NCBI GenBank assembly: GCA_963422465.1
Contig: OY730175.1
Coordinates: 930,001 to 994,000 of the forward strand
DNA: 64,000 bases
Reading direction: 5' to 3'
From: Lichina pygmaea
Taxonomy: Eukaryota > Ascomycota > Lichinomycetes > Lichinales > Lichinaceae
The notes under the pieces are model-generated. The model was given only the letters and a program-made list of their open reading frames with translations. It did no database searches and had not been told where the DNA came from. Positions 1 to 64,000 of this stretch are shown in pieces; position 1 is the first letter of the stretch, and each line of letters begins with the position of its first letter. The translations under genes and the position numbers were made by a program.

Positions 1-2
1 TG

Positions 3-1319
3 ACGCGTTTCATGCAGCGTGGTGAGATTGCGTCTCTCCAGCGGCAGAACGCCCATCTCCAGCAGCAGAGTTCAAAATCGTCCCGAAGAGTGTCGACATC
101 TGGAGCTCCGCCGTCAGGCTTGTCGCCGGCGCCGGCGCTGGAAGAGGTGTTGCAGTCAAAGTCCACGACGATCGAGTCGATGGAGGTCGAGATCTCCAAT
201 CTACGTGCACAGCTGAGCGAACGATCGTCCTCGAGCACGGCTCACGACGAGCAGGTCGCCGCCCTCGAGAAGAAGCTCGAGAGGAGCGAGAGCGCGGCCG
301 AATCGTTCCGTCGAGAGCAGAACGACCTCAAGAAAAGCCTCGAGCGGGCCAGTGAGCGCGCGGTCAAGGAGGGCGGTCAACGTAGCTCGGCCGAGACGAG
401 GATACGCGGCTTGGAGGACGAACTGACCGGCACCGCGAACAGCAACGTCGAACTGGGGCGCAAGTCCGAGGGTCTCGAGAAGAAGGTGTCGACGCTGACG
501 ACATTGCTCAAAGAGGCGGATGTGCGGACACAGGGGCTTCAGGCAGATGTGGAACGCAACGAGCAGCAAGCGGCGGAGCTACAGAAGCGACTGACCGCGA
601 TCGAGAAGGCATCGGCGAAATTACAACGAGAGCAGGGTGCACGCGGGAAGAGCGGCGAAGGCGCGGTCGGTGACGACGACGACGACGGGCTGGACGAGCT
701 CGAAGACGAGGAGCGACAGAAACTACAGGCCCGCATCAGGGAGCTCGAGGGCGAAGTGTTCGAGCTCAAGCGAGGCATGTGGCGCCAGAAGCGCCGAGAC
801 ATGGATGGCGTCGAGCACAGCGACGACAACGGCAGCGAGACCGGGCCCGGCAACAACAAAAGCAACAACAACTTTGACGAAGTCGATCTCACCGGCGGTG
901 CGGGCACTTCTGGGGGATTCAGCCCGCGCCGGACCCTCCTCGGCGGGGGCAACGCACGGGGCCAAAAGAGCTTCACGGGCATGCTCAGCGGCGGTCTATC
1001 GGCCCTCACCGGCGGAGGAGGCGCTGGGTATGCTCCGGCAGGGGCAGGCAGAGCAAGAGGAGACCCTGTCGACGAGACCTACGACGACACGGATGATTTT
1101 GACGAAGAAGCCTTCCGGCGCGCGTACGAGGGCACAGCGGCGGCGGCGCCGAATCGCGAACCGGATCACGCTGCCGCAGAGCTCGCGGCGAGGAGACGTG
1201 TCGAGCGCGTCAGGGAAACGAAGAGGAACCTTGCGCGCTGGGAGGGTTGGAGGTTGGACCTCGTCGAGAGCAGGGCCGTCGGTGGTGGTTGGGGGAGCGG
1301 CGAGATCTTTGAGATTTGA
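3..1319 (+). CDS. 3' part of a long coiled-coil protein gene (5' end outside window)
   Basis: The frame is open from the window edge to a TGA stop at 1317-1319, so this is the C-terminal 430-440 residues of a longer protein. Residues up to about 250 are rich in E, K, Q, R and L with heptad-like spacing, as in a long parallel coiled coil. A Gly/Ser/Asn-rich linker follows, then an acidic stretch (ETYDDTDDFDEEAFRRAYEG) and a basic tail with WEGWRLDLVESR, ending in GEIFEI. The Trp-rich tail resembles the ends of fungal proteins annotated as M-protein-repeat or myosin-tail-like, but this is recalled from family knowledge and not tested. No catalytic domain is visible in this part. A role as a structural or tethering protein is inference. 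No intron is needed within the visible portion. Confidence 0.75.
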   Translation, partial: TRFMQRGEIASLQRQNAHLQQQSSKSSRRVSTSGAPPSGLSPAPALEEVLQSKSTTIESMEVEISNLRAQLSERSSSSTAHDEQVAALEKKLERSESAAESFRREQNDLKKSLERASERAVKEGGQRSSAETRIRGLEDELTGTANSNVELGRKSEGLEKKVSTLTTLLKEADVRTQGLQADVERNEQQAAELQKRLTAIEKASAKLQREQGARGKSGEGAVGDDDDDGLDELEDEERQKLQARIRELEGEVFELKRGMWRQKRRDMDGVEHSDDNGSETGPGNNKSNNNFDEVDLTGGAGTSGGFSPRRTLLGGGNARGQKSFTGMLSGGLSALTGGGGAGYAPAGAGRARGDPVDETYDDTDDFDEEAFRRAYEGTAAAAPNREPDHAAAELAARRRVERVRETKRNLARWEGWRLDLVESRAVGGGWGSGEIFEI

Positions 1320-2512
1320 ACCGGTTTTCATCTTTTGGGGAAGGGGAGGAGGGTGAGGTATGGGCCGCTTTTGGTGTGAAATGGCTCTTTTCTCACTCTG
1401 CTTTGGTCGGAGGGGAGACATGATCAGAACTGTGATATCTTTACAGGGAGAGCGGTGAGTGGTTTCATAGCCCACTGTAAGAAGAAGAACTTTTGGCTCT
1501 TGCCTTGTGCCCAGAGGGAGAGGGGTGGCTTCATAACTACAGAGTCTGGGAGAACACTAATCTTCTCTCACCAACTTCAATCTCAACTTCTTCTATGCAG
1601 GCGGTCCTGTACCGGCGGTACTCTACAAAGTGGTGCCATACTGACAAGTTTGGTACCGTAACCCGGCTCACTCGGTCTCTGTCTCGGCTTTCAAGTACTC
1701 CGTACACGCTTTGCTATCGAACCACTCGCAGATTGGCATCATCATGCCAAAAGCAACTACATGAGTGGAAATCTTGTGTATAGTGAAGCTTTTGTGTATG
1801 GTGGGACTGATGTTTTATGTACAATGAAAAGATTAGGCAAAGTGAGCTCTTGCCTGATGTCTCTGTGAATGAAGATGACTTGGGATGAACTAACGATGGG
1901 GGGTTCGGGATTTGGCATGATCTGTCTGTTTTACTGAGTGTATTGGTGGTTTACTACTGCAATATAGTCTCCCCAAGGATCTTAGTCCTCCTTCCCCCCC
2001 TACGAACACTCGCACGTACAGATGCGTAGGTAGGTTGCCTCGTACCGTGGTATCTACTTCCTTGCCTGGGAAAACTTACAAGAGGGTCTGAGATGAAAAG
2101 GAGGTTGAAAAAAAAAAAGAGTATCCGGTCAAGACAAAAGTTTCATTAGTTCAAACCGAGCTATCATCTGTTGAGCACTGCTGTGAACGAAGCATGAACG
2201 CTCCTTCGTGAATGTCTATCTGAGTGGATAGGTCTGGGACAGGTCCATCAGGGCACCGTAGATTGCATCAGTGGGCGACAGGCTCAAGCTACGAATGACG
2301 TCCACAGACAAGGACACACGGGTGGTGCGACGACGTCCTCACTGCCGCTCCACCGTGTGCCCCCAGGAACGGCAGACCCAGCTGTCGCCACGGTTTCCCC
2401 GTGGAATGCTCGCCGTAGAAGGAAGTCTCTGCGGCCATGATCGGGATCGCATCCGGATGCGATCCCAGGGAGGCCCGTCAAGTCTGCGGGGGACTAGCCC
2501 GAGCAGCGATTT
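1320..2512. other. Intergenic, no gene seen
   Basis: Short open frames here lack conserved motifs. It contains one copy of the dispersed motif GTACTCCGTAC (1695-1705), a short A-run near 2107 and a C-run near 1995. Confidence 0.6.
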
Positions 2513-2551
2513 GACTATATATATATATACATATATATATATATTTATATG
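2513..2551. repeat. TA dinucleotide tract
   Basis: An interrupted run of TA/AT dinucleotides, seen directly. It lies between the intergenic spacer and the Cys-rich reading frame. Confidence 0.85.
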
Positions 2552-2676
2552 TATTACTTGTCCATCGTCTGGGACAGCTGCCTGGTGCTCCCTATGAGCC
2601 GACCCAAAAGGGCCTATATCCAGCGGAAAACCGCTAGTACCGTAAAGCTAGCGGGGAGGGAGTACAGATGTCGTAC

Positions 2677-2871
2677 TCACCACAGCTGACACCGAAGCTT
2701 GAAACGATCGGCGAGCCTGTCGACCTGTGTGATGGCCTCCTTGCATCGCTTGCATGGCTCTTGCGTGTCGATCTTGTTTCGCAGGGTCGGATGGCACCAG
2801 GTCCCGCCACAGATGGCGGGCGTCACCACCATGTGCTTGCACGCGTAGAGGGTGCGGGTTCTCTCACACAT
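2677..2871 (-). CDS. Small Cys-rich protein, possible gene or gene remnant
   Basis: This is a 64-residue frame with an ATG at 2871. It begins MCERTRTLYACKH, followed by TPAICGG, TWCHP and PCKRCKEAI. The pattern of an N-terminal MC, then a C-K-H motif and a later CX2C pair, resembles a widespread family of short fungal Cys/His-rich proteins of unknown function that probably bind zinc. The assignment rests on motif likeness only. The frame also stays open upstream into the neighbouring tandem repeat, so the ATG at 2871 is chosen because it starts the Cys-rich segment. It could be a functional small gene, the end of a spliced gene, or a fragment next to repeats. No promoter was identified. Confidence 0.35.
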   Translation of the reverse strand: MCERTRTLYACKHMVVTPAICGGTWCHPTLRNKIDTQEPCKRCKEAITQVDRLADRFKLRCQLW

Positions 2872-2926
2872 CTCTGCTGGTGTTTCTGGGGTCGTGGTTC
2901 TGTTGGCGATGTGGGGGAGAGAGCAC

Positions 2927-3465
2927 CACGCACCGTTCAGACGGATACGTGGAAGGGCTTTTCCCCTGCCCACCAGGGACACAGAGAGCCACGCACCGAT
3001 CAGACGGATACGTGGAAGGGCTTTTCCCGTTGCCCAACTAGGACGCGGGGAGGAGAGCGGTATATATAACTGTCGTCGACCTTGAACAGTCCTTGGTTCC
3101 CGTTGTCCACCAGGGACACAGAGGACCACGCACCGTTCAGACGGATACGTGGAAGGGCTTTTCCCGTTGCCCAACTAGGACGCGGGGAGGAGAGCGGTAT
3201 ATATAACTGTCGTCGACCTTGAACAGTCCTTGATTCCCGTTGTCCACCAGGGACACAGAGGACCACGCACCGTTCAGACGGATACGCGGAATGGTTTTTT
3301 CCCTGGCCCACCAGGGACACAGAACCACGCACCGTTCAGACGGATACGCGGAATAGCTTTTCCCGTTGCCCAGCTAGGGACACGGGTTAGAAAAGCAGTA
3401 TATAGAATTGTCGGTGACTTTGAACAATCCTTGATATCCGTTGTCCACCAGGGACGCCGGAAACG
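2927..3465. repeat. Composite tandem repeat with alternating 62/63-bp and 137-bp units
   Basis: The phrase CACGCACCGTTCAGACGG recurs at 2927, 2990 (one base differs), 3127, 3264 and 3326. Spacings are 63, 137, 137 and 62 bp, followed by one diverged long unit. The long units at 2990 and 3127 differ at only about two positions, and each contains a TATATATA box. The short units lack the central block of about 75 bp. It has no CRISPR-like spacer logic and no coding signal. It could be a satellite, or tandem copies of a promoter or LTR fragment. Confidence 0.8.
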
Positions 3466-3746
3466 AAGAGTAAAGGGGTTGCGCTGGTTGCGGAGCCCCT
3501 TTCTCTTGTTGACCTTGTTGCTCGGTGGAGATGGATCCGAGGGTGTAGGACGAGTTTATATACACAGTCTCGGGGCCTCGTGTAGCATGGTGGATGCATC
3601 GTCCGCTTCTTGTGAGGGCATAGAAAAGGCATTGTTCTCGGACCTGAACATGTTCTAGGACAATGCTATTATTGTGCGACTAAGCTCCACAATGCTCAAA
3701 TAGCGCTGAACGTACATGGAACAGCCATGCCAGCCCGAACAAGGCG

Positions 3747-4591
3747 TCAGACATCTCCGGGCCCGATCGCTCCCTTCTGCTTCCTCCACCGCTCAACTCT
3801 CCTCCTGATATTATTTTCGGTGTGCTGCATCGGGTTCAATCTCCGGTCCCAGAACATCTTCTTGTAGTCATCCCCGTGCCTGTCAACCAGCTTCTCGATC
3901 CATTCTTGTTCGGACGCAACAAGTTTCCTGGGCCGTTTTGCTGGCTGCCTCCGCGCGAATTCTTCCAGTTCTGGAATGACACCTATGCCCGAGCGTTGCG
4001 CTTCATCGCCATTGTTGGTAGGGTTGAAACGACTCTTGGATAGAATGTCTTCGCTGTCTGAGGACTCTGATGTGGAGAGGTCGTTCAAAGGATCGTTGAG
4101 CGGGTTGCGCTTCCGACGTCTAAGAATCGCCGAGGCGTCTTCCTCCGAGCGAACGACACGGATGATGGCGCCCTTTGCATCCCTCTCGACCCGTACTTCG
4201 CTCGGCCCAATAGCACCCTCTCGCTGCTCAGGAGCGATTTCAAGGCCATCCCGAGCACCCGTTCCCAACCCCTTGTCACCGCTCTTCTTCTCACTCCCTC
4301 CAGCAGCGCCGTTGATTCGACAGGTCAAGCCTAGTCGTCTGTAGTTCTGGGTCAAAGTCTCCCGGTTGTTCCTGCAGTTGTGCATCAATATCAGTCCGCC
4401 GATACCGGTGCAGTGATTGTGTCGATGGTAGACTCATTGAACAAAAGTGAATAGCTCGACGATCGGAAGACGGCAGCTCACCATCGAGCAGCAATGATAG
4501 GATTATCGGGCTTCCCAATCTTCTGCGGCGGCTTTGGACGAATCTTGTTGAGGGATGACCTGTTCTTCTTCTTCTGTAGTACGCGTCCCAT
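3747..4591 (-). CDS. NOP16: NOP16, nucleolar 60S ribosome biogenesis factor
   Basis: Nop16 is a nucleolar protein of pre-60S ribosomal particles. There are two exons. Exon 1 (4591-4482) starts at ATG 4591 with MGRVLQKKKNRSS and continues to KPDNPIIAAR. A 110-bp GT-AG intron (4481-4372) splits a Trp codon. Exon 2 (4371-3747) resumes with NNRETLTQNYRRLGL and ends near GPGDV. The product is 244 residues, usual for fungal Nop16. Family hallmarks are the basic N-terminus, the NPIIAARW motif, the TLTQNYRRLGL block and the C-terminal HGDDYKKMFWDRRLNPMQ segment. The middle (about residues 60-150) is acidic and Ser-rich. It lies head-to-head with the ZIP gene, 360 bp apart, so the two may share a promoter. 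The splice sites are supported by conserved residues on both sides of the junction. Confidence 0.95.
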
Positions 4592-4951
4592 CTTGGTCAG
4601 ATGTGGGCTGTAATTATTTGGAAATGACTGTGGAGGTCTCGTTGTACTCTGTAAATGGGTCGAAGACTACGTTGGCGACTGTTCCTGTGGAGGGCTTAAT
4701 TTACGGCTGCTCAGCTACCGTATCCGCCTATTCAATTAGCAGTCACTATGTCTAGGTGCTCTTGCTGCAGGGGCTAGACACTAAATTACTGGCAGCAATC
4801 GCCCCTGGGGTGCCGTGGGTACTTACGTAACGTACGAGTACTCTGTCCAAAGGAGGCCTTGCGGCGTCTGCTTGGCGAACTTATATCACCAAACGCGCTA
4901 CGAAAGTACATCGATTCCCAAATCCTAGTTGCCTGCCTGACATCCATCCAA
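4592..4951. promoter_or_regulatory. Divergent intergenic region between NOP16 and the ZIP gene
   Basis: This 360-bp gap separates two opposite start codons and must hold both promoters and 5' UTRs. No clear TATA box or known factor site was recognised. Confidence 0.5.
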
Positions 4952-6680
4952 ATGGCGATGCGGAACCGTCCAACCTGGCCAAGTGCGATACGGCTCTGCT
5001 TGATCATCGGCTTCTTCTTGGCTGCTCTTGTTGGCGCAGGATCAGAAGTACCTACCAACGGACCCGTAGCGTCGTTGAGCTTGTCCGAGATTGAGGAACA
5101 GTTGCAGGTGAATTGCTATCCCGAAACGCTTGCACCTGTTGGGGCTATGTTATGGGAGGCTTGTCTACATCATCATTTCAGATGTTGGTCTGCTGCGGGG
5201 ATCTTGTGCTGGGGAAAATTGAATGTCTTGCTTGTTGTTGTCCATTGCAATTTCCAGAGGCTGAAACAACCTATCTTGGATAGTCTTGCGATGTTGTGAT
5301 AGCCCTGAACCGGCATAAAGAGGATACCGCGGTAGAAGGATCACGCTTGGCTTCCCGCCTCTTCGAGGTCTTGTTTCCAGGCTCGCCCGCTGTCAATTCT
5401 CTCCTGGCTACTCTGTACATCTCCGGTCCGCCAAGTATGTTGTCCACGATCTACGGTTTACGGATTGCCTTGCATTCACCTTGCTTCGAGACTGGATCTG
5501 ACGAAGTGCCACTCTCAAGACTTTCTCCTGGCACTATGTCCTCCGAATATCGACCCGTCATCGCTGAGCGTCATGGTAGCCTTTGCCGTGGGCGGTCTGC
5601 TCGGAGACACCATCTTCCACCTGCTCCCGGAGATCTTCCTGGGCGAGAGTTGTACTGAGCATGTACGCTTCGTGCTCGTCGAGCCGAACCGCAACCTGGT
5701 TCTCGGCTTGGCCATCTTGGTTGGCTTCGTCACGTTCGTGGCCATGGACAAAGGACTGCGGATAGCAACTGGTGGTGGCGGACACTCTCACTCACACCCG
5801 GAAAAGCCTCGTGAGTCGGCGAAGACGCTCTCGAGCGGAGCGGATAAAGCCACCGTCGACGGAGAACTGCGCCTTCGCAAGAAGAATGCCCGGACGGGTG
5901 ATGACGAGAAAGACGGCGAAGAAAGCTCAGAAATGGAGGAAAAAGACGTGAATCCTAGTGTGAAGCTGGGGGGCTACCTAAATATGATGCAAGTTCCCCC
6001 AGTTTCTGCGGCCCCAGTGGCCGGGAACGCTGATTCGTGCGTACTGCATATGCAGAGCGGATTTCACTCACAACGTAACTGACGGCCTTGCGCTGTCTTC
6101 GTCCTTCTACGCCTCTCCAAGCGTCGGCGCCACAACTACCATGGCCGTTTTCTTTCACGAGATCCCACATGAGGTTGGCGACTTTGCACTGCTGATCCAA
6201 TCGGGTTTCTCGAGCCGCGCCGCCATGGGCGCGCAGTTCTTGACCGCAGTTGGTGCCTTCCTAGGTACCATCATCGGTATCGCCGTCCAAGAAGTCGGCA
6301 AGTCTGCGTCGACGGGCGGTTCGGAAGGTGGGGCAGATTCATCACCTCATGCAAGCGCTTTTGCCGCGAACCCGCGTACATCGGGCTTGCTGGGTACGAG
6401 TCTGCAATGGAGCGACACGTTGCTGCCTTTCACCGCCGGTACGTTCCTGTACGTGGGCACGGTCGCCGTGATCCCGGAGTTGCTCGAGACAAACATCTCG
6501 TCGACCGGGCGAGGCAAACAGAAGGAGTTGCGTAAAACTTTGACCCAGTTTGCTGCCATGGCAGCTGGGGCGGGAATCATGCTAGCGTGAGTTGTCGACA
6601 TCCTTCCACAGGAGCTCCAAGCGGCTATTCGATGCGGCTAACTTGCTCAATACCTTCTATTCAGAATATCCTGGGGATGA
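4952..6680 (+). CDS. ZIP-family zinc transporter, KE4/LIV-1 (LZT) type
   Basis: Predicted to move zinc from the secretory pathway or vesicles into the cytosol, like yeast Yke4 and human SLC39A7 (family knowledge). Five exons: 4952-5107, 5284-5434, 5520-5988, 6056-6586, 6665-6680, giving 440 residues. Starting at ATG 4952, residues 1-35 form a signal-peptide-like segment, followed by SLSEIEEQLQ and SRLFEVLFPGSPAVNSLLAT. The membrane core includes VAFAVGGLLGDTIFHLLPE, a His-rich loop (GGHSHSHPEK), HNVTDGLAL and the signature HEIPHEVGD, which define the LZT subfamily metal site. The C-terminus is GIMLAISWG, split by the last 78-bp intron. Intron 3 (5989-6055) uses a GC donor (GCAAGT) with a CAG acceptor; it is the only choice found that keeps LNMIADFTHNVTDG in frame. 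A second ATG at 4958 is an alternative start. Confidence 0.93.
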
Positions 6681-7513
6681 CCCATCTGCCTTCATAGTGT
6701 CGAGGTGAGAATCTCGCTCCGTATACACAGCATGACAGCGCTCCCCAAGGACAATAACCTTTGACGATCTTGCTCAGATAGGCCGTCCGCTGCCGCCTCC
6801 TTTATCTCAAGCATATCGCACAGCACGACTTGTACGTCGCAAAAGTCCTTTCGAGCTGCCTTGAAGCTTGTTCCAACATCTGCTTTCAAGCATCAAGCGC
6901 TGCCGGGAGTGTAGTGTTCTGCACTAAAAAGGGTCGATCTCATGCTTGGAAATCTGCGGTTGACAGTTTGAAATGAACAAAAGACAGCTTGTCGGCAAGC
7001 TTTCATCTCGATACAATGTCTCCTGCGTCGTCGAACACGACAAGCAAGGAAAGCTAGTCACTACACGTCCCTTTCATCCCTCGGGATAAACATCTCTTTC
7101 TATCTCTCTCTCCTCTCCCTGCAGAGCAATGTTCATCCCCAAGAACAGACATTTCTTTTTGACAGAGAAGAAGTTTTCTTCAAAGCAAATTGGTTGGATC
7201 AAGCCGGTTGGAACAATGAACACAGCGTTTTGGAATCAGGGCACCGCCTACCAACCCGCAATCATCTCAAAGAACGCACTCGACTGTTTCTTTGTCGTAT
7301 CTAGAGTACAATGGTATCTGTTTTGGTCACAGGATATTTCGCTTGTCCCAAACGTCTCGAGACACATCGAGAACTTTCGAGGTGTACCATTGAAACGAGA
7401 TCAGGATCAAGGGTAGTTGTTGATCGTCTGGGCTTCAGCTGAGACAGGTGTGTTACTGTGCCGATTACGTGAAATGGTCTGCATCAAAGCACTTTAGCAT
7501 AGACTCCAACACG
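6681..7513. other. Intergenic, no gene seen
   Basis: It contains only short frames without recognisable motifs and ends at the target-site duplication of the large LINE. Confidence 0.5.
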
Positions 7514-7526
7514 CACTTTACAACAT
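7514..7526. repeat. Left target-site duplication of the LINE (13 bp)
   Basis: CACTTTACAACAT is repeated exactly at 26019-26031 and brackets the LINE with its nested insertions. The length is typical of target-primed reverse transcription. Confidence 0.9.
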
Positions 7527-9161
7527 TTTATTTTATTTTATTTTATTCTTACACTGATTTAGCTGTAGAGCCATGCAGAACTTCTAGGTACATGTTTGTT
7601 TCTCCAGAAAACCTTTGGAGGAATAAAAACTGGAGCTTGGGAGAGACTAGGGAAAATCTTGTGGAATATGCAGTAGCTAAGGAAATTTGTACATGTAGCT
7701 ATTTGTTAAAACAAACAGTTGACTTGGTAGAGCTTAGAAAGAGAGTTGGTGGGCTAGGTTGAACTGGTCAAGTCTTTTCAAAGACATAAACCAGAAAAGA
7801 AGTTTAGGAAGTAGCTTGGAGTAGAATAAGATAGATGGGAAATCTTGTAGAGGGAATTGGACTTGTTGTCTTTAGTTTGAAAATTTGTTACAGAAAAAAG
7901 TGATGTGTTGGGCTGTTTCTTCTCCAAAACCACATGTGCATAGAGGGGAGTTAAAGTCTGGAACATTTGCTCTGAAAAGAAAACTGGCCAGTCCTATTCT
8001 TGCTGACAGAATTTGAAGAAATAGACTAGACTCAGCTTTTCTCAAATCTTTGAAGATATTGAGGTTTTTCTTCTGTGGCCTTCTGGTGAACATGTCCCAA
8101 ATAGCAGAACAATTTCCTCTGCTTACCTGCCATCTGGCTTCCCATTCTTTGTGGAAAACCTCCTGTAGACTTTTCTTTGAGAAGTCTTGGTTAGTAGTTA
8201 GTTGTTCCAGCCAGACTGTTCTCCAGTTTAGAGAAATAGTTGTCAGAGACTTTGGTGTAGTTCTGAGAGAAGAAACATAGAGAGAAATTTGACTGTGTAG
8301 TTTGTGGAGAAGTGTAGAAGGAGAGTTGGGTAGTGTGTTTGAATAGAAAGATGAAAGAAAACATGCTGTTCTCAGCTTGAAGTATAAGTCTAGAGGGGGT
8401 AGAAATAGTTCTGATTCAAGTAGGAAAATAGGAGTGGCTTTAAAGACACCTCCTATAGTTCTTAAACATTTATTTTGGAAAGTAGATAATGAAATAATAT
8501 TAGAGAGTTTCTTTTGGGGATTGAACCAGACTCCTACTGCATAACTAAGAAGAGATCTTAGTATAGCAGTGTAGACATGACGTGCTGTTAGGACTGGTAG
8601 TCCCCAAGTAGAGTAGGTTGTTCTGGATAAAGCTGAGAAATATTTGGAGGCTTTCTGTGACATGATTTTTTGGTGTTTTTTCCAGACAAGTTTTGAGTCA
8701 AAGTAAAGTCCCAAGATGCGCACTTCTTCTTTTGGTTGAAGTACCACTTCTCCAAGTCTTTGACTGAGCTGAAGATTGTCTCTTCTTCTTCTAGAAAAAT
8801 GGAGAAGTTCATACTTTTCAGGTGCAAACTTCATACCATGTTTTCTTGCCCAGTCCTGACATTTGGAATGTGTAGACTTCAACTTGAGAAGGTTGCTTTT
8901 CAAGGAGGAGGAGAATGTAAGAAGATTAGTGTTATCTGCAAAACCAAGTGCTGAAACTCCTTTCTCAGGGGTGTGTACAGTATTGTGCAGTTCTGAGATA
9001 TAGAAAAGAAATAGAATAGGAGAGAAAGGTGATCCTTGAGGGACTCCACAGTATATAGGGAACTGGGGGGATTCTGAGTCATCAAACACCAGAGAGGTAG
9101 TACGTGAAGTAGTGAAGGAAAAGATCCAGGATACAAACCACTTAGGAATCATTCTCTTAAT

Positions 9162-9755
9162 TGTTGCGGTCCGTACTGTACTGTCCTATCCGAGTATAGG
9201 ATTAGGGCGAGAGGTGGAAGGCAGGTTGGTTCTCGCAGGAGAGGAGTGTCAAGGAGCGTGAAGGGGTTTGGTGGAACATGGTGGTGGTGACACCTGATCA
9301 ACAGCTTCGTACAAAAGGATTGTGTTGAAGTAGATCTAGTTGTCTGGATCACAACATGAGTTGAAGATGATTGTTCTATAGGGGAACTATCACCAGACTA
9401 TATAGTGCCCAGTTTGTGAGCAGAGTGAGCTCTGCTCACTTTGCTCACTTTTCATGCACGCTGCAGTGAGCTGGGTGAGCTCTGCTCACTTTGCTCACTT
9501 TTCATGCACGCTGCGGTGAGCTGGGTGAGCTCTGCTCACTTTGCTCACTTTTCATGCACGCTGTGGCGAGCTGGGTGAGCTCTGCTCACTTTGCTCACTT
9601 GTTCGTGCATATGCATGCTGCGGCGAGCACCCCCTGGTTTGTCTCGCCGGTCACGTGACTGGTTCCCGTGTCACGCTGTCTGGTACTTCTGTCCAGTATC
9701 CTGTCTGCTGCTTTCTGTGAGTATATAAAGACTGTGTTCCTCCTGGGTCATAACA
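9162..9755 (-). repeat. 3' LTR of element 1 (594 bp)
   Basis: It begins TGTTGCGG and ends CATAACA in plus-strand reading. It contains four units of a 50-bp tandem repeat (about 9410-9630), a palindromic CTATATAG (9398-9405) and, pointing plus, TATATAAA at 9722-9729. Confidence 0.93.
9722..9729 (+). promoter_or_regulatory. TATA box in the 3' LTR facing the opposite-strand reading frame
   Basis: TATATAAA lies 70 bp upstream of the ATG at 9799 and points the same way, opposite to gag-pol. The same box at the same distance is present in element 2. Promoter activity is inferred from position and sequence. Confidence 0.55.
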
Positions 9756-9798
9756 CTATCCTCCTCTCTATCTTTCATCATCTTGATGAAATCTGGTC

Positions 9799-10203
9799 AT
9801 GCCTCCAAAGTCATGTGCGACTGTTAGCCGAACTCAGCTGGCTGCTCAAATCCACGATCAGGGTTTTGTTTTGCGTACACCCTGCGACTTTTGTGTTCTC
9901 CGTGGTCGTCCGTGCTTCCAGATGCCGGGAGAAGACAATAAGTTGAAATGTGCTGTGTGCACTCAGCGCGGAAGGTCTTGTGTCTCTGTGTCCTGGGAAT
10001 CTTTGAACATGTCCCGGGACAACCTCTGTGAGGATGTTGCCGCTGACAAGGCAACACGCGATGCACTCTTTGAACAACTTGCCACAGTGCAGGCTTGTCT
10101 GTCTCGGAAGCGAAAGGTGTTGGAGGGCGCCGAGGTCTGTGCGAGGCAGAAGCTTCAGTGCTTGGTGAAAGAGATGGAGTCGGATAGCGAGGATTTGACT
10201 TGA
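9799..10203 (+). CDS. Opposite-strand Zn2Cys6-like protein of the chromovirus
   Basis: This 134-residue frame runs opposite to gag-pol, between the chromodomain end and the 3' LTR. Cysteines at 29, 32, 39, 51, 54 and 61 give CX2CX6CX11CX2CX6C, the spacing of Gal4-type Zn(II)2Cys6 clusters. Basic residues sit in the first loop (VLRGRP) and near the last Cys (TQRGRS). The stretch after residue 75 (DNLCEDVAADKATRDALFEQ and onward) is helical and charged, like a coiled coil, and the protein ends in an acidic tail (SDSEDLT). A DNA-binding or regulatory role is inference. The ATG is preceded by a TATA box within the LTR, and the 3' end stops just short of the integrase/chromodomain frame. This copy looks whole. 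Confidence 0.6.
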   Translation: MPPKSCATVSRTQLAAQIHDQGFVLRTPCDFCVLRGRPCFQMPGEDNKLKCAVCTQRGRSCVSVSWESLNMSRDNLCEDVAADKATRDALFEQLATVQACLSRKRKVLEGAEVCARQKLQCLVKEMESDSEDLT

Positions 10204-10240
10204 TCAGTCATTGACACATCCCTCCTGCAGGCTGAGCTGT

Positions 10241-13200
10241 TCAGTCCTGCTTCTGCCAAAACTGTCGCAGAAGAAGCTGGCAGTTCGCGAGGTTCTTGAG
10301 TGGTTCCCAGGTATTTTCTGAGTCTGGGTATCCTTTCCACTTGACGAGGTATTGCTGACCTTTTCTAGCCAGGATCTGTTCAACCTCAAACTCTTGTTCT
10401 TCTTCGGGTTGGTAATGGAATGTTTCCTGCAAGGGTGTGCTCTGGTCGGCTGGTTCAATCATTGATATATGAAAGTTTGGATGGACTCTGGCATCCCTTG
10501 GTAGTCGTATCTTGACGTTGACTGGTCCTGTTTTTTCTTCGACTGAAAATAGTCTGACCTTGATGTTGTCAAGTTTCTTTGTCTTTGGTTTCTTTGTTTT
10601 CCAATTTCTTGTAAGGAGGTAGACTTTATCCCCCTTCTTTAGCTGAAGTGCCATTTTCGATTTCTTATCTATTTGACATTGCATTCTTTCTGAGGTTTCT
10701 TGAAGGTAGTGCCTCATCATCGTGTGTGTTTGTCGTAGGAGCTTGTCATGTTGGAGTGCTTTCTCCGTGTTTGGTGAAGCTCTGCTTGGCATCCTGATGT
10801 TCGCATGTTGTCCAAAATTGGCAAAAAATAGTGATTCCTTTGTTGAGTCTGATCTGTGCTGGTTGATTGCCAGCTGTGCCACCAGTAATAACTGTACCTA
10901 ATTGCTGTGGGTCTGGTTGATGTAATGCCGTAAGTAAGTCTCCAGGACTTGGTTTGCTTGCTCTGTCTGGCTGTCAGTTTGTGGGTGATAGGCCGTAGAC
11001 ATTTTGGGTTTTGTTCCCATGGCTGCACTGATTGTCTTCCAGTAGTTGGATGTGAAGAGTTTGTCTCTGTCTGTAATGATCGTGATCAGAACTCCGTGGT
11101 CTCTGACCAATCTGTCCAGTAAAAGGTGTCCCAACTGTTCTGCTGTGTGGGTCTCCTTGAATAGTACCGCTATTAGATATTTTGTGAATCTGTCCACTAT
11201 CACCATAATCAAGTTGTAGGTGATTTCTGTGACTGGGTCTTTGGACTTGGGTAGCTTTGTGATGAAGTCTATTGACATGTCTTTCCACGGGCCTCTCAGT
11301 ATTGTGTTCGGGTGTCCTTCTCCGTATGGCTTGTGTCTTCCATGTTTGTTTTTCTGGCATAGTAGACACTTGCTGATGTAGTTTGTGACATGTTGTCAGA
11401 GGTTAATGACATTGTTCCCTACCTGTTGGATAAGGTCTGTGGTCTTGGAGATTCCTGGGTGACCATGTGCTGGATTATCGTGGTAGTTCTTTATTAGTTC
11501 TTCAGTGTCTTCTGCCGTGAGCTTGTTGATCTGTGGTTGAGGCACCAGGTTTCCTTGCTGGTCCTGCTGTAAGATTGTTCCTTGGTGTTCATCATCTTCC
11601 ATGTGGTCTTTTTGTCAGCTTAGTGCGTCTGCTCTCCTGTTGTCTTGTCCAGGGGTGTACAAGATCTTGAACTTGTGTTGCCCTAGGAGTTCAGCCTATC
11701 TGACTTGCTGTCTGTTCAGCTTCTTGGTTGTTGTGAACATTGTCAGATTCTTGTGGTCTGTGAGAACAGTGAGTTCAGAACTGCTTTCTGTGTACACTCT
11801 CCAGTGTTCGAGTGCGTTGACAACTGCCAGTAGCTCTTTATCGTGGATATCATAGTTTTGTTCCGCTTGTGTCATTTTTTGTGAGTAGTAGGCAACTGGG
11901 TGCCACTTGCCGTCTGCCTGTTGGCATAGACATACTCCCACTGCCTGATCTGAAGTGTCTGTCTTGATTCGTGTTGGTTGGCCTGTCTTGAAGTTGAGGA
12001 GAACTGGTTCCTTGGTGCAAGTGTCCTTGAGCTGTTGGAATGCTTTTTGTTATCTCTCCGTCCACCGGTACTCCACGTTCTTCTTTGTGAGTTCTGTTAG
12101 TGGTGTTGCCATTTGTGAGTAGTTCTTAATGAACTGTCAGTTGAAGTTGGCAAATTCTAGGAAGGCTTGTACTTCCTTAACTGACATTGGTGTTGGCCAT
12201 TGCTGAATCACTTTGATTTTCTCAGGGTCAATCTTGATCCCTTCAATCCCTATGACATATCCAAGGAATTCAACTTCCAGTTTGTTGAACTTGTATTTCT
12301 TTGGGTTGAGCTTGAGCCTTGCCTGTTGTAGGCATCGTAGAACATCCTTCACATGTTTGGTATGTTCTTGTTACATGTTCGAGTAGACAAGAATGTTGTC
12401 CAGGTAGGCGATAGCTGTTTGGTCCAGGTGTGCTCTGATGATGTTGTTGATCAATGCTTGACATGTTGCTGGTGTGTTTGTGAGTCTGAATAGCATAACC
12501 AGATACTCGTAGTGTCTGTATCAGGTTCTGAAGGCTGTCTTCCATTCTTCTCCTTCTTTCATACATATCAGGTTGTATGCTCCTTTCAAGTCCAGCTTGG
12601 TAAAGATTGTAGCTTGGCTGATCCTGTCTCGCAATTCGTTCACATTTGGCAACAGATATCAGTTCTTGATGGTAATGTTGTTGAGTTTCCTGTAATCCAC
12701 ACAAAGTCGAAGACTTCTGTCTTTCTTTGGTGCAAATAGTATCAGGTATCCTGCTGGCGATTGAGATTCTTGAATGAAACCCTTTTTCAGGTTTTCCTCC
12801 AGGTACTTGCGAAGTACTTGGAGCTCTTTCTCTGATAACTGGTAAATTGGTCCAAATCCTGGCTCTGTCCCTGGTTGCAACTTGATCTCATGATCCCAAG
12901 GTTGGTGCTTAGGCAACACTGCTGTTGTTGTCTCTTCCTGAAAGAGGTTATCATACCCAGGTCAGTACTCTTCAGGGATCTCCAGAGGGTTAACAACTTC
13001 CTCTCTCTTCATCTCTGACTGTTTGGCCACCTGGTTCTGGGGTGTGCCTGTCAAGGCAGACCTCTTCTTTTGAGAGTTGTCCTTTCTGTCAGTGAGGTTC
13101 CACTAAGGACTCCTTCCCTTATCTGTCCACACTTTCTGCAGCTGGTAACAGGTCTGAGCTGTGTTGTTAGTGCAGTTCCTAAATGTGAGTACTTCTGTCT

Positions 13201-15078
13201 TCCAGTTAACAACTGGGTTGTGCTTCTTTAGCCAAGGCATCCCCAAATAGATATCCTGAGTGGCCAACTTGACAATATCAAGGTGGATTCTTTCAGCATG
13301 GTGTCTGGTAACTATTTCCATTGGCTGCGTCTCATAGCAGACTAGCTCTGTCTGTCCATTTGCCATCGTGAGCTGATAGGGCTGCTGCTTGCATCTCCTT
13401 CCAGTGCCGAGGGTATTGTAAAGTTGTCTCAAGATGTAGTTTCCACTGGCTCCAGAGTCAACAAGTGTGTATGTCCGTACTGGCGTGTTGGTGTGTAGTG
13501 ACACAGGTAATCACAGGTGCTTTGCGTTGCTAGGGGTCATGTTGTTGAGCTCCTGATGTCACCCCTTGACAAGGGAGTTCAGTCTTTTCCTGATCAAAGT
13601 GTCTTACCACTGACTGGGCAATAGGTCCAGCTATTCCCATCAGTTCTGAGGAATCTGTTCATGAATTTGTCTTACTGATGCTTGTCACATCCAGGCTTGA
13701 GGCAGTACTGCCAATTGTCAACATAGCAGTTGTAGTTGTTGTCTTGCTGTAGGAACATGAGGTGTTCGTGCCAATTATGTGTGTGCCCGGGGAATACAGT
13801 GTGTTGGCATTTGTCCCAAAGATGGATCTCACACACATCCTTCTCGCAATTGACCCAATGCTTGTGGCAGGTGGTGTGGTAGGGTGAATGTCCTCTGTAC
13901 CTTTGTAGTTGTTCGTGGTAGGTGCAGTAGTGCTTTGTGCAAAACCTCCACTGTAGTTCACCATGCTGTAGATTTCTTGAGTCCATGCTGTAAGCATAGC
14001 TTCCTTGTAGTATTTCTTCTTTGATAGACGTGGGTTTGTCTCAGTCCCCATCAGAGGTGGTTAAGAGCTCCTGTCCCTTGTCCTGACCTGTCTGTTCTGG
14101 TAGGTTCTTGCCTCCTGATATTGCCAGTTGGTGGGCTGCTTCCAATGTCTGATCATAGTTGTCCTATTGTTTGAGGGATAGCTGAGCCTCTCCTGGTGGG
14201 TCCTCTGGCTTGATGATATTCCAGTCTCTGTCAAGTGTATTAAGTTGCTGTCGGTGCATCTTGTTCTTTGAACAACAGTCTTTCACCATGTGGCCTAGCT
14301 TGCCACAGGTATAGCACTTCAGTGCTTTCCCCTTTTTGTTGTTCCTTCCCTTCGTGAACCTTCCCTTGTGGTGGACTGCATCCAGTTCCATGGGTGCATA
14401 GCCATATGGGTCATGTGGTGGTGTCTTGTTAGGCAGCTTGTAGTGGTTGCTCACATGCCATGTGGGGTGGCTGTATCCTCTGTCATGGTGTTTCTCCATT
14501 GCTTGCTTGAATAGCTTGTCATTGATGTTGATTGCTTGTGTGATGAGTTTGTCCAGTGTGTTGACTGCTTATCCATCAAAGGTGATTTCATCCTTCATGT
14601 TTTCCTTGAGTCCACGTCAGTACATGACCATCAGGGTGTTGTTGTCCCAGTCAGTCAGTACTGAGTATTGTTTGAACTGCGTGGTGTACTCTGCAGCTGA
14701 GTGTTGTTGTTTGATGTGCTGGATCATTCGTATAGCCACTTTGTCTTTGTTAGATAGTCCAAGGATCCTTTTGATCTTGTCCTTGAATTGTGTCTATTTT
14801 GTCATCCATTCTGTTGTGCTGTTGTGGTCCCTGTTTCCTGAGAGATGTTTGTTGACGTAGGGCTTGATCCATCAATAAGCATTACCTCTCATGTAAGTGG
14901 TTGCGAAGAGGGGTCACTTGTCCTTAGGCAGCTTTGTCTCTGGTTGGAATTGAAAGTAGACTTGGAGTTGCATGAGCCAGTCGTCAACCTTGTTCCTTTC
15001 GCTGTAGAACAGGTCTGGCTTGGCGACACTAATCTTTCCATCTGGGAAGTTGGGGTTGGTTGCTCCTGAGGTACTCAT
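10241..15078 (-). pseudogene. Element 1 gag-pol remnant
   Basis: Recognisable pieces in order: Gag start at 15078, CCHC knuckle (CYTCGKLGHMVKDC), protease with LVDSGASGNYI, reverse transcriptase with CVDYRKLNN, RNase H with VLTDHKNL, integrase zinc-binding region, integrase core with IVDRFTKYLI, and chromodomain with YLVKWKGYPDSENTWEPL. The chromodomain identifies a chromovirus; such domains target integration to marked chromatin (family knowledge). The coding region is broken in more than ten places. Confidence 0.9.
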
Positions 15079-15096
15079 CCTTGAGGGTCTTCAAAG

Positions 15097-15590
15097 TGTT
15101 GCAGTCTGTACTGTACTGTCCTATCTGAGTATAGGATTAGGGCAAGAGGTGGAAGGCAGGTTGGTTCTCACAGGAGAGGAGTGTCAAGAAGTGTGAAGGG
15201 GTTTGGTGGAACATGGTGGTGGTGACACCTGATCAACAGCTTCGTACAAAAGGATTGTATTGAAGTAGATCTAGTTGTCTGGATCACAACATGAGTTGAA
15301 GATGATTGTTCCATAGGGGAACTATCGCTGGACTATATAGTGCCCAGTTTGTGAGCAGAGTGAGCTCTGCTCACTTTGCTCACTTTTCATGCACGCTGCG
15401 GTGAGCTGGGTGAGCTCTGCTCACTTTGCTCACTTGTTCATGCATATGCATGCTGCGGCAAGCACCCCCTGGTTTGTCTCGCCGGTCACGTGACCAGTTC
15501 CCGTGTCACGCTGTCTGGTACTTCTGTCCAGTATCCTGTCTGCTGCTTTCTGTGAGTATATAAAGACTGTGTTCCTCCTGGGTTGTAACA
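15097..15590 (-). repeat. 5' LTR of element 1 (494 bp)
   Basis: Matches the 3' LTR but carries only two units of the 50-bp tandem repeat, exactly 100 bp shorter. CTATATAG at 15333-15340 is a candidate sense TATA box for the element transcript. Confidence 0.92.
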
Positions 15591-18500
15591 TTAATCAGGA
15601 TCTTTCTGAGAACTTCTGGCAAGACTCTGTCATAGGCTCCAGAGATGTCTAGAGAGAGAAGACTAGCAACCATTCCTTCTTTCCAGATCTTTTCTACCTG
15701 GAAGGTCAGAAGAAAAAGTGCTGATTCTGTTGATCTTTCTTTTCTGAATCCTATCTGGATTTCTGGCAAGAGATTTTCTTTCTCAGCTAGTTCACTTAGT
15801 CTTGCAGCTGCAATAGCTTCCATTAGCTTCCCAATTGTATTCAGGAGAGCTATAGGGCGCCATGCTTTTGCTTGACAGTAGGATCTCTTGCCAGGTTTCC
15901 TTAGGCAGATTGTCTTGGCTGACTTGTACCTGTCTGGAAAGTATTCCAGTCTCCAGCAAGCCTCCAAAACCTTAGCAATTCTTTTGTTGAAAGGGTCTCC
16001 CAGTGCTCTTAGAAATCCATTTGGTAGAGTATCTTGGCCTGGTGCTGAGAGAGGTTTTTTCTTCTTTAGAACTTCTTGCACTTCTTCCTTGGAGACTTCT
16101 TGGGATAGTTGCCATTCCTGGGTTTCTTCTGGCAGGTCCTGTTCCTCTGGCTCTGGCTGTAGGGGAAGAGGGAAGAATTGAGTCCTGAAAGCTTCTGTTT
16201 TCTCTTCAAAAGACTTTGCCAGCTGTCCTTGTTGTCCTATAAGTTCTGGGACTATTGGTAGGTCAGGAACTTTGCCGGCTTTTTCTTTTCCCTATTTGGC
16301 AATTCTCCAGTAGTTCTGGGTTTCTGCTAGCTGGTGGAGATGTGTTCTGAGTGTCTTTCTTTTGGCTTGTCTGATCAGACTCTTTTTCTTTTTAGTTATC
16401 TCCTCTAGTCTGGTGGTTTCCTCTTGGACTTGGAGTACTTTTCTTCTTACTTTTCTTTCCTCCTGGATTATTTCTTTGATTTCCTGGTTCCACCATAGTA
16501 CTGCATACCTGGACTCTTTGCAAGTTTGGGTTGTCTTGTTTGCAATTTCTTGGAGAGTTTTGTCCAGTCTTTCCAGGTAATCATCCACTTCTTTCTTGCT
16601 AGTAAGAGATAGAATAGGTGGTAGGTTATCAGCTTCTTGTCTTGCTTGACTAGCATCCAGAGTTCTCCAGTTCTTTTTGTCTGTTCTGGTTTTTCTTGGA
16701 GTCTCCAGACTGAGAATTGTGTGCACTGGTCTGTGGTCTGACCCTGTGTGGAATCTCATGTTAATTTGTGAGTAAATAAGAGAATTAAGTAAAGAACTTG
16801 AAATAAAAGAAAGATCAATTGCTGATGAAGGTGGTTCTAGAAGAGTTCTTGCTCTTGTTGGTGTGTAGGGAGCTATTGCCAGCTCTAGTCCCCATTTGTC
16901 TGTTAGGTTCTTGAAGGATAAGGCCAGTTCTGAGTATAGCTGGCTTGACTTTGACCAACTTGAGTGGTGGAGATTTGAGTCTGTCAGGAGAATATGTTCA
17001 CCCTCTTTTTGGATAGCTTGTTCCAGTAGGTCTAGAAGAGTCTGAGCTGACTCTCTATAGTTCCTTTGGCTTGTGGGTGTGAAATAGAGGTTGTGGATCC
17101 AGAATGACTTTGTTTGAACTCTTATCTCCAAGGAGACTAGATCTTTACTCCAGAAAATTGAGCTTATAGATGACCGCAAAATTCTTCTGTTAACAAGAAC
17201 AAGTGTTCTCCCTAGCTCCTGGCTTTGTAAAGGGTAGAAGGCTGAGAATGTTGTAGAGATGCTTGATTCTTGGTGGGGGTTTTTCCAGGGTTCTTGCAGA
17301 GTGATGATGTCCACTTCCTGTAGTCTAGGGTTTGCCAGTAGAAGTTCTTGGCATGTCTGGCTTTTCTGGACATTGTACTGGAGAAGGTTAAGTGTGGAGT
17401 AACTCATTAATCCTCTTGGCTAGGGTTGTCCAAGATCTCAGTAGCTTTTTTTCTGGGTATGTTGATTTGGAACTCTGAGTTCTGTGCAAGTGGGAAAGTG
17501 GGGAGCTGAGTGTTCAGTCTTGAGCCTGAGCATGCTCTTAGTACTTTCCCTTGTTTTCTTTTCTTAGCTTCTTGTCTGTCTTGTAGACTTGGCCCTTTTT
17601 CTTGTGTTGAGGGAGTCTGAGGTAGAGCTAGTCTGGGAGCTGTTGTGTACCTCCCTGGTCTTGCTAGCTATACCTCTCTTGCTTTCTGGATTGCTTCCTG
17701 TTTTTTCTGGCAGGACTTTGACCAGGCTGGGTGGTTTCCCTCGCAGTTTGCACATTTTGGTGTTAGAGTTTCTGGAGAAGTCTGGCAGTCTCTTCTGGCA
17801 TGCTTTCCTCCACAGGCTGTGCACTGGGCTTGGGCTTGGCAAGTGCGTGCTTGGTGTCCAAACCTAGCACATTTGTAGCACTGGGTGACTGATGTTGCTA
17901 GCAGGGCTGGTTCTACTTCATGTAGAGTGTATCCTAGAACTACTCCTTTCTCAATTAGGAGGTTTGCTTGCTCTGGGGTGGCTAGATCCAGATGTAGAGA
18001 TGTGACTGGCTTCTGGAGGAGTTTGGCTTTTCTGGACCAGTAGGTTCTTAGGATGTTGACCTTACTTTCCATCCCAGGGTTTTGGGAGAAGATTGTCTTT
18101 TTTGTTTCCTCCAGGTTTTCTGGCTTGAAGTCTTTTGTCTGCACCCCATAGACTAGCACTGGAAAGATTCTGGGTGATATCTTGGCCTCTGCTGTAAAGA
18201 CAGCTGGGATCCAGTCCTTGTTTTCCTCTAGCTGAGTCTTGGCTTGAGGAGTTTCCAGAGAGATTATAATATCTCCTGAGGGTAGTTTTCTGGCTGCTCT
18301 TATTTCTTTTTGGCAGGAGAGTGGTGTTTTCTTCTTGAGAGCTTCCATGAGCTGGGCTGGTGTTCTGTTTGCTAACTGGCCAGTCTGAGTTCCAGGTCTG
18401 ATAGTGATTTCACTGTGGATTCTGGTTGGAACAGGGATTTCCTGTCCTACTGTTTTCTGGGCTGCCTGGGCATATGTTGGCTTGGTGTTTTGTTTTTGGA

Positions 18501-18780
18501 CTTGTTTCTCAATGCTGTCCAGTCTCTCAAGTATCTTCTGGAGACTCTGGGAGTTAGGTGAGTGAGTAGAGACATCTTTGTCCAGAGCTTCTACCACTTT
18601 GGACAGAATACTATCCCATGCTTTTTTGATGTGTTGGGGAGCTTTTGTGTGGATAAGCTATTCTTCCACTAGCTGGGGAGGTGTCAGCCCCTTCTCTTCT
18701 TCTTTTTCTTGAGTCTGGGATTGGTCTGTCAGGGAGTTAGCCACTGGGGGTTGCTGGGAGCTTGGAGAAGGCTGGTTTTC

Positions 18781-19424
18781 TGTTGCAGTCCGTACCGTAC
18801 TGTCCTATCCGAGTATAGGATTAGGGTGAGAGGTGGAAGGTGGGTTGGTTCTCGCAGGAGAGGAGTGTCAAGGAGTGCGAAGGGGTTTGGTGGAATATGG
18901 TGGTGGTGACACCTGATCAACAGCTTCGTACAAAAGGATTGTATTGAAGTAGATCTAGTTGTCTGGATCACAACATGAGTTGAAGACGATTGTTCCATAG
19001 GGGAACTATCGCCAGACTATATAGTGCCCAGTTTGTGAGCAGAGTGAGCTCTGCTCACTTTGCTCACTTTTCATGCATGCTGCAGTGAGCTGGGTGAGCT
19101 CTGCTCACTTTGCTCACTTTTCATGCATGCTGTGGTGAGCTGGGTGAGCTCTGCTCACTTTGCTCACTTTTCATGCACGCTGCGGTGAGCTGGGTGAGCT
19201 CTGCTCACTTTGCTCACTTTTCATGCACGCTGCGGTGAGCTGGGTGAGCTCTGCTCACTTTGCTCACTTGTTTGTGCATATGCATGCTGCGGCAAGCACC
19301 CCCTGGTTTGTCTCACCAGTCATGTGACCGGTTTCCGTGTCACGCTGTCTGGTACTTCTGTCCAGTATCCTGTCTGCTGCTTTCTGTGAGTATATAAAGA
19401 CTGTGTTCCTCCTGGGTCATAACA
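18781..19424 (-). repeat. 3' LTR of element 2 (644 bp)
   Basis: The longest LTR of the four, with five units of the 50-bp tandem repeat. TATATAAA at 19391-19398 points plus, 70 bp before the ATG at 19468. Confidence 0.92.
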
Positions 19425-19467
19425 CTATCCTCCTCTCCATCTTTCATCATCTTGATGAAATCTGGTC

Positions 19468-19870
19468 ATGCCTCCAAAGTCACGTGCGACTGTTAGCCGA
19501 ACTCAGCTGACTGCTCAAATCTGCGATCAGGGTTTTGTTTCACGTACACCCTGCGACTTTTGTGTTCTCTGTGGTTGTCTGTGCTTCCAGATACTGGGAG
19601 AAGATGATAAGTTGAAATGTGCTGTGTGCACTCAGCACGGAAGGTCTTGTGTCTCTGTGTCCTGGGAATCTTTGAACATGTCCCGGAACAACCTCTGTGA
19701 GGATGTTGCCACTGACAAGGCAACACACGATGCACTCTTTGAACAACTTGCCACAGTGCAGGCTTGTCTGTCTTGGAAGTGAAAGGTGTTGGAGGGCGCC
19801 AAGGTCTGTGCAAGGCAGAAGCTTCAGTGCTTGGTGAAAGAGATAGAGTCAGATAGTGAGGATTTGACTT
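19468..19870 (+). pseudogene. Opposite-strand Zn2Cys6-like frame of element 2
   Basis: Homologous to the 9799-10203 frame of element 1 along its length. The six cysteines of the CX2CX6CX11CX2CX6C pattern are all kept, together with the upstream LTR TATA box at the same distance. This copy looks broken in its second half. Its presence in both elements shows the frame belongs to the family and is not a chance feature of one copy. Confidence 0.6.
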
Positions 19871-19909
19871 GATTGGTCATTGACACATCCCTCCTGCAGG
19901 CCGAGCTGT

Positions 19910-22900
19910 TCAGTCCTGCTCCTGCCAAAACTGTTGCAGAAGAAGCTGGCAGTTTGCGAGGTTCTTGAGTGGTTCCCAGGTATTTTCTGAGTCTGGGTAT
20001 CCTTTCCACTTGACAAGGTATTGCTGACCTTTTCTAGCCAGGATCTGTTCAACCTCAAACTCTTGTTCTTCTTCGGGTTGGTAATAGAATGTTTCCTGCA
20101 AGGGTGTGCTCTGGTCAGCTGGTTCAATCATTGATATATGAAAGTTTGGATGGACTCTGGCATCCCTTGGTAGTCGTATCTTGATGTTGACTGGTCCTGT
20201 TTTTTCTTTGACTGAAAATAGTCTGACCTTGATGTTGTCAAGTTTCTTTGTCTTTGGTTTCTTTGTTTTCCAATTTCTTGTAAGGAGGTAGACTTTATCC
20301 CCCTTCTTTAGCTGAGGTGCCATTTTCGATTTCTTGTCTATTTGATGTTGCATTCTTTCTGAGGTCTCTTGAAGGTAGTGCCTCATCATCGTGTGTGTTT
20401 GTCGTAGGAGCTTGTCATGTTGGAGTGCTTTCTCCATGTTTGATGAAGCTCTGCTTGGCATCCCGATGTTCGTATGTTGTCCAAAATTGGCAAAAAATGG
20501 TGATTCCTTTGTTGAGTCTGATCTGTGCTGGTTGATTGCCAGCTGTGCCACCAGTAATAACTGTACCCAATTGCTGTGGGTCTGGTTGATGTAATGCTGT
20601 AAGTAAGTCTCCAGGACTTGGTTTGCTTGCTCTGTCTGGCTGTCAGTTCATGGGTGATAGGCCGTAGACATTTTGGGTTTTGTTCCCATGGCTGCACTGA
20701 TTGTCTTCCAGTAGTTGGATGTGAAGAGTTTGTCTCTGTCTGTAATGATCGTGATTGGAACTCCGTGGTCTCTGACCAATCTGTCCAGTAAAAGGTGTCC
20801 CAACTGTTCTGCTGTGTGGGTCTCCTTGAATGGTACTACTATTAGATATTTTGTGAATCTGTCCACTATCACCATAATCAAGTTGTAGGTGATTCCTGTG
20901 ACTGGGTCTTTGGACTTGGGTAGCTTTGTGATGAAGTCCATTGACATGTCTTCCCACAGGCCTCTCAGTATCGTGTTCGGGTGTCCTTCTCCGTATGGCT
21001 TGTGTCTTCCATGTTTGTTTTTCTGGCATAGTAGACACTTGCTGATGTAGTTTGTGACATGTTGTCAGAGGTTAATGATATTGTTCCCTACCTGTTGGAT
21101 AAGGTCTGTGGTCTTGGAGATTCCTGGGTGACCATGTGCTGGATTATCATGGTAGTTCCTTATTAGTTCTTCAGTGTCTTCTGCCGTAAGCTTGTTGATC
21201 TGTGGTTAAGGCACCAGGTTTCCTTGCTGGTCCTGCTATAAGATTGTTCCTTGGTGTTCATCATCTTCCATGTGGTCTTTTCGTCAGCTTAGTGCGTCTG
21301 CTCTCCTGTTGTCTTGTCCAGGGGTGTACAAGATCTTGAACTTGTGTTGCCCTAGGAGTTCAGCCCATCTGACTTGCTGTCTGTTCAGCTTCTTGGTTGT
21401 CGTGAACATTGTCAGATTCTTGTGGTCTGTGAGAACAGTGAGTTCAGAACTACTTTCCACGTACACTCTCCAGTGTTTGAGTGCGTTGACGACTGCCAGT
21501 AGTTCTTTATCGTGGATATCATAGTTTTGTTCTGCTTGTGTCATTTTTCGTGAGTAGTAGGCAACTGGGTGCCACTTGCCGTCTGCCTGTTGGCATAGAC
21601 ATGCTCCCACTGCCTGATCTGAAGTGTCTGTCTTGATTTGTGTTGGTTGGCCTGTCTTGAAGTTGAGGAGAACTGGTTCCTTGGCGCAAGTGTCCTTGAG
21701 CTGTTGGAATGCTTTTTGTTGTCTCTCTGTCCACCGGTACTCCACATCCTTCTTTGTGAGTTCTGTTAGTGGTGTTGCCATCTGTGAGTAGTTCTTAATG
21801 AACTGTCAGTTGAAGTTGGCAAATCCTAGGAAGACTTGTACTTCCTTAACTGACATCAGTGTTGGCTATTGCTGAATCACTTTGATTTTCTCAGGGTCAA
21901 TCTTGATCCCTTCAATCCCTATGACATATCCAAGGAATTCAACTTCCAGTTTGTTGAACTCACATTTCTTTGGGTTGAGCTTGAGCCCTGCCTGTTGTAG
22001 GTATTGTAGAACATCCTTCACATATTTGGTATGTTCCTGTTGCGTATTCGAGTAGACAAGAATGTTGTCCAGGTAGGTGATAGCTGTTTGGTCCAGGTGT
22101 GCTCTGATGATGTTGTTGATCAATGCTTGACATGTTGCTGGTGTGTTTGTGAGTCTGAATGGCATAACCAGATACTTGTAGTGTCCGTATCAGGTTCTGA
22201 AGGCTGTCTTCCATTCTTCTCCTTCTTTCATGCGTATCAGGTTGTATGCTCCTTTCAAGTCTAGCTTGGTAAAGATTGTAGCTTGGCTGATCCTGTCTCG
22301 CAATTTGTTCGCATTTGGCAACAGATATCAGTTCTTGATGGTAATGTTGTTGAGTTTCCTGTAATCCACACAAAGTTGAAGACTTCCGTCTTTCTTTGGT
22401 GCAAATAGTATCGGGTATTCTGCTGGTGATTAAGATTCTCGAATGAAACCCTTTTTCAGGTTTTCCTCCAGGTACTCGCGAAGTACTTGGAGCTCTTTCT
22501 CTGATAACTGGTAAATTGGTCCAAATCCTGGCTCTGTCCCTGGTTGCAACTTGATCTCATGATCCCAAGGTTGGTGCTTAGGTAACACTGCTGTTGTTGT
22601 CTCTTCCTGAAAGAGGTTATCATACCCAGGTCAGTACTCTTCAGAGATCTCCAGAGGGTTAACAACTTCCTCTCTCTTCATCTCTGACTGTTTGGCCACC
22701 TGGTTCCAGGGTGTGCCTGTCGAGGTGGACCTCTTCTCTTGAGAGTTGTCCTTTCTGTCAGTGAGGTTCCACTGAGAACTCCTTCCCTCATCTGTCCACA
22801 CCTTCTGCGGCTGGTAACAGGTCTGAGCTGTGTTGTTAGTGCAGTTCCTAAATGTGAGTACTCCTGTCTTCCAGTTAACAACTGGGTTGTGCTTCTTTAG

Positions 22901-24747
22901 CCAAGGCATCCCCAAATAGATATCCTGAGTGGCCAACTCGACAATATCAAGGTGGATCCTTTCAGCATAGTGTCCAGTAACTATTTCCATTGGCTGCGTC
23001 TCATGGCAGACTAGCTCTGTCTGTCCATTTGCTATTGCGAGCTGATAGGGCTGCTGCTTGCGTCTCCTTCCAGTGCTGAGGGTATCGTAAAGTTGTCTTG
23101 AGATGTAGTTTCCACTGGCTCCAGAGTCAACAAGTGCGTATGTCTGTACTGGCGTGTTGGCGTGTAGTGACACAGGCAATCGCAGGTGCTTTGCATTGCT
23201 AGGAGTCATGTTGTTGAGCTCCCGATGTCACCCCTTGACAAGGGAGTTCAGTCTTTTCCTGATCGAAGTGTCTTACCACTGACTGGGCAATGGGTCCAGC
23301 TATTCCCATCAGTTCTGAGGAATCCGTTCATGAATTTGTCTTGCTGATGCTTGTCACATCCAGGCTTGAGGCAGTACTGCTAATTGTCAACGTAGCAGTT
23401 GTAGTTGTTGCCTTGCTGTAGGAACATGAGGCGTTCGTGCCAATTATGTGTGTGCCCGGGGAATGCGGTGTGTTGGTGTTTGTCCCAAAGATAGATCTCA
23501 CACGCATCCTTCTCGCAATTGACCCAATGCTTGTGGCAGGTGGTGTGGTAGGGTGAATGTCCTCCGTACCTTCGTAGTTGTTTGTGGTAGGTGCAGTAGT
23601 GCTTTGTGCAAAACCTCCACTGTAGTTCACTGTGCTGTAGATTTCGTGGGTCCATGCTGTAAGCATAGCTTTCTTGTGGTATTTCTTCTTTGATAGACGT
23701 GGGTTTGTCTCAGTCCCCATCAGAGGTGGTTAAGGGCTCCTGTCCCTTGTCCTGACCTGTCTGTTCTGGTAGGTTCTTGCCTCCTGATGTTGCCAGTTGG
23801 TGGGCTGCTTCCAATGTCTGATTGTAGTTGTCCTATTGTTTGAGGGATAGCTGAGCCTCTCCTGGTGAGTCCTCTGGCTCGATGACATTCCAGTCTCCGT
23901 TGAGTGTATTAAGTTGCTGTCAGTGTACCTTGTTCTTTGAATGACAGTCTTTCGCCATGTGGCCTAGCTTGCCACAGGCATAGCACTTCAGTGCTTTCCC
24001 CTTTTTGTTGTTTCTTCCTTTTGTGAACCTTCCCTTGTGGTGGACTGCATCCAGTTCCATGGGTGCATAGCCATATGGGTCATGTGGTGGTGCCTTGTTA
24101 GGCAGCTTGTAGTGGTTGCTCACATGCCATGCGGGGTGGCTGTATCCTCTGTCGTGGCGTTTCTCCATCGCTCGCTTGAATAGCTTGTCATCAATGTTGA
24201 TTGCTTGTGCGATGAGTTTGTCCAGTGTGTCGACTGCTCATCCGTCAAAGGTGATTTCATCCTTCATGTTTTCCTTGAGTCCACGTCAGTACATGACCAT
24301 CAGGGCGTTGTCGTCCCAGTCAGTCAGTACTGAGTATTGTTTGAACTGCGTGGTGTACTCTGCGGCTGAGCGTTGTTGTTTGATGTGCTGGATCATTCGT
24401 ATAGCCACTTTGTCTTTGTTAGATAGTCCAAGGATCCTTTTGATCTTGTCCTTGAATTGTGTCCATTTTGTCATCTATTCTGTTGTGCCGTCGTGGTCTC
24501 TGTTTCCTGAGAGATGTTTGTTGACGTAGGGCTTGATCCATCGATAAGTATTGCCTCTCATGTAAGTGATTGCGAAGAGGGGCCACTTGTCCTTAGGCAG
24601 CTTTGTCTCTGGTTGGAATTGAAAGTAGACTTGGAGTTGCATGAGCCAGTCGTCAACCTTGTTCCTTTCGCCGTAGAACAGGTCTGGCTTGGTGACACTA
24701 ATCTTTCTATCTGGGAAGTTGGGGTTGGTTGCTCCTGAGGTACTCAT
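19910..24747 (-). pseudogene. Element 2 gag-pol remnant
   Basis: Gag starts at 24747 (MSTSGATNPNFPDRKISV). Recognisable parts follow the same order as element 1, ending with chromodomain motif YLVKWKGYPDSENTWEPL near 19910-20075. The RNase H region is one of the longest continuous pieces. About ten or more breaks in total. Confidence 0.9.
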
Positions 24748-24765
24748 CCTTGAGGGTCTTCAAAG

Positions 24766-25295
24766 TGTTGCGGTCTGTACTGTACTGTCCTATCCGAGTA
24801 TAGGATTAGGGTGAGAGGTGGAAGGCGGGTTGGTTCTCGCAGGAGAGGAGTGTCAAGGAGCGCGAAGGGGTTTGGTGGAATGTGGTGGTGGTGACACCTG
24901 ATCAACGGCTTCGTACAAAAGGATTGTATTAAAGTAGATCTAGTTGTCTGGATCACAACATGAGTTGAAGATGATCATTCCATAGGGGAACTATCACCGG
25001 ACTATATAGTGCCCAGTTCGTGAGCAGAGTGAGCTCTGCTCACTTTGCTCACTCAGTGAGATAAGTGAGCTCTGCTCACTTTGCTCACTTTTCATGCACG
25101 CTGCGGCGAGCTGGGTGAGCTCTGCTCACTTTGCTCACTTGTTTGTGCATATGCATGCTGCGGCGAGCACCCCCTGGTTTGTCTCGCCGGTCACGTGACT
25201 GGTTCCCGTGTCACGCTGTCTGGTACTTCCGTCCAGTATCCTGTCTGCTGCTTTCTGTGAGTATATAAAGACTGTGTTCCTTCTGGGTCGTAACA
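24766..25295 (-). repeat. 5' LTR of element 2 (530 bp)
   Basis: Matches the other LTRs. Its 50-bp repeat block has two units plus a shortened 36-bp one, which accounts for its length. Confidence 0.92.
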
Positions 25296-25330
25296 TTTTC
25301 TTTCTCTTTCTCTGGTTTTTTCTTTGACAT

Positions 25331-26018
25331 TATGTGATTTTGGGTGTCTTCCAGCAGTTCTTTTTGGCTGGGATTGGTGAGGCTCTTTTGGAGGCTTCTT
25401 CCAGTTGTTCGCAAAGGGTCACCTGGTTCCTAGCAGTAGTTGCACAATCCTGGGACCACTCCCCAAGACTGTACTTTCCTGGGCAGTCTTTTCCAACTAG
25501 ACTCTAGGGAAATCTGGTTGTATTAACTCAAGCTAGGGACCACACCCCCTGCCTGAGCTTTCCTAGAGTTTTTCAACTCTACCAGCACTAGAGGCAAGCT
25601 CTAAACCATTCCTCTTATCCTGGGAGCCCTGATCTCCTTGTTGGTGGGTGTTTCTCACTTTTAGGAGAGGTTTCGTGTTTTATCTCTGATAGACTGGGAG
25701 TGCTGGCTCAATCCTGAGTTTTAGTCTCAGGGCTGATTGTTCCAAGGTAGGTAGGGCTTTGCCCAGTCCTTCAGAATACCTCTGGTCCCTCTCACTCTTG
25801 TTGTGGCTGGGTGGTTGGTAGTTGAAGCAAGAAGACGTGAGTTCTGGGATCACAACTTTTGACCAATAGGCCTGCTTCAGAAAAGTGATGGGTTTTCACT
25901 CTTGGGAAGTGGGTGGTTTCAGCAAGCTTCACGACTGGTTTCCAGGACTTATGACCAAATCCGCTGGTTGTCAAAAGTGATGGTCCTTTGACGATGTGGT
26001 ACTGGGAAGAGTTTTTTC
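25331..26018 (-). other. LINE 5' UTR
   Basis: This sequence lies between the LINE ORF1 start and the right target duplication and has no long open frame. It extends to the exact 13-bp duplication, indicating the LINE kept most or all of its 5' end. Confidence 0.7.
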
Positions 26019-26031
26019 CACTTTACAACAT
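26019..26031. repeat. Right target-site duplication of the LINE (13 bp)
   Basis: CACTTTACAACAT, identical to 7514-7526. Confidence 0.9.
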
Positions 26032-27514
26032 ACAACAACACTGAACAGTGTCAGCACTACAAACTCGAGATCTACGCTCAAGGCTATAAAAGGAGAGATG
26101 CCCGCTGGGGAAACAGGACTGGCCATCAACAGTTTCAAAACACTCGAAACGCTCATAACATTCATAACACTCATAACGCTCACAACGCTCACAACGCTCA
26201 AAGTACTCGGAACATCATCTTGATGGCGCAAGAAAGGAGCCACTGTCAGGTTCCGTGCGACGGCCCGACAAGAACAGTCCCAACAAACGGAGATATCACC
26301 ACAAGAGAGCCGCAGCTAAAATCTGGCTGCACGGCGACGTCAATCCAGCTCGGCTCGTGCCTGAGATATCCGATTCCCTCACAGAAAAAGGATGATCAGC
26401 TTCACCGAAAGATCGTGTCGCCAAGCTGCCACATATCCCCCCGTTGATCCGTCTGGGGGAAAAGACTATCAGAGCCGTGTCATCACTGTCGTCACTGTCG
26501 TCACTGTCGTCACTCGTCGCATGTCATCGCTCGTCATATGTCATCACTGTCGTCAATATTAGCAGCAACGCTTCATGACAGACAAATGGATCGTGCTGGC
26601 GTGGTCCACGGCTCGGGGTAGTAGCTCCGTCACCATCACCACCACCATTACCACTGCTGTCACTGTCGCCGTCGTCCTCGTCGCCGAAGACTAATAGGTT
26701 GTGCTGGCGCGGTCCGCGGCTCGGAGTAGTAGCTCCATCACCGTCACCATCACCATCACCATTACCACCGCTGTCGCTGTCGCTGTCGCTATCGCTGTCG
26801 TCGTCGTCGAAGTATAAAGGCAGAGTCCCCGTCAGTGACGTCTAGCCACCGACGGGGCTCTGTCTGCGGTGACCCAGAAGAGGACTACATCTTTGCGGTT
26901 GTTGCTGTCGTGATCCTGTTGTGTTGTTTGATGTCTGGATGTTGGTGTTCATCGTCTGCTATTTATGTTGTCGTGTTCCGTCTCCTGTGGTCCGCTGGTT
27001 CATTGTTTTCTGCTCTGTGGTCCCATTGTTTGTGGGCTGTACGTACTCGAAAATTGCTTTGTTCTGTCATCTACTACTCCGTTGTCTTCTATATCCCGTT
27101 GTTTGGTGGTTCACTGTTCCCTGCTCTGAGCTCGTCGTCTGTGAAGGGCGCTCGTAATGCCATTGTGCCGGTCATCTTCCATTGTCTGTCTGTTCATTGT
27201 TTTCTGTTCTGGGGTGCTACGGGCTACGCTCCGTACATGCTACTGATTTGATGACCCTAAACGTAGTTTCAATAATGAACTAGGCATAGTTGAAGAAAGG
27301 AGTGGGTAGGCAAAAGATCGGTTCCGACGAGGAGATGTAAAAATTATAGTAGTAAGTAGTGGTATACTGCAGCTACGACGGCTGTTTGGTGCCGCGGCAC
27401 AACATCTTAGATTCGAGCGCTGAAGTCGGTCTGAACATTCAGGGCATGTCAAGCGCGACAAGAGCCGCAGCCGTGTGCGCTTCTCCCCGGGTTTGTAGGG
27501 GCTTGATTGCAGGG
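26032..27514. other. Repeat-rich spacer without a recognised gene
   Basis: Contents seen directly: a CTATAAAAGG box near 26085; a run of 10-bp-like units (CATAACACT, CACAACGCT) at about 26145-26200; CACTGTCGT triplet-type repeats at 26470-26560; and a tandem duplication with a 108-bp period (copies starting at 26593 and 26701) containing CACCAT and GTCGCT tracts. A phrase like GTTCATTGTTTTCTGCTCTG recurs loosely near 26998, 27107 and 27193. A hydrophobic frame at 26835-27251 has no recognisable domain. Confidence 0.6.
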
Positions 27515-29123
27515 TCACAGGAAAGGCCAGTCATGGTCGACAAGATCCTTCCAGGCCCTGAAACCGCCTCGGACGTCCTTGATCTCCCTTGTCCCGGACC
27601 GGTCCCAGCCGGCGGCGATCATTTTTGCGACGGCCACTTGTGAATCGTTCCCCACACGGCATATGACGTAGATGGGAGACCTGTAATTCACCGTCGTAGC
27701 TGTTGTTGTTGTCGACATTGGTATGTCGTGATCTTGAGCGCCTTCGCGGACTGATTTCCCCGACTGTATATCCGAGTACGGGATGTTGACGCTGCCAGAA
27801 AAGTTGGAGATGCCATAGTGTGTCGTCTCGCGCACGTCCACCAACACGTGCTTGATGCCAGCTTCTCGAATGTCTTTGTATTCTTCGACTGATATTCTTT
27901 GGTCCCCTTCTAGAGTGTTGATTGGATTCTGGGTACCGCACAGCTGGAGGTTGTGAGATGTACTCGCCCTTATGGAATCCAGCGTGACGGTTGCGTGTAC
28001 GGAGCAGGCCACACAGCAAGGCCGTCTCGACCGCAAGCGTAAGGTGCGGAACGGCTGAGCATGACATGCTGAAAACAGCATCATCGTCGGTTGCTTGGAG
28101 GGGGGGTTCGACTGATGTCCCACCGGCATAGCCGGGACCTTGGGCAGTGGCACAATCAATCGGATAGTTTCCAGAGCTTGATACACACCTAACATGCCCA
28201 CCACGGGGCCGAGGATACCACCCTCGTCACAAGAGGCAACCGTCGCCGCGGGGGGCGGCTTGGGAAAGATACAGCGGTAGCAGGGTCCGCCATCGGTGTT
28301 GCCCGCAGGCCGAGGAGGGTTGTTGAGCGCCATGAGCTGCCCTTCGGTGCCCAGAGCCGAGGCCGAGACCAGTCTTTTGTTCAGCAGCACAGCCGTGTCC
28401 GATATCAAGTATCGTGATGCTGGATTGTCGGTACAGTCGAGGATGATATCGTACGTCGATAAGATGTCCGGGGCTCTGGCTCCATCTAGCAGGTCATGAT
28501 GGAGGACGTATCGGATTCGCGGGTTTAGCCTGGCTCCGACGGACAAGTCAATGTCATACCAGGAAGCAAGGTTGGATACATACCAACTTTCGCAGGTAGA
28601 GTAGCACACTATCGATCTTCTTCATACCCAAGGTATCCGTGTTATGGACGACTTGGCGATGCAGGTTGGACAGCTCTACCGTATCTCCGTCCATCAACCC
28701 GAGCGTACCAACACCGGCGGCGGCCAAGTACATCGCCGCTGGACAACCAAGACCGCCAAGGCCGACTATCAAAACAGAGGCTCTTTTCAGCATGAGCTGG
28801 CCTATTTGGTAATGGGAGATCAGTCAAGGCTTCCCCAATCCTCTAGGCTTCTGCATGTCATGTCTACCTTCCAGTCCTACATCTGGCAGAATCATTTGAC
28901 GTCCATATCTGGTGTAATCCTCCAACGGCAGCTGCTGACTGCTGGTGTTGCTGTTAAGGAGTGCCCCATCGCCAGTTGCTTCATCCGTTGTTTGGGGTCC
29001 TTTGCGGTCTTGGACCGCGGCAAGCTCCAAGGCAGATAGCTCGGCCTTCAACCTTTCGATTTCGTCTTCTAGACTTGCAACGCGAGATCTCAAAATGTGG
29101 ATTCGCTCGTTGGAGTGGGTCAT
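27515..29123 (-). CDS. UBA4: UBA4/MOCS3-like adenylyltransferase and sulfurtransferase
   Basis: Uba4 activates the C-terminus of Urm1 (and MOCS2A-type proteins) by adenylation, then thiocarboxylates it for tRNA thiolation and urmylation in the cytosol. Exons: 29123-28868, 28801-28588 and 28529-27515; introns are 66 and 58 bp; 494 residues. The N-terminus is a coiled coil ([20 protein letters not shown]), then [20 protein letters not shown]. The ThiF domain has [24 protein letters not shown] and [11 protein letters not shown]. Zinc cysteines are in CYRCIFP and CCVAC. The adenylation-domain Cys is in [12 protein letters not shown], and the C-terminal rhodanese has its active-site loop [12 protein letters not shown]. 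The second donor (GTTGGT) is weak but gives [12 protein letters not shown] in frame; the stronger nearby GTATGT does not keep phase. It lies downstream of RAD10 on the same strand. Confidence 0.93.
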
Positions 29124-29600
29124 GTCGTTGTGAGATTTTGATATAAACCAAGAAGCTTGTGCAGCTGGGAAGGACGCCGGCTGACTAAAAGTCGATCGAT
29201 ACGCAAAGCCAAATCATCCACAAAAAAGCTACCGTTCCTTCTTTCCTCCTTCTCGCCCGTCTCTCTCTCTTTCGTTCTACGTAACGTACCGTTCTGTAAA
29301 ACGTACTGCACAGTAAGATCGAGGCTCCTACTTGATGCGGTACGCCTTCTACATTGACAACCGGATCTTTCCCTTGATTTAGTTCTTGCTGTGCTATTAC
29401 TGCTGGTGTTGGTAATGATCTAATAAAAATGGCAGCTGCCACCAGGATCTGTCATTCACGTTCTGTCAAAGTCTGATACAATTCAAATCAAAAGGTCAAG
29501 CGGCATGTGATTTCAGCTCATGACTGTTGAGCGACCAGGCGACTGGTCAGCGTGCGACGTCGGCGTCGTACGGAAGAGGCTCCCAGCGCGTAAGACTCTC
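29124..29600. promoter_or_regulatory. UBA4 upstream region and RAD10 3' flank
   Basis: This 477-bp gap lies between two genes on the same strand and must hold the RAD10 terminator and the UBA4 promoter. No specific element was recognised. A TCTCTCTCTTTC pyrimidine run occurs near 29260. Confidence 0.4.
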
Positions 29601-30890
29601 TTAATTCTCTCGTAACCTAGCCAGGGCTGCCAGGATGCCGTCGTTCATTCCCGTTGCGTCGTCTTCCTTTGCTGCCGGTGCTGGTGCTGGTGCTTGGTTT
29701 CTTGGGTTCGGCTTTGTTGCTGCTGGTGCTAGTGAATTTCTAGCAGCCTTGGTTTGGTCGTTGACATCATCACGACCTTCTTCACCGCTTCTGATGTGGC
29801 TGATTGGCCGAGGTCGAGCCTTCGCCGCTTCCTGTCGTCGCTGTTCTTGTTCGAGCAAAGACGCTTGTAGAGCTTCTTCCTCGTCCAGATCGGGACGGTG
29901 CAGTTCCATCCCTCGTTCGTCCACGCCCGATGACATCGTGGCGCTGAGAACTGGTCGACTGGGAGCACCCCCTGTTGGAACAGTTCTCCTGGATCCGTCC
30001 ACCACCTGATCCTCATCCACCAAGCGAACGTCCTCGTCGTCATCCACCACGCCGAGCGCATCCCCGATCCGGTGAGGGCGGAGTCCCGGCGCAACACCTC
30101 TCTTCTGGGCTTTTCTGACCCGGAACCCCTCTCGAACGGCCGAATGCCAGCTCGAAACCTTCTTGTCGCCCCAGCCGCCCAGCAGCACGATCTCTTCTGG
30201 CTGCGCGTTGATGGCCGCTCGCAGACTGCCAAAGTTGCCGACGAGACTGATGGTGTCGGTCTTGTTGATGCTCTTCGGCCCCGTCACGAACTCGACCAGC
30301 TTCTCGCTGTAGCTCGTGGCCTGCTGGCCACGGATCGAGCTGGGCGGCGCGTGCTCGTAGCTCTTGTACAACGACAGATATCGGCCGGCCTCGGCGGCGC
30401 TCCAGCACAGCATCAGCGTGAGATTGTTGATGAGGCTCGTCTTGGACAGCTCCTTCAGGGGATCCTCGTGGTTGTCGATATCGACCATGACCAGCAGCAC
30501 CCGCAGCCGGTACTTTCCCGCGACGCCCCGGATGCGCGAGTAGATGTACTCCGGGTGGAGACGATGGTACTTGAGCGACAGAAACAGCGCGCAGCTCGTC
30601 GCTCCCAGGACGTAGTCGGCCGGTATGTCGGAGTACTCCCACGGCACAGACTGGATATTGTTCAGGATGGGATTGCCCTTCTGCCGCGGAGACACCAGGA
30701 TCGAGCTGGGGCCCTGGCGTGTCGGCAGCGCTTGAGGCGTCGGTTGCTGGACCTTAGGCCTTCCTGGTTGAGCCTGGGCCTGGGCCTGGGCCCGAGGCTG
30801 AGGTTGCGGCGTCCGAGTCGCGGAGGCGACAGGAGGCCGTCTCAGAATCGGCCCATCGGTCTCCTGCAACGCTGGACCCTTGTTATCCAT
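29601..30890 (-). CDS. RAD10: RAD10/ERCC1, structure-specific endonuclease subunit
   Basis: Partner of Rad1/XPF in nucleotide excision repair and single-strand annealing; it binds DNA and stabilises the nuclease (family knowledge). It is a single exon of 429 residues with ATG at 30890. Residues 1-62 are a Pro/Gln/Ala-rich disordered leader. The central domain (about 63-180) starts SSILVSPRQKGNPILNNI and includes VPWEYSDIPADYVLGAT and YHRLHPEYIYSRI. The tandem helix-hairpin-helix region is about 190-257 (ISLVGNFGSLRAAI, EIVLLGGWGDKKV), which is the Rad1-binding part. The remaining 170 residues are an acidic, low-complexity fungal extension. It is divergent from MED19. Confidence 0.95.
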   Translation of the reverse strand: MDNKGPALQETDGPILRRPPVASATRTPQPQPRAQAQAQAQPGRPKVQQPTPQALPTRQGPSSILVSPRQKGNPILNNIQSVPWEYSDIPADYVLGATSCALFLSLKYHRLHPEYIYSRIRGVAGKYRLRVLLVMVDIDNHEDPLKELSKTSLINNLTLMLCWSAAEAGRYLSLYKSYEHAPPSSIRGQQATSYSEKLVEFVTGPKSINKTDTISLVGNFGSLRAAINAQPEEIVLLGGWGDKKVSSWHSAVREGFRVRKAQKRGVAPGLRPHRIGDALGVVDDDEDVRLVDEDQVVDGSRRTVPTGGAPSRPVLSATMSSGVDERGMELHRPDLDEEEALQASLLEQEQRRQEAAKARPRPISHIRSGEEGRDDVNDQTKAARNSLAPAATKPNPRNQAPAPAPAAKEDDATGMNDGILAALARLREN

Positions 30891-31990
30891 GAGGCGCGGA
30901 ACTGAAGATGATGCCGGTCAAGGGGTCCAATCCACCGGGCCACGTGACGTCCAGCTGGGCTCTCATCATGCAGTCAAACGGGGGCGACAGGCCGATCCCA
31001 GTCTAGTGGTAAGACTGGATCCTCCATTGTCAGTGCAGTCGTTCATTGGGACAGATGCCAAGGACCCGTTACCTTGGCCCGGTTGCAGTAGCTAGACCTT
31101 GTTGTACGCATGGAACAAAGGACACATCGTGCATCCGAGATGATGAAGTGCAACTGTTGATTGTGCGTACTCGTAAGTAAGTACCGTGAATCTACAGTAC
31201 TGTGCGGCCTTTCGGTGACTTCGCATCGCCAGAGGGGATTATGTCCAACGTGATTGGCCTGATTGATTGATGACTCAGCATTTACATAATCCGATCCTGC
31301 CCCGTGACTTTATCCGTTCGCGATAAAGTCGGCTTTCGGGAGTCAAGCCCGGAATCTAATGCTGAAACAGGACTACTTTCATTCACCCTGCTTTTACGGT
31401 GCTAGGAAAGGTACTCGCAGCAGAACCGCCAATCCCTTCCTACCTTCACCTTCCCCCACCGCGACAGCCCAAGACCAAATCAATCAAGATCACGAACCGC
31501 CCGGTCAGGACGTCACCGATGTCTTCGACCTTGCTCAACTACCGACAACCCATCGTCACCAGACAGCTTTACCGCAAACGTGCTACGGAGAGACGACGGA
31601 GATATTAGCGGAGCGATCATCGGTTTACGGGGCCCCTAGGGCCTCTGTCGGCCCGGATCTCCTTGGCGGCTACCTCGTCTTCCGCAGCTTCGGCTGTCGG
31701 TCGCCCATCCGTCCATTCGGTCGTCAGACGAAATCACCCAACCTCGTTCCTTGTCGGTAGAGATTCTGTCGGCCATCAACTGTTCGCTGCCACTTGCATC
31801 TCCCATACCACCTCGGCTTTTTGGGCCGTCGGAGTTGATCGTCGCAAGTCGCGATTAGGTTTCTCTGACAGGACCCATCAGCAGCCATCGGCGTCACGGC
31901 TTGGTTGAACGCCACTCACTTACCTTGCCATATCACCACCGAGAAGGAACCAGGCCAGGCTTCTTCAGCTGGGCCGTCGAGGCGACGCCC
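30891..31990. promoter_or_regulatory. Divergent region between RAD10 and MED19
   Basis: This 1.1-kb gap lies between two start codons on opposite strands. Short frames at 31359-31908 have no recognisable motif and overlap what may be the MED19 5' UTR, which could be spliced. No promoter box was assigned. Confidence 0.45.
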
Positions 31991-34054
31991 ATGTCCGTCT
32001 GCACGCCGACGAGTGCAGCGCCACCGGATCTCGCATCGCCTGTGCTGTCACCAGCAGAAGGCTCTAGTAAGAGCGCGCTCGTTGGCAATCATCCGCAGTC
32101 GCCCATCTCACCGCAGTCCATGGCACTCTCTTTCCAACGATATGAGGCATCGCAGGCCAACCTCTACATGTCGTCCTACGCAGCAGAGGCGACCCCGCAG
32201 CTGACGTCGTCCGAGACCTCACCGTCCACCATGGCCATGTCGGCGCAAGCTTCGCAACAAGCCGTAGCTTCAACAATGAACACGTTCCCAACCCCGGCCA
32301 GCAGCGTCGGCGGCTACCCTACCTCGTCGTCTCGGCCGAATCTCACGGACGGCGAGGTCGACGTCGAGATAAAGACGAACGCCGGAGATACACTTTCGAT
32401 GTTGGGGAGCCCGGCCGGAGGGTCGGTGGGACCTGAGGCACAGGGCGCGCAAGGGAACAGAGGGACGAGTCACGATCGGAAACGCACCATCGATGAGATA
32501 TCGGGAGCGAATGAGGGCTCGCATCGTGCGCAAGCGGCCGACATGGGTTCTGAACCGCCGCTGAAGAAGCGCCGGTCGTACGACACCCGAGCCATCTCCG
32601 AGCGGCTTCGCGCCGACGTGGGACCGCTATACATGCTTTGCAGAGATCGTAAGGCCCTCTCCCTGATTCGAGGAGATTCATCTTCTTGGCTCTGGCGCGG
32701 TCATTGACATGTCATCGCCGACCGGTTAGCGCACCCGGTGTCGCGTCCTCTTCCGACGCAAGACCTCCTTTCGCTGTACTCGCTCCAGCCGCTGGCCGCG
32801 ACCGTAGCGCGAACGGACCCGGTCACGGGCGAGAAGCGTCCGCTCCGCAAGACCTACAAAGGCAAGATCAAGGCCTTTAATCTCTCGGGCCGCAACCAGG
32901 AGGTCAAGCATCCAGAAGGCCAGCCGGGAGGATTGGTCGAGATGATGCGATGGCCCGAGCAGGAGTGGCAGGCGCAGAAGGTGGCGGGCAAGGAGATCGA
33001 GATGGGTCTGGGAGACGCCGTGTTGGCGAAGCTCGAACGCGCGCTGAAGCTGGAGCCGGGTCCCGTACCGGGCTTTGATGCCAGCGTCTTGGGTCTCGAT
33101 GCGCCCGCGCCCGCGAACAACGGCCGTACCGGCGTTCCCGGTGGCGCCGGCTCGAGAAAGGGCTCTCAGGCGACCGTCGGGGGCCAAGGCACCAGCAAGA
33201 CCTGTGTCTCCGGCGCTGCTGCTGCTGCTGTTGCTCCGGCGCCGGCGCCGGCGCCGGCGGCGACAACGACAAGCAAGCCGTCGACAAGAAAGCCGTCAAC
33301 GAACAAGCCATCCACAAGCAAGCCATCCACAAACAAGCCGTCGACACCAGCCAGTTTGAATGTGAGCACCGTTCCAGGAGGTGGCGCTACCGGGAGCCGC
33401 ATCCCGAGGGACGCTGCCGCAAAGGCCAGCCCAGAAACGTCCCGACCGAAACGGGCCGGCAAGAAACGACGATACGACGACCGCAGCTTCGAGGGTTACG
33501 AGGAAGGGTTCGTGGACGACGATATGGACAACGCGAACCGGGCCGGTGGTGTGCCGAATGACCGTGACCGCGACCGTGACCGCGACCGCGACCGTGACCG
33601 TGATGATCGACGAGCGGCTGGGACGAAGAAGAGGAAAAAGGTGCGCGATATGCTGCTTTTCTATTCATCTTTGGCCCTCTACCGGTCTGCCATCGCCCAG
33701 CATCCCTATCGTCTTTTACTTGATTACTCCCATCAGGTCCAATTCTCCCTTTGACTGGCTGTTTTCCTTTGCATCCTTGAACTCCAAAAGTACCTATTGT
33801 TCGTTCCGTCTTCCACGTCCTCTCTCCCTCTCCGTCCGGGTCAAATGAAACCTAACAACTGCCTCTGACTTTATTCGCGATAGAACCAAGATCCCTACTC
33901 GAACTCGAGCGGAGGCGGTGGAGGCCCGGGTGGTGGCCGCTCGAATTCAGGTGCTGGCTCTGGGCTCATCGATCGAGGAGGAGGGGGAGGAGGCACCTAT
34001 GGCGTGGGCATAGTCGGCGTCGGAAGCGGTCTCGGCGGCTATCGAGGTCGATGA
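31991..34054 (+). CDS. MED19: Mediator subunit 19 (ROX3)
   Basis: Rox3/Med19 is a head-region subunit of Mediator, which links transcription factors to RNA polymerase II. Three exons: 31991-32648, 32730-33640 and 33884-34054; introns are 81 and 243 bp; 579 residues. The first ATG in the open frame is 31991. Residues 1-210 are Ser/Pro-rich and disordered, with a basic KKRRSYDTR just before the conserved core. The core spans intron 1: GPLYMLCRDPHPVSRPLPTQ, then DLLSLYSLQPLAATVARTDP, VTGEKRPLRKTYKGKIKAF and WPEQEWQAQKV. The C-terminal half has an Ala/Lys/Pro/Ser repeat tract, a nuclear-signal-like KRAGKKRRYDDRSFEGYEEG, an Arg-Asp repeat (DRDRDRDRD) and a Gly-rich end encoded by exon 3. Rox3 is usually shorter, so the low-complexity parts are expanded here. 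Confidence 0.9.
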
Positions 34055-34925
34055 TCCTTGGTTCCAAGCGTCGTCGGCTCTACCTCTCCACTCGTGGTCG
34101 GAATTGCGGGTCGTCGCGGTTCGTGGCTCGTCAATCGTGGTTCGTCGATCGTAGTTCCTAGCCAAGCGGTCAAGAGCATGCTAGACCAGAAGGAAGCGTT
34201 CACAGGAAACCGCGTCCTCCCCGTCCTTCATATTCTTCGAATCTCCATGACCTCGCATATTTTCTGACTGCGTATGCTCATTACGTTTCATCAGGGAGAG
34301 AGATACGGCATGAGAGTGGGGGAGTTCAAGAGACATCGGCCCGGAGGGGGATTTGAGGGGGGGGATGGTAGATGCATACAGAGGGGACTGTTGTAGGGAA
34401 TGGATGGATGGGTGAGGCGTTTTTCAGTGAATTGTTTGCTGAACTGTTTACAAGAGTTGCGGGAGGAGTTGTGTTGGCAGATCTGGGATCGGTGGTTTGG
34501 TGACTTGGTGGCGCAGGGACATTGATGAAGCTCAGCGGTGGGCCTCTGGTCTTCTTCTTCTTCTTCTTCTCCTTTTCGGTTTTTCCAGGACATGCAAGGG
34601 GCTAGGATCGTCGTAGTTACTATGCTCTCATTTGACCAGATGGCTGCTTCTCTTGTCTCACCTGTCGAAGGATCAGGCCGCTCGTCTGGGTGCGGCGCCG
34701 TCGTTGTCGTACGCAAAAGAGGCTCCAAGGTAGCGGGAGGTCTCTTGGTTGTCTGTGCCAACTCTCTAGGAAAGTACGTACTCGTATGCATGTGTGTGTA
34801 TTTTTACCCCGTCGCAAGACTAGATGGTTCGTAGGTTATACCGGGGAATGCTATAAGGTGCGTATGTATCGAGGGGATAAAACCGTCTTCGGGGCAAAAA
34901 CTCTTCCTGCTCCCTCTAGGACAAT
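34055..34925. other. Intergenic, no gene seen
   Basis: It contains loose copies of a TCGTGGTTCGTC-like phrase (34095-34165) and a CTT triplet run (34549-34572). No convincing gene. Confidence 0.5.
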
Positions 34926-36680
34926 AATGTTGGGTTATTGGTTATTGGTATTCCTACTCTATCCTAGTGCTAGTTATCTAGACTATGCTGGGTCAGCTAT
35001 GAAAATTAAGCAAGGAAAACCCTACGCCTGCTAGGGTGAAAGACCTCCTTCTGCAGTGCCTGGCCAGCACTATCCTGCCTGTCAAGATGCTGTAGAACAT
35101 AGGGGGTGGCTGGCTAGCAGCCAGCTTCCAGCTGCTGCTAAGCCCAGGAGAACTGGGGGAGAATGCCTTGTCAGAGGATCCACACTGTAAGGGTGGCGGC
35201 AGGCTGTGGTCAGGCTGTCAAAGCCTGGTAGTCAGTGGTGGCAGCTGCTAGATACAGGCTTTGCTGCACTCAGAGAAGGTGTGGGCAGTCTAGAACCATG
35301 TGTTTGGCTGTCTCCCACAGCACTCCACAGCTGCACACTGGTGTGGGGAAGCCAGGTACCTGTTGTTTGCAGAGGAATGCCACCAGTCCAATCTTGCCTG
35401 TGCGGACCTGTGTGTAAGAGGGCGGAGGCCTGGCGGTGCCTGGTCGGAGCCGGGTCGGAGGCAACAGAGCTCTCTCTAGGGTTTTAGCATAGCAGTGTGG
35501 CAGGTAGGGAGAAGAAGGCAGTCCTGTGGGCCCTAGGAGGCACTACTAGGGACGTTGGGACTGAGTCGGGGCAGGGCCAGAAGCGCCTGCAGTGGATGTG
35601 TGTTCATTGATCGCTGAGGATTCTAATCCTCAGCGAGAAGCTGCTAAGTAGAGCTGCTAAGCCAAGCAGCTGACTAAGTGCAGTCAGGTGACGTGGGGTG
35701 GCTCGGTCGCTCGTGACACTGTGTCAGAATACTGCTCTGCACCTTCGAGAGGCTGGTGTGTAACTGGAGGGCTGACTGGTACAGCATCTTGCTGGGCTTC
35801 CAGTTGTCTCTGCCTCTGGGGTCCGGGTCCAGCATCTGTGTTGTTAGTGGGGGGCCTCCATGCAGTTGGTGCCAGCACTCCCAGCACCATTGTTCTGCCA
35901 GCTGGTATGCCTGCCAAACCGACTGCGGAAGGGGGGTGTTTGGCGTGGTGACAGCGGGGGGTGGGGGTGGTCCATCAGACCACAGGGGGATGCCAAGCCT
36001 TGCTGTCGAGTCCTCCATGGTTCTTTGTGGCCACAGGATTGTTTTGGCCCACTGTTGGTGGTTCTGGCCCGGGGTGATGCCAGGGCAGTGCTGGCAGCCT
36101 TGCCTCAGGGCAAGCTGACACTGGATTCTGGCACAGGCCTCCTGGATCTTGGCCTGTACCCTGGAGGCCTCCATCTGGGCACACACCTGTAGCTGTAAAC
36201 ATGTGATGTGTGTGCGGAGGGGTGGGACTGCCACTTCAGCTTCCAGCTGTTGCTGGCCGGTCACCTTGTAGCCACTGGTGACTGTCTGGAGGCAGCCCTG
36301 TTGTTGATGTTCCAGTGTGTCACCAATCCAGCAACAGTGTGCCAGCTGAAGGAGGCCCTCTGTAGGTGCCCAGATTGTCACTCTGTAGGTGATAGCTGGG
36401 TGCACTACTGCACTGTAAATTAGCTGTGCCTTAGTGAAGGTGGCTCCCCAGGTAGACCCCGCAGTCGTGGTGAGAGCGCAGCCCTGTTGTGTTGCCTTCT
36501 CCGCAGTGCGCTTGACATGGGGGCCCCAGCAGAGCTTTGAGTCCAGGAGGACCCTGAGGATCCGGACAGATTGCTGCGGCTCCTTGTCAATCCCCTCCAG
36601 GTTGACTCCCGCCATCATGTTGAACCGCTTCGGAGATCGGGTCAGGTGCATGAGTTCATATTTGCACATCCTATTATACA
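34926..36680 (-). mobile_element. 5'-truncated LINE of a second Tad1-like family
   Basis: A minus-strand frame at 35674-36681 starts inside a reverse transcriptase (KYELMHLTRSPKRFNM, VRILRVLLDSKLCWGPHV). A downstream piece near 35270-35464 has the LINE C-terminal Cys/His motif CSCGVLWETAKHMVLDC. Everything upstream of the late reverse-transcriptase domain is missing, as in a 5'-truncated insertion. The 3' boundary is set near a TTATTGG repeat at about 34935; a target duplication was not found, so both ends are approximate. It differs from the 7.5-26 kb family. The DNA is markedly poor in CpG compared with host genes. Confidence 0.75.
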
Positions 36681-36689
36681 ACCACTTCT

Positions 36690-39472
36690 ACAACCTTCTG
36701 CGTTCTTTCCGTTGAGAATGCTGCCACCAAGGTCTCAGCCGCGCGGTCCTACAAAACATCAGGAACCGAGGAGACTTTTGAGAAGCACCGAGGTTTGACG
36801 CGCATATCTACGTCACCGGCGACAAAAAGCTGGGAGGAGGCACAGCGAGAGTAGCGCTTGGGGCGAAATGTGTATACTCGTACTCATACGTTACGTACAT
36901 ACGAAAATAGGGGCGAGGTTATTCCCGTCACTGCGAGTACCCCGTGCCTTGGAGGTACTTCGTACGTTACGTACCTCCCACTCCCTCGCAAGCGACGTCG
37001 GGACACCCTTACGGACCGAGACTGCCCGGAATCATCTTCCAACCCGACTGCAGTGGTCGGCCAATTGCCACAGCTACAGTGGCACGACACAAATCCGAGC
37101 AAGTTGCTTCCTGCTTACTAACTAGATGGTCATAAATGGTGAGATAACCTTCCTGGAGTACTTCCGTACGTAGCAATCATCTGATCGGATTACCCGGAGT
37201 CATTTTTGTATGGGCGCTTGCTCAGACTTGTGTCGTGACCCTGTACGTTCCGTACTTGGCCGCTGAGTAATCGGATAAGCGAGCCTCCGTTGTTCTGATA
37301 CGATGGCCTCGCCTTCAAGAACCAGACAGCTCGCTACAGTTAGTCTACTGTACGTAAGGTAGAACAATGGATGCTCTCGACGTACCTGCCCGATTACATT
37401 CTGTACACATCTGGTTGGGAAGGTAGAGCATTCTTGGGCTGACAGGCCTAGTAGGTCATCATCAGCACATAGGAAAAGCCGGAGATGTGACAATCCTCTC
37501 ACATTGCAAAGAGGAACTGATATACGTATGTCGGGGATTTCGGAGATGAATCAATTGAGCTTCTTGAGACTTGAGACCTGATATCAGATTCTACTGGGAA
37601 CTCCCGGGAACCTTGATACAGCTTGGACCTGGATTTGAGTATCTGCGGGTCACTTCTTTGACAGTGTCGACTGTCGCGAAGAGTCCTGGAGAGTGATGCT
37701 GCAGACCATCCACACAATTACAGGCACTTGACATAAGAAGATGAGAACAAGAACTTGAGCCGTGCGGAAGGAGCCGTCACTTGTCGAAATCTCGGAGAGC
37801 AGTCGAACAGCAACAGCAACTACTATACGATGTATCTCTTCTGCTACGGCAGCAACGCCAGCAATTAGGAGTCTATACCTCTTATGGACCGGTCAAGATG
37901 GGACTTTGGAGATTCCTCAACAAGCCTCCTGTGTACCTGCAACCAGTTCGCAAATTTGACATTAGTATTCAGGATTCAGCAAGACTACTCGAGTACTTGT
38001 ATGTATTGACGAATCCGCTGTAGAGTATTGCAAGAATCTTGCAGTCCAACCTTGTATCAGCGTGGGTTGAGCTGCTTTGGTGTTTGCACGGTCGTCTCCT
38101 GTCTGTCGTGTGATGGGGTAGATGTTTTTACGGGGTCATGAATCACGATACAGGTCTGGAAAGACTGCCACACAAGATCGACTCTGGGCCATCTTGTACG
38201 CGATACGGACAATGTGAGCAATCGGTTGGCGGCTATCATCTCGCCATCTACAACCGTCTATTTAGTAAGCAAGAAGTGGCTGACTCGGTAGTTATCAGTC
38301 CACGTGATACAAGCCGCAGAGGTCACGTGTAATCTCACCTTAGCTGACCCGGTGGTCAGTCCATAAAAGGCAAGCACCTCGCCATTATTTTATTCGATTG
38401 AAGGTTTCGCGTCGTCAATGACAACGTAGACTGGCGACAGGTTCGGTTCGGGATGGTTCCTACCGAACCTACCGAACCGAGCTACTTAGGTGGCTAGGTA
38501 GTCGATAAAGATGTGCGGCAGCTTTTCTATACCGCGTAACCCGAGATTTGGCTTCCGCTTGCGTCTTCTTACACCCACTCACGTACGGAAGATATCAGGA
38601 ACTCCAGTCTAATGAGACCCCGAGGACAACATGAGACAAGCAAAAGATCTTCCATCCACCCTGAGCACGATGGGGATACCGACGTACGGCAAGAAGGATT
38701 CATTCATCTACTTTTTGTTCCACCGGACCCGTCCGCATTGGTACGACTTGTAAATAAGCTTAGTCAGCTAAGATGGCCAACTCCTCTTCGGGACTTCGAT
38801 GGGGCTCTTGCACCGAGCCAAAGTACTCCGTACAGTAGAGCGCCTCCTCCGTAGTCCGTAGGTAGACAGCCAACACTCCTTCTCTGATCAACCACATCAC
38901 CATTCCACGTTGATAGCTACGTCGAGCTAAGATCGACAGGCCCTCCTCAGCTTTTCAGTTGCCACCACTCCACATTTCGCGAGTGGGCCTAAGGAAAGCT
39001 ACTGCTTGGACCAATCTTTGCCCGTAGGAGTGCGGCTCGACGCTCACACTTCAGAGTGCTTTTTTTTTTTCTCTCATCGAACAAACCCCAAGAGAACAAA
39101 GACTGGTGAAAAGGCAGAGCACATCTGAATCGAAGAGAAGAAGAGCTGGAGAGGAGGGGAACTCTTCGAGTACACCAGCAGACGAGTACCAGTACTAGTA
39201 TCTGCACAGCCTGAAATCATTTCCGTGGAGACCGGATAGGAAATAAGGAAGTAGGAACCACGAAGGACCAGCAGTTGTAGAACACCAGAAAAAGAGTCAG
39301 AAATCGTCATCATCATGATCGTCATTCTCGCCTCATAAGCCCATCCTTTATCCTGAATGGAATGACAACACGTATATCATACTCGGCACCACCGCACGTT
39401 GCCACCAAAAGACCCCTAAAGAAGAAAGGAAGTAAGGCTTCACATGGTATACCGGAATCTGACCTGTCACGC
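36690..39472. other. Intergenic, no gene recognised
   Basis: About 2.8 kb without a convincing coding region. It contains short inverted CGTACG/GTACGTAC motifs (36890-37260), one GTACTCCGTAC (38823-38833), a small inverted repeat built on GGTTCGG and CCGAACC (38450-38480), and a T-run at 39061-39070. Confidence 0.45.
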
Positions 39473-40303
39473 TCACTTATCCAGCACCCTCAGAGTATGT
39501 TCGAGGGCATCGATATCTTGATCGAGATCGCTCTTTTGCTCTCGGAGCCTCTTCAGCCTGGCATGAAGCTCTGTCCTCACTCCATAGCCATCCTCGCCGC
39601 CGTTGCCCACGGCGTTGACGCTGGAATGAATAGACGAAGCTCGATTGTGTAGGATGTGGCTGATGCTCGTCGGGCGGTGATTTTCGCCTTCGCCGGCGCC
39701 GGCGCCGTCGTCGCCGTTGTGAAAGTCCGAGGACAGAGGCGACGTCAGCCGCGAAGACGTCCTCCGTGCAGCGCGGCCGCCAGAGCGGGACGTGTACCCG
39801 GAGTGGCGATGTCGAGCCGGCACTCGACGCTCGTCCGAGTCGTCTCGACTGATGCCGTGGATGCGCCGTTGGTGCTCCAACAGATTCCACCGCCTCGGAA
39901 AGCCGCGCGAGTTGCGGTCGCAGCTCGGGTCCGGACAGAAGTGCTCCACGATCGGACGGTCCCCGTCGCGGATCTTGTGCACTTCGCGCTGGTGCCGGAA
40001 GAGCCCGCCAATGTCGCCAAAGGCCGGGGCCTCGCAGTCGGGCTTGTCGCAGCGGTACGGTCGGTTATGTCGATCCAGATGCTTCCTGGTGCTTGACGTC
40101 AGCGCGGGGACGTACCTCACCGAAGGGTACAGGTTCGTCGTGACAGGTGACACCGACTTTAGGTCTGATCGTCTCGTGAACGGCGTCTGCACCGTACAAC
40201 CCGGGTGGTCGCAGACGAGGCTGCGACCGTTCCTGTCGGCAAAAGATTCGGCCCGTGATCCATCGTCGTCTCGTAGGCCCGAAAAGTTCCCATCTCCAGC
40301 CAA
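39473..40303 (-). CDS. C2H2 zinc-finger protein, 5' end unresolved
   Basis: A probable DNA-binding regulator. Exon 40158 and upward joins 40085-39473 through a 72-bp intron (40157-40086) with donor GTCGGT and acceptor CAG, restoring RRSDLKKHLDRH. Three fingers follow: CDHPGC...HLDRH, CDKPDC...HQREVH and CPDPSC...HQRRIH, typical of a Pezizomycotina family with paired CX4C fingers. The C-terminal 30 residues are a coiled coil (LHARLKRLREQKSDLDQDID). The frame from 40303 begins with a non-ATG codon and stays open to about 40404 without any ATG, so the true start must lie in an upstream exon not identified here. The intron length is a multiple of three with no stop, so retention would add 24 residues. 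Confidence 0.75.
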   Translation of the reverse strand: MAGDGNFSGLRDDDGSRAESFADRNGRSLVCDHPGCTVQTPFTRRSDLKSVSPVTTNLYPSVRYVPALTSSTRKHLDRHNRPYRCDKPDCEAPAFGDIGGLFRHQREVHKIRDGDRPIVEHFCPDPSCDRNSRGFPRRWNLLEHQRRIHGISRDDSDERRVPARHRHSGYTSRSGGRAARRTSSRLTSPLSSDFHNGDDGAGAGEGENHRPTSISHILHNRASSIHSSVNAVGNGGEDGYGVRTELHARLKRLREQKSDLDQDIDALEHTLRVLDK

Positions 40304-41593
40304 GCGCAGTCCCTTAGGTTCTCTGCTCGATTCGCGGATCAGTTTCGACGCCCCGCTCCGCTGGGCGGCCAGCCTGTGGTGATTCGAAACAAGCCGGTGT
40401 TATCCTTAGGCAGCAACGGTCCAGTAGAGGGATCCCTGGGCCATGGTCGTCGGGAGTCAGGGTAGGGTCCAATGGAAGATGAAGGTCTCCCCAAGTCGGA
40501 ATGGTTGGTATGCTCCGGGCTGCGGCCGGATCCCAAAACCGGAGGACACGCCAAGGGGCCGAGAGGGCCGGTGGGACAGGCTGGGATCACATTCCGGGTA
40601 CCATCCTCATGTGGCCATGACCCACAACGGAAGTTCCTGGCGGATGGTCCGCTCGAAGATCCCGGGCAATGCGGATTGGGCAGTCCGCTGGACGGGGTCC
40701 AACTCCATGGCCACTCAACGCTGGGCTGGAGAGCACGTAAGTTTTCAGATGGTTCATTGGCCGAGATCAATGGCCTCGTCCGCGACCCACGGACGTCCCA
40801 AGTGTCTGACAGAAGCCAACTTACTCTTCGTTTCCGAACTCGGAAGCCGCTGCCTCGCCGACGACGTGGGTCCTCGCGCCGGTGGCCTGCATCGAGCCTT
40901 GTCTGCGACGGCCACGGTCAGCCGTCTACAAGCGCCAATACAAGGGTTGTCTCACCAAAGGAAAACGAGGCAAACAGACGATAGTTAACCCGGCTGTGAT
41001 AGAAGCCCGGCGCAAACAAGGCAGCCTGATTTGACGGGTGACCCTTTGCGAAGCCGCTGCGACATCGTCGCGATGACCTGGGACTTAATATCCTTCTCTC
41101 AAGTGACCCGATGTTGTCTGGGGCCTTCATTGAGATTTGCGGTTGATGCCCAAGCTGCGGTCTAGTCCGTTAGGTGAAAGCCCGTGTCGCCTCGAGAAGA
41201 AGACCGCTAGAGAAGTTCCGGACTGCTGGCCGACGCGCAACATGCATCGCTCGCCTTACGCTTCCAGTGGCCTCTCGGATGCAACGCCGTAGGGGCGTCG
41301 GTGGCCTAGGGTGCGGTGAGAAGACGTCTCCTGCAAGGCCGCGTGCAACGCTAAATGTAGCGTACATTGATCAGTGGAACGCCAATTCTACTCTGGATTG
41401 GACCACCGAGTCACTGCACATACATACCGACCAACAAAAGCTTGCTGATTGCGCCTCGCGCTTGCGAACCGGCCGCACACGCGGCAATCGAGTCCTTGCG
41501 TTGACGCCTGAGAGGCCGTTTGATTCCACGACGCCAGGCCTCTCCGAAGCGGCCGAGGCCAGCTCGTCAGGCGTGGCTACATTAGTGGCTGAC
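40304..41593. other. Region between the divergent C2H2 and DUF4202 genes
   Basis: It probably holds the first exon(s) of the C2H2 gene and both promoters. Long overlapping frames on both strands (40339-40988) look like GC-rich shadows without motifs. The DUF4202 frame is open upstream from 41174, but that part lacks family similarity. Confidence 0.4.
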
Positions 41594-42178
41594 ATGCCCA
41601 AGTACGAGGCCGCCCTCAGGGCGATCGACGACGCCCATTCGCAGGACCCGCGGAAGGTCGAGGTCGACAGCGAGCAAGTCCCGTACGAGCTGCATTACGC
41701 CAGACGGATGAGCGGCTTCCTCGATCGCCTGAGGCCGGACGCGTCGCCGACCTTGCGCCTGGCCATCCGAGCACAGCATTTTCGACGCTGGGAGGTGCCA
41801 CGCGGCTCGTATGCCATGAACAGGCAGGGCTACCACAGCTGGCGGACGGCGCCCAAGCAGCGTCAGGCCGAACAAGCTACCCGGATCTGTCTCGGCTGTG
41901 GCTACGACCCGTCCGAGGCGGAACGAGTCGGCGAGCTCATTCGCAAGGAGAAGATGCGAAGCGACGACGAGGCGCAGACGCTCGAGGACGTGGCATGCCT
42001 CGTCTTCCTGGCCGACCAACTGGACCAATTCGAGCGGGCTTTCGAGGAGGAGAAGATGCTCTCGATCCTGCGCAAGACCTGGGCCAAGATGTCCGACCTG
42101 GCCCGTGAGTTGGCCTTGCAGCTCGCCATGCCGGACAGGGCCAGAGAGCTGGTGGCCAAAGCAGTCGCGCCCAATTGA
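41594..42178 (+). CDS. DUF4202-family protein
   Basis: Uncharacterised conserved family found in bacteria and fungi; function unknown. From ATG 41594 the product is 194 residues, the usual family length: MPKYEAALRAIDDAHSQDP, HYARRMSGFLDRL, RAQHFRRWEVPRGSYAMNR, LEDVACLVFLADQ and EEEKMLSILRKTWAKMSD. The His/Arg/Trp-rich QHFRRWEVPR block and the LEDVACLVFL helix are the family hallmarks. The frame is open a further 420 bp upstream; a longer form or an upstream exon is possible, but family similarity starts at this Met. A single exon suffices. Confidence 0.88.
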   Translation: MPKYEAALRAIDDAHSQDPRKVEVDSEQVPYELHYARRMSGFLDRLRPDASPTLRLAIRAQHFRRWEVPRGSYAMNRQGYHSWRTAPKQRQAEQATRICLGCGYDPSEAERVGELIRKEKMRSDDEAQTLEDVACLVFLADQLDQFERAFEEEKMLSILRKTWAKMSDLARELALQLAMPDRARELVAKAVAPN

Positions 42179-42436
42179 CTCGCTAGCCCTCAATCCGAAC
42201 CTGCAAAAGTCGTGTTTCGCACCTTCAAGATCCAGTCAGTACGTTGGGGGACAGACGGTATCCATTGCATTCTCAACCAAGTTGCATTACGAACCATGTA
42301 CTCTCGTGAGACATGCGCCTACGTACGTACGTAGTATATAGGTCCATGCAGCCCGCAACGAGAGTGGCATAGCTGGAGAAGGCCCGACAGTTCTGCCCGA
42401 GGGGCTCGTTGCCCTGTGGTCCGAGCCCCTCCCAAG

Positions 42437-42670
42437 CTACGCCCCACCCTCCCTCTTGGCGTACTCATCCTCGATTCTCTCTTCGTATTTCCGATCGGCC
42501 TCTTTCTGAGCGTCAGTCTCCTTCCCCTCCCGGGCGCCTGTGACGGAACCGATTGGCTCATTCCGAGTGGACCCATGAGCCTGCTTCGCAGCGATGTTGG
42601 CCGAGCTGTCGACCGCCGCAGATCTGGTCTCCGACGAAGAGGCCTTTCCGGCTTCCGAGGGTGCCTGCAT
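42437..42670 (-). CDS. Small conserved fungal protein with EDEYAKREGGA C-terminus
   Basis: A 77-residue frame from ATG 42670: a Ser/Ala-rich start (SSETRSAAVDSSANIAAKQA), then a charged helical end KEADRKYEERIEDEYAKREG, finishing GGA. This C-terminal motif recurs in short Pezizomycotina proteins of unknown function (recalled, not searched). An N-terminal exon may lie upstream, since an AG immediately precedes the ATG. No domain, signal peptide or membrane segment. Confidence 0.5.
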   Translation of the reverse strand: MQAPSEAGKASSSETRSAAVDSSANIAAKQAHGSTRNEPIGSVTGAREGKETDAQKEADRKYEERIEDEYAKREGGA

Positions 42671-44060
42671 CCTGTCGTGCCGTCTGTTGCTGGTCGGTGC
42701 GTTGTCTTTGGAAGCGAATGATTTCGGGTAGCAATGCCAGCAGATGGGCCGGTAACCTACGCGGACGTGTCAGGACCACCTCGATCGATTGATCTCGGCT
42801 GTAGAATGAGACAGCTTCTGCTGAGACATGCCTTGATGATCAAGACTAGACACGAGATTGGGAGGACGATGATTCGTTGGTGACGAAGTTGCTAACCCCT
42901 CTCAAGTGTCCTTTGTTTGCTGTCTTACGAGGGTGCTGTGGCGAGCGTGGTGATGTCATCGGGATTGCAGCACCAACGTACGGAAGTAGAGCCATATCGC
43001 AGAGCCTTGAGCAAAAAGAAGTGGACGTTGAGCGATAGAGAACTTTTGAACGATCGACGAGATCTAGCGCAGTATCGTAAGTCGAGTCGTGAGGTTGGAC
43101 TCAACCACCTCAATCACAAGTCGGGCCACTTGCCCACGTATGTCGTCGTCGTCATAGCAAGAGGTACGGAAGAGCTTGAAGCAAGAAGTGATCTCCTGCT
43201 CAACTCAGTACGGTAATCAAAGATCATTGATCTACATGGAGAGTCTTCTCACGTGACAATGAATATGTGGTGAGAGGTCGATCGGTGACAGGTTCATTTG
43301 GTTATCAAAAGCCTTCCAAGAACAAGACGTTGGGTGTAGTCGTGCTGCCCAACGTCTACACAAGACATTTTCGAGAACATATCACAATCGCGTCTGGGCC
43401 CGGCAATGTCCTCTTGAACTTGAGCAAATGCATGTCCCGAACAATGACAGAGAACGAGGCCGTTGCTCATCCTTTCGACCGCCCGTCATTCCCGTATCTT
43501 TGTAGCTGCGGGGGATGTCCGTGGGATTTTCAGCGGCCATGGCGAGGCTCGAAGCCGCAGCTGAGTCTGCATCGACCTGGTCCGGTCGTGGAACGGAGGG
43601 GATGGTCCGCTGGAGGCCGGCGTCACCTGGTATGCTGGTTCCACGCCGAGCCATTTCCTCGAGGCTGCCACCCTGGTGAGCGTTGTTGGAAGACATGACA
43701 GTTTTTCGATAATTAGGTGACGCTATCGATGCCTGAGAAGTGAATGCGGAATGAGGGTGATTGAGTACAGATACTCCTCAGCGACGCCAGGGATGTGTTT
43801 CGTCATTACGCATGAAAACTCGGCTGAGCTCGACGTGATGACCTCATACTGTACGAGTACGTATGTACGGAGTAGGTCGGTCAACATGACAAAGGTGCAT
43901 CTGCCGGTGAGGACAAGAGAAGTGAGAGACCAAGTGGTCACGTGAAGCATGAAATCAACTCGAGACAGCAGTATTAGTCAGCAGTTACTGATTACGGTAC
44001 CGGTAATCAGCAAAGTACGTAGCGTAGGGCCAAGTCTGCCGTCAACATCTTTCTTCCTCC
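42671..44060. other. Intergenic, no supported gene
   Basis: Only short frames. One at 43382-43696 (minus) starts MSSNNAHQGGSLEEMARRG but has no family I recognise. Confidence 0.4.
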
Positions 44061-44546
44061 GGGCAATCCCTGGGGCATAGCCCACTCATGCAATAAGTTC
44101 CCCAAAAATACCCCCCTTCCCAGGACGTACCCGACGCCACATTTCACGTGACCCTTGCGCCACTTGCGCCATCGTGGGAAGGTATGAGCTGTGTACTACG
44201 TACCTTGAACTTGCCTCGCCATCACACTGACGTACCGATGCATCCTTGTACCTAACACGGGAGAGTGGGGAAGTACGTATCTTTCATTCTGTAATACCTC
44301 AGCACCCGTCGTACCATTGTACCATTGTACCGTTGTACCGTCGTACAGTGGTAAGTTGGTGGGGGGTAGCTAACGTGAGTACTTATTCTACAGTGTAAAG
44401 ACAGGGCAAACTTCAGGTACACGGCTTGGAATGGCTCAGGTGGCGCAAGGGTCACATGGATGTGGCGGTCGGGGGGGTATGTCCTGGGAAGGGGGGTATT
44501 TTTGGGGAACTTATTGCATGAGTGGGCTATGCTCCAGGGATTGCCC
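44061..44546. mobile_element. 486-bp inverted-repeat element (MITE-like)
   Basis: The left arm 44061-44172 and right arm 44431-44546 are reverse complements at about 90 percent identity; the outer 68 bp differ at a single position. Both arms start GGGCAATCCCTGG at the outside edge. The core of about 258 bp has a 9-bp tandem GTACCATT-type run (44308-44345) and no coding frame. Arm differences are mostly ACGT/ACAT-type transitions plus small length changes. No clear target duplication was seen, so it may be a non-autonomous DNA transposon or a hairpin-forming locus. Confidence 0.7.
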
Positions 44547-46883
44547 GTTCTCCTTCCCCACAAGTTCGCTCCCGATAGGCATGCTGAGCCTACCAGCTTC
44601 ACTATATTCTACGATGGGTTAACCTACTCTCCTCCAAGTCTAAGACCGTTATTGAAATGGTTTTTGCAATCGCCTTCAAACCTCACTGAAACATCCCAAT
44701 CGGATGGAATCATGGCTTGCAATTCAGTAGTGCTTGTCGACATTGGAGGTCGGCGTTCAGAAATCTCCGGACGCTCTTTCGTACCTGTACAGGGCAGTTG
44801 TACGACGTCATCGAAGGACTTTTGACGACAGAACTCTTTCAAGTGGACATTATCATGTACATTGAGAATAATCAAGTCTCAACTGCTCTTCTCCGTGTCT
44901 CATTCGCCAAAAGACTTCTGAGTGCTACCGTGCCATGGGGGGGGTAATACCCTCCATGGCACGGGTACGTATGAACTTCCGTACGTATGTACGTAATCTC
45001 GTTGATAGTTGGACACGGAGGGGTAGGTTCTCCGCCAAGAACTCTTTCAGCAGGGGAGGGTCCCTCCAACTTGGTGAGTGGGATGAAGGCCGTCGTCGCA
45101 GACGGCGACGTCAGCCTACAGTAACTCGGGACGGAAAATCTCCGAGGGCATCGTCCCGGGAAGATTGTGGCGCTTTTCCCGCAAACACGCTAATCCATCT
45201 CATGGGAGAAACGCTTTCCTCGCCGGGTTATTTTAGGACATCTCAACACCTACGAGTACTTACCAACCGTGCCAGCCAACCAGCGAACGTAGCCAGTCCT
45301 GACCTCTCAAAGCACGAAACCGAATGACCGGAGCGTGCGGAGGCCTCCTGATAACACTCGTACGTGGTATGATGGTGTGAGCTTCCTTCCACGATGTATA
45401 GCATACTGTCAGCCGATGGCATCTAACAAGAGCGTCCATAGTCGTACGTACGACGTACGTATGTACATAGGTCTCTAGCGGATTCTGATGATCCCATCCC
45501 CAGGACTCGGCTCCACAACGATGAGAACACTTGTGCCACCTGACTAGGGTCAGAAGAGGAAGTGCTTCCACATGGAGCAAACACTCCCGCGACGTCAGCC
45601 TATGGGAACAAGTCTGCGCTCAGACCACTTGGCGCTCTCTCCGAAACCACCAAGTTTGTCGCCTGCAAGTGCAATTGCGATGAACATCTTGGATCGTCCG
45701 GCTTTCGCATTCGTGAAACTTGATCCAAGTATCCTAGCGTCGTCGACGGCCGGCCGGTTCGGCTCGGCCTTCGAAGGACCTCGGTGAGGGTTCATGGCTT
45801 CGTACGGCCTTTTACGTACCCGATGCTGTGCAGGCTAGCCATGACAAATGCCCACAGGGAACGCTACAAAGACTCCCGTGATCATCGCCGGTATTTCTCG
45901 AGCGAACAAAGGCAGAGGCGGTTGCCGAAACGGGGTTTGCCGGGCCGAGGTACAACCTTTACTGCCCGCGTGCGGGAAAGCCGAAGAGGACCCTGCATGA
46001 TACCGGCCGCAGAAGCGCTGTTACAGGCCACAGGCTGAACCTTCCCCGTAAGTCACAGACTACGAGGCGAACCGGCCCTGGTGTAGTGGCACGACAACGT
46101 CATCGTCGGCCCACCACGCGACTTTGACGGCTCGAAGACTGACACTCGTCCTTCGCGTGCGTGCGGGCAAGCAGCCGTGGCAGCCACGCGGGGCGGGAAA
46201 GCTCAATTCGTCTTTCGCTTCGCGATCAGCATAGCTCCACCTTCTTCGGACAGAAAATGCTCGGCCCAAAGAGGGCCGTGCCTCGCCCAAAGGGATCATC
46301 GTCTTCGACCGTTGAGCCCCATGAGCTCAAGCCCGCCGTTGGTCAAGAGCCGCTGTCCCGCCATCACGCATGGCCGCGTGGCCGGTTCTCCCCCTCAAGT
46401 CGGCAACGGCTGAAGGATGCGCTAGGAGATCTCATCGTCCCACTTTGTAGTAGGTGATCGACCTGCCTGCCCACTTTCGATCATCATCATCATCCTCACC
46501 ATCACCCTTACCGGGACCTGAGAATAGCCTGTCGTGTCTGCCGGCCGAGCAGCTGCGAGAGAAAGTGACGGGACCGCTCTGACCCTTTTTTTGGCCTGGC
46601 AGTGCCTAGTCGGTTGGCGCGCGAAGCTGGCCTTCCTCGCTCGTTGCCTCTGCTTCCTGTCGAGACCGGCTCCAAGCCGACGGCTACCACTACTTAAGTG
46701 GTCCTCAACGCACCCTTCCCTCGGGAAGTTCATTCGGCTCCGTCTCCTTCGGTTCGCTCTGTCTGTTCGCCTTTGACTCCTTCTGTGTGGCGGTCGTGTC
46801 CGGTTGAACGTGGAGTCTGGAATATCTCCTCCGAACAAAGGTGCCTTGGGTGTTTGGGATCACGGAGGATTGACTCGGCCTCG
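44547..46883. other. Intergenic, no supported gene
   Basis: Contains a near-perfect palindrome around 44926-44963 (arms CGTGCCATGG and CCATGGCACG) and several TACGTACG motifs (44965-45000, 45440-45470). The frame of the downstream 2EXR gene is open from 46698 without an ATG before 46884. Confidence 0.4.
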
Positions 46884-47061
46884 ATGGCGAGGCTGGCCGT
46901 GGCGCAACGACCAGCAGCCCTTTCGAAGACATGCCAACATCCCCTGTGTCCGGGTACGAAGCGCGAGCTGGTCGTGACGACTGCCCTACCTGGTGTCCGG
47001 CGAAACTGGGCCGAAATGAGGCGCCATCGAAGGAAAAGGGCGCGTATGTACGTCGATGACC

Positions 47062-47093
<32 letters not shown>

Positions 47094-48041
47094 ACGATTG
47101 ACGATGCAGACCGGCCGGTCGGGTCGAGCACCGGCCTTGGACCTCCGCACAAGATAGGTTTCGAGGACCTGCCCCCGGAGACTCGGCTGATGGTGTACGA
47201 ATACCTCTTCGTGCTGGACCATCCCATCCGTCCCTTGTGCCACGAGGACCGTCACATGGAACCGCCTGGAGCCGGCCGCCCTCCCGCGCTGACTGACATC
47301 ATCCCGTTGCTCAGGGTTTCTCGACTGGTCCATGCCGAGGCGGGCCAGGTCCTGTACGCCCGGAATGCGTTCATCCTGTATGCGCGAGACTACGGAGACG
47401 CCATGGTCGGCTTCCTGCGACAGATAGGTGCCACAAACCGGCGTACCATCAGGAAGTTGGAGCTGGATTGGCAGCACGGCATCGTCAAGGCGAACCAAGT
47501 CAGCAAGGCGCACGATCTGTTTGGCATGGTGGATGATCTCAACAACCCTTTGAGAAACGAGGTCGCTAAGATGCTGCACGATGTCAGCCGCGCCACCATC
47601 GCAAGGTTCGTGGCCGCGCTCGACCTGGTTGTGGCTAACCCGCGCCTGGAACGCCTTACTCTACTCTCGCCGGGTACGGACAACCCGGGCCACCCGGATC
47701 GTCATGCCACCGACTTTCAGGTGTGCTGCGGTTGTCATCGCGAAGTGCCTCGAGCTCTGGCCCGATTCAGGAATGTCGTTGTGCTGACCGTCGGAGATAC
47801 CGATTGCCTGAACGATCTCGAGGACATTGCTCGCGGCATGGGCGTGCAGGAATTGAACGTGACCCAGGTCGATTGCATCGAGCTGTCGCCGGAGAAGACG
47901 GCCGAGCTCGTAGAGCAAGGTTGGACCATGGCCGTCACCTGGCGCGATCCGGACGGCGAAGACTTTCGGCGGGTGTTGACGAAGCATTTCCCTCTTGACA
48001 GAGCGATTGGCGGTAGCAGCAGAAAACGGAAGCGGTGGTAA
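46884..48041 (+). CDS. 2EXR/F-box-like domain protein
   Basis: A typical Pezizomycotina protein with a leading F-box-like/2EXR motif: FEDLPPETRLMVYEYLFVLD, then PLLRVSRLVHAEAGQVLYAR and NAFILYARDYGD. Such proteins may act as substrate adaptors, but their functions are mostly unknown. From ATG 46884 it is 385 residues; ATG 47016 (MRRHRRKRARMYVDD) is an alternative start close to the domain. A run of about ten Asp follows, encoded by a GAC repeat at 47065-47093. A Cys-rich segment CCGCHREVPRAL lies in the C-terminal half. The C-terminus is basic (SSRKRKRW), perhaps a nuclear signal. Single exon. Confidence 0.75.
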
Positions 48042-50545
48042 GGACGAGCTTGAACACCGAAGATGTCTATACTCTCCCCCTTGCCCTCCCTCTCCCCGGG
48101 AAATCATTTGTACTCGTTGCTTGCTTGCTTTGCTGCTGCCGCTCTTGCCTATGCGTTCGCTGGATGTTATTCCCGACCTACTTCCATCTTGTTACGTATG
48201 CGACTGACTCATCACGTACGTTTGACTCGTTCCAGACTTTTTATGAGGAGTACCTGGAGCCGGTGTGTGGTGCCGGTGAATGGAGTTGGAGCGAATCGTC
48301 CCGTTCCATGGCATTGGTCAGCCGCTGCTCCCAGATGATCTCGAAGAACATCAGATCGTACTGGGTCGTTGGTTCCGGCATGATTATTATCCTGCACTGG
48401 CCCCCATTGCTTCATACCTACCCGACTGGAAGTGGACATCGCTGTCGATTGTGACTTGTGAAGAAGTTCAGCTGGGGTCGAGCGTCTTCGGAACCGCCAC
48501 CATCAAAGAGAGAAGGACACGTCCACAGTCCACAACGCTACGGAAAAGATTTATCCGCGGGATTTGGCGGACTGCGTGCTTTAATATCACTGTGCTCTCT
48601 TCTGCCTGGGCCTATGCATCTTGGGACGAAGGTGCGCTACAGATATCGTTGATTTTCGTTGTTGGAGAGATGAAGCTCGGTGTCCGGGGTGTGCGGTATC
48701 CCGGGAACCAGTATCTTGTCCAGCATACTCCGAGGACGAATGTCGTGAGTTCCTGTGGAACGTCGTCCATTGCGGAGGCTGTTGCCTTCCAAAAGTCGTC
48801 GTCGTCAGGCAGTTGAACTCTACATTTCTATGTGCAAGATGCCCAGCCATTGCGGATTTGTTTTCAGCAGCACTCCTCTTCTTCCTCCACCTTCAGATTC
48901 CTCGAAAGCCCTCATCTGGAAAAAACTCCCTTGACATACTGATGTCTATTCTTTCGGTGGCCGAGTCCCATCTCGCAATAATATAGTCGATTCTTTCAAC
49001 TCGTTTCTTCGCGATGCCCCTACACTTTGCACATGTTTCCCACTTACCTACTCCCACAATCTTCTCTCCCCCCCCCATACTCCTCATAGTGTAGCAAGTA
49101 TTCGTTTCTCGGTCTTTCAGAGACTCCTTACCGGTCGAACACGTACAAATTTAATCCTATTTCTTTCCTCTGCCGATCAAATGTACAAAGTCAAACCAAA
49201 AGTGACTCTGTCAAGCAGGAAAACCGTACGGTACTGAACAACCCCCCCAGCTTCTTCCGTATTGCATAATTCATCATCAATCTGTCTACTACTGTATCTC
49301 AGGTTTCTTCACTGATGCAGAATGCCTGAAACAGGCTACCTTCACACAAAGCTTCAGGGGAGGGAGTGGGGAGGAATTGTGAGGTCTTGTCAGTGACTGG
49401 GTGTCTGGTCAGTGGAGAGAAGCTGACTAGGCAGGTCACGCACAGCCACAGCTATATATGCGCGAGTCGCGAGGTGTCGGGCAGTTGCCCGCCACAGTAG
49501 CCTTTTATGGTCCGGAAGCGCTGTAGCCTACTCGCGACGACTGCGCGTTACAGGTACAGTACTGTAGCTCTTGCTTTGGCTGGGGCACAGGGAATTCTCG
49601 CTCGGTGAGGAAAATGACTTGGACGTGCCAGTCGCGAAAGGTGGTCCTGCTGGGCGGTTGGCATGACGGCTATGCACCTGGGAAACTACGCATTACAAGG
49701 CGTAAAGGAGATGGTGGTGGACTTTGGTTATCTTCCGGCCTCTAATATACATGGTTGAGGGAGGGGGCAAAGGAAGAAGCTGCAAAGCTCGTCCGGGAAT
49801 CAAGAGTCGTCTGTGATGACGGTGGTGAAGGTAAAGGTGAAGAAAGAGGAAGAAGAGCAAGTGACAGGGAGTGGACTGGTCCACGAACCCCAGTGGGGCA
49901 CCGAGCATGTTGAGAGCAGGCGACGCACTCAAGAGCAAGACGCACCGAGGACGTGTCTTCGACAGAAAAACAACGCCACGAGCGAAGCAAGCAAGAGAGA
50001 CGGCTTGCATCAAAACAAGCCGATCGGAAAAGAAAGCCAGAGTTGAGAGAGAATCCGGGAATGTGTCCTTGTCCTTGATCCTGTCGCGGCTGGATCCACT
50101 GGAAGTACTGTTGCTCGGCGGGGATGCCGCTGAAGAATGGACGACCTCCTTGGGGGGATACCGTGGAAACCGGGCACGATAGAACAGCTCCTCCGACACG
50201 TCCGGTCCTGGATGACGTCTGCTTTCCGAGTCGGTCGACGAGTGGCCCAGTGAATGGAGGAAACAGACCGGTGTTGTTCATTGGCATGGACTGGCCTGCG
50301 AGAGAGAGAGAGAGAGAGGGAGGGGAGATGTGTGGAGAAAGAAAAATCTCAGAGCGAGTCCCGGCAGCTGAGCTGGAAAGCAAAGAGTCAAAGGAAGGAT
50401 GGGCCCTCGGCTACTCGTGGACCGTAGCGGAAGATTCCTCGATAGTCGACGGCCAGGGACAAATGCAACCTCTCGCGCCAAGATCAAATCGGCCGCACTG
50501 CTCGATCCTGCCGGTCGGGAAGCCACACGAGGAAACAGAGATGTC
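48042..50545. other. Intergenic, no supported gene
   Basis: Several short frames on both strands. A minus-strand stretch at 49.9-50.3 kb (NNTGLFPPFTGPLVDRLG in one frame, PPKEVVHSSAASPPSNS in another) could be a small spliced gene but was not resolved. An AG/GA run sits at 50300-50319. Confidence 0.4.
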
Positions 50546-53500
50546 TCAGGAATCCCGCGGAGAGGCGGGATCCCGTGCGACTTGCCACGGATCCTTGCTA
50601 CCTTCGGCCATAAACTCGGCCACGGAATCTTCGAACGAGGCTCCAGCGGGATTGGCTGCCCGGCCGGTCCTGTTGCTGTCATGCTCCGTGCTCGGATGAT
50701 CATTCCTGGGCCTCGGCCTCGTGCCGGCTTCGGCGGCCGCGGCGGCAGGGCGAGGCCGTCTGGAGCCCCGCTCGGCTGGCGTCTCTTGACCTCCCTGGGT
50801 CCGTCCTCGACGCTGTCGATCTCCGGAAGGCGTGTCCGGGTGCGTGTCCCCGTGAGACGAGTGACCGTCCGTGGGTGACGGCAAGGAAACCGTCGCGAGT
50901 ATTTCCATCGGGTCTAGCTCGTCCCACCAATCTTTCAGCTCCTGTCTCGTCATCAGGGTTTGTCCCGGCTCGGGTGGGCGACCGTCCTCGACGGCGCTTA
51001 GCCTTTCGTTATACTGGACCCATAGTTCTAGCTGTTCGAGCCTGCTCAGCGAGCTGTTGGCCCGACGCGTCCGTTCTCTGTCGGCGCGCAGACGGTCAGA
51101 GTCACCGGTATGGCCGATCATGTCGAGTAGTCGCGATCTCGTCGTCCCCTGCGGACTCGCCGCGTCCGTCTGCTCGAACAGGCCGTTTTCGCGGTGGCCG
51201 GTGCGGTAGTGGCGGTCGATCCACGCAGTTGCGGCCGGGTCGTACGCAAGATCAATTTCGTTCCTCTGCCGCACGGAGATGCCGGCCTCACCCAGTTCCC
51301 GCAGCCTCCTGGGAGGCATCCACATCGGTGGAGGTGGCGCGCTGGCCGGCCACAAGTAGCGCACGTCGGGCTCGTCTCGCTGTCTCGCGGGGTTCTGAGG
51401 GGTCCTCGAGCGTCTGGACCGGCCGCTCTCCCGACTTTCAGAGGTGTTGGGTGGTTCAAGGCTCGTTTTTCTGTCGCCGCTGCCCCTGGTCGCAGTCTGG
51501 GTCTTGGAACGGTCGGCTTGCAGATCGCGCGTCACCATCTTCTTCGGCGCCTGGCTCTGGCTCTGGCTCTGGCTCTGGCTCGCCGTCTTCTGCTTGTTGC
51601 TGGGCTCGGCCGAACGGGCGGGGCGATGACCGTCGCCGAACACGTCGTCGCGGTCGATGTTTCGACGGCCGCTCGGCCGCCTGATTCTCTCTGCCATTCG
51701 AGCCGAGTTGCCGTGCCCGGGATGCTCCGCGGCTGGCACGTGACTCCGCCTCGAGGACTCTCGGGGTTCTGCCGCTCGACCTGCGGTCTCGCTCTTCGGT
51801 GATGGCGTGTCGGGGGGCTCCGTTCGGGCCGCTGTTCGAGCAGCCGCTCTGAGATCTCGCGCCGACGGCCTCTGCGGCTCGGCTTGGGCGATGGGCCGTA
51901 GACGCGGCGGCAGGGTTCTCGCGATGCCCCGAGTACCCCTCCTCTTGTTTGTGGGCGTGATTGGCGGGGCCCTGGGCGTGCCGGCCGCACCGGCCTCCCG
52001 AGGGCTGACACTCGCCGCGCTCTGTTGACCGACGTCCCGATCCAAGCCTGTCGACGACGGGGTCTCTGCAGGGCCGGCCTCATTCGCGACCGTGTGCGAT
52101 GTGGTCGCCGCCGGAGCCGGACGCGCCAACGTCCGACGCGCCAACGTCTGACGCGCCAACGTCTGACGATGAACCTCTGCGACGTGTTCCCTGGCCGCTC
52201 TCACAACATCCTGGTAAGTCTGCCCGTGCGCCCTATCCAACCCCCTCTGACGAGGACCTCTCGTGGGGCTCGCAGCTTGAACGTTCCGTCGCGCAGTGGG
52301 TGCGCCTGCCCTCTCTGGAGTCTGAGCACCGCGCCGAGGGTTCGAATTCTGGGCTTGTCGCGCTTGCGGCGTCGTGGCTGGGGTGCCAGTGCCGGGGTTG
52401 GTCGAAAGGGATCCTGCAGATCTCGCGGCCGTCGCGGCCGTCGCGGCTATCGCGGCTGTCCTTCCCAGCGTCGCCGAGCGGCGCGCTTGTTGTTCCGCAT
52501 GACGCGCTTCGGCTAGTACCGAGCGTCTATGCCGGTCCCAATCTACCCCCGAGACGGTGGGGATGGACGTCGAGCCGAGAGCATACCGTCGCATCTCGTT
52601 CTCCGACACCAAGCGCCTTGGACTGGGTGGCTCAGGTGGCATATGTGGCATATGTGGCATATGAATTTGCCGCGTCCAATCAGCCGTCGCGAAAGAAAGT
52701 CTGTCGTCGCCGGTAGGCGAGGCCGAAACCCGCCATCCGCTGGGTTTCCTATTCTCCTTGTTCGACTTGATGGCCTTGGTGGTCTTGGTGGCCTTACCCC
52801 CGCTTCCCTTACGTGACTTGGCGGCCACGGCCGGCTTGCTCCGAACGACCGACGGGTTACCTCTCTGGCCATTGCTCTGGCTGCTCTCGCTATAGTGGGT
52901 GGAGAAGGACTGGCTCGTGGCGGCAACTCTTTTGCTGCTCCGTGCGGCAGACGTGGCCAGTCTCTCAGGAGATGACTGATTCGAGCGGCCTCTCTTGTAG
53001 CCATGCGCATCTTCTGCTGCATGCCCGGTCTCGCTGGGCTTGGTATCTGACTGGCCGGAAGACGGCCCTCTTGCGTCATCCTTTTCGTCACCGCCGCTGG
53101 AGTCGCCGCCGGTTGGCGTCGTCGCCCCTGCGGCCGTCGCGCGGTTCGCCGCCGGAGGGCTCCGTCCAGCTATATCACAGCATGTCAGCCACAACCATGT
53201 TGCTTCCGGGTGCGATGGACGTTACCTCGTCGATGGCTGACTAGGGTCCAGCCTTCCTCGTCGACATCTCCGTCGCTTCTATCGAGACGCTGACCTGCTT
53301 GAAGTCAGGATTCGTCATCTTTCCTTGAGGTGCACGGTAGAGACCTACCGTCAGGCTTGTCTTTTCTGTCCTCCTTCTGGTCTGCTTTCTTGCTGTTTCC
53401 AGCATCTGTGATGCCGCCGGAGGGTTAGCATGTTTCCATTCCTTTGGCCGTCCTTTGCATCGGAAGCTCGACAGAGCTTGCAACCGTACCTTTTTTGTTG

Positions 53501-53553
53501 TCGGTGCCGTCATCAGAGGCAGGCGCCTTTTCAGTCTTCTTCGAGCCCGCCAT
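50546..53553 (-). CDS. Large disordered fungal protein of unknown function (937 residues)
   Basis: Four exons: 53553-53490, 53405-53349, 53294-53226 and 53169-50546; introns are 84, 54 and 56 bp. It starts MAGSKKTEKAPASDDG. Exon 3 encodes DGDVDEEGWTLVSHRR, the most conserved-looking motif, which runs into GRSPPAANR of exon 4. The rest is Arg/Ala/Ser/Pro-rich and likely disordered, with internal repeats: HMPHMPHMPP, ARQTLARRTLARP and SQSQSQSQSQ. A more ordered region lies near the C-terminus (RLEQLELWVQYNERL, TRQELKDWWDELDPMEIL). The acceptor of intron 2 is a tandem AAG-CAG, so a one-residue variant is possible. The N-terminal exons were found by extending the long frame through splice signals. 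No enzymatic domain was recognised. Confidence 0.75.
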
Positions 53554-55325
53554 TGGATCTTATCCCGTCGTGGAACAGTCTTGAACAGCGATAGCAAGGC
53601 TGGCACCCGACGGTTATTGTGGATGTCCAAGCTTGATTGTTCGCAGCGGCCAACTATCCGATGATTGATGACACTCGCAGTACCACTGCTCTGAAAGCCG
53701 GTTGTTACTCTGGATGATTACCGCTGGCCCACGGTCGCAGCCGATGTCCGATAGCGCCCACGACAACACCTCTGCCGATCGCAACTCTCACCATGGACAG
53801 CTAGTGCTGATGGTTGGAGCGATGATGTGCCAGTACCTGATGACTCTCACAACACCAAGTTTCCCCGACCACACGAGGGTGTGAGGCACAACTTCGATCT
53901 TGACTGAGAAAGTCTGCCTGCACCGACGGCGTTGCGATAGCGAAGCTTGCTATGAGCGCACGAGAGCGAAGCTGATGCCTGCTATCCGAGTGATGATCTG
54001 CAAAGATGGGATGGGAGCATGGAAAGAACCTGATCAGTGAGCTTACGTGCAGTCTGAGATTTGGGGTGTTGTGGGGGAAGAGAGGAGAGAAGGAATCCAG
54101 AACAACAGCGGGCGATGCCGGGTTTATATACCAGGCTTCGGATTATCTCTCGACCGTTGTTTTGGCGCCTGCATGCGGCTCTACAAGGTCTTCCACGGTG
54201 TTCTATATGTGATCACGGGAGCTGGCAGGCACAGCATGGAATCCTCTCGAATGGAGTGTTCCGACGATCAAGAAGATCACGATGGTACTGTTCAACAGAC
54301 TTTAAGACGGTCTTTTATATCTCTATCCCCTCATCTTCATACATCCTGATAGCTGTGAAGATGAGCAGGGAGATTTGGCCTTCTCACGCACACCTGGTAC
54401 CATCCAAGACACGCTGGAAGCCGTGTATCCCAGTGTACCAGCTGTCTTGACAGAGTGTCGGAGATGCCTGACCGCCTCTCAGGGGGGCACGTGATGCGAC
54501 GGCGCCTCTGTGTTCTGATAGGACTACCTGGTTAGTCGACTAGGTAGTCGGCACCTCCGCGGTCTTTCGCAGCCGCGAAAACCCGGCCAGCAAGCACTAT
54601 CTTCGATGAAATCCGCCCTCTCCAGACCGTCCAAATCACTCTGCTCCAGCAAGCTTTTTGGCAGGGGAAGATGGTCTGGGGAGGTGGGCTTGCACGCACT
54701 CATCCAGCAGGAGACGATGGACTTTCTCACCATCGATGCTGGCCACAGGAGCGCAGAACTGGGCTGGTCTCGTACAGTACTTGCTGTAGGTGCCTGGAGG
54801 AGGAGGAGGAGGAGGAGGAAGAGGACGGCGGTCTGTCAGATACCAAGATGAATTACAGGACTGGACAGACCGCGTGTGGCGATGGGTTAGATCTGAACCA
54901 CCTCCCTGATACATCTACATCTACATCTGAGCTACTTCCAAGAACTACATCTCGCGCGCAGGTTTCTTAGAGTATAAAGCTGAGGACTGTCTGATGGACG
55001 GTCGAAAGATGACCATGGATCTTTGATTGCTATCAATCCTAATTGAACGAATGTGGTGCACTGCTCTGCTCTCTGAGCGGACCAAGGCATCCCCCTTTCA
55101 CTACCATTGATTGCATGTGCTTACCGTCGCGCCCAGCTTTGATGTAGGTGTCGCTGACGACGGTCGTATTACCCGTGGGAAAGGGGGTTTCCGATGTTTA
55201 GTTTTTGGCCATGTCAAGTACAAACCTAGACCGCTTGCTTGCCTCTCCGCGTCCCGAAAGATCCTGACGGAGAACAGTATCCGACACGCACGAACGGCCC
55301 GAAGCAAGATACTCATGGGCTGAAG
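53554..55325. other. Intergenic, no supported gene
   Basis: Short frames only. A GGA/GAG triplet run at 54794-54825 and an ACATCT run at 54910-54928 were noted. Confidence 0.45.
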
Positions 55326-56688
55326 TCAACCGTAGGCTGGCTTGGGACTCGTGGCATTGGCCGCCGCGATGGATTTGAGCGTCAGCGAGAAGTGGCCGCC
55401 TTGCTTGCCAAAGAAACTAAGGGCACAGTCAGCAGTCTTCCCTCTTCAAAAAGAGGTCTCCTTTCTTGGATCCATCGTCAGTGGTTATAGGTGGGGTCGG
55501 CGGAGACGTGGAGAGACCTGGAATGAGTATGAAAACGAGGACGTCCTGATTACCTTCTGATCAGGATGGATATCCTCCTGACCGCCTCTGTCTTTATCGG
55601 CGGGGCGTCGACATCTCTTCCGCGGAAGGTGGCACGGAACGAGCTCCAGGGAATGAAGATTTGTTGGGGTTCATCCGGCCTTTTGTCATGCTTGTCATGC
55701 TTGTCGGCCTTGTCATGCTTGTCGGCCTTGTCGTGCTTGTCGGCCTTGTCGGCCTTGTCGTGCTTGTCGGCCTTGTCGTGCTTGTCGGCCTCGTCGTGCT
55801 TGTCGGCCTCGTCGTGCTTGTCGGCCTCGTCGTGCTTGTCGGCCTTGTCGGCCTTGTCGGCCTTGCCTACAGCAAAGTCGTACTCATATGAGATGGTCGA
55901 CTGCTCTCGCCCGGTCTGCGGGTCTGGAGGCAGGAGCGTGTCGGCCAGGGTGAGTGTATACTTCTTGTCTGTGTGTCCACGAACGGTCAATCAAACGTCT
56001 CTCGGGAAAGCCTTGAAGCCGCGAAAACATGACCGATGCAAAGGGATACTGGGGAAAGAATAAAGTCGCGCTATACGTATGCACGAGCTCAGGATGCACA
56101 TTACACGACGTACCGTCACCCTCGACAATCTTCAGGAGGACCCCCTCGTAGCTCGACAGGTCCCACGATTCGTCAGCGTCGTCGCACACGGTTCGCTGAC
56201 TGGCAAAACCCGCGCCGCCGAGCTTCTCAAAGTCTAGATTCCCGTAGAAACGAGCGACGCTCGGATCGTACGGGTTGACTTCGAGGTACGACTGTGTGCG
56301 GTGCGGACGCTCAGGTTAGCCCCCCTCCCCACCCTCGCCTTCAGCTCATACAGCTCATACAGACCACGATCGTCGGATGCAGAGCGGCTGAGTCGGCATA
56401 TGGACTTGTGGGACTTACCTGTGAGGCTCCGCCGCGCACACGGTCGTCGGTAGCTGTCCACTTTGAGGCATCCCATGGTCTACGGTAGTGCTCGAGCACG
56501 CATCAAGATCGTCAGCACCACCATCTCCGCACCTCTTGAGACGACCGTTCCTTTTCTTCTTTTCTCAGCCCCGCTTTTGTATTTTGTCTTCTGTTCTTGG
56601 TTGTGTCGGTGGGTCTAAGGGTGGCAACTGACCTATCGCCGCCAAAGAGAAAGAGCAGAGCCGTGGAAGCGACCTTCTCGATCCACAT
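55326..56688 (-). CDS. CIA30-family protein (complex I intermediate-associated, NDUFAF1-like)
   Basis: CIA30 proteins help assemble mitochondrial NADH:ubiquinone oxidoreductase; fungi also have a shorter form like this one. Five exons: 56688-56633, 56479-56419, 56291-56114, 55968-55554 and 55416-55326; introns are 153, 127, 145 and 137 bp; 266 residues. Conserved blocks cross every junction: LFLFGGDRPWDASKWTATDD, RVRGGASQSYLEV, ARFYGNLDFEKLGGAGFASQ, WDLSSYEGVLLKIVEGDDKK, YTLTLADTLLPPDP, IFIPWSSFRATFRGRDVDAP, ISILIRSFFGKQGGHFSLTL. About 61 Lys/Ala/Asp/His residues are inserted between ISYEYDFAVG and RPDEPQQ. The start ATG 56688 is the first in the frame and no mitochondrial presequence is seen; an upstream exon remains possible. 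Confidence 0.9.
55684..55866. repeat. Coding minisatellite within the CIA30 gene
   Basis: About 183 bp of CTTGTCGGC and CTTGTCGTG units (9-bp multiples) in plus-strand reading. On the coding strand this gives repeated KAD, KHD and EAD triplets, about 61 residues with nine or so His. The array keeps frame throughout. Confidence 0.9.
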
Positions 56689-59100
56689 CGTGTCCCGAAT
56701 GTATCTTTTGACTCGATCTACGATGTTCTCTGGGGAATTTAACGCTACGGACGTGGTCGGCGTCGGCTGAGCTTGCGAGCTCGTTCCTCTTATGAGCACG
56801 TCCGTACATACGTACCTTTTTCAGACGCACGCAAACCTGGCGAAAAGGTCGGAGAAGATCTGGGCTTAGCGGAAAAATGCCTCGTGCGATGCTTTTAACG
56901 CTCGCGAAGAGGCACGCTTAGGCTAATTCATCTGGAGCTACTGTACGGAGTACGTATGTACGTACTTGGCATGCATACAGCTACTGACAGAGAGTAGCTG
57001 CTGTCTATCCTTTCCTCTTGCATGCTTCATTTCAGGGCGATCGAGCTTCGGAGCTTGCAGGTAGCCGCCAAGGGCGTCTCCTCTCCTTCCTGTTTTTCCT
57101 TATCGACTGGGTGGTGGCGCGCACCTCTGATGCGCATTGCCGGCGTCTCCTATGAGATGTCGCAGCCATGGGAAAAGTAGCGTGGCCCATCGGCATCGGG
57201 CAACAACAGACGGACGAATCTGATCGTGGAGAATGATCGTCATGCAACGCAGCGGTGCCGCAACTGCTTCTACATTCGGCCTCGAACGCCGAACATGTTT
57301 GTTGGTTGCGTCATGCTTCAGCTGGCCTCACCACCAACGTACGCCTGATACGCTTCGTACCGGATTGTTGCGCGCTCTCTGTTTGCTTTTGGCCGCCGGA
57401 CCGCTAACTCCATTATTTTACTACGAGCAAGATTTCAATCAGGCCTGCTCCGCACGCTTCGATTACCTCAACGGGCCAAGACAGCCGAGCCGGGCCGCCC
57501 TCCAGGCACCTGTTGACGGAAGCCAAAGCCCAGGCGACGATAGGGTGGGGTAGCGCCAACTCACGAGGATTCGGAGTACCAGTACGTACGTACGGGAGTA
57601 CGGTCAACGGAGGATCGAATACACCGACGCACAAGAGGACAACCTATACCGACAGTTTCACGGATCGACAAGGCCAAGGTGGGATCCGGCCGCTCGAAAC
57701 GAGGACTAGCCGAAGCACCGACGCCTCCTCCTTGTGTCCTCCAAGTCCCTACCGGAGCCCCGCCGGCGGAAATTTGCGAGCTGAAGCGGGACCAACTCTC
57801 CATGAAACTCTCCCCTGCTGTGCAACAGCAACAACGCATGGGCACAAGGCGAGGCTGCATCGAGAGCGGTCTTCGAAATGAAGCAGTGTCCAGATGAACG
57901 AATGTACATACGTACGTACGTAGCTAGTGCTACCACTCGTCTCCGGAAAGGCTGCATCATCAGACACGTGGGAAATGATCGACCGCGACGCAGTGCCAAG
58001 GCGACACGGGGATACCGGACTTTACGGAGCCACTCCTTGGCGACGCAATTGCTGCAGCGAGGACCAACAAACGGCAGGGATGACGACGCCGGCTGGCAGC
58101 GTGGCAGTAGCAGGAGCAGCAAGGCATCAACAACCACACAGCAGCGGCAAGAGGAGCAAAGGCAGCGTTGGGTTTCACCAGGAAAAAGGAGCAGCCGCGT
58201 TGGGTGCTTCGACTGAGATTATACTAGACTCGTGCGGCAACGACATGGACAAGCCGGCACATGGCATCGGAAGGGACCAGGAGGACAGAATCCGCAAAGA
58301 CGGCCGCACCGCCCCCACCCAGCCCTTGGGTAATCGTTCTGGGTGGATGCCGGAGAGGAGTGGAAACCTTCCCCCCCCCCCCCCCCCCAAGAAAACACTC
58401 GCGTGTCGGACTGAGAAGCAATGTCTTCAACGGCCAGCGTTGTGCGTGGTGCTGCTTGGCCCCATGTTCCCAATGCACAGGAAATACAGGACGAACAAGC
58501 AGAGAATACCCAGTAAACGCCGATCAAACTCCCCCATCAGATCGCTGCGTGACGGAATGAGAAGCGTCCAACTTTTTGCGAACAAAAAAGGGGAGTGATT
58601 ATAGAGAGAAAAAGAAAGGGGGGTGGGGGAAGGGGAATATCGTTCGGACCAGCCGTATCAGATCAAGGGGAAAAAAACCCCCCAAAAAACCTCCGGATCC
58701 CAACAATTCCAACTGCCGAGGGGATATTCGCTTCGGACTGCATGCTTGGGAGAGAGAGCGTCCGGGTTCGTCGTCACAGGTGCAAGGGAGACGAGGGGAA
58801 CAGCAGAGGCGTCATGGGGAAGGTGCCGCTCGAGTTTGCAGGAGATCCCGCCAGCGAGACGTCGAAGGAGTCGGACAGCAGAGGAGTCTGAATCGAGGTT
58901 GCCGCCGTCAGCCGCCAGTTCTTCGGTCAGAACGAAAGAACAAAAGGCAACCGAAGACCTGTCTCTTCATTCCCCAGAAGAAGACAACGGCCATAGTACA
59001 CGCACTCCCCGATCGGCGATGGGGACGGGGCCGGCGAATCGGAGAAGAGGAAAACAAAGACAGCCCGGGATTCTCTTGGGCCAAAGAACGTCTTGAGGGT
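56689..59100. other. Intergenic, no supported gene
   Basis: Long GC-rich frames on both strands without motifs. It contains GTACGGAGTAC (56943-56953), GTACGTACG runs (56960, 57590, 57910), a run of about 18 C (58371-58388) and A-rich stretches near 58670. Confidence 0.45.
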
Positions 59101-60065
59101 TCATCGGCGATAAACACGGGAGAGATTTACTTGATGGTTCGAGTCCGGCTCCAAGTGGGCCAGGTGCACGTCGAGGGCCATCATGGTGTCGTTGAGGCCG
59201 TACGGCTGCAGCAGATCGCTTGCGGCGTAGATGCCGGGCTGTTCGGCCGGCATCGAGCCCGGCTTGACCGGGGCCGCGACGGGCGTGGTCATCGGCGGCA
59301 GGTACGGCGCTTGTGAAGAGTAGGCCCCGGCCTGGGCTGGCGGCATGGTCGCAGCAGCCGTCGCCGGCAGGGACGCGTAGCCAGCGCCCTCGCACGAGAC
59401 GGGGTACGCCGTGGTGTCCTGCATACCGTACGGCCAGTACGACGGCGGCTGAGGCGACACGCTCGACGGGGCAGTCGGGTACGGGTCGAAGAGGAACTGG
59501 GTGCTGTCGTCGTCGACGAACTCGCTCTTGACCAGGCCCGGCGAGAGGAGCCCCGGCGAGATGTACCGCGGTCCGGACTCGGGACTGCCGTACGGCCGGG
59601 CGTAGATCTGGTCGACTGCGGCCTCGGCCGTCTCCGGTCCGGTCCGGTCGAGCTCTTTGTGAAGCTCCGGCGGGGACGGAGGCGCCGACGCAGCGCGGGC
59701 CTCCAGGTCCTCGAGCTTCTTCTTCAGCTTCTTGCCTGTTCGTCGAGCGAGGGCACGTCAGCGCAACGGCTCCAAGAAGAAGAAGAAGAAGAAGAAGAAG
59801 AAGAAGAAGAAAAGGGGTGAGACTCACGATAGTTGCGCTGGGCGATGCGGTTCTGGATGCGTCTCCGCTCGGCGAGGTCTGGGATCTTGGTCCAGTCCTC
59901 ATCCGGGTTCGCGCTGGCGCTGAAGGCGCTGCTCGTGGCGTGCGAGTGCTTGGTCGTCGTCACGGCCGAGAAGGTGTGCGAGTGAGGGTTGGAGTGGGAG
60001 ACGGAGTTGTTCCTCGAGTGCGAGCCCGCGTTCGAGCAGGACTGTTTCGACCGGCGTTGAGTCAT
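59101..60065 (-). CDS. bZIP transcription factor
   Basis: Two exons: 60065-59828 and 59735-59101, with a 92-bp intron (59827-59736) that holds a GAA/CTT microsatellite. The product is 290 residues from ATG 60065 (MTQRRSKQSC). The N-terminal 55 residues are Ser/His-rich. The basic region is at about 66-84: ERRRIQNRIAQRNYRKKLKK, with the invariant Asn and Arg of bZIP proteins; the splice junction falls in the Arg codon of NYR. The zipper after KKLEDLEARA is short and weak, as in several fungal bZIPs. The C-terminal half is Pro/Tyr/Ala-rich and could be an activation region. A GTAAAT near the 3' end could be a donor to a further exon, so the last 10 residues are uncertain. The target genes are unknown. 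Confidence 0.85.
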
Positions 60066-62437
60066 GGTCTGGATGTGCGATGCGACGGGACGTGCTCGGA
60101 CGCGTCTGCGGGCAAGGAGCTTCGTTCTCCTACGACGAGCAAGACGTGGGAGCAAGAGGTGGGAGCAAGGCCAGAGCAGATCGAGGCTGACGAGGACGGA
60201 GGAGAAGGCGACGACGTCGACGTCGAAGATGCCGATATCGATGTCGATGGAGGATCTGCGGAAAAAGCAGAGGCCATGGAGACGGCTACGAAGGGTTTAT
60301 ATCAAGGGTTCCGAGGAGAGAGCACAAGCACCAGCACTACCACTACCACCTCCGCCTCCACGTCCACCACCATCACCACCCTAGCCGGGCTGTGCACAGA
60401 TTAGGCTTCGGGAAGACACGCGGGCCCTTGGGACGCAAGCGACACAGCGCAGCGTACAGACTTTCTGAGGGCCTGGGGTACGGTACCTCGGCGGTGAAGC
60501 CTTGTACCTTTTCTTCATCCCCCTCCGCCGACTTTTCCATCCCCCTCCGCTAATCATCGACACCCCTGCCCCTCCGCCGCCGAGTGGTCCCACACCCAGG
60601 GTGTGATCCTCCACAGATGCCTGCATGTGGTCAGATGCATACAGGGCTTCGTGGGTACAGTACCGTACCTCTTTCGGTGGTGGTGGGGGAGGAGGGCCTA
60701 AGGGGGGGTCGTCCCAGCAGCTTGGCGCTGAGCACGAGCTGGACAGGGGTGGAGTGCACGGAAGACGCAGACTAGGAACGCGGGCGTCGTGAGTCCCCTC
60801 CTGCTCCTGCTCGGTCTCGGTCGGTTCCATCGACTCTCTCGCTCCCTCGGCGTGATGGCATGCCGAGCGCGCAGCCGCATTCGGACAGACAGGGTGGGAA
60901 GCGCAACGCCGCTCTTTACCGGGATGGGAATGGGAATAGCAGCATGGGCCATGGGGCACGACCGACCACAGCACAGTACACCACCAGAACAAGCACCTGC
61001 GCCGACGCAGCTGGAGGGTGCAGCGGACGGAGTCCTCGTGCTGGCCTCGGAAGGCCATTCGTCGGCGAGGCAAAGGACGCTAGCGCAAGCGTGCGGAAGC
61101 AGAAGCAAAGACAAGGCTGGGCAGGGTCCGTCCGGGAGGACAGAACGAGGCAAGAATGCAAGAATAGCAAGAGGGAAGGATCAAAAGAAAAGGACAACAA
61201 AAAACAAAACACAGCGCTCTCCACAAGCGGGGACTTGACGGCGCGGGTCCAGGGAGGTGGGAACAACAACAGCGGAAGAAGAAAAGGGATGGCGACGGCG
61301 ATGGCGATTCGCTCGAACGACGACTGATTTGAAGTGCTACGACGCTGCTCCTGCGCCGCCAGCGTTTCGACTATCTTGCAACCAACGGCGACCTGAGGGA
61401 GAGGAAGGGGGGGGGGGGGGGGGAGCGGTCTCGGACGGGAGATTGACGTGTATCTTTCCCGTTGTCGTCGGCAGTCGTCATCGTCATCGTCGGGGTCGGG
61501 GTCGTCGTCGTCGTTGTCGTTATCGTCGTCGTCGTCGTCGTCGTCGTCGGTTCTCTTGCTCGATCGCGCTCTCGCCGCCACCTCGCGGCGGCGCCGCCTT
61601 TCGCCCGGCGTACGCTCCGTCGGCGGGCGGTGGGGGGGGGGGGGGGGGGCGACGACCACTACATGCGTGTACAAGGGGATCATGTCCGCTCCTTCGTTCC
61701 TTTCTTTCTTCCTTTCTTTCTTTCTTTCTCCCTTTCTCTGTCTGCCAACGGATCGTGCTCCGACTCGAGGCGTGTGCGTATCTACTCCGTACTCTGTATC
61801 CTACGGCTGTCCCCTCTCGTGCCTTGTTTCGACGGTGCAGCCGAGCCCAGACGGCGGGTCCGTCGGCGGGCAGAGGAGAAGGAAAAGGGCGGTACGGCAC
61901 TTTGAGAATGCCGTGCATCCGCCCTCCGACGTAAGAAAGATCTCCGACAAGGCTGAGAAGTAGCGGAAAGTGGGCCAAGACGACCGTCTCTCTGATCGGT
62001 GCAAAGGCGCGGACGCGAACCAGGGGGATCCCCGCCCCCCCCCCTTGACCTCTCGACCGACTCGTACGGTATACGGTACATAGGTAGGCCAGGTATTTAC
62101 GTACTCACAGTATGTACGAGTACTCGTACTACGTTACGCCATGCCCTTGGTCGGCGTGCGTCGCTCGCTTCGGGCACGAGATAGACCCCGGTAGCCGTCT
62201 AGGCCTTTCGTACCGAATACTACGACGGAGTACGAGGCAGGTACGAGTACATCACGACGGAGCCGACCCAAGCCAACAGGACCCGGAGAAGGACCGGACA
62301 AGGACGACGTCGACAGGCCATGCCAGCAGGGGGAGTACGGGTGCTCGTACGAGGCTGATCCGTACGTGGTACGAAGGACGTAGACCACGACGGGCGACAG
62401 ACTCGGGCCAGGGGGCATCGGCGAGACCGAGCTCTCC

Positions 62438-62481
<44 letters not shown>

Positions 62482-62686
62482 CTTCGATCGTCGGGGAAGA
62501 ACGACGACGACGACGGCGACGACGAACGGAACGGGTGTCGGGCCCGACGGCGTCGACCGAGCCCAAAGAGCCGAGGTCGAGCCGGGACCCCGACCCCGGA
62601 AGAGAGCCGAACAGGGGGCGTGGCCGGGGCCGGGGCCGAGGGCGAGGGCGAGGGCGTGGCCCCACATCCCGACATTCCCACGGCAC
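60066..62686. other. Microsatellite-rich intergenic region
   Basis: No supported gene. Direct observations: GTC/GTT triplet runs at 61499-61550, G-runs at 61407-61423 and 61631-61648, a CTTT run at 61703-61730, a CT dinucleotide run at 62441-62478 and a GGGGCC/GGGCGA purine-rich stretch at 62618-62656. Long frames here are by-products of these repeats. Confidence 0.5.
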
Positions 62687-63454
62687 ACGGAAGCTGGCGA
62701 CAAAAGTATTCGCAATCGTTCGTATGGGGGCAACAAAAGTCGTGAGACATGCCCGCATTTCTCCTCCTAATCCGAGTTCTTGTCGCTATTGTCACCGGTC
62801 CCCTTCTCCACCACCAGGATTCTTGGGTCTTGAGTCTTGTGACTAGTCATCTTCCCAGCCTGAGCTCTTGTCACCCTGCTACTCCTCTTCTTCTTGCTCT
62901 GGCGCCACTGCATCTTTGGGTCCTCATGAAGACTGCATTGGTGACCGAACCGTAGCTATCCTTGTACACGAGCTGATGAATTTAATTTAATTTGATTTTA
63001 TTCTTACACTGGTTTGGCCGTAGAGCCATGCAGAACTTCTAGATACATGTTTGTTTCTCCAGAAAACCTTTGAAGGGATAAAAACTGGAGCTTGGGAGAG
63101 ACTAGAGAAAATCTTGAGGAATATGCAGCAAGTGAGGAAATTTGTACATGTAGCTATTCGTTAAAACAAATAGTTAACTTGTGAAGAGTCGGAGAGAGAG
63201 TTGATAGGCTAGGTTGAACTGGTTGATGAATTTAATAGATAGTGCTGGAAGAAAGACCTGTGAGATTGATGATATGATTTACAGGGACACTCTCCTCAAG
63301 AAGAGCAAGTACACATGCTTCCTGCACAATGCCGATGGTTTTGTTGCCTATAGCGTCAGTGATTTGAGTGGTGTCGGTGGGCAGGTTTGGGCGGTGATCT
63401 ACAGTCTCATCACTTTTTGGCCGGATTACGAATACTTTTGTCGCCAGCTTCCGT
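62687..63454. mobile_element. Inverted-repeat element, possible Tc1/mariner-like non-autonomous transposon
   Basis: Left arm 62687-62747 and right arm 63404-63454 are inverted copies. The outermost 26 bp (ACGGAAGCTGGCGACAAAAG and on through TATTCG) are identical, and a second matching block AAAAGT...GAGAC lies further in. The GACAAAAGTATTCG core resembles Tc1-type terminal repeats (recalled, not searched). No transposase frame was seen. A 237-bp LINE copy is inserted inside, so the original element was about 520 bp. A flanking TA duplication was not established. Confidence 0.55.
62987..63223 (-). mobile_element. 5'-truncated copy of the 7.5-26 kb LINE family (237 bp)
   Basis: Closely matches the LINE 3' end at about 7530-7770: TTATTCTTACACTG at the tail, then CCATGCAGAACTTCTAG, GTACATGTAGCTATT-like text and GCTAGGTTGAACTGG. 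It is flanked by a 13-bp duplication TGATGAATTTAAT at 62974-62986 and 63224-63236. This is an abortive reverse-transcription product of the same family. Confidence 0.92.
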
Positions 63455-64000
63455 ACTCCGTACGAGTACACGAGCTCCAGCGGGTGCTTTGAAGGATTTG
63501 TGGGTTGTGGGGCCCCTCCAGTTGGGGGGAGGGGGGGGGGGGTATTACTACCGATGGGACAAGCCGCTGAAGGGCAGGGACCGCAGGACTTTTGACGTGG
63601 CCGACCGTCGTCGACGTGGGATAGGTTCGTCGTGGTCGTCATCGTCAAACGGTTCGGGGAGAGGGTCTACATGCGTGCCATACCCCCCCCCCTCCCAGCA
63701 GAGCCTCTTTCGACGGTGTCCAGGTCGGCGGCTCCGTCGATGCGCCGGACCGCGTTGGCGTGACACAGGCCCGGCTGGATGGATGGATCGAGCATTGTTC
63801 CCCAGGGGCTCCGGCCTGCACTGTAACAGCCTGCAGCGCAGGCACGGAGAAGGCCCAAGGGCTACGGAGTACGTAAGTACGTACGTACGTACGTACGTAC
63901 GTACGTACGTACTGTACGTACGAGTACAGTACGAGGTAACTGTATGTACCGTAGGCCAGCCCCGGCTCCGGCTCCACCGCCGCCGCCGACCGAAGAGCCT
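63455..64000. other. Intergenic with GTAC microsatellite
   Basis: A GTAC tetranucleotide run of about 10 units lies at 63873-63912, next to partial GTACGGAGTAC motifs; a G-run is at 63522-63542. No supported gene. Confidence 0.6.

What the first reader, a model, noticed from the sequence alone, without database searches (positions are those of the whole stretch)
9722..10203. Chromovirus carries an opposite-strand Zn2Cys6-like gene with its own LTR TATA box
Seen: a 134-residue frame opposite to gag-pol with cysteines spaced CX2CX6CX11CX2CX6C, matching the Gal4-type Zn(II)2Cys6 rule, followed by a coiled-coil-like stretch and acidic tail; a TATATAAA box 70 bp upstream inside the LTR. Known: Zn2Cys6 clusters are the main fungal DNA-binding domain. 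Inference: the retroelement encodes a small regulator transcribed from the antisense side of its LTR, perhaps controlling its own or host expression.
Basis: partly seen in the sequence, partly recalled or inferred. Interest (0 to 1): 0.75.

Follow-up and report, generated by a model that had tools for sequence, protein, structure and literature searches.

The report
Jumping gene with its own regulator
A fungal LTR retrotransposon carries, on its opposite strand next to one terminal repeat, a small conserved gene that looks like a fungal DNA-binding regulator, and the terminal repeat holds arrays of mirror-image sites that such a protein could bind, so the element may switch itself on or off.

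Summary
A 134-codon frame (9799-10203, +) lies between the pol stop (10241, -) and the 3' LTR of a chromovirus (9162-15589), antisense to gag-pol without overlapping it; TATATAAA stands in the LTR 77 nt before the ATG. It is a real gene: a second subfamily (B) keeps all 134 codons, dN/dS is about 0.2 in this frame, and TATAAA keeps its place in 34 of 36 A and 27 of 28 B copies. Two further families (C, D) carry an antisense gene there with CX2CX6CX8CX2CX6C and a long helix. Pfam Zn_clus is not reached at its cut-off; profile comparison puts the six cysteines in register. New: each U3 holds iterated half-sites in inverted repeats (A GTGAGC, B TC[GA]AGAC, C/D GGACGAGC), specific to the family. 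In the copies compared, inner pol is 95.5% (A-B) and 98.5% (C-D) identical while gene and U3 are strongly diverged, as if U3 plus gene were an exchangeable cassette. Best model: a dimeric Gal4-like protein from an antisense LTR promoter acts on its own family's LTRs. Transcription and binding are untested. Antisense genes at this place are known (Boty brtn, plant aORF-3R); domain plus matched LTR sites looks new, but the Boty paper was not available.

The parts
9157..9161 (.). target site duplication TTAAT (left)
   Evidence: second copy at 15590-15594
9162..9754 (-). 3' LTR of the chromovirus (read on the minus strand); U3 next to 9754, R-U5 next to 9162
   Evidence: U3/R/U5 division inferred
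9398..9405 (-). CTATATAG, candidate sense TATA at the U3/R border; the same string is seen in copies L056 (B) and L058 (A)
   Evidence: sequence; function inferred
9416..9609 (.). U3 array of 3.9 units of 50 bp with half-sites GTGAGC/GCTCAC as inverted repeats with spacers 3, 12, 21; candidate binding sites
9722..9729 (+). TATATAAA, antisense TATA box
   Evidence: TATAAA at -75 to -81 in 34 of 36 A and 27 of 28 B copies
9755..9775 (-). polypurine tract next to the 3' LTR (purine-rich on the minus strand)
   Evidence: sequence; function by position, inferred
9799..10203 (+). antisense gene, 134 aa
9883..9981 (+). six-cysteine cluster, residues 29-61, CX2CX6CX11CX2CX6C
9994..10191 (+). long helix, residues 66-131, probable coiled coil; acidic end ESDSEDLT
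   Evidence: coiled coil inferred
10241..10882 (-). end of pol with SH3_Tf2-1 and chromodomain; stop at 10241
15097..15589 (-). 5' LTR (two 50-bp U3 units fewer than the 3' LTR)
15590..15594 (.). target site duplication TTAAT (right)
19468..19872 (+). antisense gene of a second copy in the window (one TGA inside), LTRs 18781-19423 and 24766-25294

Best explanation
The chromovirus carries an accessory gene on its antisense strand. Its TATA box sits at the outer edge of U3 in the LTR; in the 3' LTR it points inward to the gene. The product is a small protein with a Gal4-type (Zn2Cys6-like) cluster, a long helix that would make it a dimer, and an acidic tail. The dimer binds the iterated inverted half-sites in U3, between the antisense TATA and the sense TATA, and so acts in trans on the LTRs of its own family, setting gag-pol output and its own. 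Shown: position, conserved frame, conserved TATA (A, B), six-cysteine rule in four families, half-site arrays specific to families, divergence of U3 and gene against a nearly identical pol. Inferred: transcription, zinc, dimer, binding to U3, regulation. Sign (activator or repressor) is open; the C/D tail (FEDVFSSEALASLEPLSPS) resembles an acidic activation region, by recall only.
For: Coding: A-B dN/dS 0.195 (441 pairs of 21 x 21 stop-free copies) and 0.206 (972 pairs of 36 x 27 copies, stops included, mosaic L056 left out); differences by codon position 32:23:71; in 6 of 6 pairs tested no re-placement of the same differences (0 of 300, in both directions) gave so few amino-acid changes. Within A 0.66 and within B 0.58, as for copies decaying after insertion. 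C-D 0.23 outside the pol overlap, 0.17 in the cluster (33 pairs of 3 x 11). Promoter: TATAAA in place in 34 of 36 A and 27 of 28 B copies although U3 upstream hardly aligns. Cluster: hhalign against 16 Zn_clus domains of the same genome (16 of the 38 listed) E 4.8e-4 (A/B) and 3.6e-4 (C/D), cysteines in register; column shuffles that keep the cysteines reach the score in 1 of 100 and 2 of 100; A/B and C/D profiles align, E 0.009; 6 of 7 PDB hits of a C protein are Hap1/Cyp1 or Gal4, though at E 0.6 to 2.6. Sites: GTGAGC 471 sites in 36 A loci (35 have it), none in 8 B, 4 C, 2 D; B half-site 74 sites in 8 B loci (7 have it), none in A, C, D; C/D half-site 16 in 4 C, 14 in 2 D, none in B, and 7 in one of 36 A loci, L018, where a D-type LTR stretch lies in the A U3. 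Shuffle controls: 15 sites against 0.62, 12 against 0.25, 4 against 0.03, 5 against 0.06. One A and one B repeat unit agree at 11 of 13 flank and 7 of 12 spacer bases but 4 of 12 half-site bases, both arms complementary 6 of 6 in each. Cassette: A-B inner pol 95.5% over 1001 nt, C-D 98.5% over 784 nt (one pair each), against 59-76% and 65-81% in the gene. Mosaic L056 joins a B-type cluster and B-type U3 to an A-like helix.
Against: No RNA, protein or binding data. Pfam Zn_clus is not reached at its cut-off in any of 34 A/B or 14 C/D proteins; other weak matches are as good or better (A/B: zf-PHD-like in 9 of 34, best E 0.0028; C/D: DNA_pol3_finger in 7 of 14, best E 0.0082, against Zn_clus 0.0099), and the C/D profile finds RING chains before Hap1 in PDB. 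The cluster is low-confidence in both models. The loops between cysteines 2 and 3 in A (VLRGRP) and B (VLNHKP) are less basic than in most Gal4-type proteins (recall). C and D share a half-site but differ in main spacer; no TATA[AT]A within 130 nt of the start used in any of 20 C/D-type loci. One of 16 A/B-like loci (L063) shows no antisense gene. U3 and gene are neighbours, so common inheritance does not need binding. Half-site counts come from related copies and tandem units and are not independent.
Confidence: 0.6

Rival explanations
1. The antisense gene codes for a nuclear accessory protein that works in replication, nuclear entry or integration (nucleic-acid binding), not in transcription; U3 repeats serve host factors.
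For: Some antisense proteins of plant elements go to the nucleus and their role is not known (PMC7264820); small cysteine clusters also bind RNA, and U3 repeats of LTR elements often bind host factors (both recalled).
Against: Does not explain why the half-sites differ between A and B while flanks and part of the spacer of the repeat units stay alike (one unit each), or why U3 and gene diverge together against a nearly identical pol in two pairs of families.
Confidence: 0.2
2. The product is a brake: a repressor or competitor that limits copy number of its own family (comparable in role to HTLV-1 HBZ or phage repressors). This is the main model with a fixed sign, so its odds overlap with the main one.
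For: Antisense promoter in the 3' LTR as in HTLV (PMC7264820; HBZ recalled); a U3-gene cassette with family-specific sites is what an immunity module would look like.
Against: Copy numbers are high for A and B (150 matches each, both lists capped); the C/D tail looks like an activation region (recall).
Confidence: 0.3
3. Antisense RNA itself is the agent (double-stranded RNA, silencing) and the frame is a by-product.
For: Antisense transcripts from LTRs of other elements are described (PMC7264820).
Against: dN/dS about 0.2 in this frame and 1.3 to 2.3 in four of five others; same length and, in 60 of 64 copies, all six cysteines.
Confidence: 0.04
4. Chance open frame with a chance cysteine pattern.
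For: No curated family reaches its cut-off.
Against: Four families, purifying selection, kept TATA.
Confidence: 0.01

Closest known systems
brtn, antisense gene of Boty-like chromoviruses (Botrytis cinerea; Zhao et al. 2011, Virology 417:248)
   Same: Fungal element with CHROMO domain, extra gene antisense to gag-pol between pol and 3' LTR
   Different: The paper is not held; known to me here only through passages in PMC7264820, PMC8365987, PMC4227169 and PMC5987419. I could not compare sequences or see whether BRTN has a cysteine cluster; the gene described here may turn out to be its homolog.
Plant aORF-3R: Grande gene23, RIRE2, Retand ORF4, PvRetro13 ORF2
   Same: Antisense gene between pol and 3' LTR; gene23 has its own promoter and a nuclear product (PMC7264820)
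   Different: That review reports no clear similarity to other proteins, an SMC domain for PvRetro13 and a transposase 28 domain for Retand; the two of its three parts that I read mention no Gal4-type cluster and no matched LTR sites
HTLV-1 HBZ
   Same: Antisense promoter in the 3' LTR (PMC7264820); regulator with DNA-binding and dimer domain (recalled)
   Different: bZIP not cysteine cluster, retrovirus of people (recalled); no shared descent claimed
Gal4/Hap1-type Zn2Cys6 regulators (Pfam PF00172)
   Same: CX2CX6C-X8/11-CX2CX6C, then a long helix; sites as inverted repeats with fixed spacer (Gal4 N11 recalled)
   Different: Profile below cut-off, only 134-190 aa, half-sites not CGG (CGG recalled)
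DUF3716 (PF12511)
   Same: Small cysteine-rich family; weak match E 0.13 in the window protein, best 0.034 in 5 of 34 A/B
   Different: Below cut-off (12.7 against 22 bits); in the loci I could read I saw no chromovirus pol beside it (output cut, so not all read)

Membership tests
Chromovirus (Ty3/Gypsy with chromodomain) | chromodomain at the end of pol, integrase, protease, gag knuckle | tested here: met
   Chromo 3.1e-17, SH3_Tf2-1, rve, gag-asp_proteas, zf-CCHC, each over its cut-off
[quoted passage not shown]
   in C/D it overlaps the end of pol
Antisense aORF-3R of LTR retrotransposons | coding constraint | tested here: met
Antisense aORF-3R of LTR retrotransposons | antisense transcription | not testable with these tools
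   no RNA data; TATAAA kept in place in A and B
Boty brtn | sequence homology with BRTN | not testable with these tools
   paper not held, no fungal protein collection
Zn2Cys6 (PF00172) | curated profile cut-off, 21 bits | tested here: not met
   A/B 1 of 34 at E 0.84; C/D 8 of 14 listed, best E 0.0099; the member shown scores 15.7 bits
Zn2Cys6 (PF00172) | CX2CX6CX5-12CX2CX6-8C rule (recalled) | tested here: met
   12 of 14 rows of A3, 34 of 36 A, 26 of 28 B
Zn2Cys6 (PF00172) | profile-profile similarity beyond cysteine spacing | tested here: inconclusive
   E about 4e-4; cysteine-keeping shuffles reach it in 1 of 100 and 2 of 100
Zn2Cys6 (PF00172) | two zinc ions bound by six cysteines | not testable with these tools
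   models of the cluster have low confidence
HBZ-like retroviral antisense regulator | bZIP domain | tested here: not met
   no bZIP among the Pfam matches listed
DUF3716 (PF12511) | curated cut-off 22 bits | tested here: not met
   12.7 bits

The most novel reading that the evidence does not exclude
U3 and the antisense gene form an exchangeable regulatory cassette, like the immunity region of temperate phages: each retrotransposon family carries a self-specific DNA-binding protein and the matching site array in its LTR, so that families sharing nearly the same pol do not cross-regulate each other, and new specificities arise by joint change or swapping of protein and sites. (Odds raised from 0.30 to 0.35 because one search found inner pol 95.5% and 98.5% identical.)
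Probability: 0.35. Interest if true: 0.9.

Novelty: new variant of a known kind. Interest (0 to 1): 0.72.

Why it matters
What the antisense genes of LTR retrotransposons do is an open question (PMC7264820 says the function is not known). Here one comes with a predicted DNA-binding domain and with candidate sites in the same element, in four families with many copies, so the question becomes a simple binding and reporter test. If right, retrotransposons have self-specific regulators comparable to retroviral HBZ or phage repressors, with consequences for copy-number control and for the spread of ready-made regulatory sites in fungal genomes.

Tried and rejected
Chance frame: rejected. Sense-strand coding: no minus frame is open in any of 36 A copies; in B one minus frame is open in 18 of 28 but shows dN/dS 2.3 in the A-B comparison, so it is a by-product. 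DUF3716 as parent family: below cut-off; one search's output was cut, and in what I read I saw no chromovirus pol. Relatives in viral contigs: none for either profile. PDB searches gave nothing significant. Structure models are confident only for the helix, so I ran no fold search. First idea that A and B half-sites share nothing: weakened, because B, C and D hold CGAG and A TGAG.

Biases to tell: A copies were the best-scoring matches to the window copy. 20 B copies (L069-L088) were picked because one search listed them stop-free. Alignment A1 holds 34 of the 42 stop-free copies (the window copy standing for L001); three of the eight left out lack a cysteine (L035, L084, L088), so its invariant cysteines are no evidence and I use instead. 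The row filter (full length, no gap) dropped L060, L062, L066 and L067. Of the 20 loci, 13 went into A3 with L050; L107, L114-L118 and L123 did not. The 20 loci were chosen from 150 chromodomain hits. L056 was left out of B but kept. For U3 counts 8 of 28 B rows, 4 C and 2 D loci had enough upstream sequence. One search used one A, two B, two C and two D copies; one pair each for inner pol.

Full report
Observation. The frame is there: 9799-10203 on the + strand, 134 aa, CX2CX6CX11CX2CX6C, TATATAAA at 9722. The element is a chromovirus on the minus strand, LTRs 9162-9754 and 15097-15589, TSD TTAAT. pol stops at 10241, so the frame fills the interval between pol and the 3' LTR without overlapping pol. 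The 3' LTR has two more 50-bp U3 units than the 5' LTR.

It is a gene. A second subfamily, B, keeps the same 134 codons without gaps, 64 to 73% identical to L025 in the 19 B rows aligned, with 150 listed matches of its own (capped). Between 21 stop-free A and 21 stop-free B copies dN/dS is 0.095 or 0.19 depending on the transition weight, and 0.206 when 36 A and 27 B copies with their stops are used. Differences fall 32:23:71 on codon positions. Placing the same differences at random sites of the same base and CpG class never gave so few amino-acid changes (0 of 300 in each of six pairs). Other frames give 1.56, 2.02, 1.33, 0.37 and 2.35 (108 pairs); the 0.37 frame shares the third position and is closed by stops. 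Within A and within B the ratio is 0.66 and 0.58, and 60% of the differences within A lie at CpG, as expected for copies that decay after insertion. All six cysteines stand in 34 of 36 A and 26 of 28 B copies; among stop-free ones in 20 of 21 and 19 of 21.

Promoter. TATAAA stands 75 to 81 nt before the ATG in 34 of 36 A and 27 of 28 B copies, while U3 upstream of it hardly aligns. Being at the outer edge of U3, it would start RNA about at the LTR border (inference).

Other families. From the chromodomain hits I fetched 20 loci. Of 16 that are A/B-like by DNA, 15 match the antisense protein and L063 does not. The other four (L049-L052) belong to another chromovirus family, C; in the three that I read (L049, L050, L052) an antisense frame lies at the same place, 176 aa from the ATG in L050, CX2CX6CX8CX2CX6C, then a helical stretch and an acidic and hydrophobic tail. 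The genome search lists 61 matches at 85% identity or more, 53 of 61 without a stop, and 89 more at 57 to 70% (capped at 150), among them family D (190 aa). Of 14 C/D proteins aligned 12 have all six cysteines (L113 and L121 lack one). C/D frames overlap the end of pol on the other strand. dN/dS between C and D is 0.23 outside that overlap, 0.17 in the cluster, 0.30 in the helix and 0.60 in the overlapping tail.

Which domain. Pfam Zn_clus is not reached at its cut-off: 1 of 34 A/B proteins at E 0.84, where other weak matches are more frequent and better (zf-PHD-like in 9, best E 0.0028); 8 of 14 C/D at best E 0.0099, the most frequent weak match but not the best (DNA_pol3_finger, 7 of 14, 0.0082). 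One C protein finds 7 PDB chains at E 0.6 to 2.6, six of them Hap1/Cyp1 or Gal4; the C/D profile finds RING finger chains first and Cyp1/Hap1 only at E about 5, and the A/B profile none. Against 16 Zn_clus domains of the same genome, taken from the 38 matches, both profiles align with the cysteines in register, E 4.8e-4 and 3.6e-4; shuffles that keep the cysteine columns reach the score in 1 of 100 and 2 of 100, full column shuffles in 1 and 0 of 100. A/B against C/D aligns over cluster and helix, E 0.009. I call it Gal4-like, not a member. AlphaFold2 is confident only for the helix (residues 66-131 in A, 63-132 in C).

U3 sites. Inverted repeats in U3 exceed dinucleotide shuffles: in 8 of 10 stretches 0 to 2 of 200 shuffles reach the count, in C copy L052 11 and in D copy L110 7 of 200. 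The half-site differs by family: GTGAGC in A (471 sites, 35 of 36 loci), TC[GA]AGAC or TTGAGAC in B (74 sites, 7 of 8), GGAC[GA]AGC or GGATGAGC in C (16 sites, 4 of 4) and D (14 sites, 2 of 2). The exceptions are explained by insertions: A copy L018 holds 7 C/D-type sites because a D-type LTR stretch lies in its U3, and in A copy L061 and B copy L064 other DNA interrupts U3 (insertion inferred from the sequence). No A or B half-site was found in another family. Spacer 12 between 6-base arms occurs in A, B, C and once in D; 4 families sharing one spacer came up in 1 of 200 shuffles, a test weakened by tandem units and, for D, by the doubled join. One A and one B repeat unit keep flanks (11 of 13) and partly the spacer (7 of 12) but differ in the arms (4 of 12 alike), both perfectly symmetric. 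CpG decay may explain part: B, C and D hold CGAG, A TGAG. An RNA hairpin could also keep symmetry and is not excluded.

Cassette. Along 100-base steps A (window) and B (L065, L066) are 92-98% alike in R-U5, 46-71% in U3, 59-76% in the gene, 81-95% at the end of pol; C (L050) and D (L108, L110) are 65-81% in the gene, 89-90% in the next 100 bases and then 97-100% in pol. Inner pol is 95.5% identical between A and B (1001 nt) and 98.5% between C and D (784 nt), one pair each. At silent sites the gene has dS 1.22 against 0.27 in the last 123 nt of pol (31 A and 25 B copies). So U3 and gene have another history than pol in two pairs of families; swapping is the simplest reading. L056 has a B cluster and B-type U3 with an A-like helix. 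As U3 and gene are neighbours, this alone does not prove binding.

Mechanism. Gene promoter and sense TATA lie on either side of one array of dimer-like sites, as in a divergent promoter with shared upstream sites. I judge it most likely that the protein binds U3 of its family and regulates gag-pol in trans (0.6); the sign is open. Rivals are a replication or nuclear-entry role, and a pure brake.

Known. [quoted passage not shown] passages of PMC8365987, PMC4227169, PMC5987419 and PMC5408684). In the listings of ten searches of the held library I saw no title or abstract start describing a Gal4-like antisense gene with matching LTR sites; the Boty paper is not held, so BRTN may share the domain. 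By recall, small fungal proteins with similar cysteine patterns are common in ascomycete annotations; not tested.

Noticed in passing
window 7872-9152 and 15506-16081: The element seems inserted into a LINE reverse transcriptase: the two pieces cover RVT_1 model positions 90-203 and 3-107.
   Followed up: partly
window 18781-25294: A second chromovirus copy with both LTRs and an antisense frame with one TGA.
   Followed up: partly
window 2897-3455: Tandem repeats of 137 bp and parts of them, with a TATATATAAC string.
   Followed up: no
L041, L044, L045: A repeated small DUF3716-like frame at several places of the genome, perhaps another mobile element.
   Followed up: no
L058, L061, L062, L067 and L056: A further A-like subgroup and an A/B mosaic antisense gene, pointing to recombination inside the gene.
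   Followed up: partly
L050, L108, L110, L126, L127: C and D copies are nearly identical in pol but differ strongly in antisense gene and U3.
   Followed up: partly
antisense genes of family A: 60% of pairwise differences within the family lie at CpG, pointing to methylation- or RIP-like decay.
   Followed up: no
L018 upstream of the antisense gene: A D-type LTR stretch lies inside the U3 of an A copy, a nested insertion that brings D half-sites next to an A gene.
   Followed up: no
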